Positions 1-64,000 of a stretch of 64,000 nucleotides of DNA are shown in pieces. The translations under genes and the position numbers were made by a program. Source of the stretch: an uncultured Schlesneria sp. (GTDB lineage Bacteria; Planctomycetota; Planctomycetia; Planctomycetales; Planctomycetaceae). How positions within the stretch are numbered: the first letter of the stretch is position 1; each line of letters begins with the position of its first letter. The notes below the pieces were generated by a model. That model did not search any database. It saw only the letters and a list, made by a program, of their open reading frames with translations, and was not told where the DNA came from. The stretch lies in NCBI GenBank assembly GCA_903871875.1, contig CAIQIR010000158.1:62001-126000 (forward strand). Reading direction: 5' to 3'.

Positions 1-931
1 CCAGGCGTAAGGGTAACGCCTGAACGCGGCCGTAAGTCCAGTCGAGGACGAACAGGGCTCCGCGGTATTTTTCGGGGAACTGTGTGTGCCGATAGCAGGC
101 GACGCCGGTCGGGGAACCGCGTCCAAACGAAGCCACCGCCGGAGGCATGTCAAAGTAGCCGTCGCGACGCATCCAGCTTTTGCTGATCCAACCATGATCG
201 GCGGCCGTCAGCATGTGGTAAACGCGCGTCGGTCGATACCAGGGCAGTGAGATTTCCCGTTCTTCGTCGCTGTCGTAGGTGAAGAGATCGCCTTGGGGAT
301 TGAAGGCAAAGTCGTAAGCGTTACGCAGACCGTGAGCCAGTAATTCGCCTCCTGTCAGGTCTGGCTTCAGACGGAACAAGACACCTGCGTGAGGCGTTTT
401 GACTGGCGATGTCGGCAACGTCGCGTATTTTTCATTGATGCCGGCGGAATTCCCGGCGATGACATACCACCACCCGTCAGGACCTAGTTGAATCGAGTGC
501 ACGTCATGTTCGCCGCCGGTTTTCAGCTTCAGAAAGACTTCCGGGGGGCCATCCGCTTTGTCGTCTCCGTCGACGTCTTTCAGGCGTAAGATACCTCCAT
601 CACCGATACAGATCAGCGACCGGCCATTGAAGTACATGCCTTGAGCCCCGTTCTTGGGGAGCTCGGAAAACAGCTTGGCTGTATCCGCTTTGCCGTCGCC
701 GTCACTGTCGATCAGGATTTTGACGTATCCGGCGCCGGCGACAACGACACGGCCTTTCGAGTCGATGGTCATCGAATAGATATTGTGAGCCAGATCGTCT
801 CCGGCGAATTCCGTCACTTCGAACCCATCAGGAACTTGCACACCCATTTCGTCGGCGGTGACGTGGCGGGCAAGAAGCACGAAAGCGAAGACGGCGAATG
901 TTCTGCTGGTCAAAGCCGAGAATGGGGACAT
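1..931 (-). CDS. PVC-type membrane-bound dehydrogenase, N-terminal part (runs off the left edge)
   Basis: I translated this by hand from the minus strand; it has no stop inside the window, so about 310 N-terminal residues are visible. The start chosen is the ATG at 931, which gives a short basic segment, a hydrophobic stretch (about residues 11-22, FAVFAFVLLA) and then the mature part, so the protein is probably exported. The visible part has the repeated Asp-rich turns DSDGDGKAD and DVDGDDKADG, HDVHS, and the GLRNAYDFAFNP and HGW segments of the glucose/sorbosone-dehydrogenase-like beta-propeller found in planctomycete 'putative membrane-bound dehydrogenases'. In that family a HEAT-repeat region and a C-terminal haem-binding CxxCH usually follow, and those would lie outside the window. 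Probable role: periplasmic oxidation of a sugar-like substrate; the substrate cannot be told. There is no strong Shine-Dalgarno sequence before the start. Confidence 0.82.
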   Translation of the reverse strand, partial: MSPFSALTSRTFAVFAFVLLARHVTADEMGVQVPDGFEVTEFAGDDLAHNIYSMTIDSKGRVVVAGAGYVKILIDSDGDGKADTAKLFSELPKNGAQGMYFNGRSLICIGDGGILRLKDVDGDDKADGPPEVFLKLKTGGEHDVHSIQLGPDGWWYVIAGNSAGINEKYATLPTSPVKTPHAGVLFRLKPDLTGGELLAHGLRNAYDFAFNPQGDLFTYDSDEEREISLPWYRPTRVYHMLTAADHGWISKSWMRRDGYFDMPPAVASFGRGSPTGVACYRHTQFPEKYRGALFVLDWTYGRVQALPLRL

Positions 932-1209
932 TTGACATCCGTGGTCAAGAGAAGGAACTCCATATCAAGCCGAATCTTACTCGGAGTTGACGACTTCGGG
1001 CAACGACGTTTTGACGACCCGCCAGACGTCCGTCAAAAAGCGGCGTGGGGCGTCCCGAACGATCTTTTTGGTGCTTCGGGCCGGTCGCAAGTAACGCTCA
1101 CTGGGCATTACCGACCGGCCATTCGCAGCCCAGCGAGGGGGCCTTGTTTGTGGCTCTGTTGGCTCCAACAATATTTTATGAAAAATGTGAAAAACGGCGA
1201 CAGATAGTA

Positions 1210-1238
1210 TTGACGCCACATAGTAATGGCGATAGTAT
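1210..1238 (+). promoter_or_regulatory. sigma-70-like promoter candidate
   Basis: TTGACG (1210-1215) and TAGTAT (1233-1238) are separated by exactly 17 bases and lie in an AT-rich stretch. The -35 box matches the consensus at five of six positions and the -10 box at four of six. It points rightward into a region without a clear gene; the next plus-strand gene starts about 1 kb away. Planctomycete promoters are poorly described, so this is only a candidate. Confidence 0.35.
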
Positions 1239-1739
1239 GGCGATAAGAGTGGGTGTTGGGTTCGCTTGGGAGGGAGGGGCCGATGAGCCGTCAAAGCAGA
1301 AAGTCGTTGTGTGAATCCCGATTGTCAGGTGCCGTTGAGGCTGGGCCGATGAATGGGGCTCTCGTGCCGGTGTGTCGCGAAACGTGGGGTGTGCGTGTGC
1401 ACCCCGTAGAGGCGCCGAGAGAAGAAGTGGGTCCACAGGCGTGTCGCGTTGGGCCGCCACGACAGAACGGTCAGCTCGGGCTGGTGGGACCGCCGATTCG
1501 TCTGACAGTCGTCGGTTGGTTTTTGTTCGGCCGACTGCGGAGTCTGGGAATCTTGCTCATGGCTTTTGGTCAGGCAACAGAACCGCTCGCCGGCCAGACG
1601 CGAAATCAGCGTGCCGGTCGAGGTGGGCCCATTTGGCAAAGCGAGGCAGCGGCCAGTGTTGCGGCGCGCTCAGTCTCGGCGTTGGTCGACTGCCGATCGT
1701 GTGCGAGCGCAGCGCAGTGGGGCCAAACCCAACGAACGA

Positions 1740-1825
1740 GGGATGTTGGCCAACTTTGCCAACTGGCAAAGTGGCTCAAACGCTACAAAACAGGGATGTT
1801 TGCCAACTTGGCCAACTTGGCCAAC
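1740..1825 (+). repeat. imperfect 24-bp direct repeat with GCCAAC units
   Basis: Copies at 1740-1763 and 1793-1816 share 22 of 24 bases and start 53 bases apart. Each contains GCCAAC units spaced nine bases apart, and the second copy is followed by a further TTGGCCAAC (1817-1825). The TTGGCCAA cores are palindromic. Because the unit is nine bases long it stays in frame in any reading frame, which explains the repetitive peptides in the spurious open frames here. Confidence 0.6.
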
Positions 1826-2285
1826 GTTTTTTCACAACATCGTCCGGCGGCGGCCCCGCTTTCGATGTTGGTGTAGAGCCTGTGGCTGAACGTGCGCCAC
1901 CGGTGTTCGGCGTAATCAACAGCCTCGGAGCGAATGAATACGGCAATTGCCGCCGCTGCTGGAAGTCGCAGGATTGGACGACATTTTTTTGTCCTTCAAA
2001 ACCATGCTCAATCCACAAACTCACCTACCTTTCTTTTCGTTCAGTAGCTGCTGCTCCGGAAAGCACTTAGTTCAATCGAGAACGTGGCGATCCACGTCGA
2101 GTGTCAACTTGGGAAGTTTCTGCAGGCACTTGGATGATAAGAGCAACTGCAAAAAACGGATCTGCCGATGATTCCGGTCCAAGGGCCAAGGGATGATTTC
2201 AAATCAGTCAGCAATTCTGAATTGATTGAAATCAAACTCGATCTGTCGCCAGGAATGCCACTCGCTCGTCAAGGAAGACGAAAAA

Positions 2286-5200
2286 ATGCGCCGCAGAACT
2301 ATGCGATTTATCAACTCGCACCGATCCACGTCGTTGCTCTGTTTGTTCGTACTTGCAGGAGCTGCCGAAATACGTGTGTGGGGGGCCTGGCCACATCGGC
2401 AGCAATCGAACATTCAGAAATTGGCCGGCTGCATTGATAAGGTCGAAACGCAAATTGAACAGTACGGATCCGTCGTCCCGAAGCAGCCGGACATCTGGGG
2501 CCAGGCGCGGTTGTCCAAATACCGGCAGATGGTTGAAACGCAGCTGCTGAATCAACAAGGCGCGTTTCAGGAAACGATCAATGCGACGATTTCGCGTAGC
2601 GATCAAGCCAGCTTTGTGAATTCGATGGCACTACAAGCGGCGATCAGCGGTCCTCAATCGATTATCACGCGACGAGGTGGGTCGACGGTCGTCAATAATA
2701 CTCCGGCCGCGACCACGCCGGCGTCTTCGACGACATCGACCACGACGTCAACTTCGACAACGCCCGCGACCAGCCCCACACCGATTGCGATTCCGAATGC
2801 GCCGGACAATTCCGCCGCGATCAGCTCCGTCGCCTTTACGACCACCAATGCGAACAATCAAAAATTGCTGCCGTTCACGAATGGTTCGGGTGTCGCCATT
2901 GAACCGGTGTTGATGCTGGATCAGTTAACGACTTATTTAAATCATCTGAATCAGCTCCGCCGGACCAATGAAGGTGACGACACGGCCGACGCACCCGGTT
3001 ACGCACTGCACCTGGTGCGGATCCCGGTCTCACTGAATCCGGGCAAAAAGACTCGGCAAGGCTACGGTGCCGAGATCACCTTCACTGCCGAACCCGTGAT
3101 CAATGATAATTTGCTGCCCAAGGTCTTTAAGAGCCTGATCACGAATGACGTTTTGGATATGACGACCGCCGTAATGCAGGACTTGGTTGCCAACCCAATG
3201 CCATCAGGCACCCCACAAGTGGTGGACAGAAATCCGCTAATGGGGGATAGAGAGCTGCTAATGGTGGACAGAAACTCGATTGATATCCGGCGGAATGATG
3301 GCGTCATCGCAGACCCGGGGCAGGGTGACGACAACGCCGATCTTGCCCAAGAATTCTCATTGACGTTACCAAGTCCAAAGAATGCGGACTCCCCACCAAA
3401 GAAACCAGACCCCGCGCCAAAGAAATCGGACCGTGGGGCAGATGTAATGCGAGGTCTTTTTGAGGCCCCCGCAGGGCCCGGTGGAGTGGCCTCATCCGTC
3501 GTCAACATTAGCGACGTCTTCAGCGATACGATGCTGGCCGCACTGGGTGCGATTGTTGACGCGAACAAAAAGACTCCTGGCTTCAAGGCGGAGTTGATTC
3601 TCGACTTGCAAAAACTGGCCGAACGCCACACGGCGAAAGCCTATTCGCTCTTGTCCGCACCCGACAATCAGGATCTGTGGGAAACCTATGCCACGGCCGA
3701 TTTGATGAAGTTCATTCGAAACAATGATCAGCAATCGGTGGGTCAACTGCGGGATCAATTCGTCGTTTCTCTCGGTGAGAAATCGAACAAAACTCTGACG
3801 GAGTCAAATGCGGTCACCGCTTTTGCCTGGGCGATCATCTATAACGCGACCACTTTGAACCAGCGATTGATCGACGACATTGCTGTCGTACTCGATTCCA
3901 ACGGGACAGCCTGTCAGGTTGCTGGCGGCTGGTATCCCTACCACTATCCGCATCCTCCCCAGGACGCCTGTGCGGTGTTCGCCGATTATGTTCGAGCTCG
4001 CTGGCCGGTCCATGTGTTTGCCATTGATCCTTCGACGACAGACCAGAATGTCGCCGACACCTATAGCCAGCGTCGCGATATGCAGCTGTCCCTGTCCCTC
4101 GCCTTTACGTCGGGGCAAATTAGCGCTCAGAATTTCACTCGCTACGCCCGACGCCTGGAACTGGATATGGAAACGGTGGCTCTCAACCGGACCCAGGTCG
4201 GCTTCTCGCATGGCAGCGATACGTTTGGATGGCGATTTTATCCACGGGTTCAGTCACCTCCGACCGAAGGCAACGCCACGGTGCTGTTCCGTGATTTGCT
4301 CTGCGGCGGCCCCAGTCGAGATGCGGCACTCAAAAAGATGATGCTCGAACCGGGGCAGCGCGAATGCGTCGCCCTGGTGATCATGCCGTCGTTCGTGCCT
4401 TACGTGCGAATTGACAGCCGCACCAATTGGTTCAAGCTTTCCAATCCCAAAGCGAAGGAATTCGATCTGAAGGACTCGGTCGGCATCGGCTGCGATATTA
4501 AGTGCTTGCGCGATTGTGCCTACTGCTGTCAGAACGATGCCAGTTGCCGTGGCGAAGACATGTCGCTGCTGATGCGCAGCGTGGATCAGCTCGAACATCG
4601 CTTGCCGTTGCAAACCTGCCAGGCTCAAGTCCCTTACGAATTGACGTTGCCAGGACGTTCGTTGTTCAGTCACGGCGTCAGTGACCTGGTTCCTCGTCTC
4701 CGCGGCTATTACGGCGAGCCGGGGGCCAACGGCAAGGCGTTCAATGTCGTGCTGTTGGGTGAGCACTTCAGCGCTCTCGACACGAAAGTCATCGCCGGGA
4801 ACCAGCTGCTGCTCGCCACGTCTGATCCGACGACGAACCAGGTCACACAACTCAGTCGACAGGTCATGGTCATTCAGGTTCCTGCCGGCGCCTTCGCAGA
4901 CGGTAACACGATCGACGTGCATGTTGCGACGCCGTACGGAATCAGCAATCACCTGGCGATCAGTATCCCCGCAACAAAACCCGCCCCGACGACTGCGCAG
5001 GCAGCGACCTGTACTTACAAATTGATTCCCACAACCGCTGCCGCGATTCCTGGAGTCCCGGCCGCCGTGGCGCCTGCGGTGAACTATGCCTGCATTTCCT
5101 ATACGCCGGCGATCTCGGTGCCGTACTCGTCGACGACGACGGCCGGACTGCAGACTCTCGATATCACCTACAAAATCAACGACATCACGATTGTCTCCAC

Positions 5201-5453
5201 GGCGAGGGTGATTGCGGGAACATCGAATTGGTCAGTGAATGTCCTCGATGTGGGGCAGCAATTGCTGAATCAGTTGAATAGCACCCACCGGATTGATCCC
5301 AGCTCGCCACCCGAACAAAGCACCTACACGCTGACACCGATTTCCGTCAGCGATAACGGGGCCCAAGTGAAGGTCGATGGGCAATTGGTGATTTCGTTTA
5401 AACCGATTCCCACATCGTCCCCACCAGCGACGCCTCCGGTTCCTGCCATTTGA
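2286..5453 (+). CDS. large secreted protein of unknown function (1055 aa)
   Basis: The ATG at 2286 is preferred over upstream in-frame codons because AAGGAAG lies about eight bases before it and a signal peptide follows (basic MRRRTMRF, then a hydrophobic stretch around residues 13-26). A low-complexity Thr/Ser/Ala/Pro linker lies at about residues 136-176. A segment beginning at about residue 200 (VLMLDQLTTYLNHL, then HLVRIPVSLNPGKK) resembles planctomycete secreted proteins I have seen only as hypothetical. Residues about 312-330 hold a short repeat built on VDRNxL/MVDRN, and about 369-383 a Pro/Lys-rich linker. Around residues 734-755 six Cys cluster (CDIKC, C, CC, C), suggesting disulfides or a metal site. 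A TIG/Ig-like stretch (VVLLGEHFSALDTKVI) begins at about residue 820. No catalytic motif was recognised. It probably acts outside the cytoplasm as a structural or adhesive protein. Confidence 0.8.
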   Translation: MRRRTMRFINSHRSTSLLCLFVLAGAAEIRVWGAWPHRQQSNIQKLAGCIDKVETQIEQYGSVVPKQPDIWGQARLSKYRQMVETQLLNQQGAFQETINATISRSDQASFVNSMALQAAISGPQSIITRRGGSTVVNNTPAATTPASSTTSTTTSTSTTPATSPTPIAIPNAPDNSAAISSVAFTTTNANNQKLLPFTNGSGVAIEPVLMLDQLTTYLNHLNQLRRTNEGDDTADAPGYALHLVRIPVSLNPGKKTRQGYGAEITFTAEPVINDNLLPKVFKSLITNDVLDMTTAVMQDLVANPMPSGTPQVVDRNPLMGDRELLMVDRNSIDIRRNDGVIADPGQGDDNADLAQEFSLTLPSPKNADSPPKKPDPAPKKSDRGADVMRGLFEAPAGPGGVASSVVNISDVFSDTMLAALGAIVDANKKTPGFKAELILDLQKLAERHTAKAYSLLSAPDNQDLWETYATADLMKFIRNNDQQSVGQLRDQFVVSLGEKSNKTLTESNAVTAFAWAIIYNATTLNQRLIDDIAVVLDSNGTACQVAGGWYPYHYPHPPQDACAVFADYVRARWPVHVFAIDPSTTDQNVADTYSQRRDMQLSLSLAFTSGQISAQNFTRYARRLELDMETVALNRTQVGFSHGSDTFGWRFYPRVQSPPTEGNATVLFRDLLCGGPSRDAALKKMMLEPGQRECVALVIMPSFVPYVRIDSRTNWFKLSNPKAKEFDLKDSVGIGCDIKCLRDCAYCCQNDASCRGEDMSLLMRSVDQLEHRLPLQTCQAQVPYELTLPGRSLFSHGVSDLVPRLRGYYGEPGANGKAFNVVLLGEHFSALDTKVIAGNQLLLATSDPTTNQVTQLSRQVMVIQVPAGAFADGNTIDVHVATPYGISNHLAISIPATKPAPTTAQAATCTYKLIPTTAAAIPGVPAAVAPAVNYACISYTPAISVPYSSTTTAGLQTLDITYKINDITIVSTARVIAGTSNWSVNVLDVGQQLLNQLNSTHRIDPSSPPEQSTYTLTPISVSDNGAQVKVDGQLVISFKPIPTSSPPATPPVPAI

Positions 5454-5524
5454 GGTGCGAGATCGATCAGAACAAAGTGGTTCATCCCCTCCCGGACCAC
5501 AGAGGCTTGAGAGGATGAGGGAAC

Positions 5525-7258
5525 TTATGCCGGCTGAACATCGAAGAAACGAGAAACGCGTTCTTCCGAGGGAGGGGTGGTCAGCAGGCTGGTTCCAATA
5601 CCGGCGACCGTCGATGCGAAAAGGCTCCAGACGATGGGGTCGATCCCGAACACATAATAGGGGCGAAACATCACCGCGATGCCAATCTGTGGATCGGGCC
5701 CCAACAGGTTCAGGACCGACTGAGCAAATTGATTGTCGGGGGCAGTGATCGCCCAGTTTTGCAGCCAGCCTGCCAATGACAATCCGAAGTAACAGGAGAA
5801 TCCAACCAACATGCCGGCCAGCATGCCGGCTGCAGTGGTTCGTCGCCAGTAACAGGCCATCAGCACGGGGACGGTAAACGACGCGCCGCCTGCGGAACTG
5901 CTCAGGACCACCAATGCTTGCAGATATTTGGGCGGATCGAGGTTCGCCAGGACCGCGATCAAACCGACCCCGACCATCGAGATGTTCGTGGCGCGTCGCA
6001 CCTGGGCTTCGGTCGCCTGAGGATGGATGCAGCGGACGTAGATGTCCTGGACCAGTCCCGATGAAATCACGAGGATGAAACAACTGACCGAAGCCATGAT
6101 GGCTCCGAAAGGAGCAGCCAGAATCAACCCGCTCAGAAAGGCACCAAAGGGCAAGCCTTCCGTGACCAGCATCGACATTCGCGGAATCACTTCATCCGGC
6201 TTGTCGAGATGAGGCAACATCGTCCGGGCGGCGATGCAGGTCATGACCAGCGGAATGTAGATCAGGCAATTATAAAAGCTCAGTAGACAGATCGACTTTC
6301 GCATCACTTCGGTGCTTTGTGCGGCCATCACCCGCACCAGCCCCGCAGGCGATACGAAGCCGCCGAAAATCCAGATGAAGAACATCGACAGGGCCAGGCC
6401 CGGTGTCAGGAACTGACGTCCGTCGACGTTGTAGCCGGGACCAAACGCGATATCCGCCGTGGTGTGTTTGATCGCCGTCTGTGTGGCCTGTTCCATTCCA
6501 CCGGCCATGGGTACGGCCAGACAGACAAGGATCATGACGCCGATCACCATCATCACGCTTTGAAACAGGTCGGTCCAAACCGACGCGAGAAAGCCGCCGA
6601 TCAGGGTGTAACCGACGACGGTCACCGTGAAGACGACCAGTCCCACATAGTATTTGCGGTCGATCGGCTTCTTCGACACTGCCGTTGGAGTGGCCGACGC
6701 GGTCTCTTTTGACGCGGCTTGAGCCGCAGGCATTTCTTCAAATTCTTCGGACAATGCCAGCACGCCCGATCCGGGCCAGGCATGTTTCATGATGGTGGCA
6801 CCCGCTTTGAATTGGGCGAACATCGTGAACGACAGAAAGGTGATGATCATGATCGATGAGACCAGACCGACTCGCGCGTCACCGAATCGTTCCCGTAATA
6901 AATCCGGCACGGTGAACGAATCGGTCAGACGACTGAGATGGGCCATCCGTTTGCCGACGACGGCAAAACTCATCAGGGGGACGACCATGTAGCTACCAAT
7001 CCAGAGCAGCACGATCCAGCCATGGCTGTAGACCAGGGCGGGGTATCCCATAAACGTCCCACCGCTTTGCACCGTTGCCGTCAGGGCCAGCGTCCAGGCT
7101 CCCAGGCCTCGATTCCCCAGGAAAAAGCCTTTGAGGAAATCCTTTTTCTCCATCGCCTTCTGTGCCATCGTTCCCAGCCAGACGGACGCGGCGATGAACA
7201 GCAGCAACGCGAACAGGACGCTGTATCCCGGATTCGTGATGTCAGTACCGGCAAGCAT
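5525..7258 (-). CDS. sodium:solute symporter, PanF-like (577 aa)
   Basis: This is a multi-pass membrane protein of the SSS/SLC5 family, which uses the sodium gradient to import small solutes. The N-terminus shows DFLKGFFLGNRGLGAW followed by TATVQSGGTFMGYPALVYSHG, the typical SSS first helices, and about a dozen hydrophobic segments follow. The small gene just upstream is YhdT-like, the same order as yhdT-panF in enterobacteria, so pantothenate is the best substrate guess. The protein is about 90 residues longer than a typical PanF. Much of the excess is a hydrophilic Ala/Glu/Thr-rich loop at about residues 176-205. The start at 7258 has no strong ribosome binding site, and coupling to the upstream gene (90-base gap) is likely. 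Confidence 0.85.
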   Translation of the reverse strand: MLAGTDITNPGYSVLFALLLFIAASVWLGTMAQKAMEKKDFLKGFFLGNRGLGAWTLALTATVQSGGTFMGYPALVYSHGWIVLLWIGSYMVVPLMSFAVVGKRMAHLSRLTDSFTVPDLLRERFGDARVGLVSSIMIITFLSFTMFAQFKAGATIMKHAWPGSGVLALSEEFEEMPAAQAASKETASATPTAVSKKPIDRKYYVGLVVFTVTVVGYTLIGGFLASVWTDLFQSVMMVIGVMILVCLAVPMAGGMEQATQTAIKHTTADIAFGPGYNVDGRQFLTPGLALSMFFIWIFGGFVSPAGLVRVMAAQSTEVMRKSICLLSFYNCLIYIPLVMTCIAARTMLPHLDKPDEVIPRMSMLVTEGLPFGAFLSGLILAAPFGAIMASVSCFILVISSGLVQDIYVRCIHPQATEAQVRRATNISMVGVGLIAVLANLDPPKYLQALVVLSSSAGGASFTVPVLMACYWRRTTAAGMLAGMLVGFSCYFGLSLAGWLQNWAITAPDNQFAQSVLNLLGPDPQIGIAVMFRPYYVFGIDPIVWSLFASTVAGIGTSLLTTPPSEERVSRFFDVQPA

Positions 7259-7348
7259 GAACTTCGATTCCGTAGGCGAGATTTTCGGCAGGGAAAAACG
7301 ACTCCGCGACCCCGGCGTTCGGGGGAGGGATTCACGAGCGATGGTGGC

Positions 7349-7645
7349 TTATTCGTTGACGATTGACGCTTTGCAACCGTCGTCGAGATTTTCGTCGGTC
7401 ATAAAGCAGAAGGCGAACAGGCTGGCGACGATCGTGCAGATGCCCCAGGGCAGCACAATGCCCCAAAAAACCCAGTCAGGAAAGCCCAAGACAAAGGTGA
7501 GGGACTCGGCCGATCGTCCGTACCCATAGGCACTGCAGTAGCCGACTGAATAGGTCGTCGCCATCAACCAGAGGCTGAATGCGGCCAGGGCCTCGCGGCG
7601 GGCCGACTTGAGAAGCGGGTATTCTTTCGTTTCCGTGGCAGTCAT
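7349..7645 (-). CDS. small YhdT-like (DUF997) membrane protein, symporter partner
   Basis: The protein has 98 residues with two hydrophobic segments (about residues 18-40 and 55-80) and a short charged C-terminus. The chosen ATG at 7645 follows GACGAGG at a good distance; a longer frame starting at 7690 would add an unlikely basic leader. Size, topology and position directly upstream of a PanF-like symporter fit the YhdT/DUF997 family, proposed to be an accessory or stabilising subunit of the pantothenate symporter. The two genes run in the same direction 90 bases apart and probably form an operon. Family assignment rests on context and general resemblance, without a signature motif. Confidence 0.65.
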   Translation of the reverse strand: MTATETKEYPLLKSARREALAAFSLWLMATTYSVGYCSAYGYGRSAESLTFVLGFPDWVFWGIVLPWGICTIVASLFAFCFMTDENLDDGCKASIVNE

Positions 7646-7778
7646 CGATACCTCGTCGTTTTGGTGACGCGTTCTTCGAAACCTTATCAATCACCGACAA
7701 CCCGTGTCGCGGGTGCAGGGACCATTCTTTTCAAATGGTGTCGGCAGAAGGGCGAGGCTTCCCTCCGCGGACAGATCG

Positions 7779-8537
7779 TCATTTTTCAACCGGTGTGACT
7801 TCGCTCAATATTCGTTTTTTTTGCGCTCGATGGGACCACCATTCCCAAGCAATCGGTAGTACAGAGATTCCCACAATGGCCAGTACGACCAGCTCAAAAT
7901 TCTTCTTGATGAACTCCAGTTGCCCGAATGCATAGCCAGCGTAAAGAATCGGGACGACCCACGCGATGGCGCCAACGACGTTGTACGTCAAGAATTTCCA
8001 ATAACTCATAGATCCGATTCCGGCGACGAACGGGGCAAACGTGCGGACGATCGGGACGAATCGCGCGATGATGATGGTCTTGCCACCGTACTTTTCGAAA
8101 TACGCATGCGTCTTGTCGAGATGGGCCTTCTTCAAGAAAGGGATCTTGCCACTGAAGGCATGTTCGCCAATCCAATGACCGATTCCATAATTGACAGTAT
8201 CGCCCAAGATTGCCGCCACGATCAGCAACGGCAGCAGCCATTCGATCCGCAACGAATTGTCGGCGGCAAACGCGCCGGCGGCAAACAGCAACGAGTCACC
8301 CGGAAGAAACGGTGTGACCACCAATCCGGTTTCACAGAAGATCACCGCGAACAAAATCAAGTGCGTCCAAACGCCGTAGTCTTTGATCAGTTCCTTCAAC
8401 TGGTCATCCAAGTGAAGCAGCAAATCGAGCCACCACTTGAATGTTCCTGGCCCTCCTGCGGCCTCGGCAAAAAGGAAGTTCGAAGTCAACGCGTCAAAGA
8501 GACCAGGCATCGAAACGGCATCGATCAGGTGCAACAT
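7779..8537 (-). CDS. DedA/SNARE-associated family membrane protein
   Basis: This polytopic inner-membrane protein has about 252 residues. It carries the family marks: ETGLVVTPFLPGDSLLFAAG in the first half, GDTVNYGIGHWIG after it, and the FVPIVRTFAPFVAGIGSM segment with its conserved Arg and Gly residues. DedA proteins are lipid scramblases or flippases, for example of undecaprenyl phosphate or phosphatidylethanolamine, and affect envelope integrity and membrane potential. ATG 8537 is chosen because the preceding AAGGACGA is well placed; ATG 8570 would add 11 residues. It stands alone on the minus strand between two transporter genes. Confidence 0.88.
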   Translation of the reverse strand: MLHLIDAVSMPGLFDALTSNFLFAEAAGGPGTFKWWLDLLLHLDDQLKELIKDYGVWTHLILFAVIFCETGLVVTPFLPGDSLLFAAGAFAADNSLRIEWLLPLLIVAAILGDTVNYGIGHWIGEHAFSGKIPFLKKAHLDKTHAYFEKYGGKTIIIARFVPIVRTFAPFVAGIGSMSYWKFLTYNVVGAIAWVVPILYAGYAFGQLEFIKKNFELVVLAIVGISVLPIAWEWWSHRAQKKRILSEVTPVEK

Positions 8538-8600
8538 TATGGCAGATTCGTCCTTGATGAATGGGCTCAATCAGGTGTGTGGGCGTTTGCGCGGAAAGGA

Positions 8601-10352
8601 TCAGGTGTGGAACCAGGTGATGTAATGTTTGTCTTGAAACGTGGCGAGCATCGAAATCACCGCCATGAATGTAAAGTAAAAGCCTCCAAAAGCGAGTACG
8701 GCCACCCGAAATTTGGGTGGCTGTAATTCCGAAGGAAGCAGCGCTTTGTTGATGAAGATCACATGGACGCAGCTAAAACCCAGCGCGTAGTTGTAAATGA
8801 TCGTCGACCAAACAAGCAGTTCTGTCGAATTCACAAACAGCAGCATCCACAATCCGACGGATGCATAAACGACAAGTACCGAGAAGTACAGTTTGCTGAT
8901 GTGCTTTGTTTCCCATTGTCTCAGTGCCGGTAGTCCAGTCCAAAAGACGTCGATCCATCGTCTGAGCACTCCGTCAGCGGTGGACGCCATACTGGTTCCC
9001 AAAACCAGCACACCACAAAACAGCGTGGTGAACCAGACCAGGTAATTGGGCCACGGACGTTGTGACGCTTTTACGCCCAGCAGCATGTTCTTTTCGTCGG
9101 CCGTTTCGGTGAGACCGGTGTCGACTTTGCCCGTCACCGTTTCGGCGACGCCATTGGCGGTCATCGCGGCCGCGAGATATTTCTGGCTGTCCTTCAGGGG
9201 TTTGTCTTTCGGAAGGAATTGCACCGACAGCATGCTCGGCAGTGCCAGCCCAATGAAGCAAGCGGGCATCCAGACCCAGAATTGTTCACGAGAAACATGT
9301 CGCACCCATTGTTTCCACCGCCTTAACGATTCTGCATTAATCGGAAACACCATGCCGACGTGGGATAATTCGAGCGCATGCCCGCCGACGATACTCGGGA
9401 TGCCTCCCACGTGTTTGCCCATCCCCCAACCCTGTTCTCGCGTGAAGGTACTGATGGGAGTGTTGGTCAAGCCACCGTTGCCCGAGATGGCGATCATCGC
9501 GGTCAAAAAGCTAATCCAGGCCAGATCGATTTTCGGCCAACCACGACCTTCAGTCATCGAGAGGAACACGTTGTCGATGTTGTTGTCTCGTACGGAATCG
9601 ACCGCATCAATGACGCCATCGCCGTTCAGATCTCGCAAGCCGACGACGGGAACGTTGCCGACTTTGAAGAAGCCGCTGAAAATCTCGACCCAGGTGTCGG
9701 CGCGAGAATAGAACAAAGCCAGAAACACCAGGAAGCCGCCCACGAAGATCAACTTGAAGGTCATGACGCGTTTAATCGAATCGTAGACCTTTCCGCCGAA
9801 CACCAGTGGCAGCATCACTCCGATGTAGATCATGCAAGACAGCACAAGTTTCAGAAACTTGTGCGACGGATTTTGATCATCAGGAAGTTCTCCCAGCCAA
9901 ATCGCCGAAAGCGGTACCGCGGTACTCGATGCGAGATAGGGCAAGAACGAGCCGCAATCGAGCAGCAGATAGATTGGCAGCCAAAAAATGGGCCCTGGCA
10001 GCGTACGAAACTTGCCCGTGAAAATGGGCTCGCCCGTGTACAGCGTATAGCGGCTGATTTCGACGTTGTAGACCACTTGCACTAGAATACTGATTGCGGC
10101 CAGCCACAGTAGCCCGCCGCCGTAGCGTGAGGTCACCACGGGCCCTGTCAGCCATTCCCCACCCCCGATGGCGGCTGACGCCATGACCAGGCCGGGGCCC
10201 AGCATCGATGTCAGATTCCACCAGGAAAACACGGGCGCTTCGGGAAGCTCGCCACCGTCCCAACGTGGCATCTGCTTTGAGCCCGGATGAGGGGGAAAGC
10301 CTTCCGTGGCCACGTCGGTTTCGTCGGAGGTCGCTTGCATGAACGCTTTCAA
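8601..10352 (-). CDS. Nramp-like metal/proton transporter with inserted EF-hand/dockerin-type loop
   Basis: This is a 583-residue membrane protein with about 11 hydrophobic segments. The first helix reads SMLGPGLVMASAAIGGGEW, comparable to the DPGN-containing helix of Nramp transporters although the DPGN itself is changed to GPGL. It therefore belongs to a divergent Nramp-like group, and its substrate, metal or otherwise, is open. Between two membrane segments, residues 241-252 read DLNGDGVIDAVD, with Asp1, Asn3, Asp5, Gly6, Ile8, Asp9 and Asp12 of a calcium-binding EF-hand or dockerin loop. The hydrophilic N-terminus of about 40 residues is Pro/Gly rich. The start could also be the ATG at 10340. 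No operon partner is evident. Confidence 0.72.
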   Translation of the reverse strand: MKAFMQATSDETDVATEGFPPHPGSKQMPRWDGGELPEAPVFSWWNLTSMLGPGLVMASAAIGGGEWLTGPVVTSRYGGGLLWLAAISILVQVVYNVEISRYTLYTGEPIFTGKFRTLPGPIFWLPIYLLLDCGSFLPYLASSTAVPLSAIWLGELPDDQNPSHKFLKLVLSCMIYIGVMLPLVFGGKVYDSIKRVMTFKLIFVGGFLVFLALFYSRADTWVEIFSGFFKVGNVPVVGLRDLNGDGVIDAVDSVRDNNIDNVFLSMTEGRGWPKIDLAWISFLTAMIAISGNGGLTNTPISTFTREQGWGMGKHVGGIPSIVGGHALELSHVGMVFPINAESLRRWKQWVRHVSREQFWVWMPACFIGLALPSMLSVQFLPKDKPLKDSQKYLAAAMTANGVAETVTGKVDTGLTETADEKNMLLGVKASQRPWPNYLVWFTTLFCGVLVLGTSMASTADGVLRRWIDVFWTGLPALRQWETKHISKLYFSVLVVYASVGLWMLLFVNSTELLVWSTIIYNYALGFSCVHVIFINKALLPSELQPPKFRVAVLAFGGFYFTFMAVISMLATFQDKHYITWFHT

Positions 10353-10739
10353 CCAAGACAGGCGGTATTTCGCAACGCATGAATTCGTACGAATCTGAAA
10401 TGGTAATCAGACTTCAGAGCAGATGCGAGCATGCCGCAGTCATTTGGCGGTCGGGTGCCCGTGGGACCATCGGCTTCGGATTTCAGAAGGGCGAGCGAAT
10501 CGATTTGGCAGGGGCTTTTTTCGGGGGCGAGATCCGGGGAACTTCCGAAAACAAGGTCGGGCGGGAATGCTTCAAATGGTCGCAGGACGACGGCGACGAG
10601 AACTGGCAATGGTACATCAGTCACGAATTGGAAAATCCGCTCCGGTTTGCCCGCTTTTGTGCGGAGAGGTATTATCTCCAGCAATCTTCGTGAACTGTTC
10701 TCGAATTCGTGATGGACGCACGTCGTTCGAGTCCAGGCG
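10353..10739. other. intergenic region between divergent genes
   Basis: About 390 bases separate the minus-strand Nramp-like gene from the plus-strand TPR gene. Open frames exist on both strands (10379-10693 plus, 10349-10870 minus) but show no recognisable motif, so I see nothing beyond the expected divergent promoters. Confidence 0.5.
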
Positions 10740-13700
10740 ATGTTGGGGTCCTTGATAATGATCGATGTTTTTTGTGCCGCAGAGCGAGTGACGTTTTCGG
10801 ATCTCCTTGCGGCTGACTCCCGCTTTCGGCGAGGGCCATCCGATCGTGATCCATCCCGGCCCCATCTCAATCGGCAGTGGCGATTTCTCGGCCGCTGCGC
10901 GGTGGTGTTCGTAACGCTGCTGTTGGGCCAGTCGTTACTCTTGCCCGCTCACGCGGATGAAGGTCTGGACGATTACAATCTGGCGATCAGTCTCTTCAAT
11001 CAACAGCGATGGAAGCCGGCCGCCGAACAGTTTCGCACATTCCTCGCCGCCCATGAAAAGCACGAAAAAGCGGCATTGGGACGACTGTATCTTGGGCTGA
11101 CGTTGGGCAAGCTCGATGACTACAAGGCGTCACGCGAAGAACTGTTGAAATTCGCGGAAGCCAATCGTCAAAGTCCCTATATCTCACAAGCGCGCTACCG
11201 GATTGGAGAGTGCAGTTACCTGTTGGATGATCTGCCGAATGCTCGCATCGAGTTAGAAGGTTTCGTGCAGGCCTTTCCGAAGGATTCGATGTGTGAGTAC
11301 GCTTTGCCCTATCTGGGCGATACGGTCCTGCGACTAAAGGATCCGGGGGCGGCGCTGAAGATTTTCGATCGAGCCATCGAACAGTTTCCCACGGGCAAGC
11401 TGATTGACGACGCGAAATTCGGGCGTGCTCGATCCCTGGAAACTCTCAAGCGGTTTGACGACGCGATCGCTCAGTACCGAGAACTGACGACGCAGAAAAA
11501 CGGAGTTCGCGCGGCCGATGCACAGCTGCATCTCGGGGCGAGTTATTTCGAACGAAAGCAGTTCGCGGAAGCGATTCTGGCGTACAACGAATTCACAAAG
11601 GATTTTCCTCAAAGTCCGCTCGTGCCGACGGCGCAGCTGAACGCGGGTTATGCCTATTTTCAGACGGGAAAGTTTGCGGAGGCCGCTCGCCAGTTTGAAC
11701 TGGTGTCCAAAGACAAATCACAAGGGATGACGGCCGCCTATTGGCAGGGACGCAGTTTGAAGTCGCTGGGCGACTATGCAAAAGCGGCGGAAGTTCTGAA
11801 GGTTGCCGCCGCTGGTTCTCAGAAGCATGCCTTGGCGGAAGCGATCATTTTTGAGCAAGCTTTGTGCGAGCGGTACCTGCAACATCCGGTCGAAGCACGC
11901 ACTTATTTTGAGCAGGTGTTGAAGCAGTTTCCGATGGGGGATCTGGCCGATGACAGTCTGCACGCGCTGATCGAAATGTCGATTGAAGCCGGGGATCTAT
12001 CGGAGGCGGAAGAACTGCTGGCTCGTTTTCAGAAGGCATATCCTCAAAGCGGACTTCGACTGCATATTGAAATGTTGAGTGGTCGGCTGGATCTCGCACG
12101 GGCCGGCGTGATGCGACGGGAGAAACAACCGGCTGCGGAACTGACCGCACTTTACGATGATGCAGCACGTCGTTTCGAACAGATCATGACATCGAGTTCC
12201 ATTCCCAGGACTCAGCGGCAGGCTCGCTATTACCTGGCGCTCACCCGACAACTGCAGGACAAACCCAGCGTGGCCCTGGAAGTGATCGCCCCCCTGGTTG
12301 AACAGGCAACTGCTGATGGAGCGAAGAGCGACTTCGTCGATGCTCTGGTTTTGCAGGCCGATTGTTATTATCAGCAGCAGAAATATCCGCTCGCTGCCAT
12401 CTCGGCGGCCAAGTATTTGGAACTGGTTCCCTCGGGCCGACAGGTGGCTCGGGCATTGTTAATCCGGGCGATGTCGGCCGACCAATTGAACGATGCCGCC
12501 GCATTAAATGCCGCGTTGGATCGATTGAAAATCGAATTCGGCGATCATGCGTTGACCTCGCTGACACTCCAGCAATTGGCGGATGCCGCCGAGACTCGAC
12601 AGGATTGGGTCGCCTCGGGCAAATATTATGAGGTGCTGGCCCAAGTTCAGAAGGATCCGGAAAGACAGGCGTATGCGATTCGTGGGTTGGCCCTGTCGCA
12701 GTATAGCCAGCACCTGTATGAGGCGGCGGCCACAACGTTTGGGCGTGTGCCGGCAGAATTCCCGAAACACAGCCTGGTTTCCGAGTGTACCTATTACAGG
12801 GCTGAATGTTTGAAAGAGGCCAAGCAATCCGATCAGGCGCTCGTGCTCTTCAAGCAGCTGTTTGAATCGTTTCCCGACGACAAACCAGTTGCCGGTGGTG
12901 CCGAGACCGAGCCTCCACTCGAGTTCAACTACAAAGCGGGATGGTGGATCGCCAGGATTCTGACCAACCAAAACAAAGTGGTGGAAGCGGACGCCGCTTA
13001 CGAAGCTTTGTTGAAGCGATTCCCCAAACCGAATGATCTGGACAAGCGGCTCTACGAATGGGCGCGACTCAATCATGACAATGATCGATTCGATCAAGCC
13101 GACGTGATCTGGCGACGGCTGGTCAAAGAAGTGCCGCTCAGTCTCATGGCGAATAACGCGAAGTTGCACTTGGCCGAAAGCGATCTGATGGCGGACAAGT
13201 TCGACGATGCCCGACAGACGTTCGAAGAGCTTGCCACGAGCGATAAGAGTGCTGACGACGTCAAAGAGCGTTCACTGTTTCAACTGGTGAGTCTTGCGGT
13301 GGGGCAGCAGCGATGGCCTGATGCTCGTGTGGCGGGCGAGCGTTTGGCGACGCAATTCCCCAAAAGTGTCTATCTGCACTACGTCGCATACGGCCGAGCC
13401 GAAGCCTTGCTGGCCCCAGCCAAGACGAGTGAACAGGATTTGGCGACCGCACGCCAACTGCTGCAATCCCTTCAGGCGGAATCGTCGAACGATGATGTCA
13501 AAAACGAAGAATGGTTTGATCGCGTCTGGGTGTTGCTGGCGGAGTTGAATTTTCGCGAGAAGAAATACGATGAGGTGCTGACCGTGGTGGAAGACCTCAA
13601 GCGACGTAATCCGAGATCCCCTTACGTGTATCAGGCAGAGGAGGTACTGGGCCGCAGCTTCAAGCAGCAGGCGCCTCCCAAATTTGATGAAGCGCGAGCG

Positions 13701-14024
13701 GCGTTTGAACGCGTGCTGGCGAATCCTTTTGCCAACCGGACCGAGACTGCGGCAAAGTCGCAGTACATGATTGGCGAGACCTATTTGCTGCAGGAAAAAT
13801 GGAGCTCGGCGTTTGTTGCCTATCAGAAGGTCTACAGCTTGTATCGATTTCCAGAGTGGCAGGCGGCTGGGCTATTCATGTCGGCTCGCTGTGACGAGAA
13901 GCAGAATGAATGGAAGCCTGCCGTCGAAGCCTACAAACGGCTGATCATGGACTTCCCGACGTTCTCGCAGATTGATGACGTCAAGCTGCGGCTGGAAGCG
14001 GCGCAAAAGAGGGCCAACGAATAG
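10740..14024 (+). CDS. exported tetratricopeptide-repeat protein (1094 aa)
   Basis: Residues about 51-72 form a hydrophobic export signal (CAVVFVTLLLG ... AHA) followed by repeating alpha-helical pairs over the whole length. Typical repeat cores are AAEQFRTFLAAHEKHEKAALGRL, ALKIFDRAIEQFPTGKLIDDA, AILAYNEFTKDFPQSPLVPTA, and AVEAYKRLIMDFPTFSQ at the C-terminus. These match the TPR pattern of YbgF/CpoB and BamD-like proteins, which build protein-protein scaffolds in the periplasm. The 46-residue hydrophilic leader before the signal is unusual, so the true start may be downstream, at ATG 10758 or GTG 10788. No catalytic domain is seen. It is the only plus-strand gene here and ends at a 12-bp hairpin. 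Confidence 0.85.
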   Translation: MLGSLIMIDVFCAAERVTFSDLLAADSRFRRGPSDRDPSRPHLNRQWRFLGRCAVVFVTLLLGQSLLLPAHADEGLDDYNLAISLFNQQRWKPAAEQFRTFLAAHEKHEKAALGRLYLGLTLGKLDDYKASREELLKFAEANRQSPYISQARYRIGECSYLLDDLPNARIELEGFVQAFPKDSMCEYALPYLGDTVLRLKDPGAALKIFDRAIEQFPTGKLIDDAKFGRARSLETLKRFDDAIAQYRELTTQKNGVRAADAQLHLGASYFERKQFAEAILAYNEFTKDFPQSPLVPTAQLNAGYAYFQTGKFAEAARQFELVSKDKSQGMTAAYWQGRSLKSLGDYAKAAEVLKVAAAGSQKHALAEAIIFEQALCERYLQHPVEARTYFEQVLKQFPMGDLADDSLHALIEMSIEAGDLSEAEELLARFQKAYPQSGLRLHIEMLSGRLDLARAGVMRREKQPAAELTALYDDAARRFEQIMTSSSIPRTQRQARYYLALTRQLQDKPSVALEVIAPLVEQATADGAKSDFVDALVLQADCYYQQQKYPLAAISAAKYLELVPSGRQVARALLIRAMSADQLNDAAALNAALDRLKIEFGDHALTSLTLQQLADAAETRQDWVASGKYYEVLAQVQKDPERQAYAIRGLALSQYSQHLYEAAATTFGRVPAEFPKHSLVSECTYYRAECLKEAKQSDQALVLFKQLFESFPDDKPVAGGAETEPPLEFNYKAGWWIARILTNQNKVVEADAAYEALLKRFPKPNDLDKRLYEWARLNHDNDRFDQADVIWRRLVKEVPLSLMANNAKLHLAESDLMADKFDDARQTFEELATSDKSADDVKERSLFQLVSLAVGQQRWPDARVAGERLATQFPKSVYLHYVAYGRAEALLAPAKTSEQDLATARQLLQSLQAESSNDDVKNEEWFDRVWVLLAELNFREKKYDEVLTVVEDLKRRNPRSPYVYQAEEVLGRSFKQQAPPKFDEARAAFERVLANPFANRTETAAKSQYMIGETYLLQEKWSSAFVAYQKVYSLYRFPEWQAAGLFMSARCDEKQNEWKPAVEAYKRLIMDFPTFSQIDDVKLRLEAAQKRANE

Positions 14025-14053
14025 TTGGACCACGCTTGGCCGCTAGTCTGTCG

Positions 14054-14084
14054 AAACGGGTCTGCCAAAACCGCAGACCCGTTT
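14054..14084. terminator. bidirectional hairpin terminator
   Basis: A perfect 12-bp stem (AAACGGGTCTGC pairing with GCAGACCCGTTT, seven-base loop) lies between the converging ends of the TPR gene (stop at 14024) and the DUF6580 gene (stop at 14086). It ends in TTT on either strand. Confidence 0.8.
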
Positions 14085-14085
14085 G

Positions 14086-14697
14086 TCACACCGCGGAATG
14101 AATTCCCACCCGGGCGCCGGATGGCTGACCGGCGGCGCGAATCGCCAACGGACTGAACAGGAGCACCGAGTAGAATGCGGTGCTGGCGAACGATTTTCCG
14201 GCAAAAGGAATCGCTGCGACAAAACAGGCGATCAGCCCTGCTGGCGTATGCGGAAGATCGGTCTGCACGACAAAGTAAGCGAAGTTGCTCACGGCGAAAA
14301 AGATTACTTCAGCCAACATTCCTCGTCCGAGAGCGTCGAACGCCCGCAGGGGCCATGCTCGTGAAGCCAGACCGCTTCCCAGGAAAACCGTGATCAGTCC
14401 GCAGACATAAGCCGACCAGCGATCACTGGGAAATCCCATCGAGAAATGACCGGTAAAGGCCCAGATTCCCAAATCACTGATCAGCAACGCCAGCAATGGC
14501 AGCACGACAGCCCAGCGTCGATCGGCGACATAAGCGCCAGAGTACAGGCAAACAGCAGTCAGCGGGATGAAGTTCCACGGATAATAGTAGGCCGAAGGAT
14601 TGATCACGGCGTCATACGTCGTCAGTAGATAGGGCAACAAACGCAGGACGACGGTGAATGCGACCAGGCCAATCAGAAACTTCATACGCGACGGCAT
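14086..14697 (-). CDS. DUF6580 family membrane protein, third gene of the cobalamin riboswitch operon
   Basis: The protein has 203 residues and five or six hydrophobic segments. Recognisable features are the N-terminal LRLLPYL, a short YYYPWNFIPLTAVCLYSGAY loop-helix, LLISDLGIW, and the C-terminal FAGKSFASTAFYSVLLF. This matches my recollection of DUF6580, a family of small polytopic proteins resembling the substrate-binding S components of ECF transporters. The ATG at 14697 has AAGGA eight bases upstream. It lies downstream of a DUF1559 gene and a small CxxC gene on the same strand, with a cobalamin riboswitch ahead of all three. That context suggests uptake of cobalamin, a corrinoid precursor or cobalt. 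This function is inferred from context and has not been shown. Confidence 0.72.
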   Translation of the reverse strand: MPSRMKFLIGLVAFTVVLRLLPYLLTTYDAVINPSAYYYPWNFIPLTAVCLYSGAYVADRRWAVVLPLLALLISDLGIWAFTGHFSMGFPSDRWSAYVCGLITVFLGSGLASRAWPLRAFDALGRGMLAEVIFFAVSNFAYFVVQTDLPHTPAGLIACFVAAIPFAGKSFASTAFYSVLLFSPLAIRAAGQPSGARVGIHSAV

Positions 14698-14812
14698 TTC
14701 AAAAATCCTTCAATCCAATGGAACCGCGAACGATGGCCGCAGCCAACTCTCGATTTTCAATATTATGGGACGACAACCTTAGGCGAACAACCATTCGATC
14801 CGCAAGGCTGTT

Positions 14813-15169
14813 TTATTGTTGTAAATCCTTGGGCAACGGCCCCTCGCGGGACAGCGGCGTTTTGTGAATCGGACAATTCCGCACCGATCCACGGTTTCGT
14901 AGCTTCTCAATCGAACCGACCGGTTTCCAAGCTTGGCATTTTTCGCAATACATGCCCGGTATCAGCGTCGGTTCTCCCGTGTCGGGGCGATCGGCAGGCG
15001 TGGATCGAGCGGAGAGCAGAAACACTTCCTCGGTCTCGAAGTCCACATAAACGATTTTTGGTAGTTGTGAGTCCTTGGCCGCGGAAGCTCGGGCGACAAC
15101 AACCAGGTAAACGATCCCCAACCCCATGGCGGTGGCCAGCATGGCGAAAGAAACGCGGTATTTGTTCAT
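14813..15169 (-). CDS. small membrane-anchored CxxC protein, second gene of the cobalamin riboswitch operon
   Basis: The protein has 118 residues. The start is placed at ATG 15169 because the following residues (MNKYRVSFAMLATAMGLGIVYLVVV) form a clear signal anchor; a longer open frame upstream lacks any motif. The rest is outside the membrane and ends in a compact Cys/His region, MYCEKCQAWKPVG followed about 20 residues later by NCPIHKTPL. This C-x2-C ... C-x2-H arrangement could bind zinc or another metal, or form a redox pair. It lies between the DUF1559 gene (175-base gap) and the DUF6580 gene (115-base gap). I do not recognise the family. A role in handling cobalt or a corrinoid at the cell surface is only a guess from the riboswitch. 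Confidence 0.7.
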   Translation of the reverse strand: MNKYRVSFAMLATAMGLGIVYLVVVARASAAKDSQLPKIVYVDFETEEVFLLSARSTPADRPDTGEPTLIPGMYCEKCQAWKPVGSIEKLRNRGSVRNCPIHKTPLSREGPLPKDLQQ

Positions 15170-15343
15170 GAAGGTACCCTGTCTTGGCGACCCGGATTGA
15201 CAATGGCCGGCCACAAAATCAGCGAGAAATCGATCGTCATCTTTGACGTACTCTCGATGACAAGTCCGTGGCGCGGCCTTCCATTGACCTGATTTCACTG
15301 CGGTCGTCGGCAGTCCTGATGAGCTGCCAGGCCCGCGGATCCG

Positions 15344-16234
15344 TCAGGGGTGAGGCTGTCCAGGATAGAGTTGATACAGAGCGTCTACAGGATTGGCCGC
15401 ATTGAGGGTTCCGTCGGTGACATAGCCCAACAGCTTGGCCTGCATTTTGGCCGCCTGCAGGGAAGAAATGCCGTTCCACGCATTGGCTTGAATTGCGAAG
15501 GCAAAACTTCGGGACTCGACGTGTCCATCGACAAAAGCCACATTGGCGGAATTTGTGTGGCGAAAGTGGGTAGTGGGATAGTTCTGACTGGGCGGCTCCA
15601 GCAGCCAGTTCTCTTTCATGTTGTTGTTAAAGTCGATTTGGGCGCTGTCTGCAAAGGAAATCGTGTTTGAGGTTGTTTGTACATCTCGCAATTGGTGAAA
15701 GTCGGGAACGACCGTGAAACTCGGATAATTCGAGAAATCATAGTTGGTCCCGTAGCCGAGATAGTACCCGTTGTACCCATACCCGCAGGTCATTTTTCCG
15801 TAGGGCAGCGTATCAACCTGGCTGGGGCCAAAACTGGGGCACTGAAAGGCCGAATAGTTCGTTTCCATGTACGGCGCCAGCTGACCTTGGGTGAAGTCGA
15901 ACTGCTTGGTGGGATCGGGTTGATCGTAGTTGACATTCCCCACCCAGAATCGGGCCTGACCCAAGGAGGGATATGCGGTCGCATTGGCCATGAATTTGGC
16001 GTTGTCCAGTTCCCAACACGGCAGAAAGTCGTTGTAGGTTTCCGTGTAGTTGAAGAAGGCTAACCCGAGTTGTTTCAGGTTGTTCTTGCACTGGGTTCTT
16101 CGAGCGGCTTCTCGTGCCTGTTGAACGGCCGGAAGCAGTAACGCGATCAGGACTGCGATGATGGCGATCACGACCAGCAGTTCAATCAGAGTAAAACCCG
16201 GTCGGCGAAGGCGAGGCACAGCAAGGTTCGGCAT
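15344..16234 (-). CDS. DUF1559 prepilin-like protein, first gene behind the cobalamin riboswitch
   Basis: The protein has 296 residues. A type IV prepilin-like N-terminus ([18 protein letters not shown]) is followed by the DUF1559 signature [20 protein letters not shown], and the C-terminal part holds the family's H-x-G-like motif as [20 protein letters not shown]1559 proteins are abundant in planctomycetes and thought to form pseudopilus-like or surface structures. ATG 16234 is preferred over an upstream frame start because GGAGAA lies seven bases ahead of it. The gene follows a cobalamin riboswitch by about 180 bases, so its expression is probably lowered by adenosylcobalamin or a related corrinoid. 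Most DUF1559 genes are not known to be B12-controlled, which makes this copy worth attention. Confidence 0.9.
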
Positions 16235-16251
16235 GACAATTCTCCGTTGTC
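16235..16251 (-). promoter_or_regulatory. small hairpin presenting the DUF1559 ribosome binding site
   Basis: On the minus strand GACAA pairs with TTGTC around a seven-base loop that contains the Shine-Dalgarno GGAGAA, directly before the ATG at 16234. A five-bp stem is weak and may be chance, but this is where an expression platform controlling translation would sit. Confidence 0.35.
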
Positions 16252-16414
16252 GAAAAATCACGCACGAACGAAATCGAGTACAAACGGTTGCTGCATCCGA
16301 TGACTCGATCACTCCGAACGATCGCAGCAGCGATCAGACGAAGGAACCGGACAACGATCCCGCGCAGGCGGGCGAAGAGGCAACGTTTCGTTCGGCGCGA
16401 AGTCGTTGGCGTGC

Positions 16415-16615
16415 GAAACCGACATCTGGGCAGGTCTTCTGGCTACCGGATCACACTACTAACCGCGCCTTCCCAAGCGAAAGTGCTCAGTGGCGAGTGC
16501 GGCGTTCGTCCCCGGATACAGCGGCGGGACCGCGACGGATTCTCACCGTCTTCCCTATTCTTCCGTGGAACACTCGTCCACGGACACCCACGTCGTGCCG
16601 AAATGGTATCGTCCT
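16415..16615 (-). promoter_or_regulatory. cobalamin riboswitch (AdoCbl/B12 aptamer)
   Basis: Read on the minus strand, the conserved blocks appear in order: GGGTGTCCGTGG at the start, then a GGGAAGACGGTGAGAATCC block, then CGGTCCCGCCGCTGTATCCGG, then GCCACTG, GGGAAGGCG, and finally the B12 box AGCCAGAAGACCTGCC at about 16446-16429. CCGTGG and CCACGG form an added local stem near the 5' end. These are the hallmarks of the class-I cobalamin riboswitch. The aptamer ends about 180 bases before the DUF1559 start. Between them lie two short GC-rich hairpins (about 16320-16335 and 16356-16371) without a clear poly-T run. It is oriented to control the DUF1559, CxxC and DUF6580 genes. Boundaries are approximate. 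Confidence 0.92.
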
Positions 16616-16842
16616 AATCGACATTTGCAACCGTCGTACGCGGAATTAGCCGCCTGCTGAAAGGCATGGTTCACGGACGAGCAGCTTGCACGAAGTTGCG
16701 AGACATGTTGAGCACCTCACCAATGGACCGCAGGTAGAACGGTTTGGCCATTTTTGAGGGTTCTGATTCGCAGAGCTCGGCGGTGTTTGCAGGGCCGACC
16801 ACGTCCAGAACCGAGTCGAGTAATTGCCTTGAATCAGGCCGT

Positions 16843-18156
16843 CTACGACTGGCTGATTTGAGTCGATGACGAACCGGCGACAAGAAGGTTGGCTGCCACA
16901 TCGGTGTCACAATCGACACGGGACGAATCGAAGTGAATTTCGCGACCCAGTCGATAAGCGATGTTACCCAAATGGCAGAGCGTACTGGCGACGTGGCCGG
17001 TCTGCAGATCGGCCGACGGCGTCTGACGCGTCTTCACGCAATCAAGGAAATCCCGCAGATGAGTCGTCTGTAAATCCGACGCATCCGCCGTGACGTTTTC
17101 GCGGTTGTCATAGACTTTCCAACCGCCTCGATCGACGACCAGAGTGCCCAACTCTCCGTGGAACGAAACCCCCGAACTACGCCCTTCCACTCCGTGCGAC
17201 GACCACAGCCGATGTTCCCACAAGATCATCTTGTCTCGAAACGCATATTGCACGGCTAGCGTGTCGGGCGTTTCCTGATCGTCATCGAATGAGTATTTGC
17301 CGCCGACCGCGGAAATACGCGACGGATAATCGACCGACAGGCCCCAACGAGCGATGTCGAGCATATGGACGCCCCAGTGGGCCAGCTCACCACCGCCGTA
17401 ATCCCAGAACCAGCGCCAATTGAAATGGAAGCGGTTCGGATTGAAGTCGCGAGCGGAAGCCGGTCCAAGCCATTGGGCGTAGTCGACGTGCGACGGCGTT
17501 TCGCAATCCAGCTTGCGTCCGATGGTTTTGCGTCGATGCACAATCCATGCTTTGGCCAGATTGACCTTCCCCAGTCGACCGCTTTGCAGCAACTCGATTG
17601 CCGATCGAAAATGGGTACCGCTGCGCTGTTGCAGTCCCACTTGGACGATCCGGCCGGTTCGCTGCGCGATTTGAATCGTCTGCGGCCCTTCGGCGACGAA
17701 GTGCGTCGAGGGACTTTCGACATACACATCTTTCCCCGCCTGGCAGGCCAGGGCCGTCATGGTCGCATGCCAGTGGTCGGGCGTGGCGATGATAACGGCA
17801 TTAATCGTTGGATCGTCGAGCAGCTTGCGGAAATCTCGCTCGATCGAAGGAGCGGAACGTCCCGTTTCTGTCACGGCATGCAGGGCCGGGGCAAACAACG
17901 TTTCATCGACATCGCAAATCGACCGAATGTCGGTATCTGCGAATTTCGCCAGTTCGCCCGCCAGCAGTTTTCCCTGGTTGCGAACGCCGATCACACCCAC
18001 ACCGATCCGGTCATTTGGCGAATGGCCAGACAAAGCACTGGTTGCAGTGGCAGTCAGTCCGACGACTCCAACGGCGACACCTTGTGCGCTACGCCCCAGA
18101 AATTGGCGGCGGCTGACTTCGCGGCGTTTGAGTTCGTCGGTATCCATCTGGGCCAT
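16843..18156 (-). CDS. Tat-exported Gfo/Idh/MocA family oxidoreductase
   Basis: The protein has 437 residues. A twin-arginine signal (SRRQFLG, then a hydrophobic stretch to about residue 45) is followed by a Rossmann fold beginning GVGVIGVRNQGK, with ICDVDE and ATPDHWHATM as family landmarks, and then the C-terminal alpha/beta substrate domain (WRWFWDYGGGELAHWGVHMLDIARW). Family members oxidise or reduce sugars or related compounds with NAD(P). At the place of the usual EKP motif this protein has ESP (DVYVESPS), so the usual Lys is missing. The start at 18156 overlaps the stop of the gene upstream (TAATG), which indicates translational coupling to the HtrA-like gene. Confidence 0.88.
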   Translation of the reverse strand: MAQMDTDELKRREVSRRQFLGRSAQGVAVGVVGLTATATSALSGHSPNDRIGVGVIGVRNQGKLLAGELAKFADTDIRSICDVDETLFAPALHAVTETGRSAPSIERDFRKLLDDPTINAVIIATPDHWHATMTALACQAGKDVYVESPSTHFVAEGPQTIQIAQRTGRIVQVGLQQRSGTHFRSAIELLQSGRLGKVNLAKAWIVHRRKTIGRKLDCETPSHVDYAQWLGPASARDFNPNRFHFNWRWFWDYGGGELAHWGVHMLDIARWGLSVDYPSRISAVGGKYSFDDDQETPDTLAVQYAFRDKMILWEHRLWSSHGVEGRSSGVSFHGELGTLVVDRGGWKVYDNRENVTADASDLQTTHLRDFLDCVKTRQTPSADLQTGHVASTLCHLGNIAYRLGREIHFDSSRVDCDTDVAANLLVAGSSSTQISQS

Positions 18157-20165
18157 TATATCCAATCCAACGAGTCGACCCAACGACCGATTTCCTCAAA
18201 GGTTTCTTCTTCCGGATATTTTGAGCCCGGGCCTTTGAATGAGTCCAAGACGACGGGAAACTTCTGTTTCCGAAGTCCAGCGACTGATGTCTTCACGAAT
18301 CCCAGCAGTTTGTCGGCGTCGCCACAGAGGAAGAAGTACTGTTGACGAAAATCGGGTTCACCCTCTGGTAGCAAGAACACGTACGGAGCTCCCGTGACCA
18401 CGGCACCCCGCACAATATCCCGGTTTTTGTTCATCATTAGCCACACCATGGCAGCCCCGGTCCCGTGCGAGTGCAACACAATGCGTGAACTATCGATCGT
18501 ATACTTTTCACGAATATGACCGATGAGCGCCTTGATGAACTCGGCCTCACCGGGTTGCCATCCGGCCAGTTTTTCGGCCTTCGGAGCGACAAGAATCAGG
18601 CCTCGACGGTCGCAAATCGATTTCCATCGTTTAAAAACATCGGCTTCCATCAAATCACCGAAGGGATGGATCCACACGACCAGACCGTACAGACGTGAAT
18701 CGGAATAGGATTCGGGGACGTACGCCCAGTAATCATGTTCGTGGCCGGCCAGGTTTGCCGTAAATCGGCCCTTTTTGACATCACTCTCTTTTTTCTGATC
18801 GACTTCGGCCTTGGGCGGAGTGGCATCGACGATTGCAGTCGGTTCAATATTTTCGAACCCGGTGATCAGTTCGGTGGGTAACTCGTCGATCACGGTTTCA
18901 GGAGGCAAACCAAGAATTACCTCTGCGGTTGTTTCCTGTCCCTCTCTGACATAGGTCACGCTGGCGTGTTCCTTCGGCTGCGCGCGGCCGACCAGGTCAC
19001 TCAGCGAGCGAGTATCCTTCAGTTCGATGTTGTTGAATTTGGTCAGGCGGTCGCCGCGGATCACACCGATCTTTTCGATCGGACTTTTGGGGAACACGAA
19101 ACGCACTTCCACTCCGCCACCGGTCGATGCGGCTTGCCGCACGGGCAAAATCCCTAAAAAGGGGATCTCATAGGGGATCAGTTGCCCCGCCAGCGACACG
19201 TCCATGGGCAACGATTGGTCGCCGCGCGAGACCACCAGCCTGACGGAGTCTCCGGCATATTTTCGGCCCAGCACATGTTTGAGCTGTGCTACACGTGCGA
19301 TCTTTTCGCCATCGGCCTCGACGATGCGGTCATTTGTTTTGAGTCCCGCCTTTTGGGCGGGCGAGTTATAGCGAACGCGATCGATGATGGCCGGGACGTT
19401 CAGCGATTGGCCGCCAGCGAAGGTGATTCCCAGTAACCCTGGCAACAGGTCGGTTCCCTGCTTCAACTTCTCAAGCGAGACATAGATATCTTCCAGCGGG
19501 ATCGCGAAGCCGATTCCACCGTCATACCACTCGACGCCGGCCATCTCGCCTCCACCGGAGGGCGATAAGGGGGCAATCACACCCAACGTCCGTCCCTCGA
19601 TGTCGATCAACGCTCCGCCGTAGTTCACCGGTGACGTTTTGGCATCGGTTTGAATGGCTTTTCCCCAGACGCGATTCAAGGCGCTCACGATGCCGACCGA
19701 CAGGCTGGGGGTCGTGTTGTCGAGCGTGCGTCCCAGCGCCACGGCCCACTGGCCGACTTTGATTTGATCGCGTGGAACCGGTTTCGCAGGGGTCAGTCCG
19801 TCGGCGTCGACTTTCAATAGCGTCAGGAATCGCAGCTGATCGTCGGCGATGTGCCGTGCGGGCAATCGACGTCCGTCGGACAATGTGACGAGGATCGATG
19901 CCGGTTTCGAGACGAAATTGAACGAACTCGAGATGATGAATCCATCTGTCGAGACCACAACACCCGTAGTGGGGCCGGTTCCCAATAGCACGTCGTCCAA
20001 TCGTTCAAGCCCACCCACCGTTTCAATGCGAACGACCGAAGGATCTGCCAGGGCGGCTGCTTGTTTGAAGGCCTGTTCTTCCAGAGCCTCAAGCTTGCCA
20101 TCCACGGCGATTGCGGTCGAAGTCATTGCCCACCCGCACGCGATCAAAATCGTCAGCAATCGCAT
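18156..20165 (-). CDS. HtrA-like pseudoprotease with two PDZ domains fused to an alpha/beta-hydrolase domain
   Basis: The protein has 669 residues with a signal peptide (residues 1-20, ending STAIA). Residues about 40-230 align by eye with the HtrA trypsin-like domain. However, the positions expected for His, Asp and Ser hold Phe82 (SSSFNFV), Phe113 (RFLTLLKVD) and Tyr182 (VNYGGALID where active HtrA has GNSGGPL). Two PDZ domains follow, at about 240-330 (SPAQKAGLKTNDRIVEADG) and 345-440 (SPIEKIGVIRGDRLTKFNN). Residues about 485-669 resemble an esterase/hydrolase with a possible nucleophile in HSHGTG. The start at 20165 is chosen for the signal peptide and because a longer frame would run into purF. 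It lies 11 bases after purF and overlaps the next gene. Probable role: periplasmic binding or sensing platform with a separate hydrolase activity. Confidence 0.8.
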   Translation of the reverse strand: MRLLTILIACGWAMTSTAIAVDGKLEALEEQAFKQAAALADPSVVRIETVGGLERLDDVLLGTGPTTGVVVSTDGFIISSSFNFVSKPASILVTLSDGRRLPARHIADDQLRFLTLLKVDADGLTPAKPVPRDQIKVGQWAVALGRTLDNTTPSLSVGIVSALNRVWGKAIQTDAKTSPVNYGGALIDIEGRTLGVIAPLSPSGGGEMAGVEWYDGGIGFAIPLEDIYVSLEKLKQGTDLLPGLLGITFAGGQSLNVPAIIDRVRYNSPAQKAGLKTNDRIVEADGEKIARVAQLKHVLGRKYAGDSVRLVVSRGDQSLPMDVSLAGQLIPYEIPFLGILPVRQAASTGGGVEVRFVFPKSPIEKIGVIRGDRLTKFNNIELKDTRSLSDLVGRAQPKEHASVTYVREGQETTAEVILGLPPETVIDELPTELITGFENIEPTAIVDATPPKAEVDQKKESDVKKGRFTANLAGHEHDYWAYVPESYSDSRLYGLVVWIHPFGDLMEADVFKRWKSICDRRGLILVAPKAEKLAGWQPGEAEFIKALIGHIREKYTIDSSRIVLHSHGTGAAMVWLMMNKNRDIVRGAVVTGAPYVFLLPEGEPDFRQQYFFLCGDADKLLGFVKTSVAGLRKQKFPVVLDSFKGPGSKYPEEETFEEIGRWVDSLDWI

Positions 20166-20175
20166 GGAACGAGCC

Positions 20176-21777
20176 TTATTTAACCGCAACGACCAACGGG
20201 GCATCGAAGACACGGGTCGTCGAGCAGCCGTTCTGACACGTCCGGTTGATATCTTCATCGTACAGTCGGGCGCCTGCTTCAGTGGGATAATGTCCGTCAA
20301 TGCATGCTTGGCACAAAGAACTGACGGGCAGATCAACGCTCCGCGCAATCGCGTGTCGCGAAAGGAAACGAAGACTGTCGGCACCGATCATATTGGCCAT
20401 TTCTTGTTCAATTTCCGGCGTCAGATCTTCGCCGGCAGACATGAACCGTGGTGCGAACAATTGGCTGGTGGTCGACATATCAATGCCGTAGAAGCAAGGT
20501 GCCACAATCGGAGGACAGGCGACTCGGACATGCACTTCTTTCACCTGGCCCCGTTCACGCAGCTGCGAGATCAGCACTTTCATCGTTGTCGAGCGAACAA
20601 TGGTGTCTTCCACTAATAGCACGCGTTTTCCCGCCAGCACTTCGGGGAGCGGCGTGTATTTCATGCGAGCTTTGTCTTCGCGATTGTTGCCTTCGATGAA
20701 CGTGCGACCCATGTATCGATTACGGATCAATCCCTCCAGGCAGGGGACCCTCAAGGTGTACGCCATGCTGTCGGCCGCGGCTTTGGCAGTATCCGGTACG
20801 GGAACTACGATCGTATCGCCGTCATCCAGCGGGCAAACGGGATTCTTACGTTCTTGTTTCGCCAGTTCTTCTCCCAACCGTTTGCGAGTCAGATACACGC
20901 TTCGTTCGTCCAACGTGCTGGCGACATTGGCGAAATAGATCCATTCGAAGAAGCAATGTGCTGTACGAGGGGTCGCCGCGAACTGCTTCATTTCCAGTCG
21001 GCCGTTTTGAATCAGCACGGCGTGCCCAGGAGGGACATTGCGAATGGATTCTTGTTTGAAGCCCAGGTTGGCCAGGGCCACGCTTTCGCTGGCAGCGGCA
21101 AACAGCGAACCCTCGACTGCGTAACAGAGTGGACGAATCCCCAAGGGGTCACGCGCCACAAACATTTCACCCAAAGCATTCAGGAAAACGACGTTCCAGG
21201 CTCCGTCGAGTCGTTCACTGAGGTGCGACAGCACTTCCAGCAAGGTTGGCTGACGATCTCCCGAAAGAAGCTGGGAGATGAGGTGCATCAGCACTTCCGT
21301 ATCCGTATCGCGAGCCAGATGAAAATTCGGCTCGGAAAGGATCTCGTCCTTCAGTTGCTTGTAATTTGCCAGTTGGCCGTTGAAGCCAAAGGCGAACCAT
21401 TTGTGTTTTTCGATGTGATGGCGTTCAAAGGGTTGAGCATTACCCCGATCGTCAGCGCCGCAGGTGGCGTAGCGAACATGGCCGATCGCGGCCGGACCCG
21501 CGTATTTGTCCATTAATTCGGTCGCTTCCTTCTGGTGATTCAGATGAAACACCTCGGTGACCGTGCCAACGTCCTTATAGGTGTCCAGCAGCTGCGGATG
21601 TCCGGGTCGGTACACCGTCATTCCCGCGGCCAATTGTCCGCGGTTCTGGATCTCAAGCAGCAGACGCGACATATGTCGCGAGACCTGTGTCGGATCTTGT
21701 TTCGGTGCCAGACGGCTGGTTGCGCCCGGCAGATGGTAAATCGCGGCAATTCCACACTCGTGATAGAGGTCGGCCAC
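20176..21777 (-). CDS. purF: amidophosphoribosyltransferase (glutamine PRPP amidotransferase)
   Basis: This enzyme catalyses the first committed step of purine synthesis: PRPP + glutamine to 5-phosphoribosylamine. The protein has 533 residues. The N-terminal nucleophile would be Cys8 ([12 protein letters not shown]), exposed after removal of a seven-residue propeptide. The glutaminase residues are visible in [22 protein letters not shown] and [11 protein letters not shown]. The PRPP loop reads [13 protein letters not shown], with Glu in place of the usual second Asp. Cys residues that could hold a 4Fe-4S cluster occur in [17 protein letters not shown] and LCQACIDG, as in the B. subtilis type. 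It is the first of three tightly packed minus-strand genes. The C-terminal tail with its extra Cys pair (RTCQNGC) is somewhat longer than usual. Confidence 0.92.
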
Positions 21778-21973
21778 AGCATGTCCTTGAAGGAAGGCAA
21801 GCCCGAAAAAAGAAGCCAGGATTCAGGCAGCAGATGATACTCCGTTACCTGTCCCACACCAACCATCGATTCAACGGATCTCGGGGGAACGAAATATAAA
21901 GTCAGGATTTTTCCGTCAGCGTCGAAAAACAGATGTTCGCCGATAGCAGGAATGGCCCTTGCAACCGCTTTGA

Positions 21974-22465
21974 TCATAACGGTTTTCCGAACAGTCGCTC
22001 CATTATTGTATACCCGGCGTCCGCAAAGCCCAGCGAATCGTACGCTTCGACCGCTTTAGCGTTGTGACGTTCCACGTACAAACGAATACCGACGACTTGA
22101 GGCGTTTTTTCGGCCAGTCGCTCGATGTGATGGTACAGAGCCCGAAAGACTCCTGTCCGACGGTGTTCCGGGTGAACATAGATGCTTTGCAGCCACCAAA
22201 TTTCTCCGTTTCGCCAATCGCTCCATTCGCGGGTATGCATCATCTGGCCGACGATTTGTTCCTTGCGACAGGCGACAAAATATCGTCCGTGACGCTCCTC
22301 CTTCAACAGCGTCTGAACTCCTGCTGCAATCGTTGCCGGAGGCAGTTGTTTTCCTTCGGTTTCGTCAGCCAGACGCGAATTAAATTCCGCGATGGTCTTC
22401 CAATCTTCGAGGCCGGCCGATCGAATCGTCAGAAAGTGGTCCATTTCCAGCTCATTTTCCCCCAT
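21974..22465 (-). CDS. GNAT family N-acetyltransferase
   Basis: The protein has about 163 residues with the GNAT fold order: TIRSAGLEDWKTIAEFN (beta1-alpha1), GQMMHTREWSDWRNGEIWWLQSIYVHPEHRRTGVFRALY (beta4 and the acetyl-CoA loop, with the R/Q-x-x-G-x-G/A pattern seen as RRTGVF), and VERHNAKAVEAYDSLGF, the family's closing NxxAxxxYxxxGF motif. It should acetylate an amine; the acceptor cannot be told. ATG 22465 follows AGGGACGGGGG; ATG 22444 is an alternative. It is divergent from the neighbouring MBL-fold gene. Confidence 0.88.
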   Translation of the reverse strand: MGENELEMDHFLTIRSAGLEDWKTIAEFNSRLADETEGKQLPPATIAAGVQTLLKEERHGRYFVACRKEQIVGQMMHTREWSDWRNGEIWWLQSIYVHPEHRRTGVFRALYHHIERLAEKTPQVVGIRLYVERHNAKAVEAYDSLGFADAGYTIMERLFGKPL

Positions 22466-22621
22466 TCCCCCGTCCCTCATTGCCCTGTTCTTTTGTTGAT
22501 CGCTGCCAACTCTCGCGGGTTGTTGATTAACGCGGCGCAGCCTAGAATCGTGCTTCAGGTGGCACGTTGCCGTCGTCTCGTCTGTTAGGCATTCGTCCGT
22601 TGATCGTTGGAAAGAAGTTTC

Positions 22622-23413
22622 ATGCTGGCTCGTCGCGAAGTATTTCCTCATGTCATCGAAATGAACTATCAAGCCCGTCAACGGCTGGGTTGTTCAGTAT
22701 ATCTGATACATGACGCGGGTGAGTGGCTGTTGATCGACATCGGCTTTCAAGAGACGGTTGATGAAATCATTGACATGATTCGCCAGATGGATTTCTCGCT
22801 GGCCAGCTGCAAATACTTGATTGCGACTCATGCCGACGTAGACCATATCCAAGGTTTGAAACGAGCCAAAGAGCTGCTTCCCAATGCCGTCACGGTGGGA
22901 CACCCCGAATGTCAGCAGTTGCTGGCCACCAGCGACCGAATCGTGACATACGCCGAAATTGCGGCGCAGGGGATTTCGATCGATCTGCCTCCCATCAAAA
23001 TCGACAAAACCATCAATGAAGGCGATTCGCTGAAGGTTGGCAGTTTGACGCTCGACGTTTGGAACACTCCGGGGCACACTTCCAGCCAACTGGCGTTTCG
23101 CTGCGGAAAACTGTTGTTCTCAGGTGACAATATTTTCCGAGACGGATGTGTCGGCAACATCGACGCGCATCATGGTTCAGATATTCCCGCATTCATCAAA
23201 TCGCTGGAACGAATCCGCGATTCGGACGTCACGTGGCTGCTCCCCAGCCACGGTCCAATTTTCCGCAAAAACAATGCTCATCTGCAAAAGACAATCGATC
23301 GCCTGTCGGAATATCAGCATATGGCCGATTTTGGCACCTGCGCTGTCGACTGGCCTTTGCTGGACGAGTGGGAAGACGAACTGGTTCGCGGGTTCGACCC
23401 CGAAAAGGCTTGA
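22622..23413 (+). CDS. MBL-fold metallo-hydrolase
   Basis: The protein has 263 residues. The metal-binding motif is THADVDH (His70, Asp72, Asp74, His75), a variant of HxHxDH with Asp at the second position. Further family marks are [23 protein letters not shown] and LLPSHGP. ATG 22622 follows GGAAAG; an in-frame ATG at 22607 lacks a binding site. Such enzymes hydrolyse thioesters, lactones, phosphodiesters or similar bonds, and the substrate is not evident. It is cytoplasmic, since no signal peptide is seen. Confidence 0.85.
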
Positions 23414-23461
23414 GGCGAGTCGGTTTCAGTGGGCCACCGATTTCAGCAGCTCAATCAGGCG

Positions 23462-24367
23462 TTAACTGGCGATTGATGCAGACCAGTCGAACGCCAGATC
23501 GAGAGCCGGGGCCGAATGGGTCAGTGCTCCGACACTGATTCGTTCGACGCCTGTGCGGGCAATCTCGGTCACGGTGTCCAAGGTCACGCCGCCAGAGGCT
23601 TCCAATAAAACGGCCGGCGCCAGACGATTACGCAGGGCGACCGCTTCTCGCAGCATTTCGACCCCCATGTTGTCCAGCAGGACGATGTCCGGGCTGCCTT
23701 GAAGTGCGTCCTGCAATTGGACGAGGGTGTCGACTTCCACTTCCACAGAAATCGTCGGAAGAACTTGCGAACGTGCGTTTCGGACAGCCTCGGCGATGCT
23801 GGCGGACTCGGTCCATGCCGCGAGATGGTTGTCCTTGATCAACACGCCATCGTAAAGGCCCATGCGATGATTGGTACCCCCGCCGCAGCGAACGGCATAT
23901 TTCTCCAATAGCCGCCAACCCGGCAGCGTTTTTCGTGTGTCGAGGACCTTGGCGTGCGAATTGGACACGGCGTCAACGAAGATCCGTGTCATTGATGCAA
24001 TGCCGCTCAGATGGGTCATGAAATTGAGCATCGTCCGTTCGCCCGTCAGCAATGAGCGGAGCGGACCGGAGACATTGGCGACAATGGTACCGGCACCGAC
24101 ACAATCGCCGTCCTTGCGCATAGCATCCCATTGAACTTGCGGGTCAAGCTTGGCGAAGACCATGCGACCAATCGGTGCACCGGCCAAGACTCCGGTCGTT
24201 CTCGCGACAACCTGAACTGTGGCCCGTTGTTCGGGGCGAATCAGGGCCTGGCACGTCAAATCGCCAACCGTCGACAGATCTTCGGTCAGGGCGAGATCGA
24301 TCAATTGTCGAGCGGACGATTGTTCGTTCTCGCCGAAGGTTTCTTCAACCATGAGTTTTACATTCAA
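23462..24367 (-). CDS. nadC: nicotinate-nucleotide pyrophosphorylase (quinolinate phosphoribosyltransferase)
   Basis: This cytoplasmic enzyme converts quinolinate and PRPP to nicotinate mononucleotide in de novo NAD synthesis. The protein has 301 residues, close to the family norm. Family motifs: EDLSTVGDLT near the N-terminus, GERTMLNFMTHLSGIA, DTRKTLPGWRLLEKYAVRCGG, HRMGLYDGVLIKDNH, VEVEVDTL, DIVLLDNMG, and LLEASGGV near the C-terminus. The start could be ATG 24367 or ATG 24352; neither has a strong ribosome binding site. No nadA or nadB is seen in the window. Confidence 0.95.
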   Translation of the reverse strand: MNVKLMVEETFGENEQSSARQLIDLALTEDLSTVGDLTCQALIRPEQRATVQVVARTTGVLAGAPIGRMVFAKLDPQVQWDAMRKDGDCVGAGTIVANVSGPLRSLLTGERTMLNFMTHLSGIASMTRIFVDAVSNSHAKVLDTRKTLPGWRLLEKYAVRCGGGTNHRMGLYDGVLIKDNHLAAWTESASIAEAVRNARSQVLPTISVEVEVDTLVQLQDALQGSPDIVLLDNMGVEMLREAVALRNRLAPAVLLEASGGVTLDTVTEIARTGVERISVGALTHSAPALDLAFDWSASIAS

Positions 24368-24375
24368 TCATCGAC

Positions 24376-24969
24376 TTATGGTCGAATTTCACGAGAGGCT
24401 GATTGGGTGGGCGATGGGCTGGGGGGCAGAGCTCGATCACCAAGATGCTTTTCGGCAATTGTCGATCCGTATTTCGCGGCCATTTGCCAGTGGAGTTTCG
24501 CAACCCCCTTCTTCCCGGCTAGTTCGGCTTTTCGAGCCAACTCTTCATGTTGCCGCACTTTTTCGGTGGGCGAGATGGCGATTTCAGGAGTCGCTTCACG
24601 GTCTGCCAACGGTTCGCGGGCAGGACGGTTCGCCGGGAAATCGACACTCGACCGACGGCTTTCTGAACCGGCCGGTCGGGAGTTCAGCAACGCCTCGTCC
24701 ATGGCATGTAAGTCGATGATGTAAACATTGGTCGTGATCGAGGTGGACTGGCGGGTGATTCCGCTCGATGTGCCTGACCGCAGCGGTCCATATTGCGAGC
24801 GTCCCGATTGTGCTGACGACACTCCGCCGAGCAGGACGCTGCCCCTGTCAGGAACGGAAACGCCTGTGTTGACGGACATCGTGCCGACCACCGGTTGTTG
24901 CACGGCCTGCTGTGCAAGCGCCGATTGTCCGGCGATCAGCAGCAACGCGACAGAAATTCCGGACCGCAT
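24376..24969 (-). CDS. secreted protein of unknown function (197 aa)
   Basis: ATG 24969 follows GAAGGAAG and begins a clear signal peptide (MRSGISVALLLIAGQSALA). The mature part is rich in Ser, Gly and Gln up to about residue 100. It then becomes a charged helical segment (EKVRQHEELARKAELAGKKGVAKLHWQMAAKY) that resembles a single TPR-like helix pair, and ends in a Pro/Ser tail. I recognise no family. A much longer open frame extending to 25632 on this strand is rejected because it overlaps a plus-strand isomerase gene. The gene ends eight bases before the nadC start, so the two may be cotranscribed. Confidence 0.78.
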   Translation of the reverse strand: MRSGISVALLLIAGQSALAQQAVQQPVVGTMSVNTGVSVPDRGSVLLGGVSSAQSGRSQYGPLRSGTSSGITRQSTSITTNVYIIDLHAMDEALLNSRPAGSESRRSSVDFPANRPAREPLADREATPEIAISPTEKVRQHEELARKAELAGKKGVAKLHWQMAAKYGSTIAEKHLGDRALPPSPSPTQSASREIRP

Positions 24970-25116
24970 GATTTCGCTTCCTTCGACAAGACGCCGCCAA
25001 GATTCTACAGTGATTTGCGGCCGTCCGACAATCGAGGTTCGTCCAGAATCATTCGGCGAATCAAGTTCTCGACGGTTGGATCCACTCCCGTTTATGTTCA
25101 CCGAAAGAATCGAACT

Positions 25117-25929
25117 ATGTCTGCATTTCAATATTGCCTGAACACCAGCACGATCCGACCAACACCGCTGCTGGACAAAATTCGGATCGCGGGCGAGACC
25201 GGTTATTCCGCGATCGAACTTTGGCACGATGACATTGAGCCGTACCTCGCCGCCGGCGGGAAATTGTCCGACATTCGCAAGGCGCTCGACGATCAGCGGC
25301 TTCAATTGCCCACCACGATCTACTTGCGAGGCTGGTGCGATACCACCGGAGCCGAACATGTCGCGGGCCTCGACGAATGTAAGCGACGACTTGAGCATGC
25401 GGCCAAGTTGGGGGCGATCTATTGCATCGCCAGTCCGGCGGGTGGAAAAGTCGACGTGAATTTGGCGGCACGCAATTATGCGGAATTGGTGACACTGGGG
25501 CTTTCGTACGGGGTGAAGCCCGCGATGGAATATCTGGGTTTCGTCGAACAGATCAACACGATCGAATCGGCACTGGAAATCATGAACCTGTCGAAACAAC
25601 CCGAAGCCACGATCATTGTCGATCCCTTTCACAACTTCCGTGGTGGCGGATCGTTCTCCTCCCTGGCGTTACTCCGCGGCGATCAGATTGCAATCAGTCA
25701 TTTCAATGATTCCCCCCAATCGCCTCCCCGAGAACAACAGCACGATCATAGTCGTGTGCTGCCAGGGAAAGGGCATTTGGATATCAAGCAGTGGGTTAAG
25801 TTGCTGAAGCAGGTGGGCTACAATCGCTGGTTGTCGCTCGAACTCTTCAGCGAAGACCTGTGGGCGCGTGATCCGAAGGAAGTCGCGAAGATCGGCCTCG
25901 AATCGATGCGGGCCGTCGCCGAGTCATGA
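25117..25929 (+). CDS. sugar phosphate isomerase/epimerase (xylose-isomerase-like TIM barrel)
   Basis: The protein has 270 residues. The TIM-barrel landmarks of the AP-endonuclease-2/isomerase superfamily are seen as ETGYSAIELWHDDIEPY, EYLGF, IIVDPFHNFRGGG, ISHFNDSP, LPGKGHLD and SLELFSEDLW, supplying the Glu, Asp, His and Glu metal ligands. The ATG at 25117 is chosen because the family begins with a short strand such as FQYCLNTSTIR; the longer upstream frame is arginine- and serine-rich and unlike protein. It is cytoplasmic, and the substrate is unknown. Its 3' end overlaps the converging DUF2784 gene by six bases. Confidence 0.85.
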   Translation: MSAFQYCLNTSTIRPTPLLDKIRIAGETGYSAIELWHDDIEPYLAAGGKLSDIRKALDDQRLQLPTTIYLRGWCDTTGAEHVAGLDECKRRLEHAAKLGAIYCIASPAGGKVDVNLAARNYAELVTLGLSYGVKPAMEYLGFVEQINTIESALEIMNLSKQPEATIIVDPFHNFRGGGSFSSLALLRGDQIAISHFNDSPQSPPREQQHDHSRVLPGKGHLDIKQWVKLLKQVGYNRWLSLELFSEDLWARDPKEVAKIGLESMRAVAES

Positions 25930-26346
25930 GGCAGTCGGCGATGACTTTCGAGATTTGGGCCAATTCGGCGGCGCGACCACGAACGAAGTCAGCACCAGCA
26001 GTCCGAACGTCGTGTAGACCGTCGCGAACACCCAGGGCGGCGCTTCGTAGAACAGATGATCGTGAACAAAATTCGCGATGAAGGCGCCGTCGTAGGATTT
26101 TTGGCCGGCAAGTTCCCGCAATTGAAATTCCCATGTCGTGAGCGGGCAGGTGATGCCCGCCCACACTTCCGCCACGACGATCAAGATCATCGACAGATGA
26201 CCGCAGCGCCACCAGAAGTTCCGTGCCCAGCGCTGCTGACGCCAAATTCCGATCCAGATCGCGGGTAGCCCCAGGACGACCGTCAGCACATAGGCCATAT
26301 GCAGCAGCACAAGGACGTCGGCGGCGACTCGGTAGAAAAGTGGCAT
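25924..26346 (-). CDS. DUF2784 family membrane protein
   Basis: The protein has 140 residues with four hydrophobic segments. The features remembered for DUF2784 are present: an N-terminal helix with DVLVLLHMAYVLTVVLG, a short basic loop with RNFWWRCGH, then AEVWAGITCPLTTWEFQLRE, and a HDHLFYEAPPWVF segment. The function of the family is unknown. ATG 26346 is used; a GTG nine bases upstream is also possible. Its 3' end overlaps that of the plus-strand isomerase gene. Confidence 0.85.
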   Translation of the reverse strand: MPLFYRVAADVLVLLHMAYVLTVVLGLPAIWIGIWRQQRWARNFWWRCGHLSMILIVVAEVWAGITCPLTTWEFQLRELAGQKSYDGAFIANFVHDHLFYEAPPWVFATVYTTFGLLVLTSFVVAPPNWPKSRKSSPTAS

Positions 26347-26380
26347 CGTCAACACGAACTCGCGTACGGAAAAAAGGGGG

Positions 26381-27052
26381 TCAGCTCTCCGAAATGCGTG
26401 CGCCCATCAGACGAGGTTTGTGGGTGGACGTGGGGGCAAATAACGTGGTGACACAATCCGCGATTAGATTGTTTTCGCCAAACGCCCGTTCGGCTCCCAA
26501 AGCCTTCCAAAGTGCGGCGCCTCGCTCGACGGCGGTTTTGATTTTGACTGGTAAGCGATCGACTTCCACGGGGCGAATCGTGGTACGTTGACGTTCAACG
26601 ACTAGTGCGGCGGGAATGTCTTTGATGCGATGGACGGTCGTGAAATCGACAAGTCCCGCCAACAGCGGATTCATTCGGCCGGCAATCATCGATCTGACAT
26701 CGTCTTGAAACGCGACCAGCGGTTTTCCGAGTGTCCAGGCCATCGCGGCTTCGGAAACCGCACCTTCATCAGGGACGCGACCGTTCATATTCCAGGCCAT
26801 CGCATCGCAGCGGACCACCAGCTGATAGACATCCAGTGCAAAAATGGCTTCGTGTAGAAACTGACCTGCGATTTCGGCGCCCCAACCTCGTTCGACCAAT
26901 AATTCGCGGACGAGGCGAAATTCCATGCCGTCGCGATGAGGCAGGTAGACCGTATGTCCATCCTGCATCAGAGCCTCGGAAATCGAGGTCATTTCATCGC
27001 GTTCTGACTGGTTGAACAGAGGTCCGGCACAATAGACGCAAAGAGAATCCAT
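26381..27052 (-). CDS. nucleoside 2-deoxyribosyltransferase-like protein
   Basis: The protein has 223 residues and begins MDSLCVYCAGPLFN, the typical first strand and loop of the family. The central GRVPDEGAVSEAAMAWTLGKPLVAF carries the Asp-Glu-Gly segment with the catalytic Glu and the helix that follows it. Such enzymes move deoxyribose between bases in nucleoside salvage. The C-terminal third (about residue 150 onward) is longer than in the small lactobacillus enzymes and has no known motif, so the exact substrate may differ. ATG 27052 follows AAGGAAATT. It is cytoplasmic. Confidence 0.8.
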   Translation of the reverse strand: MDSLCVYCAGPLFNQSERDEMTSISEALMQDGHTVYLPHRDGMEFRLVRELLVERGWGAEIAGQFLHEAIFALDVYQLVVRCDAMAWNMNGRVPDEGAVSEAAMAWTLGKPLVAFQDDVRSMIAGRMNPLLAGLVDFTTVHRIKDIPAALVVERQRTTIRPVEVDRLPVKIKTAVERGAALWKALGAERAFGENNLIADCVTTLFAPTSTHKPRLMGARISES

Positions 27053-27342
27053 TCGAGTCAATTTCCTTAAGAGAACAGGCACGACTGGGTTTCACACAAA
27101 GTGGCCCTGACGTTAATCGAATTCGACAAGCCGAAGGACATCGAAACGAACTCAACGCTCGCCATCCAAAAGCGTTGTGATGTCCTGCCCACTTTCGAAC
27201 AACGTTCGATCACCGGATGCGCGGCGATTGTATCGCCGAATCGGAAGTCTCGAAATCGAAGAATCACTTGTGTTTCTTGATTCAACGGAGGATTGTTTGC
27301 TTCAGTGAGAGTATTTTTGTTGGGCTGTTCGTATCTGGAACG

Positions 27343-27630
27343 ATGATGAGTAATCTTCCCCCGCAAGAACTTCTGGACGAGATGCATTCTTTTCCTGGAC
27401 GATTCACGTTCAAAGCGATTGGCCGGTCTGAGGATGACTTTGTGCTACGCGTCGTTGCAGTCGTTCGAGACGCTCTGCGACACGATTTCGATGCCCCTTA
27501 TGAAGTACGAGAAACGTCAGGAGGGCGACACGTCGCCGTGACGATTGAGCCCTGGGTGGAGTCCTCGCAGCAGGTGCTGGATGTCTTCGCCGCGATTCGC
27601 GATCTCGAAGGCCTGGTCATGCTGATGTAG
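27343..27630 (+). CDS. DUF493 (YbeD-like) family protein
   Basis: The protein has 95 residues with the small alpha/beta ACT-like fold pattern of DUF493: FPGRFTFKAIG, then a helix FVLRVVAVVRDAL, and the strand GGRHVAVTIEPWVESSQQVLDVFAAIRDLEGLVMLM. YbeD in E. coli has been linked to LipB-dependent lipoate metabolism, but the function is not settled. Two consecutive ATG codons (27343 and 27346) can serve as start. It is followed, 320 bases on, by the response-regulator gene on the same strand; cotranscription is uncertain. Confidence 0.85.
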   Translation: MMSNLPPQELLDEMHSFPGRFTFKAIGRSEDDFVLRVVAVVRDALRHDFDAPYEVRETSGGRHVAVTIEPWVESSQQVLDVFAAIRDLEGLVMLM

Positions 27631-27952
27631 TTTTGGCGGACGTGGCGATTTCGACTCAGTCACGTGGGTATCTGGACTCGAAATTGATGCTCGTTGGCAA
27701 CAATTGTTTGGCAAAAATGTTGACGACTCGCAACTGTGACGTATGTTTGCCATACCCTCGATTTGAAAAGTCTCCCAGCGTGCCGCGGATGGTGCTACCC
27801 GCACAATCCGCATGACCGGCCTTACAGATTCCAACTGCGCAGCCACGGCGAACTCTTTGGAAAGAGTTTGACGGTGTTGCCAACGGCGGATCTGCGTGGC
27901 CACGTTTCCTCTTTTACCGCTGGATCGAGACTCTCTTCGCAAAGCACAGGTT

Positions 27953-29344
27953 ATGACTCAAGGATCACTCCTCGTCGTTGATGACGATCGTCCTCTGTTG
28001 GAATCGATGGCCGACTACCTCCGGAGTCTCGGGCACAGGACCGAGACTGCGTCGACGTGTCAGGAAGCCATCGAACGGATGAAAGAATATCCCTTCGATG
28101 CCGTCGTGTGCGACGTGAATCTGCCAGATCAGGATGGCTTCCATCTGCTCGAATGGGCCACCACGGCAGTGCCTGATACGCAGGTCATTTTGCTGACCGG
28201 TTTCGGGACCATTGAAAGCGCGGTCGACGCCATTCGCCTGGGCGCTTTCGATTATCTGACGAAACCGATCATCGAAGACGAACTGAACTTTTCGATCCGT
28301 CGAGCTTTAGGGCAGAAGCAGATTGTCACCGAAAATAAGCAGCTGAAACAGGCCCTCAATCAACGATTTGGCTTGGGCAACATTGTCGGTCATGACTACC
28401 GCATGCAGAAAATGTTCGATTTGATCGAGAGCGTGTCCGATACGCGAACGACCGTCCTGGTGCTCGGCGAATCTGGAACCGGCAAGACATTGACGGCCCG
28501 TGCGATTCATCAGATGAGCAATCGGCGGGATAAACCATTCGTCGAAGTCGCCTGCGGTGCACTGCCAGATTCCCTGTTGGAAAGCGAACTTTTTGGTCAC
28601 GTTGCGGGAGCGTTCACCGGAGCGAACCACGACAAAATGGGAAAATTCCTGCAAGCCAATGGCGGGACGATTTTCCTCGACGAAATTGGCACGGCCTCGC
28701 CGAGCCTGCAAGTGAAGTTGCTGCGAGTCCTTCAAGATCGCGAATTCGAGCCGGTCGGCGGGACGAAGACTCATAAAGTGGATCTGCGGATGATCCTCGC
28801 GACCAATCTCGATTTGGAAGAGGCTGTGCGGAAGGGCGAATTCCGTCAGGATTTGTACTACCGAATCAATGTTGTCACGCTGACACAGCCTCCGTTGCGG
28901 GAAAGAATCAGCGACATTCCATTGCTGGCCGAGCACTATCTGCAAGAGTTTCTCAAGCAAACGAGTAAACCGGTCACCGGTTTCAGCCAGGAAGCCGTCG
29001 ATCTGCTGCAGCGATATCGTTGGCCAGGTAATGTTCGCGAGTTAGTGAACGTAGTGGAACGGGCGGTCGTGCTGACGAAGAATACCGTGATCCAGCCCAG
29101 CGACTTCCCTGACGCATTGCGTCGTGACGATCAATTCGCCGAACTGGGCGGCCGTTTTGGTGTTGTGGGTAACAATCTGAAATCAGCGTTGGCGACACCA
29201 GAGAAGCAAATGATTCTGGAGTCCCTGGAGGCCCATGGTTGGAATCGCCAGGACACGGCCGACGCTTTGGGGATCAATCGAACGACGCTCTACAAGAAAA
29301 TGAAGAAATATGGTATCAGCTTTGAAAAACAACTGATGTCGTAA
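27953..29344 (+). CDS. sigma-54-dependent response regulator (NtrC type)
   Basis: The protein has 463 residues. An N-terminal receiver domain has phospho-acceptor Asp54 ([12 protein letters not shown]), acidic residues Asp10-12 and Lys104 (LTKP). A central AAA+ domain has Walker A GESGTGKT at about 172-179, the sigma-54 contact loop GAFTGA at about 219-224, and FLDEIG as Walker B. A C-terminal Fis-type helix-turn-helix ([19 protein letters not shown]) follows. It should activate sigma-54 promoters on phosphorylation. No histidine kinase gene is adjacent. ATG 27953 is chosen because the receiver domain begins directly after it; an upstream in-frame start would add 19 residues. A strong terminator follows. 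Confidence 0.95.
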
Positions 29345-29369
29345 CACCGATCAAGACCGACTCAAGTAG

Positions 29370-29411
29370 CAACAAGCCCGTTTTCTGGCAAGGAAACGGG
29401 CTTGTTGTTTT
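29370..29411 (+). terminator. intrinsic terminator after the response regulator
   Basis: A perfect 14-bp stem (CAACAAGCCCGTTT pairing with AAACGGGCTTGTTG, ten-base loop) is followed by a TTTT run, 26 bases after the stop codon. Confidence 0.92.
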
Positions 29412-29649
29412 CGAGTCCATTGCTGCCAATGTTCGGTCTGCGTGAGGTCGTCATGGTCAGGCGGCACGAATAACTTACCAATGCCGATATCGATCTCGGG
29501 CAGGTGAAACTAACGAGGATCACTTCACGGTTGCGTCCCGACATTTTGTGAGCCAAGCTAAGGGGCCGTCAGAAGTCGTTGTGCGAACGCGATCGATTTC
29601 CTGATGGACGACCTGCGATTTGATAGCCCTTTGATTGAGAACCTTCCCT

Positions 29650-30543
29650 GTGCAACTTAATGATGTCGAGATTGTCGATACGTTCGCCGAAGCGTTTCCG
29701 ATCAAAGCCGCTCGGTTGATCATCACGGCGGCCACGCAACGTTGGGCACTGACGGCGGCCACCGAACTGTGTGGTAACGCGACGAGTGTGATCGCCTGTG
29801 ATGTCGAGGCGGCCATCGAACGGACGGTGCCGGCCGACGAGTCCCCTGACGGACGCCCCGGGGTGGCTGTACTCGTCTTTGCCTTCACGCTCGACGGTCT
29901 TGCCAAATCGCTACAAAGCCGGGTGGGCCAGTGTGTCCTCACCTGTCCGACGACGGCGTGTTACAACGGGATTGAGGGTTGTCCGAAAGAGAAGCGAATT
30001 CGAATCGGTGGTGCGATCCGTTACTTTGGTGACGGTTTCCAGAAGTCCAAAAAATGGGACGATCGCCGGTTCTGGCGAATTCCGGTGATGGATGGTGAAT
30101 TCCTGTGCGAAGACTGGTTCGGCACGATCACCGGTGTGGCAGGGGGAAACCTGCTGATTTGCGGGACAGATGCGTCGGCTGCGCTCCAAGCGACGGAGGC
30201 CGCCGTTGACGCAATCCGCGCGGGCTCGGATATCGCTCTTCCTTTTCCCGGCGGGGTAGTGCGCTCGGGAAGTAAAGTGGGGTCGAAGTATCCGAAGCTG
30301 CGGGCCAGCACCAACGACGCTTATTGTCCAACCCTTCGGTCACTGACAACGTCCGAACTGCCAGAGGCCTGTCATGCCGTTTATGAAATCGTGATCGACG
30401 GCTTGAACTTCGATGCTGTCCAGTCGGCCATGCGTCGTGGTCTACATGCGGCCGCCGCCATGCCAAGCATCTTGATGATCACTGCCGGCAATTACGGGGG
30501 CAAGCTGGGGAAACATCATTTCTATCTCCGCGAGCTGCTGTGA
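29650..30543 (+). CDS. ftr: formylmethanofuran:tetrahydromethanopterin formyltransferase
   Basis: This enzyme (also named FhcD in bacteria) moves a formyl group between methanofuran and tetrahydromethanopterin in C1 metabolism and is cytoplasmic. The protein has 297 residues, the family's usual length. GTG 29650 is chosen because the family begins with a short strand like QLNDVEIVDTFAEAF. Other family segments are WALTAATELCGNATSVI, CPTTACYNG, FWRIPVMDGEFLCED, GTDASAALQA, FPGGVVRSGSKVGSKY and, at the C-terminus, ITAGNYGGKLGKHHF. Planctomycetes are known to carry H4MPT-linked C1 genes. Here no other gene of the pathway is seen nearby. Confidence 0.93.
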   Translation: MQLNDVEIVDTFAEAFPIKAARLIITAATQRWALTAATELCGNATSVIACDVEAAIERTVPADESPDGRPGVAVLVFAFTLDGLAKSLQSRVGQCVLTCPTTACYNGIEGCPKEKRIRIGGAIRYFGDGFQKSKKWDDRRFWRIPVMDGEFLCEDWFGTITGVAGGNLLICGTDASAALQATEAAVDAIRAGSDIALPFPGGVVRSGSKVGSKYPKLRASTNDAYCPTLRSLTTSELPEACHAVYEIVIDGLNFDAVQSAMRRGLHAAAAMPSILMITAGNYGGKLGKHHFYLRELL

Positions 30544-30556
30544 TTCGATCTATTCG

Positions 30557-31741
30557 CTAGGTGGTTGCGGACTTGATTCGCGAAGCCCATCGCGCACTGG
30601 GAGCTTCCACGAACCGATAAAGAACGTGTCCCGCCACCAGGCTGGCGACCAGCGAAGCCAGCAGGATTGCGGCGGCTTGAGCCGGTGTGGGGGAATTGCC
30701 AAACCATTTCCAGCAGACGGCCGTCAGCAGATGGCAAACAGGAAAGTGAATCAGGTAAAGGCTGTACGAAATCCGACCCAGATACTGCAGCCAGGGCCAA
30801 TTCAACCATGAATAGAGTCGGTCCTGACATCCCGCTGTGAAAATGGCCAGCGCAGTTACCAGTGCGACGGTGTTTTCATATTGCCAATCGACATTGAATG
30901 CCAGTTCCACGATCGCGATGATCACGATCGTTGCAGAAACAATCCAGGATACTGTTTTGTCGAGTGTCCACCAGGTCAGCATCCCCAGAAAGAACATCCA
31001 GAGGAAATGCGTGACCCAGGGAGACGTACTTTCCAGCGAGCGCCAGTGGAACAACGAGATCAGTGCGACGGGAGCGAACACCACCAGTAGACCGAGCATC
31101 GATGGCCGGGGCTCGCTGGCGACCGGTCGAGGAAAGAGTTGTTGTGCCAGTCCCCATCCCAGGATCGCCACGAAATAGAATTGCATCTCGATACAAATTG
31201 TCCACATGCCCGCTCCCAGCGGGTCATGCCCTGTGACGTCTTGAAGAAACGTCAGATGAGCGGAAATGCGAGCGAGCGAGAGCTGCCCCTCGAAGGGCGA
31301 TGTCAGATCCCCCCAATCACGGCAGATCAGATCGGTCAAGATGACGAATCCGATAGCCACCCAGTACGACGGTACCAATCGAATCAGACGTCTTCCAATA
31401 AACGTCGATATCTCCCTGGGGGTGACCCAGGTTTTTCGCATTGTGTAAGCAATCACGAACCCACTGATCACCAACAGAACTTGAACTCCGCCGCGAACTT
31501 TTAAAAACACCGCGTCGATCAGGCCCGGTTCGGAACCCAGTGTGGGGTAAGGTTCGGGTTCGTACCACCAGATGTGGAACATGACGATCCCCAGGGCCGC
31601 CAACCCGCGAAGTCCATCGACGAAAACAAAACGGGGCGCTGGCCGGTTAAGGCTGATGGGTGACGCCGTCTGTGACGTCGACGGGGCGACCTCCCGATGT
31701 TGTTGGTCGGTGGTTAAGTCGGTTTCGCGATTGTTTTCCAT
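30557..31741 (-). CDS. acyltransferase 3 (OafA/YrhL type) family membrane protein
   Basis: The protein has 394 residues. A hydrophilic N-terminus of about 37 residues precedes FVFVDGLRGLAALGIVMFHIWW, the family signature with the RG and the catalytic-type His. About ten membrane segments follow, including RRLIRLVPSYWVAI, MWTICIEMQFYFV and LGRISYSLYLIHFPV. These proteins O-acylate sugars, lipids or polysaccharides at the cell envelope. The start follows GAGAATTCAAG. The 3' end faces the ftr gene across 13 bases with no obvious hairpin. Confidence 0.92.
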   Translation of the reverse strand: MENNRETDLTTDQQHREVAPSTSQTASPISLNRPAPRFVFVDGLRGLAALGIVMFHIWWYEPEPYPTLGSEPGLIDAVFLKVRGGVQVLLVISGFVIAYTMRKTWVTPREISTFIGRRLIRLVPSYWVAIGFVILTDLICRDWGDLTSPFEGQLSLARISAHLTFLQDVTGHDPLGAGMWTICIEMQFYFVAILGWGLAQQLFPRPVASEPRPSMLGLLVVFAPVALISLFHWRSLESTSPWVTHFLWMFFLGMLTWWTLDKTVSWIVSATIVIIAIVELAFNVDWQYENTVALVTALAIFTAGCQDRLYSWLNWPWLQYLGRISYSLYLIHFPVCHLLTAVCWKWFGNSPTPAQAAAILLASLVASLVAGHVLYRFVEAPSARWASRIKSATT

Positions 31742-31774
31742 CTTGAATTCTCAATGGTCACTCAGGAAAACAAG

Positions 31775-31800
31775 AAAGCCCGGAATTGCATCCGGGCTTT
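31775..31800 (-). terminator. intrinsic terminator
   Basis: A ten-bp stem (AAAGCCCGGA with TCCGGGCTTT, six-base loop) is followed on the minus strand by CTTGTTTTCC. It lies 41 bases after the stop of the 31842-33557 gene. Confidence 0.85.
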
Positions 31801-31841
31801 CGAGATCGATCACAACGATCCATCACGGACCGCTCGGGTCA

Positions 31842-33557
31842 CTATTCAGCTCGTTTCAGTGTAAAAGAAACGGACTTGGCGCCTTTTTTATCGGGAACCG
31901 TGTAGCTCGCACTTGGCAAGAGATACTTCGAAATCGCTTCGAACGGCGGCAACTTGGAAACGTCGATTCCTTCGATAGTATCGCCTTCGGCATTTTTCAA
32001 CATGTTGTAGTAGAGTTTCAACTGAGCTTCGCTTCGTTGAAAGGCTTGCATTGATGTTTTTGCGGGAAAGACCTTGGCTGCCCGTTTGTAATCAGGCGCG
32101 TCAATCAACGTTGCTCCCCGGCCAGCCTCACCGCGCATCACACCTTCCAGCATTGGCGTATCGTTGGTGACGATCAAAAGATTCTCTGCCACGGTAATCG
32201 AAATCACTTGATCACCGCCGGAAGGACTGACCTCGTAAATTGTTTCGCCACCGAATTCCCGTGTTTCCATGTTGGAAGCACCGGCCTTGGCCGCGGCTGA
32301 AAGAGTCTTTTTCATTTTTGCGGCATCTTTCAGTCCCAGACCGACAAACAGCGATGGGATGGGAGGAGCATCGTCTTCTGCTTCCTTCGGTTCATTTTGG
32401 ATGAAATGAATTTTGCCATCGAGATGATCGAGCAGATCCTTCTTCGGGTGGATCATCGGTCCTTGATCGGCGATCGAATCCAAAAAGCGAGCCGTCGTTC
32501 CGCGACCCTGGAACGAATCGACCAATGTTTCGATCGAGGTGTACGCTCCCAGAATATTCCAATTGGCGGCCAGATAGGATGCGACGTCGGCTGGAACCCA
32601 TTTGGGAGGTGACAGCTGAGCGGCCGGGAAATTGAAGATTCCCACCAGGCCTTTGGGGGTTTCGGAAAAAATGAAGAAGTTCGCGATACTCTCAAAGTCT
32701 CCTTCATCGAAACTCATCGCTCCGCCGTAGCCCTTCAGTCCGTCGATGCCCAGCATCGGCAGAAATCCGGCAGCCATTCCAATTTGAGGAATGCTCGTTT
32801 GAGCCATCGCGATGCCCGTTTGAATCAGACCGATCGGACTCAAAAACAGCTTCACCAGAGGTTCGCCGCTTTCGATTTTACATTGCGTCTGGATGTACTT
32901 GTATTGGTCGTTTTCGGCGAGCGTATCGTCGCTGTCGCCGTCCCATCGCTTCAGCACTTCCTTGATCGCGTCGAGTTCGTTGCTCAAGACCAAATACGAT
33001 TCGTCCGTGAAATAGACCAACGTCTTGAGAGGGGAATCAGGATCGTCGTTTTTCAGTTTGTAGATATGGACTTTGACATCTTCGATGTCTTCCGTGGAAT
33101 GCTCGGCGCTTTCTTTTTCCAGGCCGTCGTCCATTTTCTTGAGAAGTTTGTCGATGGTGTCCTGGCTGTCGCCGTATTCCAGCATCATGACGACGGACAG
33201 AGTTCGTGCCGGTACTTCCAGCAAGGCGAATGTCAGTTCACCCTGCGGCAATTCCAACAGTTCGTCGATCGAGACACCGACTTCGTCTTCGAGCTTGCCC
33301 GACAGTTCGTCTTTCTTCTTGCTGATGTCGTCCAAAAATGGCTTCAGCTGTGGATCTTGGAACAGTTGCCCCATCGACGTTTTGCCCCATTTCTTCTCGA
33401 GTTCGGGCATGTCCGAAATCGTAAAGAAGGCCAAAGTCTCTTTGGGAAGCAGTTTCTCCGCCGCTGCATGTTCATCCGCCCGGCATGAATGCGAGGTGGC
33501 AAACAATTGCACGACGCAAAGCAACATTAAGGACGAACGGAGCCACAATCGATTCAT
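31842..33557 (-). CDS. secreted protein of unknown function, DUF3352-like (571 aa)
   Basis: ATG 33557 starts a signal peptide (MNRLWLRSSLMLLCVVQLFATSHS). The mature part begins AEKLLPKETLAFFTISDMPELEKKWGKTSMGQLFQDPQL, which is the N-terminal pattern of planctomycete proteins labelled DUF3352 or hypothetical. Repeated blocks of beta structure such as LVVFTDES-like strands (LVYFTDESYLVLSN and ITVAENLLIVTND) suggest an internal duplication. No catalytic motif is seen. It is a single gene with its own terminator, and its function in the periplasm is unknown. Confidence 0.8.
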   Translation of the reverse strand: MNRLWLRSSLMLLCVVQLFATSHSCRADEHAAAEKLLPKETLAFFTISDMPELEKKWGKTSMGQLFQDPQLKPFLDDISKKKDELSGKLEDEVGVSIDELLELPQGELTFALLEVPARTLSVVMMLEYGDSQDTIDKLLKKMDDGLEKESAEHSTEDIEDVKVHIYKLKNDDPDSPLKTLVYFTDESYLVLSNELDAIKEVLKRWDGDSDDTLAENDQYKYIQTQCKIESGEPLVKLFLSPIGLIQTGIAMAQTSIPQIGMAAGFLPMLGIDGLKGYGGAMSFDEGDFESIANFFIFSETPKGLVGIFNFPAAQLSPPKWVPADVASYLAANWNILGAYTSIETLVDSFQGRGTTARFLDSIADQGPMIHPKKDLLDHLDGKIHFIQNEPKEAEDDAPPIPSLFVGLGLKDAAKMKKTLSAAAKAGASNMETREFGGETIYEVSPSGGDQVISITVAENLLIVTNDTPMLEGVMRGEAGRGATLIDAPDYKRAAKVFPAKTSMQAFQRSEAQLKLYYNMLKNAEGDTIEGIDVSKLPPFEAISKYLLPSASYTVPDKKGAKSVSFTLKRAE

Positions 33558-33826
33558 GAATGAGTCCAATCCCTGTCAAAGTCTTGTGAAATGGCCAACT
33601 GACGTTGTTTGCCACTTGTCCCGAATTCAATTCCGGCATCCGTCTTGGGGACAGTTGCGACGAGTATCTTCTCAATTTGTCGTGATTCCAACAACGGGGC
33701 GACACGATTTTGTCATTGAAATACGAATCGTGCCAACATTGCGATGGGCACGTTCTATACCTTCCAGCGATGAACCCCGTTTCAATCGCCGATTCTGAAC
33801 GTCGGTAATCTTGATTTGGAACCGAT

Positions 33827-34780
33827 TCATTCAGCAGGAGCAGTCTTCGTTTTACGGCGTGGGGGATCCAGATAGCGAAAACCGGTATTCGGGTTATTTC
33901 GGTCGAACGCGAATGCTTCGTGATTGTCGAGAAACAACTTTACGTAGGGTGACGGGATGGCGAATCCCAGTCCCTCGGCGAACAACAATTTCATATTTGT
34001 CACGCCGATCACTTCGCCTCGAGCATTGAACAACGGTCCCCCGCTGTTGCCCGGATTGATTTCGGCGGTCGTTTGGATATAGACCTGTCCGCGAAAATTG
34101 CGGTTTTTCGTACCGATGATCCCCTGCGAGACAGATCGTTCCAGTCCCAGAGGGTTCCCGATGGCGAAAACCTCTTCACCTTCCTGCAAATCTTCTTCGG
34201 CCGCCAGAAAGACTGGTTTGAACGCCAGGTCCTTCTGCACCGGAATCTGCAACAACGCCAAATCGAAAAAGGGATTCAATGCCACGATGCGAACGTCGTC
34301 GATTCTGCGACGATTGAATGATCCGTCTTCACCTCGATGAAAGATCGTGGTGGCGATTCGCGTTTCTTTCTCGATCACGTGATAGTTCGTCACGCAAAAG
34401 CCATTTTCGCTGACGATAAATCCCGAACCCAGTCCGCCAGGCGTTTGAACCAGGACGACGCCTTCGCCAAACTTTTCGGTCAGATCTTTAATACTTCGTC
34501 GGGGCAGTTGCGCGGTGCGGTAAAGTTGATGTTTTTGGACTTGGGTCGGCGAATTGGCCGAGTCTTTAGCGGCGACGCGAGACTTGATCTGATTGAGCGG
34601 CACCTTGACCACATCGATGCCGATGTCGACATACAGCAGGTCCGCTTGTTGTTTCAGAACATCGCCCTCGAGCTTATGTCCCGTTTTCAGTTCGATGACA
34701 TCCGCGTTCGTCGACGTCAATCCTAAAATGCCAAACGCAAATAGGGGCGCGAGTGGCAGGTAGCGTCGTGGAAATCTCAT
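33827..34780 (-). CDS. secreted trypsin-like serine protease without PDZ domain
   Basis: The protein has 317 residues. Residues 1-26 form a signal peptide (cleavage near STNA). Residues about 27-65 are a small beta-rich segment ([17 protein letters not shown]), common in planctomycete proteins. The protease domain spans about 95-300 with the full HtrA-type triad: His134 (TNYHVI), Asp173 (FFDLALL) and Ser246 (GNSGGPL). No PDZ domain follows; a short basic/Pro tail closes the protein. It lies just downstream of the cytochrome c'-like gene on the same strand. It contrasts with the inactive HtrA-like protein at 18156-20165. Confidence 0.9.
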
Positions 34781-34918
34781 GGCGGTCCTTCAGGTGTTGG
34801 CGGTACGACTGCGGTATTTGTCAGAGAAAGTCACACAAGCATCAAGCATGGCGGTGGACGATTTCTATCAAATTCTGGTTTTCGATCTCGAACTCAACTT
34901 CCTTTCGCGAAGATTCAA

Positions 34919-35962
34919 TCATCCATTCCCGTACGCGGAATGGCAATCCGTGCAGGATTTATTCACTCGGTCGACGGACTGTTTGAATTTTTCATAGGAT
35001 TCGTCGCCGACGGCCTCCGAAGCGGTTTTGGCTCCTTCGATCAGTGACTTCGCGAACATTTGATAGTCGTCGTTCTCAGCGTATTCGTAGCCAGATGTCG
35101 TGATCACCGTGGCCAACGCCGAAAGAATGGCGGCTTCGTGGCGAATCTGATCCGATTTCGACTGAAATTTGGCTTCGCTGTTCACGTCCTGTTTCAGCCA
35201 GTCCTTGGCCTTCTCGATACGTTTCATGAGCGCCTTGCGGGAAGCCGTCTCGTTCAGTGGGCGAACCGTGGGAACGTCCCCGGCATCGGCCGGGATCGAT
35301 CCATCCAAAGCTGTCGACAATCGCTGAAATGCCGACTTCGTTTTGTCAAAGTTCTCTTTGCCCAGGCCGATCGCCGACTGATTGATCTGAATACCGAAGT
35401 CGCGCACGTAAGGCGCTTTGTCCTTCCAGCTGAGTGATTCGCCGTGCTCTTGCACAATCACCGCGAGCGCCGCCAATTCCGCGCCGTCGACGGCGATCGA
35501 TTTGAAGTTTTGATTGAATTGACCTGGATTCGCCAATGACTTCGTCAGGTTGCTGCGAATGGTTTTGATTTCTCCTTGAAGTTCTTCCATGGGCAAGAGG
35601 ACCTGCCAACGGAATTCCTCAGAGGGAGTGACGGCTTTTGCCGTGACCTTCGAGTGATCGGGTTTGAGATCGATTGGCTGATCATTTGTCGTCGGTGCGA
35701 CGGCGACGTTCTGATGGCTGGCAACCACCTGCAACGGATTCTCAAAAAACACGTCGTAGGGGATTTTGTTGACGAACCTTGTACCATTCTCGTCTACACG
35801 TACCGCTGGTCGCACTGGTCGGGATTTGGGCTTGCTCTCTGCCCACGAAAACCGTTGGCCACTCATCACCGATTCGATGAGGATGACGAGGTAAATCAGG
35901 CAACGAGGCACCAGCCAGTTGAAGGTCTGTGAAGGGCGGTCGATGTTGCGAAAACGCCACAT
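34919..35962 (-). CDS. membrane-anchored cytochrome c'-like protein with C-terminal CxxCH
   Basis: The protein has 347 residues. An N-terminal hydrophobic anchor lies at about 16-31. A low-complexity region follows up to about 110, then a helical bundle-like part, and finally a single haem-attachment motif CTDCH at 337-341, only six residues from the C-terminus. A four-helix fold with CxxCH at the end is typical of cytochrome c' and cytochrome b562-like domains. It probably acts in the periplasm in electron transfer, gas binding or sensing. The start at 35962 was not tested against alternatives. It lies upstream of the serine protease gene on the same strand (138-base gap). Confidence 0.78.
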   Translation of the reverse strand: MWRFRNIDRPSQTFNWLVPRCLIYLVILIESVMSGQRFSWAESKPKSRPVRPAVRVDENGTRFVNKIPYDVFFENPLQVVASHQNVAVAPTTNDQPIDLKPDHSKVTAKAVTPSEEFRWQVLLPMEELQGEIKTIRSNLTKSLANPGQFNQNFKSIAVDGAELAALAVIVQEHGESLSWKDKAPYVRDFGIQINQSAIGLGKENFDKTKSAFQRLSTALDGSIPADAGDVPTVRPLNETASRKALMKRIEKAKDWLKQDVNSEAKFQSKSDQIRHEAAILSALATVITTSGYEYAENDDYQMFAKSLIEGAKTASEAVGDESYEKFKQSVDRVNKSCTDCHSAYGNG

Positions 35963-36369
35963 GGTGGAAACTTCATGAGAATTTCCGATCCAGTTGGACC
36001 GAATGAAGCTGACTCGGTGCTAAATTCATACGCGTAGAGTTCTTCCGTATTATGATTGGCTACGTCTACTCGTGCAATTGTATCGAGGTGTCTTTCTCTC
36101 TGATCGACTGAACCTCTTGCCTTGGAGGGGTTTTTGATCGCAGAGCGGAAACCTGACAAATATGCACGTTTGACGAGTTTGTCGGGCCGGCCTCTTGCGT
36201 CGGTAATCTCGACCCATTATTCCTATTCCTACGGGCCATCCGTTTTTTGAAGGTGATCGCATCACGTTCGATTGGTCGTCAACTGTGACCGTCGAGAACA
36301 TGAGTTATGTTTGGTGAAGATGCGGTGTCGATGCAGTGAGGCAGTTGAGTTCGAATAAGGAGTCTTTCG
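35963..36369. other. intergenic region between divergent genes
   Basis: About 400 bases lie between the minus-strand cytochrome-like gene and the plus-strand Cys-rich gene. I see the ribosome binding site AAGGAG for the latter at its right end and no gene or clear structure elsewhere. Confidence 0.5.
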
Positions 36370-36951
36370 ATGAAGAAAATGTTGTTGAGTGGTTTGGCCC
36401 TGGCGATTATTGCGAACATCGTCGTTGCTGCAGAAGGGCGTTCGATCCGTTTCGCCTCGCCAGCACCGACCAGTCCGACATTGCTGGGACAGGTGTCGGA
36501 TATTCCGCTGCCACCACCACTTTCACCCGTGCCGGATCCTGCCTTCACGCAGTCCAATCCCGTCTACACGCCGTCAGGTTCAACCCCGACCCCATCCTCC
36601 AACCCGTACACGACCAATTACGTCCCAGGTCCGAACGATCCGACTCTGGCCGTTCCTTCGCCTTCCTATGGCGTTGTGACTCAACCGGTGGAGCTGTTCA
36701 AGGACGTCCGGTACCGTGGAACGCGAAATATTTCGCCCTGTGCCGTTCCGATGGTGATCCAGGTTCCCGATCCCTGCAATCGTGACAAGTGCTGCAAAAC
36801 TTGCGTCAACGTTCAAGTCTGTGTGCCTCCTTGCGATCCCCAATGCGTCAAGGTGACACGAGACGGCAACCGTGTGCTGTATGATTTCGGCAAGTACGAA
36901 GTCGTTGTGAAAACGGTTGGCAACCACGTTGTCGTCCACTACGGTGATTGA
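36370..36951 (+). CDS. secreted Pro-rich, Cys-rich protein of unknown function (193 aa)
   Basis: AAGGAG lies eight bases before the ATG. Residues 1-20 form a signal peptide (MKKMLLSGLALAIIANIVVA). The middle (about 30-95) is very rich in Pro, Ser and Thr. Between about residues 120 and 160 eight Cys occur, in SPC, DPC, KCCKTC, QVC, PPC and PQC, which suggests disulfides or a metal site. A basic beta-rich tail (YDFGKYEVVVKTVGNHVVVHYGD) closes the protein. I recognise no family. A terminator follows. Confidence 0.78.
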   Translation: MKKMLLSGLALAIIANIVVAAEGRSIRFASPAPTSPTLLGQVSDIPLPPPLSPVPDPAFTQSNPVYTPSGSTPTPSSNPYTTNYVPGPNDPTLAVPSPSYGVVTQPVELFKDVRYRGTRNISPCAVPMVIQVPDPCNRDKCCKTCVNVQVCVPPCDPQCVKVTRDGNRVLYDFGKYEVVVKTVGNHVVVHYGD

Positions 36952-37039
36952 ATCGATTGCCAGATGTTGAACGGGGCGCTTTTCAACGGATGAGCAGTCT
37001 TGGGAGACGTTTGGCAGGCAGGAATCAACGAAAACTGAT

Positions 37040-37072
37040 GTGCCACGTTCATTTGGACGTGGCACTTTTTTT
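37040..37072 (+). terminator. intrinsic terminator
   Basis: A perfect nine-bp stem (GTGCCACGT with ACGTGGCAC, eight-base loop) is directly followed by seven T residues, 88 bases after the Cys-rich gene. Confidence 0.93.
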
Positions 37073-37164
37073 GGTGGAACGAGGTCCTCAAAACGTCAAC
37101 GATTTTGAGTCAGCCAGCGTAGATGGCGAAGTCGCGACCATTTTTTCCCTTTTGAGCCGGTGAT

Positions 37165-38742
37165 ATGAGTTTGTTTCGCTCCCCCTACGTTTTCTTGCTG
37201 GCTTTTGCCGTCATCGGTTGTGGTCAACGCGCCGTGAAACCAGAAGTTTCTCAGAGTGAGAATTCGGCGGTCGATGGAAAGGGACGCGCTGCACCCGCCA
37301 GTGCCACTTCGGACGACGTTTTGACCAGTGCGCTGTTCCAGTTGCAGCCTGAAAATTTTGGCATCAACTCGACCACCGATAAGCCGGTCAGCCTGTTGAA
37401 TTCGTGGCGTTACAAACGGATCGAACAAGGAATTGTCGAACAGCCGGTGCCCGCCAGTGCACCTTCAGGTTGGGTCGCGGCGGACGACGAAACGCGACTC
37501 GCCCAACCAAAATTTGACTTCACCGATGCGGTCCATATCCGTGATTCCTTGTTCTTCCACCATATCGCGGGATATCTGTCCGACCGCGGACGTGAGGAGT
37601 TGCAGCGGGTGGCGATTGTCGTCGATTTTGTCTGTCGAAACGTCGCCCTTTGGAAAGACGATGAAATCGAAATTCCACTGACACCCTTCGCAAGCACGCA
37701 ATTCGGTCGGGGAACGGCGGATGACCGGGCATGGATCTGTGCCGAGATTTTTCGCCAGTTGCGTATCGACTCGATCGTTCTACGGGCCAATACCGACGTG
37801 AAGGAGACGACCGAAAAATGGTTGCTGGGAGTGCTGGTCGAACGAAAGGTCTATTTGTTTGATCTGCGTTTGGGACTGCCTGTGAGCAACGGGAGCGGCG
37901 ATAAAGGAACAGCTCCCGCTGCACTCGATGAGGTCGTTGCTCATCCGGAATTGCTTGAGAAAATGGCGGCCAGCGGAGCTTATCGACTGAAGATTGACGA
38001 TCTTCGAGACCCGGCCGTGTTTGTGATTACCGAGCCAAATTTCTGGTGTGACCGGATGCACAGTCTGGAACAGGCATTGCCTGCCAGCGACACTTGCGTC
38101 CTCTATGATCCAGTCAGCGGCAAAGAGGGGTACCCGGGTTTGTTGGAACGTGTCGCGACGGCTGGCGGCTGGGCCCAGGATAGCCTGAAATTGTGGACGT
38201 ATCCCCATCAGCAGCACGAAGCGGCCCTTCATCCGGTTCCAGGAGCCGCACAAGAGCTGCAACGTCTGTCCATGCCCTTCAACGTTCCATACCCCTTCAA
38301 AATGGGTGACGATGGAAAACCGGTGATTGGAGCGCCTGAACGCAAGCTGCAAAGAATTCGCACTGATCAGCTGCAGGGCAAGTTCTCGGATGCCACGCAA
38401 CGATATTTGAGTATTCGGCATCTTGAGGTGGAACGAAATCCGCCCGATCTTGAGCGATTGAACCGAATGGCTTCTGAAGATGCGTTCTACTGGACCGGGT
38501 TGTGTAAATTTGAATTGGCTGATTACGCGGGAGCCGTGGACCAGCTATCGGCCTATCTCAAGAAGTATGACCGCAAGGGAAAATGGTTCTTTTCCGCTCG
38601 ATCGTTGCTGGCGCAGTCCTATGCCTTGCAGGGCCAATTGGCGGAAGCAGTCAGCACTCTCGAGCGCACGTCGTCAGACGATCCGTACCAATCCGCTAAC
38701 GCCATTCGGGTGAAGCGCTGGGCCGCCGCTCGGTCGCAATAG
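37165..38742 (+). CDS. lipoprotein of unknown function with transglutaminase-like and TPR-like parts (525 aa)
   Basis: A signal peptide with lipobox VIGC (Cys19) indicates a membrane-anchored lipoprotein. Residues about 140-300 (VVDFVCRNVALW, GTADDRAWICAEIFRQLRIDSIVL) look like a transglutaminase/protease-like core. However, the segment with the usual active Cys reads GTADDRAW, so activity is doubtful. The C-terminal 80 residues (YWTGLCKFELADYAGAVDQLSAYLKKY and following) resemble a TPR pair. It is a single plus-strand gene converging on hisB, with only nine bases between the ends. Confidence 0.72.
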   Translation: MSLFRSPYVFLLAFAVIGCGQRAVKPEVSQSENSAVDGKGRAAPASATSDDVLTSALFQLQPENFGINSTTDKPVSLLNSWRYKRIEQGIVEQPVPASAPSGWVAADDETRLAQPKFDFTDAVHIRDSLFFHHIAGYLSDRGREELQRVAIVVDFVCRNVALWKDDEIEIPLTPFASTQFGRGTADDRAWICAEIFRQLRIDSIVLRANTDVKETTEKWLLGVLVERKVYLFDLRLGLPVSNGSGDKGTAPAALDEVVAHPELLEKMAASGAYRLKIDDLRDPAVFVITEPNFWCDRMHSLEQALPASDTCVLYDPVSGKEGYPGLLERVATAGGWAQDSLKLWTYPHQQHEAALHPVPGAAQELQRLSMPFNVPYPFKMGDDGKPVIGAPERKLQRIRTDQLQGKFSDATQRYLSIRHLEVERNPPDLERLNRMASEDAFYWTGLCKFELADYAGAVDQLSAYLKKYDRKGKWFFSARSLLAQSYALQGQLAEAVSTLERTSSDDPYQSANAIRVKRWAAARSQ

Positions 38743-38751
38743 CCAATCGGT

Positions 38752-39339
38752 TTACAGAGTTCCCTTGGACGAGGGAACTCCGGTTTGACGTGGATCGACC
38801 GTGGTGGCTTGTCGCAGGGCGCGCGCCGTGGCCTTGAACAACCCCTCAGAGATGTGGTGGCTATTGGTGCCGTGATGGAGCACAAGGTGCAGATTCATCT
38901 GGGCATTCGCTGCCACGGCCTGCCAGAATTCTTCCACCAGTTCTGTATCGAACTGGCCAATTTTTTCGGTGGGAAATTCGACTCGGTAAATGAATTTGAC
39001 GCGGCCACTCAGATCGAGCGCCGATGTCACCAGGGATTCCTCCATCGGCAACGTCATCGAGCCGTACCGGGTCAGTCCTCGTTTGTCCCCGACGGCCTGA
39101 GCCAGCGCTTTGCCCAGGCAAATTCCGACATCCTCGACCGTGTGGTGTGAGTCGATATGCAGATCTCCCTTTGCCGCGATCTCAAGATCAAACAAGCCGT
39201 GTTTGGCGAAGAGTGTCAGCATGTGATCGAAGAAACCCACGCCCGTTTCAATCTTCGCAGTCCCCGCTCCATCCAGATTCAGAGTCAATTGAATCTCGGT
39301 TTCGGCGGTCTTTCGAGCGATTGTCGCGGTGCGTGACAT
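38752..39339 (-). CDS. hisB: imidazoleglycerol-phosphate dehydratase
   Basis: The protein has 195 residues, the monofunctional bacterial size. It dehydrates imidazole glycerol phosphate in histidine synthesis. Metal-binding motifs: [27 protein letters not shown], and [26 protein letters not shown]. It is the last gene of a minus-strand run rsmA-guaB-hisC-hisB, 31 bases after hisC. The 3' end encodes a nine-bp hairpin that may double as a terminator. Confidence 0.97.
38757..38780. terminator. hairpin inside the end of hisB, possible bidirectional terminator
   Basis: GAGTTCCCT and AGGGAACTC form a perfect nine-bp stem with a six-base loop, entirely within the last hisB codons and 15 bases past the converging lipoprotein stop. 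No T run follows on either strand, so function as an intrinsic terminator is uncertain. Confidence 0.5.
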
Positions 39340-39370
39340 GACGTAGTCCTTCCAATGTGATTCACAACCT

Positions 39371-40447
39371 TCAGACGATTTCTTTCAGCGCTTTCAGCAG
39401 GGTATCGATTTCATCGTCTGTTCCAATGGTAATTCGCAAACCATCCAAACGCTTGTCCTGAGCCCAGTCGACGTCGGGAAATGACATGTAACGGACGAGG
39501 ATTTTTCTCGCTCGCAATGCGTCGTACTGGGCCTTGTGTTGGCCGGTGGGGTGTGTGGCCCACACGAAATTCGCCTGGCTGGGCACCACATGGAATCCCA
39601 GTTGGGCCAGCGCGGAAGTCAGTCGTTCACGAGTGGCTCGAATTTTTGCGATGTTGGCGGTCATCCAGGCCTGATCCTGAATGGCAGCGGTCGCTGCCGC
39701 CAGCGACAGGGCGTCGCAGTTGTAGCTGTCTTTCATCTTTCGCAGGCCCGCGATGATCGAGGGATGGGCCAGGGCGAATCCAAAGCGAATTCCCGCGAGA
39801 CTGTAACTTTTACTGAACGTGCGTGTGATGACGATTTGCCGGCCGATCGTACTATTCAGTAGTTCGCCTCGATGCGGATGGTCGGCGAAATCACCATAGG
39901 CTTCGTCCAACACCAGGACACCCCGGGGGGGCGTCAAGGAAATCAGATCATCCCAGGTCCAGCGGTTTCCCGACGGGGAATTCGGATTCGGTACGAAGAC
40001 CAGTTTTGACTGCTCGACGATCGGCATGACTTTGTTGAAGTCCCAAGACCAATCGGGTTCCAACGGCAGTCGGACGTGACGCGTTCCCTGCAAGTCGGCC
40101 AGAGTTTCATACAGGATGTAACTGGGATAAGGAAAAGCGACTTGATCTGATGATCCGGCGAACGAACGCGTCAAAATCGTCAAGACTTCGTCGCTTCCGT
40201 TACCTGGCAGGATCCAGTCCGGGTCAACACCAGACACTTCAGCCGCCGCCTGGCGAAATTTCGTTCCGAGCGGATCGGGATAAAGGTTCAGCTTCCCTTG
40301 TGCGGCAGCGGTAATGGCTTCGACCACGCGCGGTGACGGCGGATAGGGATTTTCGTTGGTGTTTAGCTTGGTCCAACCCGAATCCTGCGGTTGCTCGCCT
40401 GGCAAGTAACCGGCAATACGATCGAGTTCAGGGCGAAAGAGACTCAT
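39371..40447 (-). CDS. hisC: histidinol-phosphate aminotransferase
   Basis: This PLP enzyme transaminates imidazole acetol phosphate in histidine synthesis. The protein has 358 residues. Family motifs: [14 protein letters not shown] near the N-terminus, [27 protein letters not shown], and the PLP lysine in [20 protein letters not shown] 40447 is used; an in-frame GTG lies six bases upstream. It stands between guaB and hisB. Confidence 0.96.
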
Positions 40448-40494
40448 TTGCACTCAGACAGCTGTAATGGTGAGAAACAGGGAAGCCGCGGGAA

Positions 40495-41988
40495 TCATTC
40501 CATCGGTGAATGTTCGGCGGAATAGTTGGGTGATTCTTCCACGATCGAAATGTTATGTGGATGGCTCTCGCGCACTGACGCAGGAGTGACTTGGATGAAT
40601 CGTGCCTCGGTCCGCAATTGGGAAATCGTTGAAACGCCAACATAGCCCATCCCGGCTCGCAGACCGCCGATCAATTGGTACAACACGCTCGGCAGTGACC
40701 CGCGATAGGCGACACGTCCCTCGACACCTTCGGGCACCAATTTCGAGGACGCCGGTCCGCGATTCTCGTCCAAATTCGATTGCCGGTACCGTTCGCTGCT
40801 GCCTTTGACCATGGCGCCGAGCGAACCCATGCCGCGATAGCGTTTGAACCGTCGGCCTTGATAAAGGATCGTTTCGCCAGGACTTTCGTCCAAACCGGCC
40901 AGCAATCCACCCAGCATCACCACATGGGCTCCTGCTGCAAGAGCTTTCGTAATATCGCCGCTGTATCGAATGCCGCCGTCGGCAATGATGGAGACATCGG
41001 TCCCTGCAACCGCTTTGGAGGCGTTGGCGATAGCCGTCAGTTGAGGCACACCAATTCCGGCGATAATCCGTGTCGTACAAATGGAGCCCGGGCCAATCCC
41101 GACTTTGACCGCGTCGACACCTGCACGAACCAAGTCTTGGGCGCCCTCGGTCGTCGCCACGTTTCCGGCGATTACGTCGATCGTCCAGCGTCGCTTCAGT
41201 TCTCTGACCGTTTCCACCACGTTTTTGGAATGACCATGAGCGCTATCGACGCACAGAACATCGACGCCCTTTTCGATCAGTCGCTGTGCCCGTTCGAAGT
41301 CGCCAACTCCGATTGCGGCGCCGACTCGCAAACGTCCGCGGGAATCCTTGGCGGCACGAGGATATCGCAAGTTTTTGTCGATATCCTTGATCGTGATCAG
41401 TCCCTTCAACTGGTAGTTTTCATCGATCAGCAACAACTTTTCGACTTTGTTTTCCAGCAAAATCCGCTGTGCATCGGCCAGAGTCGTGTCTTCCTTGGCC
41501 GTGACGAGATTCTCCTTCGTCATGACTTCCGAAATCGGGGTGTCCTTATCTCCTGACGGCATGAATCGCAGATCGCGCCGTGTCAGAATTCCCATCAGAC
41601 GACCGTTCCGCGTGACCGGGACCCCGCCGATGTTCCGCTTTTCCATGATGTCCCAGGCTTCCGCTGCGGTCGCCTCGGGAGGCAACGTCACGGGATCCAC
41701 GATGACGCCATGTTCGGCTCGCTTGACTCGTTCGACTTCCATCGCCTGATGCTCAGCTGACATGTTCTTGTGAACGATGCCGATACCGCCTTCTTGAGCC
41801 ATCGCGACGGCCATTTCGCTTTCCGTCACGGTGTCCATCGGGCTGCTAATGATCGGAACATTGATGCGAATATTGCGCGTCAACTGCGAGGCGACATCAG
41901 CCTCGTTGGGCATGACTTCACTGTAACGAGGCTCTAGCAGAACGTCGTCAAATGTGATTCCCTTGTATGAAATGCGATCTTGCATCAT
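40495..41988 (-). CDS. guaB: IMP dehydrogenase
   Basis: This enzyme oxidises IMP to XMP with NAD, the first step towards GMP. The protein has 497 residues. The catalytic barrel is split by two CBS domains at about residues 95-215. The active Cys lies in [12 protein letters not shown], and the mobile flap region reads [12 protein letters not shown], with EGVEGRV after it. A GGGAG site lies just ahead of the two consecutive ATG codons. It starts 23 bases after the rsmA stop. Confidence 0.97.
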
Positions 41989-42011
41989 GACTCCCTTGAT
42001 TTCATTCCCTG

Positions 42012-42938
42012 CTAAATGTTGTTGACGGGAAGTGTCTCGTCACTGAGGCATCGCTGCAACCGATTCGACAATTCCACCAATTGGTCAACCGACAATTCTT
42101 CCGCCCGCGTGTCCTGTGGAAAATTCATCGAGGCGAGCACCGTATCAACCTGTTGTTTCGACAATCGCGGCTTGAAGAGGTTCACGACGACGCCTCTCAA
42201 AAGCTTTCGTCGCTGCGTAAAAATGTCTCGCAGGAACGATTGAAACGCGCCGCGGTTCACGATTTTGGAACTGGCCTCTGGCTTCGGGTCGATGCGAACG
42301 ATGGCCGAATCGACCGTCGGAGGCGGCCAGAACACGCTGGGGCCCAGTTTTCGAATTGTTTTCAAATGACATTGCGCCTGCAGATAGACGGACAGGGCGC
42401 TGTATTCGCCGGTGCGGGGCTTGGCCAGCATTCGTTCGGCCAATTCCCATTGAATGGTGACAACCATCAATTCCCACGGCAGATCGCTGGCAATCAGGTT
42501 GGCGATCAACGGAGTGGCGATGTGATACGGAAGATTGGCTACTAGCTTCAGACGGCGTTTGGGGTCGACAGCTAGTTCCCGCTGAACCGCCTCGATCACC
42601 ACCGGAGCGATCTGGCTTTTGCTTTTCAGCGCGTCGGTGTGTAGTAATGTCACGTTCGGGCGATCGGCCACCGCCTGACTGGCCAATGCGTACATGTTCG
42701 AATCGTACTCGACAGACACAACAGCTGCCGCTGCCGAAAGATACGTCGTCAGTCCGCCAGTGCCGGCCCCGACTTCCAGCACGACATCGTCTGGGCCTAG
42801 CCGCGCTTCCTGGACGATTAATTCCAGCAGATTCAAATCGATCAGAAAGTTTTGCCCCAGATCACCGCGCGGGTGCAACCCCTGTTCTTGAAACAAGGAG
42901 ATCAAATGCGACCGTGTCTGCCGTTTCGGTGAGTTCAT
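42012..42938 (-). CDS. rsmA: 16S rRNA (adenine1518/1519-N6)-dimethyltransferase
   Basis: Also known as KsgA; it dimethylates two adjacent adenosines near the 3' end of 16S rRNA during 30S maturation. The protein has 308 residues. Motifs: [14 protein letters not shown] (N-terminal), [12 protein letters not shown] (SAM binding), VSVEYDSNM, and the catalytic [26 protein letters not shown] and [10 protein letters not shown] follow in the C-terminal part. It heads the run to guaB, hisC and hisB. Confidence 0.96.
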
Positions 42939-43090
42939 GAAATTCCGTTGGGGTCAAATAACTAGCATAAAGTATAGTCATTTGCTCAACAAGATTCTTC
43001 ATAAACAAACCATTCTCGGCTGGCAGCGGCCTTTTCGACGAGAATTCTGGCATTTCCCGTCGATTCACGGACCAAACCGGCAGCGGAAAC

Positions 43091-43879
43091 TTAGCGAATT
43101 CCGACCAGCCATTCGGTCACATTCAGCCAGAAGCGGTTGTAGTGTTCCCAGAACACGAAATTGCAGCCCCAATGTGGCGCGGGGTCGGAGGTGTAGGCCA
43201 CTGAACGCCCTTTCCCGACATGAGAAACGGCCAATAGCGGATCCGTCGTTCCCTTCCAGCGGGCAATCACCTCGCCACCCTGTCGCGGCTTGACTTGGTT
43301 GTAACCGAGAATCGGGGGCAACGTCGAGAAATCGATCCCACGCAGAATCGGATGCTCAGGATCGAGGACTTCCGCCGTGTATCCCTCTGTGCTTTCGATC
43401 AAATCTTCAAAGTCGAGGCAGGTTACCGGCAGCAACTCGCGCAAACGACATCGTCCCCAGCCACCCATCCCATGGTCGCCGCTGAAGCTTTGCCACCCAC
43501 CCAGAAACATCACTCCCAGGCCTTTGTCGACGGCTTCAATGGTCAAGCGAATTCGGTCCGGGAAGGTCAAAATGCCGTCGCCGAATTTCTCTCGTTTGAA
43601 GAAGGCGGGGGCCAGCTGAAAGTTTCTCGCTTCGACATCAGAAAAAATGACGGCGTCGTAGGTCGCCAGGATCGTCTCGTACTCACCCGGTTTGAGCATG
43701 TAAAAATCCCAGCTCGGCACGCTGGTCACCTGGTGTTCGCCCGTCGATTCGATGGCTTCAACCAGCCATTTGCCATAGTTGAAGATTTCTGTCCCTTTGA
43801 CCGCATGGTGAAACGAGGACTCGGCATAAACCGGTCCCAGTTGAATGGCCCAATCACCGACATAATAAATCTTCGCCAT
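43091..43879 (-). CDS. glutamine-amidotransferase-like protein (DUF1355 type)
   Basis: The protein has 262 residues with a class-I amidotransferase-like alpha/beta pattern. The segment GLGVMFLGGWQSFSGDHGMGGWGRC stands where a nucleophile elbow would be, but I see no Cys there. Another segment, VSHVGKGRSVAYTSDPAPHWG, is typical of the DUF1355 / putative glutamine amidotransferase family. Members are often found next to transporters, and their activity is unproven. It is the last gene of a three-gene minus-strand run with a 54-residue membrane protein and an SSS symporter. Confidence 0.8.
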   Translation of the reverse strand: MAKIYYVGDWAIQLGPVYAESSFHHAVKGTEIFNYGKWLVEAIESTGEHQVTSVPSWDFYMLKPGEYETILATYDAVIFSDVEARNFQLAPAFFKREKFGDGILTFPDRIRLTIEAVDKGLGVMFLGGWQSFSGDHGMGGWGRCRLRELLPVTCLDFEDLIESTEGYTAEVLDPEHPILRGIDFSTLPPILGYNQVKPRQGGEVIARWKGTTDPLLAVSHVGKGRSVAYTSDPAPHWGCNFVFWEHYNRFWLNVTEWLVGIR

Positions 43880-43934
43880 GAAGCCAAACCTTGTGAGAAC
43901 TGTGAAAAAGTGGACAGGTCAATCGTGGGACGAA

Positions 43935-44099
43935 TCAGGATTCTGGAGCATTGGGATCGAATTCACCACTGCTCAGTTTTTTCAGCATGTGCTGAATGTC
44001 GAACACGCCTTTGTAGGAAATATAGATGGTCAGGGCCGTGTACCAGATCAGAATGGCAATTGTCAGCAACCACCAAAACCAGCGATAGATTTCCATCAT
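43935..44099 (-). CDS. 54-residue single-span membrane microprotein, symporter accessory candidate
   Basis: I found this by translating the gap by hand; it is too short for most gene finders. It begins MMEIYRWFWWLLTIAILI, has one hydrophobic segment (about residues 7-28), and a short polar C-terminus ending NAPES. A GA-rich stretch (AAAGAGAC) precedes the two consecutive ATG codons. It lies 86 bases after the SSS symporter gene and 55 before the amidotransferase-like gene, all on one strand. Small partner proteins are known for some SSS symporters (YhdT and PanF, for example). That suggests an assembly or regulatory subunit, but this is inferred from size and position. Confidence 0.78.
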   Translation of the reverse strand: MMEIYRWFWWLLTIAILIWYTALTIYISYKGVFDIQHMLKKLSSGEFDPNAPES

Positions 44100-44185
44100 C
44101 TGTTTTGTCTCTTTCGTTCTATCTGGCCCTCGAAAACGCCTAGGTCGACCCGTCGCGGGGCTAAGACCTTGTTTTCAAATTCGGA

Positions 44186-45712
44186 TCAGGATTGCGGTAT
44201 CGGTGTCGGTTTGATGGTCGAAACGAAATTCTTGATGATCGAAAAGATAATCATGGATGCCGCCGACATCGCAAACGCGGCAATCTTGGCTCGGTCCTGC
44301 GTCATTCCGTATTTGTCGTGCAGCGTCACCGCTCCACCTGCAATGGTCTTTTCGAGTATCAGATATCCGATGGGAATGGCCGCTCCCACAATGATTGACG
44401 CGGCCGCACCCCAGTTGTTCGCACTCTTCCAATAACAGCAAGCGATCAGCAGTACAGACATGCTCGACAGGTAAACCGTTCCCGTTGTCGACAGGTAGTC
44501 CCAAAGGCTCGCTTCCAGTTGATAGAACAATCCGTAAAAGAACAAAAAGACGCCGATCAACGCCACGATCATGCGGTTGATCAAAATCCCCGTCGATTCG
44601 GAGACGTCTTTCTTGCGGAACGGTCCAAGGATGTCATTATAGATGACGGCTGCCCAGGTAATCATGTAGGACGAATCGGTCGACATATCGGCGGCCAGCA
44701 TGGCGGCGACCAATAATCCCATCAGGCCGATGGGCACAAATGTCCCCAGATAAACGGGCATGGCGTGCAAGGTCGCTGTGTTGGGGTTGGTCGCCAATTC
44801 CGCGAGATGGGCGGGTGTCAGCATGACCATTGCGGCGATACCCCAGAGACCAGGGATCAACCAGTGACAGATGAAGAAGATGCTGGTGCCCATGTAAATC
44901 TTCTGGCCGGTCCAGGTGTCTTTGGCCGCCATTAATCGGGCAATGGTCGTCTGCCACGTCAAGGTCGCGGCAACCTGAACCAACGCATGAGCCAGGACAT
45001 ACTCGAAGCCCAGCTTCGGGTTCACGAACGGATTGAATCCCCCGGCCCCATGCGTTTTCTCGACAGCGTCGACAATCGCGGACCAACCCAACTTGCCCAA
45101 GATCAAGTAGGTCACGGCCAGCAATCCGACACTCATCACAATGAACTGCAAGAAGTCGGTGACCAGCACTGACAGCATGCCTCCCATGATCGTGTAGATG
45201 GCCACCATCAGCAGCAGGGCCGTCATCGTGATCACGAGATATTTTTCGTTCATCCCGCTGACCAGAACCAGAAATTCTCCGCCGATCCTGAGGAAGACGC
45301 CCATGTTAAGCAGTCCACCCAACACGATGACGACCCCGGACAACCAGCGAATAAACTTGCCATATCGCGTTTCGAATAGCTCGGGGATCGTCAGCACACC
45401 CGAGTCACGCAGCGGTTTGACGCAAAAACCGGTAATGCCGATGACGAACATCGCCACTGCTTGCAAGATGCCGGGTGTCGAACCGGCGAAGCCGTATTCA
45501 TAACCGGCTTGAGCCGAATACATGCAGGTCACGATCCCGAATTCGGTCGCAGCCAGTGAGGCGATGCCCAGATAGACGTTCATTTCGCGGCCGGCGACGA
45601 GGAAATGCTCGACCTTGCCGACGTACTTGCGGACCATCAACCCCGCCATCATCGTGACGACGAGATACAGTCCCACGATGCTACCATCAACCAACCAGGA
45701 AAAACTGGACAT
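44186..45712 (-). CDS. sodium:solute symporter (SSS family)
   Basis: The protein has 508 residues with about 13 membrane helices. It begins WLVDGSIVGLYLVVTMMAG, then HFLVAGREMNVYLGIASLAATEFGIVTCMYSAQAG, in which the sodium-site helix-1 region is visible. GLMGLLVAAMLAADMSTDSSYMI is the typical helix-8 region with Ser/Thr ligands. ATG 45712 is chosen over an upstream frame with a polar leader. The substrate is unknown. It heads the run to the 54-residue microprotein and the amidotransferase-like gene. Confidence 0.93.
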   Translation of the reverse strand: MSSFSWLVDGSIVGLYLVVTMMAGLMVRKYVGKVEHFLVAGREMNVYLGIASLAATEFGIVTCMYSAQAGYEYGFAGSTPGILQAVAMFVIGITGFCVKPLRDSGVLTIPELFETRYGKFIRWLSGVVIVLGGLLNMGVFLRIGGEFLVLVSGMNEKYLVITMTALLLMVAIYTIMGGMLSVLVTDFLQFIVMSVGLLAVTYLILGKLGWSAIVDAVEKTHGAGGFNPFVNPKLGFEYVLAHALVQVAATLTWQTTIARLMAAKDTWTGQKIYMGTSIFFICHWLIPGLWGIAAMVMLTPAHLAELATNPNTATLHAMPVYLGTFVPIGLMGLLVAAMLAADMSTDSSYMITWAAVIYNDILGPFRKKDVSESTGILINRMIVALIGVFLFFYGLFYQLEASLWDYLSTTGTVYLSSMSVLLIACCYWKSANNWGAAASIIVGAAIPIGYLILEKTIAGGAVTLHDKYGMTQDRAKIAAFAMSAASMIIFSIIKNFVSTIKPTPIPQS

Positions 45713-46072
45713 GCAGTACCCGTTGAGAAGCTCGAATGCACATGGATGAACGACGGAGTGAGAAAACGCGCGGTCACAATTAAACCAGTGTTTATAGCGC
45801 ACCGAACCGGTTTTCGCTACGTCCAAGACCCGCGTTGATTTCGTAAAATGATGGTTCTTGATTCGCAGTAGGTCGCGACAGTTGCAGCGAATACACCGTC
45901 ATTACCGCCGATGGTCCTCCTTCGCTGCTCATTCTTGTGGATACCCGTAACGCCGCGTTCGATGGCTCTGCAAAATGCTCCGTTGGTTCTGGCGAGCATG
46001 GACGTTTGGGCGAGCCCGTGGTTCAAGAATGATGATCGAGCGGAGACAATTCGACAGGGCAACGTGGAATCG
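45713..46072. other. intergenic region
   Basis: About 360 bases upstream of the symporter gene and beyond the end of the methyltransferase gene. No gene or clear structure was recognised; the region should hold the symporter promoter. Confidence 0.5.
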
Positions 46073-46756
46073 TCAGGCGATTCCCGGGAACCATCGATAC
46101 CGGACCTTTTGCATGTAGGCCGCGTATTGAGGATCACTCTTCAGGAAGTTCTCTTCCACGAAACTTTTGATCATGAACAATGCGGAAACTGCGAGGACCA
46201 TGGCCAGATTCAGCGGCGAAAACGCGCGCATCATCAGTCCGGTGTAACCGACGAAAATCCCGGTATAAATCGGATGCCGGACATACCCATAGGCACCCCA
46301 GGTGACGAGCTCTCTTTGAGCTGGCACAAAACCAATGTTCTTGCCGAGGCTCATCCGGGCATAGACGATGATCGCTAATGCCAGCAGGGCGACAGTGTTT
46401 GAGACCCACGATGGAGTCAACGGAATACCGCGCTGGGAAAACAGCGTGGGGCCCAATGTTCCGTACGTCGCTACAAATGCGAGCAGCCAATACCACGGAT
46501 TCGGCGTCACTCGTTGGGGCGCTCGTCGTACCACCATCGTGGCAATCAACAGGAAGCTCATAATGATTGCGCTGACACGCGGGATGTTCAGAGCGCCTTC
46601 CCGAAATCTCACGTAGGTGGTGTACATGAAAGGAGCAATTGCGATGATGGCAATCATCCGATCAACTTTGGGTGACATCAGGAATTGCAGGATGCTTTCG
46701 TTCTTTGGCGTGGGGAGGCTTTCGGCTGGAAGGGCCGGCTCAGTCGCGTCAGTCAT
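46073..46756 (-). CDS. isoprenylcysteine-carboxylmethyltransferase-like membrane protein
   Basis: The protein has 227 residues with about six membrane segments. The C-terminal signature of the ICMT/PEMT group is present: GAYGYVRHPIYTGIFVGYTG, then EENFLKSDPQYAAYMQKVRYRWFPG, which forms the SAM and substrate region. Members methylate lipids, isoprenoid groups or other hydrophobic acceptors. ATG 46756 follows GAGAGGTTGAG; the longer frame upstream adds an unlikely leader. The natural substrate in planctomycetes is unknown. Confidence 0.88.
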   Translation of the reverse strand: MTDATEPALPAESLPTPKNESILQFLMSPKVDRMIAIIAIAPFMYTTYVRFREGALNIPRVSAIIMSFLLIATMVVRRAPQRVTPNPWYWLLAFVATYGTLGPTLFSQRGIPLTPSWVSNTVALLALAIIVYARMSLGKNIGFVPAQRELVTWGAYGYVRHPIYTGIFVGYTGLMMRAFSPLNLAMVLAVSALFMIKSFVEENFLKSDPQYAAYMQKVRYRWFPGIA

Positions 46757-46976
46757 CTCAACCTCTCTTCGAAATTGGTTCAGTCTTAAGGAAGTAAAAT
46801 CAGGTGTTGTCGACATCGATTGGTGTTTGAGCACCATCCGGCGTCCGTCCGTCGGAAATGAGGACTGCTTTGGCGGCCGACTTCGTCAGGCCTTCAGACT
46901 TACTGCAACTGAAGCCGACTGCTCATCGCTTTTTGTGTTTGCAATTGTGAATGTTGACGGATTAAGACGGGGCAAA

Positions 46977-48407
46977 CTAGCCGATCAATTCCGGTATGGG
47001 GCGGTGATCGCCAACAAGGTATTGCGGCCGGCCAGCTCGGTCAGTGAATTGTGTTGTCGCGACGTCGATACCCAATCGCTGATACAGCGTGGCGAAGACA
47101 TCACGGAAATGGACGGGGCGAGTCAGTGGCTCCTCCGCCCAGCGGGTTGTCGAGCCGATCACTTGACCAGTTCGCATTCCCCCTCCGGCGACCAGGGCAC
47201 TACAGACTCGAGGCCAATGATCGCGACCTCCATTGGCATTGATTTTGGGTGTACGACCGAATTCGCCCCAGACCACAACGGCCACATCCTCCAGCAGGCC
47301 ACGCTGGCTTAAATCTTCGATCAGGGCCGACAGTCCCAGATCGAGTAGTGGCAACGCGCCTCGCGCTTCCGGGAACAGATCCTTGTGCCAGTCCCAATTG
47401 TAATCCCCTTTCAGCATCCGCCCGAAGGGCCACCGACAGAAAGCCAGCGTGACGCAACGTGCCCCGGCTTCGATCACTCGGCGGGCCAAGAGAAATTGAT
47501 CCAGCAATGTTTTGCCGTTCCGTTCCTGAGGATAGGTCTGATCCAGTCCATAGCGGCTACGGGTGACGCTGTCTTCGCGGCTCAGATCGAGAGCCTCGGC
47601 CAGTCGTGGCGAGGTCAACACGTCAATTGCTTGTCGCTGAAATTCGTCGATTCCGTCTCTCAATCCAGATTGATCGACTTGTCGACGGAAGCGATCGAAG
47701 TGGCTCAGCAGCGTTTGGCGATCGGCAACTCGGCCGAGTGTCATACCATTCAATTGAATATTTCGACGGTCGACCGCTTCCACTTCGAAACCAGCATGAG
47801 CGGCGCCTAAATAACCCGGCTGCGTTGGCGGTGTGCGCAGGATGAATCGCGCATCGGGATCGATCGGGGTCAGGTCGACGGCAGAGGGGACACCCGTGAT
47901 CCGCGGTCCCAGTTGTTTAGAAAGTATGGAACCCATCGATGGCCATCCACCAGGGGGGAAGCCTGCGACCATTGGCGACGAATCGGTTTCGCGGTGCGAT
48001 TCCCAACCGGTCGAGCACCAATGCGTATTGTGATCATCAAGGAACCCGACCAAAGACCGGATGATCGTCAGTTTGTCAGAGATGGCCGCCAGCCGTGGCA
48101 GCAATTGGCAAATATCAATGCCGGGAACATTCGTCGCGATCGGCTGGAACTCGCCGCGGATTTCTGCGGGAGCGTCCGGTTTGAGATCGAAGGTGTCGAG
48201 GTGCGTTGGTCCACCGGGCAACAGCACCATGATGATGCCCTTGGCGGGTCGTCTGGCAGTTGATGACTGCTCAATCGCATTCTGGGCTTCAGCTTGAAGA
48301 AGCTCTGGCAGTGCCAATCCACCCATCGCCAAGCCGCCGATTTGCAGACATGCGCGACGAGTCAGTGGATGACAGGCGGGAGACTTCGATCCGGAAGTGG
48401 TGACCAT
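46977..48407 (-). CDS. DUF1501 domain protein (Tat-exported)
   Basis: The protein has 476 residues. A twin-arginine-like signal (LTRRACLQIGGLAMGG) is followed by the DUF1501 alkaline-phosphatase-like fold: GIIMVLLPGGPTHLDTFDLKPDAP near the N-terminus, RSLVGFLDDHNTHW, and VVWGEFGRTPKINANGGRDHWP near the C-terminus. DUF1501 proteins are common in planctomycetes, usually paired with a DUF1549/1553 protein. This copy has no such partner beside it. It is probably a periplasmic sulfatase/phosphatase-like protein of unknown substrate. Confidence 0.92.
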   Translation of the reverse strand: MVTTSGSKSPACHPLTRRACLQIGGLAMGGLALPELLQAEAQNAIEQSSTARRPAKGIIMVLLPGGPTHLDTFDLKPDAPAEIRGEFQPIATNVPGIDICQLLPRLAAISDKLTIIRSLVGFLDDHNTHWCSTGWESHRETDSSPMVAGFPPGGWPSMGSILSKQLGPRITGVPSAVDLTPIDPDARFILRTPPTQPGYLGAAHAGFEVEAVDRRNIQLNGMTLGRVADRQTLLSHFDRFRRQVDQSGLRDGIDEFQRQAIDVLTSPRLAEALDLSREDSVTRSRYGLDQTYPQERNGKTLLDQFLLARRVIEAGARCVTLAFCRWPFGRMLKGDYNWDWHKDLFPEARGALPLLDLGLSALIEDLSQRGLLEDVAVVVWGEFGRTPKINANGGRDHWPRVCSALVAGGGMRTGQVIGSTTRWAEEPLTRPVHFRDVFATLYQRLGIDVATTQFTDRAGRPQYLVGDHRPIPELIG

Positions 48408-48844
48408 GGTCGAAGCCTCTTGCGGTCGACGAACGCATCAAACATCGCCAACGTATCGGCGCCGGCGCTATTTTGCAATCAATTGATCGGTGCAAGAGTG
48501 GCGACGACAACTCCAGGATTGCCGTTTGGAGTTTGTGATTGTTGGCTGAACATTTGGAAGAAGCGCCTATTACCCACGCTGTCCAGCGAGCTGGGATCCA
48601 ACAATCTGGAGTTTGATCGGGGATCGTTTCGCGAAGCACGCGACGCCCGAAGGGGGCCTCGCGAGTCCCAGCGGTCGTTGGAAAAGACTGGTGTCGCAGT
48701 CAGGCAGACAATTCGAGATCACCGGCGCTGCAACTGACGCTCAATGACCGGCACGCCGTATATTTGGACTGAGTTCCCGAAGCTCTCAAGTGGCATCATT
48801 CGTTGCCAGGCTCGGACGGTTTCAGGCGACCCCGACAACATCCA
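48408..48844. other. intergenic region
   Basis: About 440 bases between the DUF1501 start and the grpE stop. No gene, hairpin or other structure stood out. Confidence 0.5.
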
Positions 48845-49378
48845 TTATTGGGCCGGTGGAGCAACTGTCACAATCACCTTGCTGGGACGAATCACTCGGT
48901 CGTGCAGCGTATACCCTCGTTCGACGTCCTGCAGGACCGTCATGGGGAGATGATCGGTCGAAGGGGCTTGGCTGATCGCCTCGTGAAGATTCGGGTCAAA
49001 TGGTTGCCCCTGTGCGACGATCGGCTTTGCTCCGTGACCGACCAAGGTCGTTTCCAGTTGCTTGATCGTCATTTGCAAGCCATTCAGCAAGTCGTCGAAG
49101 TTCTTGGACTGCGAGGCGGCAAACACTGCTCGGTCCAAACCATCGAAAACGGGAAGCAGTGACTTCAACAATGGGACCGATTGATATTTTCGTTCGTCAT
49201 CAATCTCGCGATAGATCCGCTTACGAAAGTTGTCCAAATCGGCCATCGAGCGCGCCCATTTGTCTTTGTACTGGTCGCGCTCGGTCTGTGCAGCTTGAAG
49301 CTGTTCGGCCAACGTTGGGGCAGCGGTTCCGGTTTCGGCATCCGGGTTGGCCTTGGTGTCGGTTTTCTGGTCAGCCAT
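48845..49378 (-). CDS. grpE: nucleotide exchange factor GrpE
   Basis: GrpE releases ADP from DnaK. The protein has 177 residues. An N-terminal coiled-coil (EQLQAAQTERDQYKDKWARSMADLDNFRKRIYRE) and the C-terminal beta wing (GQPFDPNLHEAI, VLQDVERGYTLHDRVIRPSKVIV) are clear. It is the last gene of the minus-strand chaperone cluster, 180 bases after dnaJ. No dnaK lies in the window. Confidence 0.95.
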   Translation of the reverse strand: MADQKTDTKANPDAETGTAAPTLAEQLQAAQTERDQYKDKWARSMADLDNFRKRIYREIDDERKYQSVPLLKSLLPVFDGLDRAVFAASQSKNFDDLLNGLQMTIKQLETTLVGHGAKPIVAQGQPFDPNLHEAISQAPSTDHLPMTVLQDVERGYTLHDRVIRPSKVIVTVAPPAQ

Positions 49379-49558
49379 TTTCAGTCACCCCTCGGGTATC
49401 ACGTAAAATTGTGCAGTTCAATGTTTCTGTAAAGACATCGAATGATTGACGAGTCGCCTTTGCCAGCCGGCCGCGAGCGGCGACGCTGAGTGTGACTACG
49501 GCCAATCTTCCACGTCTCGTTTTGTCGCCGGTGTCAGCTCAATATGGATTGGCAATTT

Positions 49559-50692
49559 TCATTCCGCGTCTTCATCTTTTGAGAAGAATGTCTTCAACGA
49601 ATCGAAGAAAGTCTTTCGTTGCGGAGAGACGTGCTTTTCGTCGACTTCCGCCAGCTGCCTGAGCAGCTCTTCTTGTTTCTTGTTGAGTTTCTTGGGGACT
49701 TCCACATGGAATTGCACGAGCAGGTCGCCACGTGGACCTCCATGCGGATCAGGCATACCCTGGCTCTTCAGTCGGAACACTTCGCCTGGCTGTGTGCCTG
49801 GTGGAACGGCAATATGGTGCTTGCCCGTCAAAATCGGGATGTCCAATTCCGTGCCGAGTGCGGCTTGGGCAAATGTGATCGGGACATCGCACATCAAATT
49901 GCGAGCATCGCGTTTGAAGAGTGGGTGCGTTTTGACGCGAATGTCGACATAAAGATCGCCGGGTGGGCCGCCGTTTTCACCCACTTCGCCTTCGCCGCGG
50001 ATGCACAACTGCATCCCGTTGTCGATTCCGGCAGGAACCCTGACTTCCAGCTTACTCGTTTGGCTGACCACGCGATTTCCACGACACTCCGGGCACTTGT
50101 CGCGAATGCTGGTTCCACGACCACGGCACGAGGGGCAGGTCGTTTGAACCCGAAAGAAGCCTTGGGATTGAATGACCTGACCTCGACCGTCGCAGTAGTC
50201 GCATTTGACTGGTTGCGTTCCCGGTTTCGCACCCGATCCGTTGCAGGTCACGCACGAAACATGCTTATCAATTTGCAGTTCCCGCGTGCACCCGACCGCG
50301 GCGTCGAGCAATTCAATCGTCAGCGACGTTTGCAGGCTTTCACCTTTTCGTCCTCGGGGTCCACCGCCGCGACGGCCACCACCGAAGATGTCGCCAAACA
50401 TATCACCGAACGCTTCGAAGATATCACCGACGTCCTGGAAACCACCTGGTCCGCCGCCTCCCGCTTCGACACCCGCATGTCCAAATCGGTCATAGCGAGC
50501 TTTCTTGTCCGGGTTACCCAATACGTCAAACGCTTCTGCAGCCTCTTTGAAAGAGGCCACTGCTGACGAGTCACCAGGATTCCGATCTGGATGAAATTTG
50601 CCGGCCAGCTTGCGATAGGCGCGTTTGATTTCATCGTCAGAAGCCGATTTGGCCACGCCCAGCACTTCGTAAAAATCTCGCTTCGTCGCCAT
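49559..50692 (-). CDS. dnaJ: chaperone DnaJ
   Basis: The protein has 377 residues. Domain order: J domain with HPD (GKFHPDRNPG) at about residues 35-41; a Gly/Phe-rich linker (GGGGPGGFQDVGD, FGGGRRGGG); the zinc region with four CxxCxGxG repeats (CVTCNGSG, CDYCDGRG, CPSCRGRG, CPECRGN); and the C-terminal substrate-binding part. It stimulates DnaK and hands over clients. ATG 50692 is used; an in-frame GTG lies directly upstream. It sits between groEL and grpE. Confidence 0.97.
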   Translation of the reverse strand: MATKRDFYEVLGVAKSASDDEIKRAYRKLAGKFHPDRNPGDSSAVASFKEAAEAFDVLGNPDKKARYDRFGHAGVEAGGGGPGGFQDVGDIFEAFGDMFGDIFGGGRRGGGPRGRKGESLQTSLTIELLDAAVGCTRELQIDKHVSCVTCNGSGAKPGTQPVKCDYCDGRGQVIQSQGFFRVQTTCPSCRGRGTSIRDKCPECRGNRVVSQTSKLEVRVPAGIDNGMQLCIRGEGEVGENGGPPGDLYVDIRVKTHPLFKRDARNLMCDVPITFAQAALGTELDIPILTGKHHIAVPPGTQPGEVFRLKSQGMPDPHGGPRGDLLVQFHVEVPKKLNKKQEELLRQLAEVDEKHVSPQRKTFFDSLKTFFSKDEDAE

Positions 50693-50810
50693 CACGGCCT
50701 AGCTCCAACATTAACTGGCGTTCGCCCATTCACTATTTGAAATGGCTTCAAAACAAGCGTTGTTTGCCGCGTTGCACCGATCGAATGTCCGTGTCCACAT
50801 ACACAACGAA

Positions 50811-50832
50811 CCGCCGGAGAGTGCTCCGGCGG
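50811..50832 (-). terminator. hairpin after the first groEL copy
   Basis: CCGCCGGA pairs with TCCGGCGG (8 bp, six-base loop), 56 bases past the groEL stop. On the minus strand it is followed by TTCGTTGTGT. The T run is poor, so it may lower rather than fully stop transcription into dnaJ. Confidence 0.5.
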
Positions 50833-50887
50833 CTCGATCATTGTCATTCATTTCTCAGTTGAGGCAAGACGAGAAGTCTGGCCGAGA

Positions 50888-52504
50888 TCACCGAACGGAT
50901 CCTTCAACCTTCGACTTGGCCTTACCATCAGTGTCGTCGCTGCGAGTCACCAGGACCTGCGTCGTCAACATCAACCCGGCGATCGAAGCGGCATTGCGAA
51001 GAGCGCTCTTCACAACTTTGGCGGGATCGATAATTCCGGCTTTGTACATGTCGACATACTTGCCGGCATTGGCGTCGTAGCCGGTGTTTGTCGCCATGTT
51101 GCGAACTTCGTCAGCGACCACACTGCCGTCGAGACCACAGTTGGCCACGATTTGACGGATAGGGGCTTCCAATGCCTTGCTGATGATGTGCACACCAATC
51201 TTTTCGTCGCCCTTGGCCTTCACTTCGTTCACCGCGGCGATCGATCGCAGCAGGGCGACACCACCACCGGGAAGAATTCCTTCTTCAACGGCAGCGCGAG
51301 TGGCGTGAAGAGCGTCTTCCATACGGGCTTTGGTCTGCTTCATTTCCGCTTCGGTCGCGGCACCAACCGAGATGATGGCGACGCCGCCGGTCATCTTGGC
51401 CAGCCGTTCCTGGAATTTCTCGCGATCGTATTCACTTTCGGTGGCTTCGATCTGTCGGCGGATTTGATCGACACGAGCCTTGATCTGCTCTTTGTCACCA
51501 GCTCCATCAATGATCGTGCAAGTGTCCTTGGTGATTTCGACCTTCTTGGCGCGACCCAGATGGCTGAGTTCCACTGATTCCAGCTTGATGCCCAAATCTT
51601 CGGAAATCAGTGTCCCACCTGTTTGAGTGGCCATATCGCCCATCATGGCCTTGCGTCGATCGCCGAACCCTGGGGCCTTCACGGCACAGATGTTCAACAC
51701 GCCACGCAACTTGTTGACGACCAGTGCTGTCAACGCTTCGCTGTCAACGTCTTCCGCAACGACGAGCAGTGGCTTGCTGCGCTGAGCGACCTTTTCGAGC
51801 AACGGTACGAAGTCGCGAAGATTGGAAATCTTCTTTTCGAACAACAGGATGTAGCAGTCTTCGAGCACGCACTGCATGGATTCGGGGCTGTTCACGAAGT
51901 AAGGAGAGATATACCCCTTGTCGAACTGCAGGCCCTCGGCCAGTTCGAGAGTCGTGGTATTGCCTTTGCCTTCTTCCACGGTGATCACACCGTCGCGGCC
52001 GACCTTTTCCATCGCATCGGCAATCAGATCACCAACAACGCGGTCGTTGTTAGCCGAGATCGAACCGACTTGGGCGATTTCTTCCTTCTTCTCAACCGGC
52101 TTCGCCATCTTTTCGATGAAGGCGATCGCGGCGTCGACTGCCTTTTCGATCCCCTTGCGAACAACGGTTGGGTTCGCACCGAGGGTCAAGCTACGCAGAC
52201 CTTCGCTGTAGATGGCCCGGGCCAGAACCGTGGCCGTGGTCGTTCCATCGCCAGCGACGTCACTGGTCTTGGAGGCGACTTCGTTGACCAGTTTCGCTCC
52301 CATATTTTCATATGGGTCGTCGAGTTCGACTTCCTTCGACACCGTGACACCGTCTTTGGTGACCACGGGGTTACCGAACGACTTGTCAATGATGACGTTT
52401 CGCCCGGTGGGGCCCATCGTTACGGCAACAGCCTTTGCCAGCGTTTCCACGCCATGCAACAACTTGATGCGGGCTCGATCTTCAAACAACAGTTGCTTAG
52501 CCAC
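50888..52504 (-). CDS. groEL: chaperonin GroEL, copy without the GGM tail
   Basis: The 538-residue Hsp60 subunit forms a double ring that folds proteins with GroES and ATP. Family marks: [47 protein letters not shown], and the GGGVALLR segment near residue 415. The C-terminus ends [13 protein letters not shown] with no Gly-Met repeat. Paralogues without the GGM tail often have specialised clients. It lies directly downstream of groES (141-base gap, with a seven-bp hairpin at about 52586-52610). Confidence 0.96.
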
Positions 52505-52645
52505 GACGGGGCTCCTGAGGAAAATGAGAAAGCGGAATCCAAAATCCAGAAGTCAAATGTCAAACCGGCTGGTAGATCGAATGGCCGCGGCATGTTTTCG
52601 TTGTGCCGCGATCATTCGGATGGCCGTGTCTGACTGCTTCCGTAA

Positions 52646-52936
52646 CTAGGCAGTCACCTTTGCGAGAATATCCGATTCACGGAGAATCTTGATTTCCTTC
52701 TTGTCGACTTCGATTTCCGTGCCGCCGTATTTGGCGAACAGAACTTCGTCTCCAATGGCCACCGCAATCGGAGCTCGCTCGCCGCTGTCCAACAATCGGC
52801 CGGGGCCGACAGCGAGAACTTTCCCACGTTGTGGCTTTTCCTTGGCTGCATCCGGCAACACGATCCCGCCAGCGGTCTTCTCTTCGGCGGTCAGCGGCTC
52901 GATCACAACACGATCATCAAGAGGCTTCAGTTTCAT
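52646..52936 (-). CDS. groES: co-chaperonin GroES
   Basis: The protein has 96 residues. It begins [15 protein letters not shown] and carries [23 protein letters not shown], the family's mobile loop, with [14 protein letters not shown] near the end. AGGAG precedes the start at good distance. It caps the GroEL ring. It is the only groES seen here and lies between two groEL genes on the same strand. Confidence 0.97.
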
Positions 52937-53119
52937 AATTCGCGTCTCCTGCGTTTTTGGAGGAAATCAGTTTCGAAAACTCAATATCTTCGTATTCAAA
53001 GTCCCGAGTTGGTTATTTTCACTCGGGAGTTGAGAACTCAAGTTCAAGCGGACAATTCCGCATTGGCAGAGACTCGGTACCAAAGGCTGGTGTAGGTTGT
53101 GGTTCGAGCGAGACTTCTT

Positions 53120-55292
<2,173 letters not shown>

Positions 55293-55736
55293 ATGTCTTT
55301 TCAGTTCCGGCTTCAATCCGTCTTGAAACTTCGCCAGCACGAGCGCGACGTGCAACGGCAATTGTTCGCTGCTGCTTCCGACCTGCGGACGGCGAAAATC
55401 GCCGAGCGAAACTGGCTGATGGAAGATCGGATTGCCGTTCTCAATGAGCTCCGCAGCATGAATGATGACCATTCGTGGCCGGTCGCTCAGGTTGTTCATC
55501 GTCAGCGGCACGCCGAACAACTCCTGCGCGAGTTGGCCATTGCCGAAGCTGACGTGGTCGAGGCAGATGCTCAGTTGGAAATTTGCCTCAATCGGTTGAT
55601 CCTTGCCGATCGGGCCGTTCGAGGGCTCGAGCGGTTGGAAGAGCGTCAACTTGCGGACTATCAGATCACGCAAGCGAGAATCGAATCGCAAGAGTTTGAT
55701 GACATTGCCATGTCGCAATTTCGTCCGTCGAACTAA
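55293..55736 (+). CDS. FliJ-like coiled-coil protein
   Basis: The protein has 147 residues and is largely coiled-coil. It begins MSFQFRLQSVLKLRQHERDVQ, the N-terminal signature of FliJ, the flagellar type III export chaperone-escort protein that contacts FliI and FlhA. The rest is rich in Glu, Arg, Leu and Ala with heptad spacing. ATG 55293 follows AAGG. No other flagellar gene is in the window, so the flagellar role rests on the N-terminal signature. Confidence 0.72.
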   Translation: MSFQFRLQSVLKLRQHERDVQRQLFAAASDLRTAKIAERNWLMEDRIAVLNELRSMNDDHSWPVAQVVHRQRHAEQLLRELAIAEADVVEADAQLEICLNRLILADRAVRGLERLEERQLADYQITQARIESQEFDDIAMSQFRPSN

Positions 55737-55927
55737 TCGTGTTTTCTCGTAGGCGATTCAATTTTCAAAAAAAACCTCGATGAATTGATCTCTCGCTGTG
55801 CGGCAGGCCGCTTGCCAAAAGTGGGGCTCGCGTCGACAATGCCGTGACGGTGCGATCAATGCATACGGGAACCTCTCACATAAATTGCCTTGGCTTTTAG
55901 CCATCGGGCGCCATCACGGAGGCTGCA

Positions 55928-57079
55928 GTGGAACTTCGGCGAAATCCGACTCGTTCGGTCAAAATTGGTTCAGCGACAATTGGTGCCGGGCAGCCCATCG
56001 CCGTGCAGAGCATGACTGCAACACATACGCAGGACATCGATGCGACTGTCGCTCAGATTGAAGACTTGTTCGCCGCCGGAGCCGATGTCATTCGCGTCGC
56101 AGTCGACAGCACCAAGGACGCGGCGGCTTTGGCAGAAATTCGACGTCAGACGAAAGCCAATTTGGCTGTCGACTTGCAAGAGAACTACCGGCTGGCGGAA
56201 ATCGTCGCTCCGCATGTCGACAAAATTCGGTACAACCCGGGGCATCTCTACCATCACGAGCGAGAAAAGCCCTGGCAGGAAAAAGTTCGCTATCTGGCCG
56301 AGGTGGCCCGGGATAATGACTGCGCCGTGCGCGTCGGCGTGAACTGTGGTTCGGTGGATCCTGCCAAGAAAGAGAAATACGATCCAGAAGACTCGATCAC
56401 TCCGATGCTTGAGAGCGCCTGGGAGCATTGTGACTTTCTCGATTCTCTCGACTTTACGCGCTACTGCGTTTCGCTAAAAGATTCGGATCCTCGGAAAGTG
56501 ATCGAGGGAAATCGTCGTTTCGCCGAAAAACGTCCCGATATCCCGCTGCATCTGGGTGTCACCGAAGCCGGCATGCCGCCCGATGGAATCATCAAAACCC
56601 GGATCGCGTTCGAACAATTGATCAGTCAGGGAATCGGCGACACGATTCGCGTGTCGTTGACCGTTCCCAATTCACGTAAGCCTGAAGAGATCGTTGCCGG
56701 GAAGAAAATTCTCGATGACATTGTCGCCGGGCGTGTCCGTTCGTTTGTCGATTATGGCCTGAAAACCCTCAATATCATTAGTTGCCCCAGTTGTTCACGA
56801 GTTGAGAATGAAGCATTCATCGACCTGGCGCAACAGGTCAAAGAGATGACCGCATACGCCGAAGATCATGCGGTGACAATCGCCGTGATGGGCTGTCGGG
56901 TGAACGGTCCCGGTGAAACGGACGATGCCGACCTGGGGCTTTGGTGTGGCCCCAATTTCGTGAATCTCAAAAAAGGCCCCTTGGAGCTGGGGGCGTTTCC
57001 CTACGACGCGATTTTGCCCCGGTTGAGGGAAGAGTTGGATAAGGTCATTGCCGAAAAGTCGTCTGTCGCGAAAAGTTGA
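55928..57079 (+). CDS. ispG: 4-hydroxy-3-methylbut-2-en-1-yl diphosphate synthase
   Basis: Also called GcpE; it converts MEcPP to HMBPP in the non-mevalonate isoprenoid pathway using a 4Fe-4S cluster. The protein has 383 residues. GTG 55928 follows GGAGG at good distance. Cluster ligands lie in CPSC (about residue 280) and GCRVNGPGE near the C-terminus. Other family segments: [34 protein letters not shown] and HLGVTEAG. It is followed 24 bases on by a secreted protease gene. Confidence 0.97.
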
Positions 57080-57103
57080 CGCGACCCCTTTCAGGAATCG
57101 GCA

Positions 57104-58270
57104 ATGGGATCGCTCGTGATATCTCGCCGCGTCCAATTGCGGTGGCTGGTCTGCGGGCTGGGGCTGGTTTGCGCAACTTCCACGGCCATTCGGGCAGAGG
57201 AGTTGCCGTCGTTCCAGCATGTCGTCGAGCACCATTACAATCGATGGACTCGTGGCGGGCAGGGGATCCTGACGGAAAAAAGAGTCACGGAACTGGTGGG
57301 GCATGCCGAGGTGCGTGGCGCGGAAGCGGCGGCGATCGCTTCGATCCACTGCTATCAACGAAAAGCGGGAGAGAAGGCCCAGCCGCTGACTCGGGCATTT
57401 CTGACGGGAGTGCATAAAGAAGATCCGACGCTCCGCCGCGATCACCCCGAATCGGGCGGAAATCTCTCCCTGAACTACAATTCGTTCTTGCGACATATCC
57501 AGTCTGCACCGCGATCGGCCTTTGCTGTCGAACGCCCTGAACTGAATGGAATTACCCAAGGTCATTTAGCCGATTGTTATTTCGTTGCGGGAGTGGGTGC
57601 CGCGGTTCACCGGAATCCTGACAATCTGAAACAACTGATTCATCACAAGGACGATCACTCGTATGAAGTGCGGTTTCGGAATGGCAAGCAGGTCCATGTT
57701 CTTCCGCTCACGGATGCCCAGTTGGCGCTCGGATCGAACGCGGGGCACCAGGGAATCTGGTTGAATATTCTGGAATTGGCGGCTGGCACTGTCCAGGAAC
57801 AGGATCGAGAACAGGAGAATAAATTCGCCTTGGACACGTTGGGGTCGGGAGGAGACTCGGTGTTCACGATCCAACTGTTGACCGGGCGCAAGGCAATCAA
57901 ACATGTCATTCGACGTCGCGACACTCAAGGCGTTTATCCCGTACCGGCTGAGCGAGATATTCCGCACCTGGTCAGCAAATTTACCAAGGTGATTCACGAA
58001 GGGGTCAGCAATCAGCGGATCGTCTGTTGCGGCGTCGGCCGTTGGTCAGTTCCACCTGGTATGGGGCAATGGCATCAATATGCGATCATCGATCTGAAGC
58101 AGGGGCATGTCGACATCTGGAATCCCTGGGGCAGTCATTTTGCACCCAAAGGTGAACCAGGGCTGGTGCACGGCTATCACACACAGGGCGGTCGTTTTTC
58201 AATGCCGGTGCACGACTTTGTGTGCGTCTTCGGTGCGGTGAATGTTGAGAGTGATCAGCCGATCAACTGA
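57104..58270 (+). CDS. secreted calpain-family (C2-type) cysteine protease
   Basis: The protein has 388 residues with a signal peptide (about residues 10-31, ending IRA). The calpain-type triad is visible: Cys158 in TQGHLADCYF (calpain QGxxGDCWF), His324 in QWHQYAI (calpain GHAY), and Asn340 in IWNPWG (calpain NPWG). Spacing is close to that of eukaryotic calpains. The residues between are without known calcium-binding domains. It probably cleaves proteins outside the cytoplasm. It follows ispG by 24 bases on the same strand; the functional link is unclear. The ATG follows AGGAA. Confidence 0.82.
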   Translation: MGSLVISRRVQLRWLVCGLGLVCATSTAIRAEELPSFQHVVEHHYNRWTRGGQGILTEKRVTELVGHAEVRGAEAAAIASIHCYQRKAGEKAQPLTRAFLTGVHKEDPTLRRDHPESGGNLSLNYNSFLRHIQSAPRSAFAVERPELNGITQGHLADCYFVAGVGAAVHRNPDNLKQLIHHKDDHSYEVRFRNGKQVHVLPLTDAQLALGSNAGHQGIWLNILELAAGTVQEQDREQENKFALDTLGSGGDSVFTIQLLTGRKAIKHVIRRRDTQGVYPVPAERDIPHLVSKFTKVIHEGVSNQRIVCCGVGRWSVPPGMGQWHQYAIIDLKQGHVDIWNPWGSHFAPKGEPGLVHGYHTQGGRFSMPVHDFVCVFGAVNVESDQPIN

Positions 58271-58297
58271 TGAATGTTTCCCGTTGCATGCTAGCCT

Positions 58298-59764
58298 TCA
58301 GGCCGATCGAAGGATGTCGCGGATAACTTTGGCTGGCTGAACACCGGTTAGTTTTTCGCGCAGCCCATGCTGGTCAACATACAATTCGTCGTGATTCAGT
58401 CCGAGAAGATGCAGAATCGTGGCGTGCCAGTCGGGTACGCTGACTCGGTTTTCGACCGCGGTAAAACCAAGTTCGTCGGTCGCGCCATATGTCAGTCCGC
58501 GTTTGACGCCGCCACCTGCAAACCAACAGCAAGCGGCGTTCTTGTTGTGATCGCGGCCGGATTTGCGTTCATCCTTGTCGGCGGACAGCTGGGCGATCGG
58601 CAATCGGCCGAATTCACCTCCCCAGATCACGAGCGTCTCGTCGAGCAACCCGCGTTGTTTCAAATCTTGCAACAGGCCTGCGATCGGCAAGTCCGTGCGG
58701 TCACAGGCGGCCTTCATGTCGGTGGCCAATCCGGTGTGATTGTCCCAGATCTGTGCGTTGATAAACAATTGTACGAAACGGACCCCGCGCTCAATCAATC
58801 GACGAGCGATCAAACAGCGACGTCCATACGAATCGGTTGTGGGCTGGCCAATGCCGTACTGTTCTTGTGTTGGCTGAGTTTCCTGAGAAAGGTCGAGAGC
58901 CTCACTCGCGGAAAGTTGCATCCGGGCGGCTAATTCATAGGTGCCAATTCTTGCTTCCAGATTGGGCTGACCCGGCCGGCGGCCTTTGTGCATCTGATCC
59001 AACCGATGCAGCAGATCACGCTGCAGTCGGATGATTTCCGGTGGATCATCGGATTCAGGTCGCAGGTTCAGCACGGGCGAACCAGTGGAACGGAAACGAG
59101 TTCCCTGATAGATCGGTGGCAAAAAACCGGAGTGCCAATTCTCGACTCCATTGATCGGCAGCCCCAACGGATCATCTAATACGACGTACGCGGGCAGGTT
59201 TTGCGATTCGCTTCCTAACCCATAGGTCACCCACGATCCCAAGGTGGGATAGCCCGAGACCATGCGGTTGGACTGAATCAAATAGAGCGCCGGTTCGTGC
59301 GTGATATTCGTGGTGTAAAGCGAACGGATCAGGGTGAGATCGTCGACTTGTTTCGCGATCTGCGGAAGGGCATCGGAAACCCACATGCCACATTCACCTC
59401 GTTGGGCAAATTTGAACGGGCTGCGCATCAGGGCACCCGCGTCTTTGACGTTTTCCACTTCGCCGGCGATCTTGTCGAAATAGGCCTCGCCGTGGTGTTT
59501 GTCGAGTTCTGGTTTGGGGTCAAACAAGTCCATCTGACTCGGGCCGCCATTCATAAACAGATGAATGACCGATTTGGCCTGGGCCGGCCGACTGGTGCGG
59601 CGAGGCAATAAGTTGGGAACTTCACTGGAGGAATCGGCTCGTAGCTCGTCACCCAACAGATGCAACAACGCAGCTCCACAAATTCCCGTCCGCATATCCG
59701 AGAAGAAATCGCGACGAGTGATCGTGTGATTTTGTGTCGTGAATTGATCTGCGTCACGCATCAT
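58298..59764 (-). CDS. DUF1501 domain protein, partner of the DUF1549/1553 protein
   Basis: The protein has 488 residues. It begins with a signal-like region (TITRRDFFSDMRTGICGAALLHLLG). DUF1501 marks: VIHLFMNGGPSQMDLFDPKPELDKHHGE, YTTNITHEPALYLIQSN, and VIWGGEFGRLPIAQLS near the C-terminus. It starts eight bases after the DUF1549/1553 stop, so the two are surely cotranscribed. Such pairs are a planctomycete hallmark and are thought to act together in the periplasm on sulfated or phosphorylated polymers. The substrate is unknown. Confidence 0.94.
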   Translation of the reverse strand: MMRDADQFTTQNHTITRRDFFSDMRTGICGAALLHLLGDELRADSSSEVPNLLPRRTSRPAQAKSVIHLFMNGGPSQMDLFDPKPELDKHHGEAYFDKIAGEVENVKDAGALMRSPFKFAQRGECGMWVSDALPQIAKQVDDLTLIRSLYTTNITHEPALYLIQSNRMVSGYPTLGSWVTYGLGSESQNLPAYVVLDDPLGLPINGVENWHSGFLPPIYQGTRFRSTGSPVLNLRPESDDPPEIIRLQRDLLHRLDQMHKGRRPGQPNLEARIGTYELAARMQLSASEALDLSQETQPTQEQYGIGQPTTDSYGRRCLIARRLIERGVRFVQLFINAQIWDNHTGLATDMKAACDRTDLPIAGLLQDLKQRGLLDETLVIWGGEFGRLPIAQLSADKDERKSGRDHNKNAACCWFAGGGVKRGLTYGATDELGFTAVENRVSVPDWHATILHLLGLNHDELYVDQHGLREKLTGVQPAKVIRDILRSA

Positions 59765-59772
59765 TCAGGGCC

Positions 59773-62586
59773 TTAATCGATGTACAAGAATTCGGCCGAA
59801 TTCAAAATGGTGTGACAGAGCGTCGCCAAGGCGCGCCGTGTCGCTTCGTTGGGGGAAGCGTCTCCCGCCGCCTTCGGTTGATTGCGCCAGCCAGCTTTCA
59901 ATTGGGCCAGTGATTCGACGCAGGTCGTTAGTTCGTTGGGATCAGGAACGCGACCCAGGACGATCCGGTAGACTTGCTCGATTTGCTGCGTGTCTGCTGA
60001 TCCTGCCCCCGCTGTTTCCTTCTGTCGCTCGACGTCGCGAAGCGCGCGATCGGCCAATTGTCTTGCCAGTTGTCGAATGGCCTCGTCATTCCAAAGATGC
60101 AATGCCTGGGTGGGAACCAGCGAATCGGTTCGCTGCAAACAATTCGGATTCATCGCGGGAAGATCGAAGCTTTCGAGCAGTGATGGCGGATGTTTTCGCA
60201 GTTGTTCGACATAGATGCTTCGTCGGAGACCGGTCAGCACCAGGCCGTCGCCGCGCACACGAACCGGCTCTGCGGGGCCTCCACAAGTATCATTCAGTTC
60301 ATCGGCCACCATCAGGATGGTGTCGCGCAGTTCTTCGGCATCCAGTCGCTGAAGTGGCATGCGGGACAGCAGCCAGTTCGCGGAGTCGATCGTTTTGGTT
60401 TTTTCGCTGACCAGCGATTCCTGGCGATAGGTTGTGGACACGACCAATTGGCGGTGCAGCGATTTCATGCTCCAGCCGCGGCGTATGAAGTCGATTGCCA
60501 ATTGATCGAGCAATTCGGGATGTGTTGGCCGGTCACCCATCTTTCCGAAGTTTCCGAGGCTGTGGACGATTCCCTGGCCGAAGTGGTACTTCCAAATTCG
60601 ATTGACCATCACGCGTGCGGTCAGCGGCTGCTCCGGATCCACCAGCCAATGGGCGAATGCCAGTCGACGACCGGTGGATGTTGCACCCGGTCGTGGCGAC
60701 GCAATTTCGAACCGTTTATCGGGATTGCTCAGCACAGCAGGAACGCCAGGCGAAACGAGGGAGCCGGGGGTCGCATAGTTTCCGCGTCGATACATGTATG
60801 TGGGTGACGGTTCGCCGCGATCCCACAGTGCCATGATCCGTGGTTCGGGTTGCTTCTGCGATTCCAGACTTTGGATCTGCTTGTCCAATTCAGGGGTTTT
60901 CGGTTGTGCGTTCAGTGCGTCCAGTTGTCGCTGGATGCTCGCCTGATGTTCTTCCCACTTCTGGCGTTCTGCGGATGTGACTTGCGACAGAAAGCGTTCA
61001 CCCATACCCGCACTCAGAGCCCCGCCGTAGTTTTTGAGTTGTGGTTTCAGCCAATCGTGTTCGTCATACGCGCCCTTGAACAGGGCCACCAAGCGGTAGT
61101 AATCCCGCTGCGGAATCGGATCGAACTTGTGAGTGTGACATCGTGCACATTTGAATGTCAGTCCCATGATGCCTGAGCCCAGGACATCGATGGAATCGGC
61201 CGTGACTTCCAAGCGATCGGGAACGAATCCGGTCAAATTTGCCCAGGTTGGATCAGGAGCCAATCGTAAAAACGCCGTGGCGACGAGGTTGTCTTCGAGC
61301 TCTTGAGTGACCGTCGTGGCGTGTTCGTAGTCGGCCAATTCATCGCCAGCGATTTGCTCCAGCAAAAAACGGTCATACGGTTTATCGACATTCAGAGATC
61401 GAATGACGTAGTCACGGTAACGCCAGGCGAACGGGCGTGGCAGATGTTGTTCGCGTCGTCCTTCGCAATCGGAATACCCCGCCACATCCAACCAGTGACG
61501 CCCCCAGCGTTCTCCATAACGAGGCGACGCCAGTAGCCGATCGACAACACGTTCGTACGCGTCAGGCGCCGCGTCCTGCAGAAACTCTTGAGCTTCGGAG
61601 GGTGTCGGTGGCAATCCGGTCAGATCAAAAGAGACTCGACGAAGAAGCACCAATCGCTCGGCAGGGTTCGAGAAGGTCAAGCCTTTCTCGAACAGCTTTT
61701 GAGCAACGAACGCATCCACGGGGGTGTGTAGTCTGTTTGAATCTTGATTTCGGAACGCCTCGGCGACTTGGGGAATCGGACTCGCTCGCGGCGGTTGGAA
61801 CGACCAGAATTCCCGATCTTGAGGGCGAACTAAGGGGTCATTGGCTGTCGCCGCCAGATCAGGCTCTTCTTGAGCGATTGGGGCACCTAGTTCAATCCAG
61901 CGGGCAAGCGTTTTTGTTTCTTCGGGATCCATCGGTTTGACAGAGACTTCGGTCAACCGCGGGTGCGGTGGCATTTCCTCTGCGTGAATGCGTTTGACCA
62001 TCAAGCTCTCTTCGGGTTTGCCGAGAACAAATGCGGGCCCCGATTTTCCCCCGCGTATCATCGATTCTCGATTGCGAAGATCGAGTCCGCCTTCTTGCTT
62101 GTGCCGTCCATGACAGATGGTACATCGCAACAGCAAGATGGGGACGACGTCGTGCTGAGTGATCTCGCGAGCAGGGTCGGCTGAACCCTTGCCGAACGAG
62201 GCACCGTCATCAATCCAGCGGCGAATCAATTCGAGTTCCGCTCCGGTCAATGTCCCCTGTTGATCAGGCGGCATTTCGCCCTGCTTGACCATTTCAAACA
62301 GGCGGCTTTCGGCCGAATTGCCGGCAATGATTACCGCCCCGGATTCGCCGCCTTTTTGGATCATTGCCGCAGTATGCAGGGCCAGTTCGCTCTTTTGGAC
62401 ATTCGGACCATGACATTTTCCGCATTTCTCTTTGAGCAGCGGCTGAATATCCGATTCGAATGAAACGGCTTTGGGCTCGGCGGCGGAATTCTCTTCCGAC
62501 TGGGCCAAGTTGCAGCAAGAGGCCGCGATTCCCAGCCAGCAAATGGTGCTGACCAGCGTCGTTCCGGCAAGTCGAATAGATCTCAT
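59773..62586 (-). CDS. DUF1549/DUF1553 protein with two N-terminal cytochrome c domains
   Basis: The protein has 937 residues. ATG 62586 starts a signal region (MRSIRLAGTTLVSTICWLGIAASC). Two planctomycete cytochrome-c-like domains follow, with CGKCH (55-59) and CTICH (155-159). A DUF1549 domain at about 310-520 contains another CxxCH (CARCHTHKFDPIP), and a DUF1553 domain spans about 650-910 (RRLAFAHWLVDPEQPLTARVMVNRIWKYHFG). This is the classic redox/unknown partner of DUF1501 proteins, exported to the periplasm. It is the first gene of the pair and is divergent from pyrE. Confidence 0.94.
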   Translation of the reverse strand: MRSIRLAGTTLVSTICWLGIAASCCNLAQSEENSAAEPKAVSFESDIQPLLKEKCGKCHGPNVQKSELALHTAAMIQKGGESGAVIIAGNSAESRLFEMVKQGEMPPDQQGTLTGAELELIRRWIDDGASFGKGSADPAREITQHDVVPILLLRCTICHGRHKQEGGLDLRNRESMIRGGKSGPAFVLGKPEESLMVKRIHAEEMPPHPRLTEVSVKPMDPEETKTLARWIELGAPIAQEEPDLAATANDPLVRPQDREFWSFQPPRASPIPQVAEAFRNQDSNRLHTPVDAFVAQKLFEKGLTFSNPAERLVLLRRVSFDLTGLPPTPSEAQEFLQDAAPDAYERVVDRLLASPRYGERWGRHWLDVAGYSDCEGRREQHLPRPFAWRYRDYVIRSLNVDKPYDRFLLEQIAGDELADYEHATTVTQELEDNLVATAFLRLAPDPTWANLTGFVPDRLEVTADSIDVLGSGIMGLTFKCARCHTHKFDPIPQRDYYRLVALFKGAYDEHDWLKPQLKNYGGALSAGMGERFLSQVTSAERQKWEEHQASIQRQLDALNAQPKTPELDKQIQSLESQKQPEPRIMALWDRGEPSPTYMYRRGNYATPGSLVSPGVPAVLSNPDKRFEIASPRPGATSTGRRLAFAHWLVDPEQPLTARVMVNRIWKYHFGQGIVHSLGNFGKMGDRPTHPELLDQLAIDFIRRGWSMKSLHRQLVVSTTYRQESLVSEKTKTIDSANWLLSRMPLQRLDAEELRDTILMVADELNDTCGGPAEPVRVRGDGLVLTGLRRSIYVEQLRKHPPSLLESFDLPAMNPNCLQRTDSLVPTQALHLWNDEAIRQLARQLADRALRDVERQKETAGAGSADTQQIEQVYRIVLGRVPDPNELTTCVESLAQLKAGWRNQPKAAGDASPNEATRRALATLCHTILNSAEFLYID

Positions 62587-62789
62587 CGGCAAGCCACCCT
62601 GTTCGACAGCCACGACCCAATCAAAACCGGAATCCAAGCATCGGAACGTCGTCCCCACATGATAATCGATCGCCAGCGAAATAGGCACTGCTTTTCCCCC
62701 AGTTCACATTTCGTATCGCTTTTGTCCGTGTCCGTGGGCCAGTACCATGTCGCGATGACTGACAGGAATTCTTACAAGGATTTGATTTG

Positions 62790-63347
62790 ATGTTTGACCG
62801 ACAGAAGTTGAAAGATCTTTTTCTCGCACGAGCCCTTAAATTTGGCGAATTCACGTTGGCATCTGGCAAAAAGTCCAGCTACTACCTTGATGGGAAGCAG
62901 ATTTCGCTCCATTCGACCGGCCTGCGGCTTGTCAGCCAGGGATTGCTCGAACTGTTGGCAGATGTCGATTTTGCGGCGATTGGCGGGATGACGATCGGAG
63001 CCGATCCGATCGTCGGCGGCGTGCTTGTGGCGGCGGCCGAACAGGGCCGATCACTCGATGGATTTCTGGTGCGGAAAGAGCCCAAGGGGCATGGCACACA
63101 GAGGTATATCGAAGGGCCCGTAACACCTGGTACGAAGGTCGTTGTCATTGATGACGTTGTCACGACGGGAGGCAGCGCGCTGCAGGCCGCCGAACGCGTG
63201 ATCGAGTTCGGCTGTGAAGTGGTCTGCGTTGTCGGGATTATCGATCGCAAAGAGGGCGGGGCGGCGAATTTCGCCAGCAAGAAGATTCCCTTCCGTTCCC
63301 TACTATCGATTGAAGACTTTGGGATCGCGCCGCCGGCGGGGAATTGA
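62790..63347 (+). CDS. pyrE: orotate phosphoribosyltransferase
   Basis: This enzyme converts orotate and PRPP to OMP in pyrimidine synthesis. The protein has 185 residues. ATG 62790 follows AAGGA. Motifs: SGKKSSYYLDGKQ near the N-terminus, GADPIVGGVL, FLVRKEPKGHGT (the catalytic Lys loop) and the PRPP-binding VVVIDDVVTTGGSALQA. It is cytoplasmic and a single gene. Confidence 0.96.
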   Translation: MFDRQKLKDLFLARALKFGEFTLASGKKSSYYLDGKQISLHSTGLRLVSQGLLELLADVDFAAIGGMTIGADPIVGGVLVAAAEQGRSLDGFLVRKEPKGHGTQRYIEGPVTPGTKVVVIDDVVTTGGSALQAAERVIEFGCEVVCVVGIIDRKEGGAANFASKKIPFRSLLSIEDFGIAPPAGN

Positions 63348-63394
63348 TTGCCGTGGCGGCGTTCAGGCTGCCGTCACGACGGCTCTCAACATCA

Positions 63395-64000
63395 TCAGGA
63401 ATACCAATGATCGAGAACCTCGCGCCACGCCGCCACGCTGCGTGCTGTCGCGAAGGCGCTGCGGACTTCGGCATGATGCGAATGCATTCTGGCGAACTTG
63501 ATGCCGAACATTCGCATTGTCGACAGGGTCTGACTTTCTTCGGTTGATTGCAGGCAGAGTTCGCACTGCAGGTTCAGAACTCGGCGTTGTTCCGAAACGT
63601 CGGGTTCGAGTTGTGGTAAACCGGCAGCGAGTCGGCGGACCTGCTCGAAAATCCAGGGATTGCCGATTGCCCCGCGCGCGACAGAAACTCCGTCGACGCC
63701 AGTGTCACGAAGCATTTCCAGGCAGGCCTGTGCGGTAAACAGATCGCCACTTCCGATGATTGTTTTCGCGCCGGCATGCTGTTTCACTTCGCGCAGGAAG
63801 TCCCAATTGCTGGGGCCGACGTACCGCTGCTCGACGGTCCGGCCATGCACGGTGACGGCTGCGACACCACGTGCGAATGCTCCGTCCAGAATGCGAAAGA
63901 ACCGTTCGCGACTTTCATCGGAATCGTCCAGGCCGCGTCGCATCTTCAGTGTGACCGGTATGTGGTCCGGCACTGCGGCTCGAGTGCGGCTGACGATTTC
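63395..64000 (-). CDS. tRNA-dihydrouridine synthase, C-terminal part (runs off the right edge)
   Basis: The frame is open to the right edge on the minus strand, so the N-terminal part lies outside the window. About 200 residues are visible. DusB-type marks: VTLKMRRGLDD, AVTVHGRTVEQRYVGPSNW, IIGSGDLFTAQACLEML and VDGVSVARGAIGNPWIFEQ, which form the FMN-binding half of the barrel, followed by the C-terminal helical domain. Dus enzymes reduce uridine to dihydrouridine in tRNA. The catalytic Cys would lie outside the visible part. Its 3' end converges on pyrE (47-base gap). Confidence 0.92.
   Translation of the reverse strand, partial: EIVSRTRAAVPDHIPVTLKMRRGLDDSDESRERFFRILDGAFARGVAAVTVHGRTVEQRYVGPSNWDFLREVKQHAGAKTIIGSGDLFTAQACLEMLRDTGVDGVSVARGAIGNPWIFEQVRRLAAGLPQLEPDVSEQRRVLNLQCELCLQSTEESQTLSTMRMFGIKFARMHSHHAEVRSAFATARSVAAWREVLDHWYS

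Follow-up and report, generated by a model that had tools for sequence, protein, structure and literature searches.

A conserved, predicted HtrA-type pseudoprotease with a predicted pseudo-esterase domain from a planctomycete, and its genomic association with two HtrA paralogues

HtrA proteases, best known as homotrimers, work as trimers, with one subunit helping to activate its neighbour. What might an HtrA-like protein do when none of its catalytic residues is left? The question is raised by a gene, hereafter C, in the window analysed here, a stretch of 64,000 nucleotides from an uncultured Schlesneria sp. The initial annotation had read it as an HtrA-like protein without catalytic triad, fused to PDZ domains and a hydrolase.

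Fold and former active sites of protein C

The open reading frame (20165 to 18156, minus strand, 669 aa) agreed with the coordinates annotated initially (Table 1). Pfam matched Trypsin_2 at residues 67-196 (70 bits) and two PDZ_2 stretches behind it, as had been annotated; none of the seven Pfam families matched was a transporter domain. The match to TIGR02037 (Do family) reached 172.9 bits, below the curated NCBIfam cutoff of 416.2. An AlphaFold2 model (pTM 0.84, mean pLDDT 91.0) began with a helix spanning residues 2-43, and C is probably exported. The best 50 Foldseek matches of the model were all HtrA-family structures, with DegQ (4ynn) and DegP (3otp) among the first, and residues 31-328 superposed on 2z9i/1y8t with 271 aligned residues, rmsd 3.8 and Z 27.9 (VIA-align). 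C thus has a trypsin-like fold followed by PDZ domains, as in HtrA/Do endopeptidases, and the claim that the fold was retained holds.

Table 1. Location of gene C and its features in the window
Feature	Positions	Strand	Remarks
Whole gene C	18156..20165	(-)	669 aa; predicted pseudo-HtrA, two PDZ, pseudo-alpha/beta-hydrolase
Stop codon	18156-18158	(-)	
Signal-peptide-like N-terminus, residues 1-21	20103..20165	(-)	By eye
HtrA-type trypsin-fold domain without triad, residues 27-240	19446..20087	(-)	Pfam, Foldseek, superposition, DegS alignment
PDZ1, residues 244-325	19191..19436	(-)	PDZ_2 match
PDZ2, residues about 334-417	18915..19166	(-)	Second PDZ_2 stretch; limits from model secondary structure
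Variable linker, residues 426-465	18771..18890	(-)	Model confidence low around 443-456
Alpha/beta-hydrolase-fold domain, residues 466-669	18159..18770	(-)	Predicted pseudo-esterase in the window protein
Phe82 codon	19920..19922	(-)	Catalytic His position (DegS H96); Phe in 105/109
Phe113 codon	19827..19829	(-)	Catalytic Asp position (DegS D126); Asp in 0/161
Arg165 codon	19671..19673	(-)	DegS R178 (activation cluster, L3 loop); Arg in 40/40 sampled C
Gln172 codon	19650..19652	(-)	DegS Q191 (activation cluster); Gln in 40/40 sampled C
Tyr182 codon, motif SPxNYGG	19620..19622	(-)	Nucleophilic Ser position (DegS S201)
Gly568 codon	18462..18464	(-)	Hydrolase nucleophile position

Aligned with DegS of E. 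coli MG1655, C carries F82 at H96, F113 at D126 and Y182 at S201, exactly the numbering proposed before. A reading anchored on the right-hand side would have put F84 at the His position; it was rejected, as DegS, DegQ and 150 other rows gave F82, and no His stands there either way. True catalytic residues placed elsewhere, one of the cases that could have overturned the initial annotation, were therefore not encountered. Nor is C a lone decayed copy among homologues that keep the triad: His, Asp and Ser were each found at their positions in 0 of 161 distinct homologous domains. Tyr occupied the Ser position in all 109 aligned sequences and in 160 of the 161 domains. The Phe/Phe/Tyr set was thus conserved in part: Phe82 and Tyr182 are family features, whereas Phe113 is private to the window copy (1/90 and 1/161). 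Judged from these alignments and the model, C is a predicted HtrA-type pseudoprotease whose fold was kept while the triad disappeared across the orthologous group. Because the whole triad is lost, family-wide, and the fold retained, a non-catalytic role of the protease domain is supported; to that extent the initial reading of the triad loss stands.

The protease domain was also the most constrained part of C: among the 109 sequences, identity reached 90% or more in 56 of its 214 columns, as against 4 of the 204 columns of the C-terminal domain; the latter and PDZ2 were the most variable parts. The median dN/dS of the protease domain was 0.066 among 10 same-genus sequences (28 of 45 pairs with unsaturated dS). 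The invariant columns of the alignment included no His. C was detected in 118 of the 119 good genomes of the family. Among 62 genomes at E ≤ 1e-60, three were set apart as not C: the sequences matched in G337 and G395 were read and proved to be an A-like gene (see below) and an ordinary HtrA, respectively, and G447 was left out of the count on a score resembling that of G395. One locus, L059, was without usable ORF.

The C-terminal domain has an alpha/beta-hydrolase fold. It shares this fold with feruloyl/PHB esterases and with LC-Est1C (3wyd; 184 aligned, rmsd 2.2, Z 22.1), and residues 475-595 showed esterase/PHB-depolymerase similarity, at 40.6 bits against a cutoff of 150. Unlike these enzymes, the window protein lacks a GxSxG nucleophile with Asp and His: in its HSHGTG motif (residues 565-570), the nucleophile column falls on Gly568, not Ser566, and the His segment contains no His. 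An active hydrolase in the window protein was rejected on these two features, and the domain is, on its residues, a catalytically dead pseudo-esterase. The annotated esterase-like motif and fold similarity were therefore sound, the working nucleophile was not, and the idea of a hydrolase directed to envelope substrates falls. Ser occupied the nucleophile column in 11 of 90 close relatives and in none of 26 more distant ones outside the family; Ser, Asp and a His were kept together in the hydrolase segment of 8 of the 90. On the tree of C's other domains, the Ser/non-Ser state required at least seven changes and the full set at least four. To go by these residues, a few lineages may have an active hydrolase domain.

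Two HtrA paralogues that travel with C

Upstream sequence of 2.8 kb or more was available for 123 loci, in which a domain scoring at least 200 bits was taken as C. In 87 of them, two further genes, A and B, lie directly upstream of C and on its strand, in the order A-B-C. A encodes an HtrA with intact triad (His 83/83, Asp 86/86 and Ser 86/86 of the rows with a letter, among 87 rows). B encodes a second predicted pseudoprotease (His 1/102, Asp 50/102, Ser 1/103). One starred tree branch each sets apart A, B, C and the ordinary HtrAs. In five loci (L209, L214, L217, L218 and L221), A and B form one continuous ORF, and in several loci MoxR, DUF58 and BatA/VWA genes precede the trio.

In the remaining 36 loci, including that of the window, C is not adjacent to these two genes. 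The window genome has A and B on another contig, C72, with a 4-base overlap between them; they were missed by the initial annotation because they lie outside the window. In the window, purF adjoins C; a conserved purF neighbourhood was considered and not borne out, as a tblastn search of the 36 separated loci with the window's PurF gave no match. A Gfo/Idh relative was matched in 4 of them.

Per-genome tables for 248 genomes of the class, read by eye at E ≤ 1e-60, showed B together with C in 208 and neither of them in 38, so that the two agreed in 246. Thirty-two of the 38 double absences belong to one family, and incomplete assemblies can miss adjacent genes together. The two discordant genomes were G284, in which A and B were present and C was not found, and G113, in which C was present and B fell just short of the threshold (1.1e-58). 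One genome scored as without B and C, G298, carries a C-terminal fragment of C. A was found in 9 of 19 chosen genomes; the 10 in which it was missing had all been scored as without B and C. A pairing of C with an active HtrA is thus visible in the genes and their co-occurrence, not at the level of function.

The DegS activation cluster is an inter-subunit one, according to the portion of PMC11642142 available. Its R178 position was kept in C (40/40), A (40/40) and ordinary HtrAs (27/27), and in 6 of 40 B sequences; the Q191 position was kept in the same three groups with the same counts and in none of 40 B sequences. Retention of the two residues in C may serve folding alone.

A putative mixed HtrA and its alternatives

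On balance, we lean slightly towards a mixed HtrA in which a single subunit is active and C, partnered by A and B, has a regulatory, non-catalytic part. The support for a physical mixed complex consists of gene order, fusions and co-occurrence. A, B and C would form mixed trimers with a single active site. C would sense some signal via its PDZ and pseudohydrolase domains and, through Arg165 and Gln172, stabilise A in its active form; the aromatic pair Phe82/Tyr182 would fill what used to be the active site of C. B would be a silent neighbour, perhaps holding substrate. More tentatively, and with somewhat more doubt than confidence, we suggest from these sequences that Planctomycetota possess an obligate hetero-oligomeric HtrA of one catalytic and two pseudoprotease paralogues, with C as a trans-acting allosteric switch and its pseudo-esterase as sensor.

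The nearest precedent is MamO, as described in the accessible text of PMC4794232. Like C, MamO has an HtrA-type domain with a degenerate triad and an active HtrA as its partner; in the case of MamO, this partner, MamE, requires it for proteolysis. No physical contact between the two was detected in that study, to judge from the same text, which also states that active/degenerate HtrA pairs arose three times in magnetotactic bacteria. Unlike C, MamO keeps His and Asp (H116, D149), has a Thr nucleophile (T225) and carries a TauE-like transporter domain; C has lost all three triad residues, belongs to a gene trio with two predicted dead members, and bears two PDZ domains and a pseudohydrolase. 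With DegS, DegP and DegQ, C shares the trypsin fold, PDZ architecture and the R178 and Q191 positions of DegS; it differs in having no catalytic residues, in falling below the TIGR02037 cutoff and in its extra C-terminal domain. Arabidopsis Deg5 and Deg8 are likewise specialised HtrA paralogues, Deg5 with undetected protease activity, but they keep the triad residues and their structures were solved as separate oligomers (PMC3640471, parts available). No three-paralogue or mixed HtrA with fixed division of labour was found in the literature searched, most subscription papers being outside reach, nor in the available part of PMC6411480; the main text of the P. limnophila essential-gene paper, as far as accessible (PMC10632474), makes no mention of HtrA, PDZ or DegP.

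The strongest competitor, which we consider rather unlikely, is that C is an independent envelope chaperone or scaffold, a homo-oligomer binding through its PDZ and pseudohydrolase domains and merely co-inherited with A and B. The 36 loci in which C is not adjacent to A and B fit this, as do the two PDZ domains and the enzyme-derived binding fold that remain, and the variability of the C-terminal and PDZ2 parts is what ligand-binding parts may show. However, mere co-inheritance sits poorly with the agreement of B and C in 246 of 248 genomes, with the existence of A-B fusions and with the retention of the R178/Q191 positions in C and not in B.

It is very improbable that C serves a MoxR-vWA conflict (anti-invader) system as an inactive decoy enzyme, its dead trypsin domain blocking active counterparts or invader proteins. 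Effectors of these ternary systems also include inactive trypsin domains near MoxR and VWA genes (PMC7159879, portion available), and several loci have the A-B-C trio behind MoxR, DUF58 and BatA/VWA genes. Yet the local MoxR scores 215 bits with AAA_3 as against 47 bits with bpMoxR, and whereas conflict effectors are patchy and hypervariable (same source, same portion), C is near-universal in the family, slow-evolving and equipped with HtrA-type PDZ domains.

Residual catalysis, whether by Tyr182 in place of the former serine or by the hydrolase domain, has a little less still to recommend it. Tyr182 is invariant (109/109), and the hydrolase segment retains Ser, Asp and a His together in 8 of 90 relatives, but Tyr182 has no His or Asp partner, and the window hydrolase has Gly as nucleophile and no His in its His segment. 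A MamO-like, metal-binding role is fainter again, since C has no invariant His, even though the inactive HtrA domain of MamO is able to bind metal (PMC4794232, accessible text). That C is a lone decayed gene without function, as the loss of catalytic residues from two domains might suggest, can practically be dismissed given its low protease-domain dN/dS (0.066, 28 of 45 pairs usable) and its presence in 118 of 119 good family genomes.

Inter-subunit activation in HtrA proteases is difficult to analyse, since the subunits do not differ from one another. If the mixed HtrA of A, B and C is real, it would combine one live and two dead subunits, with the trans-activating Arg in one dead subunit only, so that the donor would be separable from the acceptor. 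Planctomycetota, whose cell biology is little understood, would moreover have a defined system for envelope proteolysis, with B and C present in 208 of the 248 class genomes sampled.

Conservation of the pseudoprotease domain

In the protein encoded by C, the gene under study, a signal-like N-terminus (judged by eye) precedes a trypsin fold and two PDZ domains, which a low-confidence linker joins to a C-terminal domain. Its AlphaFold2 model was confident (mean pLDDT 91.0). Residues 31-328 superposed on the HtrA structures 2z9i/1y8t (Z 27.9, rmsd 3.8, 271 aligned), and DegQ and DegP were among the first Foldseek matches listed. In the alignment with E. coli DegS, the catalytic residues H96, D126 and S201 corresponded to F82, F113 and Y182; the initial annotation, which had put Phe82, Phe113 and Tyr182 at the His, Asp and Ser sites, was thus correct to the residue.

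Coordinates of the features discussed
Feature	Position	Strand	Remark
C, window	20165 -> 18156	minus	669 aa
Short trypsin-like HtrA relative, window	about 33980-34435	minus	320-aa frame
Protein with prepilin-like N-terminus, window	15344-16312	minus	[33 protein letters not shown]
A and B, window genome (L266, contig C72)	A end 11482; B start 11479
HtrA genes of genome G337 (L246, contig C181)	ORFs 5040-6542, 6347-7513, 7444-8610	minus	three adjacent

We looked for C in other genomes (E<=1e-60). The family survey gave a match in 139 of 150 genomes, 118 of 119 good ones and all 58 genera. An order-wide draw gave 119/120 genomes and 113/113 good ones; all drawn genomes came from the same family, most of them already in the earlier set. 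From 127 aligned proteins we retained 109 distinct full-length sequences, among which Tyr182 was invariant, Phe82 occurred in 105, and position 113 was never Asp and was Phe in the window protein only. Over 161 distinct C domains, the His position held F (146), W (6), Y (4), L (2), E (2) or A (1), the Asp position M (79), K (19), L (15), G (14), R (14) or others with no Asp, and the Ser position Tyr in 160 and Val in one. Outside the class 24 genomes matched; 18 of the 20 examined had a C gene, each with NYGG. The matches in G337 and G395 were rejected, being other HtrAs at the matched place. Triad loss in C is not an accident, and the window copy is no lone case. The pseudoprotease reading therefore stands, the triad being absent across homologues while the HtrA fold is kept.

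Within C, conservation is highest in the pseudoprotease domain: columns at least 90% identical numbered 56/214 there, 11/90 in PDZ1, 3/95 in PDZ2 and 4/204 in the C-terminal domain. Median dN/dS values were, in the same order, 0.066, 0.077, 0.198 and 0.101, for ten same-genus sequences with unsaturated dS in 28, 20, 31 and 21 of 45 pairs.

A C-terminal pseudohydrolase

Modelled alone, the C-terminal domain adopted an alpha/beta-hydrolase fold (pLDDT 88.4). Its best structural match was LC-Est1C (3wyd; Z 22.1, rmsd 2.2, 184 aligned), closely followed by feruloyl and PHB-type esterases. Despite this shared fold, the two proteins differ at the active site. Because the profile alignment sets S566-H-G-T-G-A under the GHSMGG elbow of 3wyd, the nucleophile column falls on Gly568, at the start of the helix following the strand. 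That column was Ser in 11 of 90 distinct relatives, nearly all from the family; in 8 of the 90, Ser was accompanied by Asp and by a His in the expected segment. Thirty further rows comprised four family members (Ser in L238 only) and 26 from other families (Ser in none). Outside the class, C frames were often just 340-465 aa, too short to hold the domain. The initial annotation was thus half right in its interpretation. The working hydrolase that it suggested might be directed at substrates does not hold up: judged by its sequence, the C-terminal hydrolase of the window protein is dead too. The domains with Ser, Asp and a His (L023, L029, L033, L034, L037, L038, L041 and L064) may still be active.

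The A-B-C trio

A larger finding than a single pseudoprotease is the trio to which C belongs. Two further HtrA genes often precede it. A (~600 aa) has an intact triad (87 rows; His 83/83, Asp 86/86 and Ser 86/86 rows with a letter). B (~350-390 aa) is a second pseudoprotease, with His in 1/102, Asp in 50/102 and Ser in 1/103. Among the 123 of 161 distinct C loci with at least 2.8 kb upstream, B and A lay directly upstream on the same strand in 87 and were absent there in 36. A single continuous A-B ORF was present in five loci (L209, L214, L217, L218 and L221). In a 150-domain tree built by a quick method, each of the four groups (A, B, C and ordinary HtrAs) stayed to a single side of one starred branch, with values of 99, 99, 95 and 97 (SH-aLRT only). 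Genome G263 carries two trios, L230 and L237. The C-terminal domain is missing from the second, which in the tree clustered with L211, a locus outside the class.

We searched 248 class genomes with the C and B alignments (presence at E<=1e-60, tallied by eye from per-genome tables). Both genes were found in 208. Neither was found in 38, namely 32 of family f2, which count as one evolutionary unit, and G163, G167, G248, G291, G298 and G318; neighbouring genes can drop out together in incomplete assemblies. G298 (1420 contigs), scored without C, has a fragment matching its C-terminal part, and in the single-contig genome G167 none of A, B and C was found. G284 had B without C, and G113 had C without B at the threshold (B scores 1.1e-58). 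A search for A in 19 chosen genomes found it in nine (E<=1e-170), G284 and G113 included; the ten without it (best 1e-61 or weaker) had all been scored as lacking B and C.

As to origin, the three adjacent HtrAs of L246 split in the tree: one was sister to A (98), another was sister to C (97), and the last formed a long unplaced branch. The C-like one has lost His and kept Asp and Ser. It looks like a possible intermediate, the trio being already there before C lost its whole triad.

A possible mixed HtrA and its genomic setting

In DegS, the available text of PMC11642142 describes an activation cluster in which L3 Arg178 of one subunit reaches the LD loop of the next (Pro161, Tyr162, Leu164), with Thr167 and Gln191. 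We scored such sites in 40 sampled loci. A had Pro in 40, Leu in 37, Arg in 40 and Gln in 40; C had Arg and Gln in all 40, Pro in one and Leu in three; B had Arg in six, Gln in none, Pro in two and Leu in five. All 27 ordinary HtrAs had both Arg and Gln. This residue pattern is what would be expected if C switches on a neighbour without needing to be switched on itself. Possibly, Arg and Gln are kept in C for folding alone. Under the switching reading, we propose a mixed HtrA wherein A would be the blade, C the switch and B a silent neighbour, and we infer that the three form a complex. Like C, MamO is a dead HtrA alongside a live one; it is needed for proteolysis by the live HtrA, and the available text of that source reports no detected MamO-MamE contact (PMC4794232).

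In the window, C starts 10 bases past the purF stop and is followed by a Gfo/Idh-type oxidoreductase. A and B of this genome overlap by four bases on another contig, and a BatA homologue lies on a third. The trio is still together in L045, recorded as Schlesneria paludicola; A and B were not seen beside C in the related loci L042-L044, L050 and L053. The window also holds another short HtrA relative and a protein with a prepilin-like N-terminus, which we take to be of the DUF1559 type, a kind common in planctomycetes.

An NPCBM-domain gene was matched in 71 of the 87 A-B-C loci, directly upstream of A in most, and a BacA gene follows the trio in 7 of the 87. Longer flanks, read in L267 with L238, L268, L269 and L270, gave an order that began with MoxR ATPase, DUF58 and BatA/VWA, continued through two or three large genes and the gene for a 359-aa protein, and ended with the NPCBM protein, A, B and C. 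A conserved order running from MoxR, DUF58 and BatA/VWA through large proteins and NPCBM to the trio was noted in L267-L270 with L238-L248. This wider operon names no substrate and points to the cell envelope.
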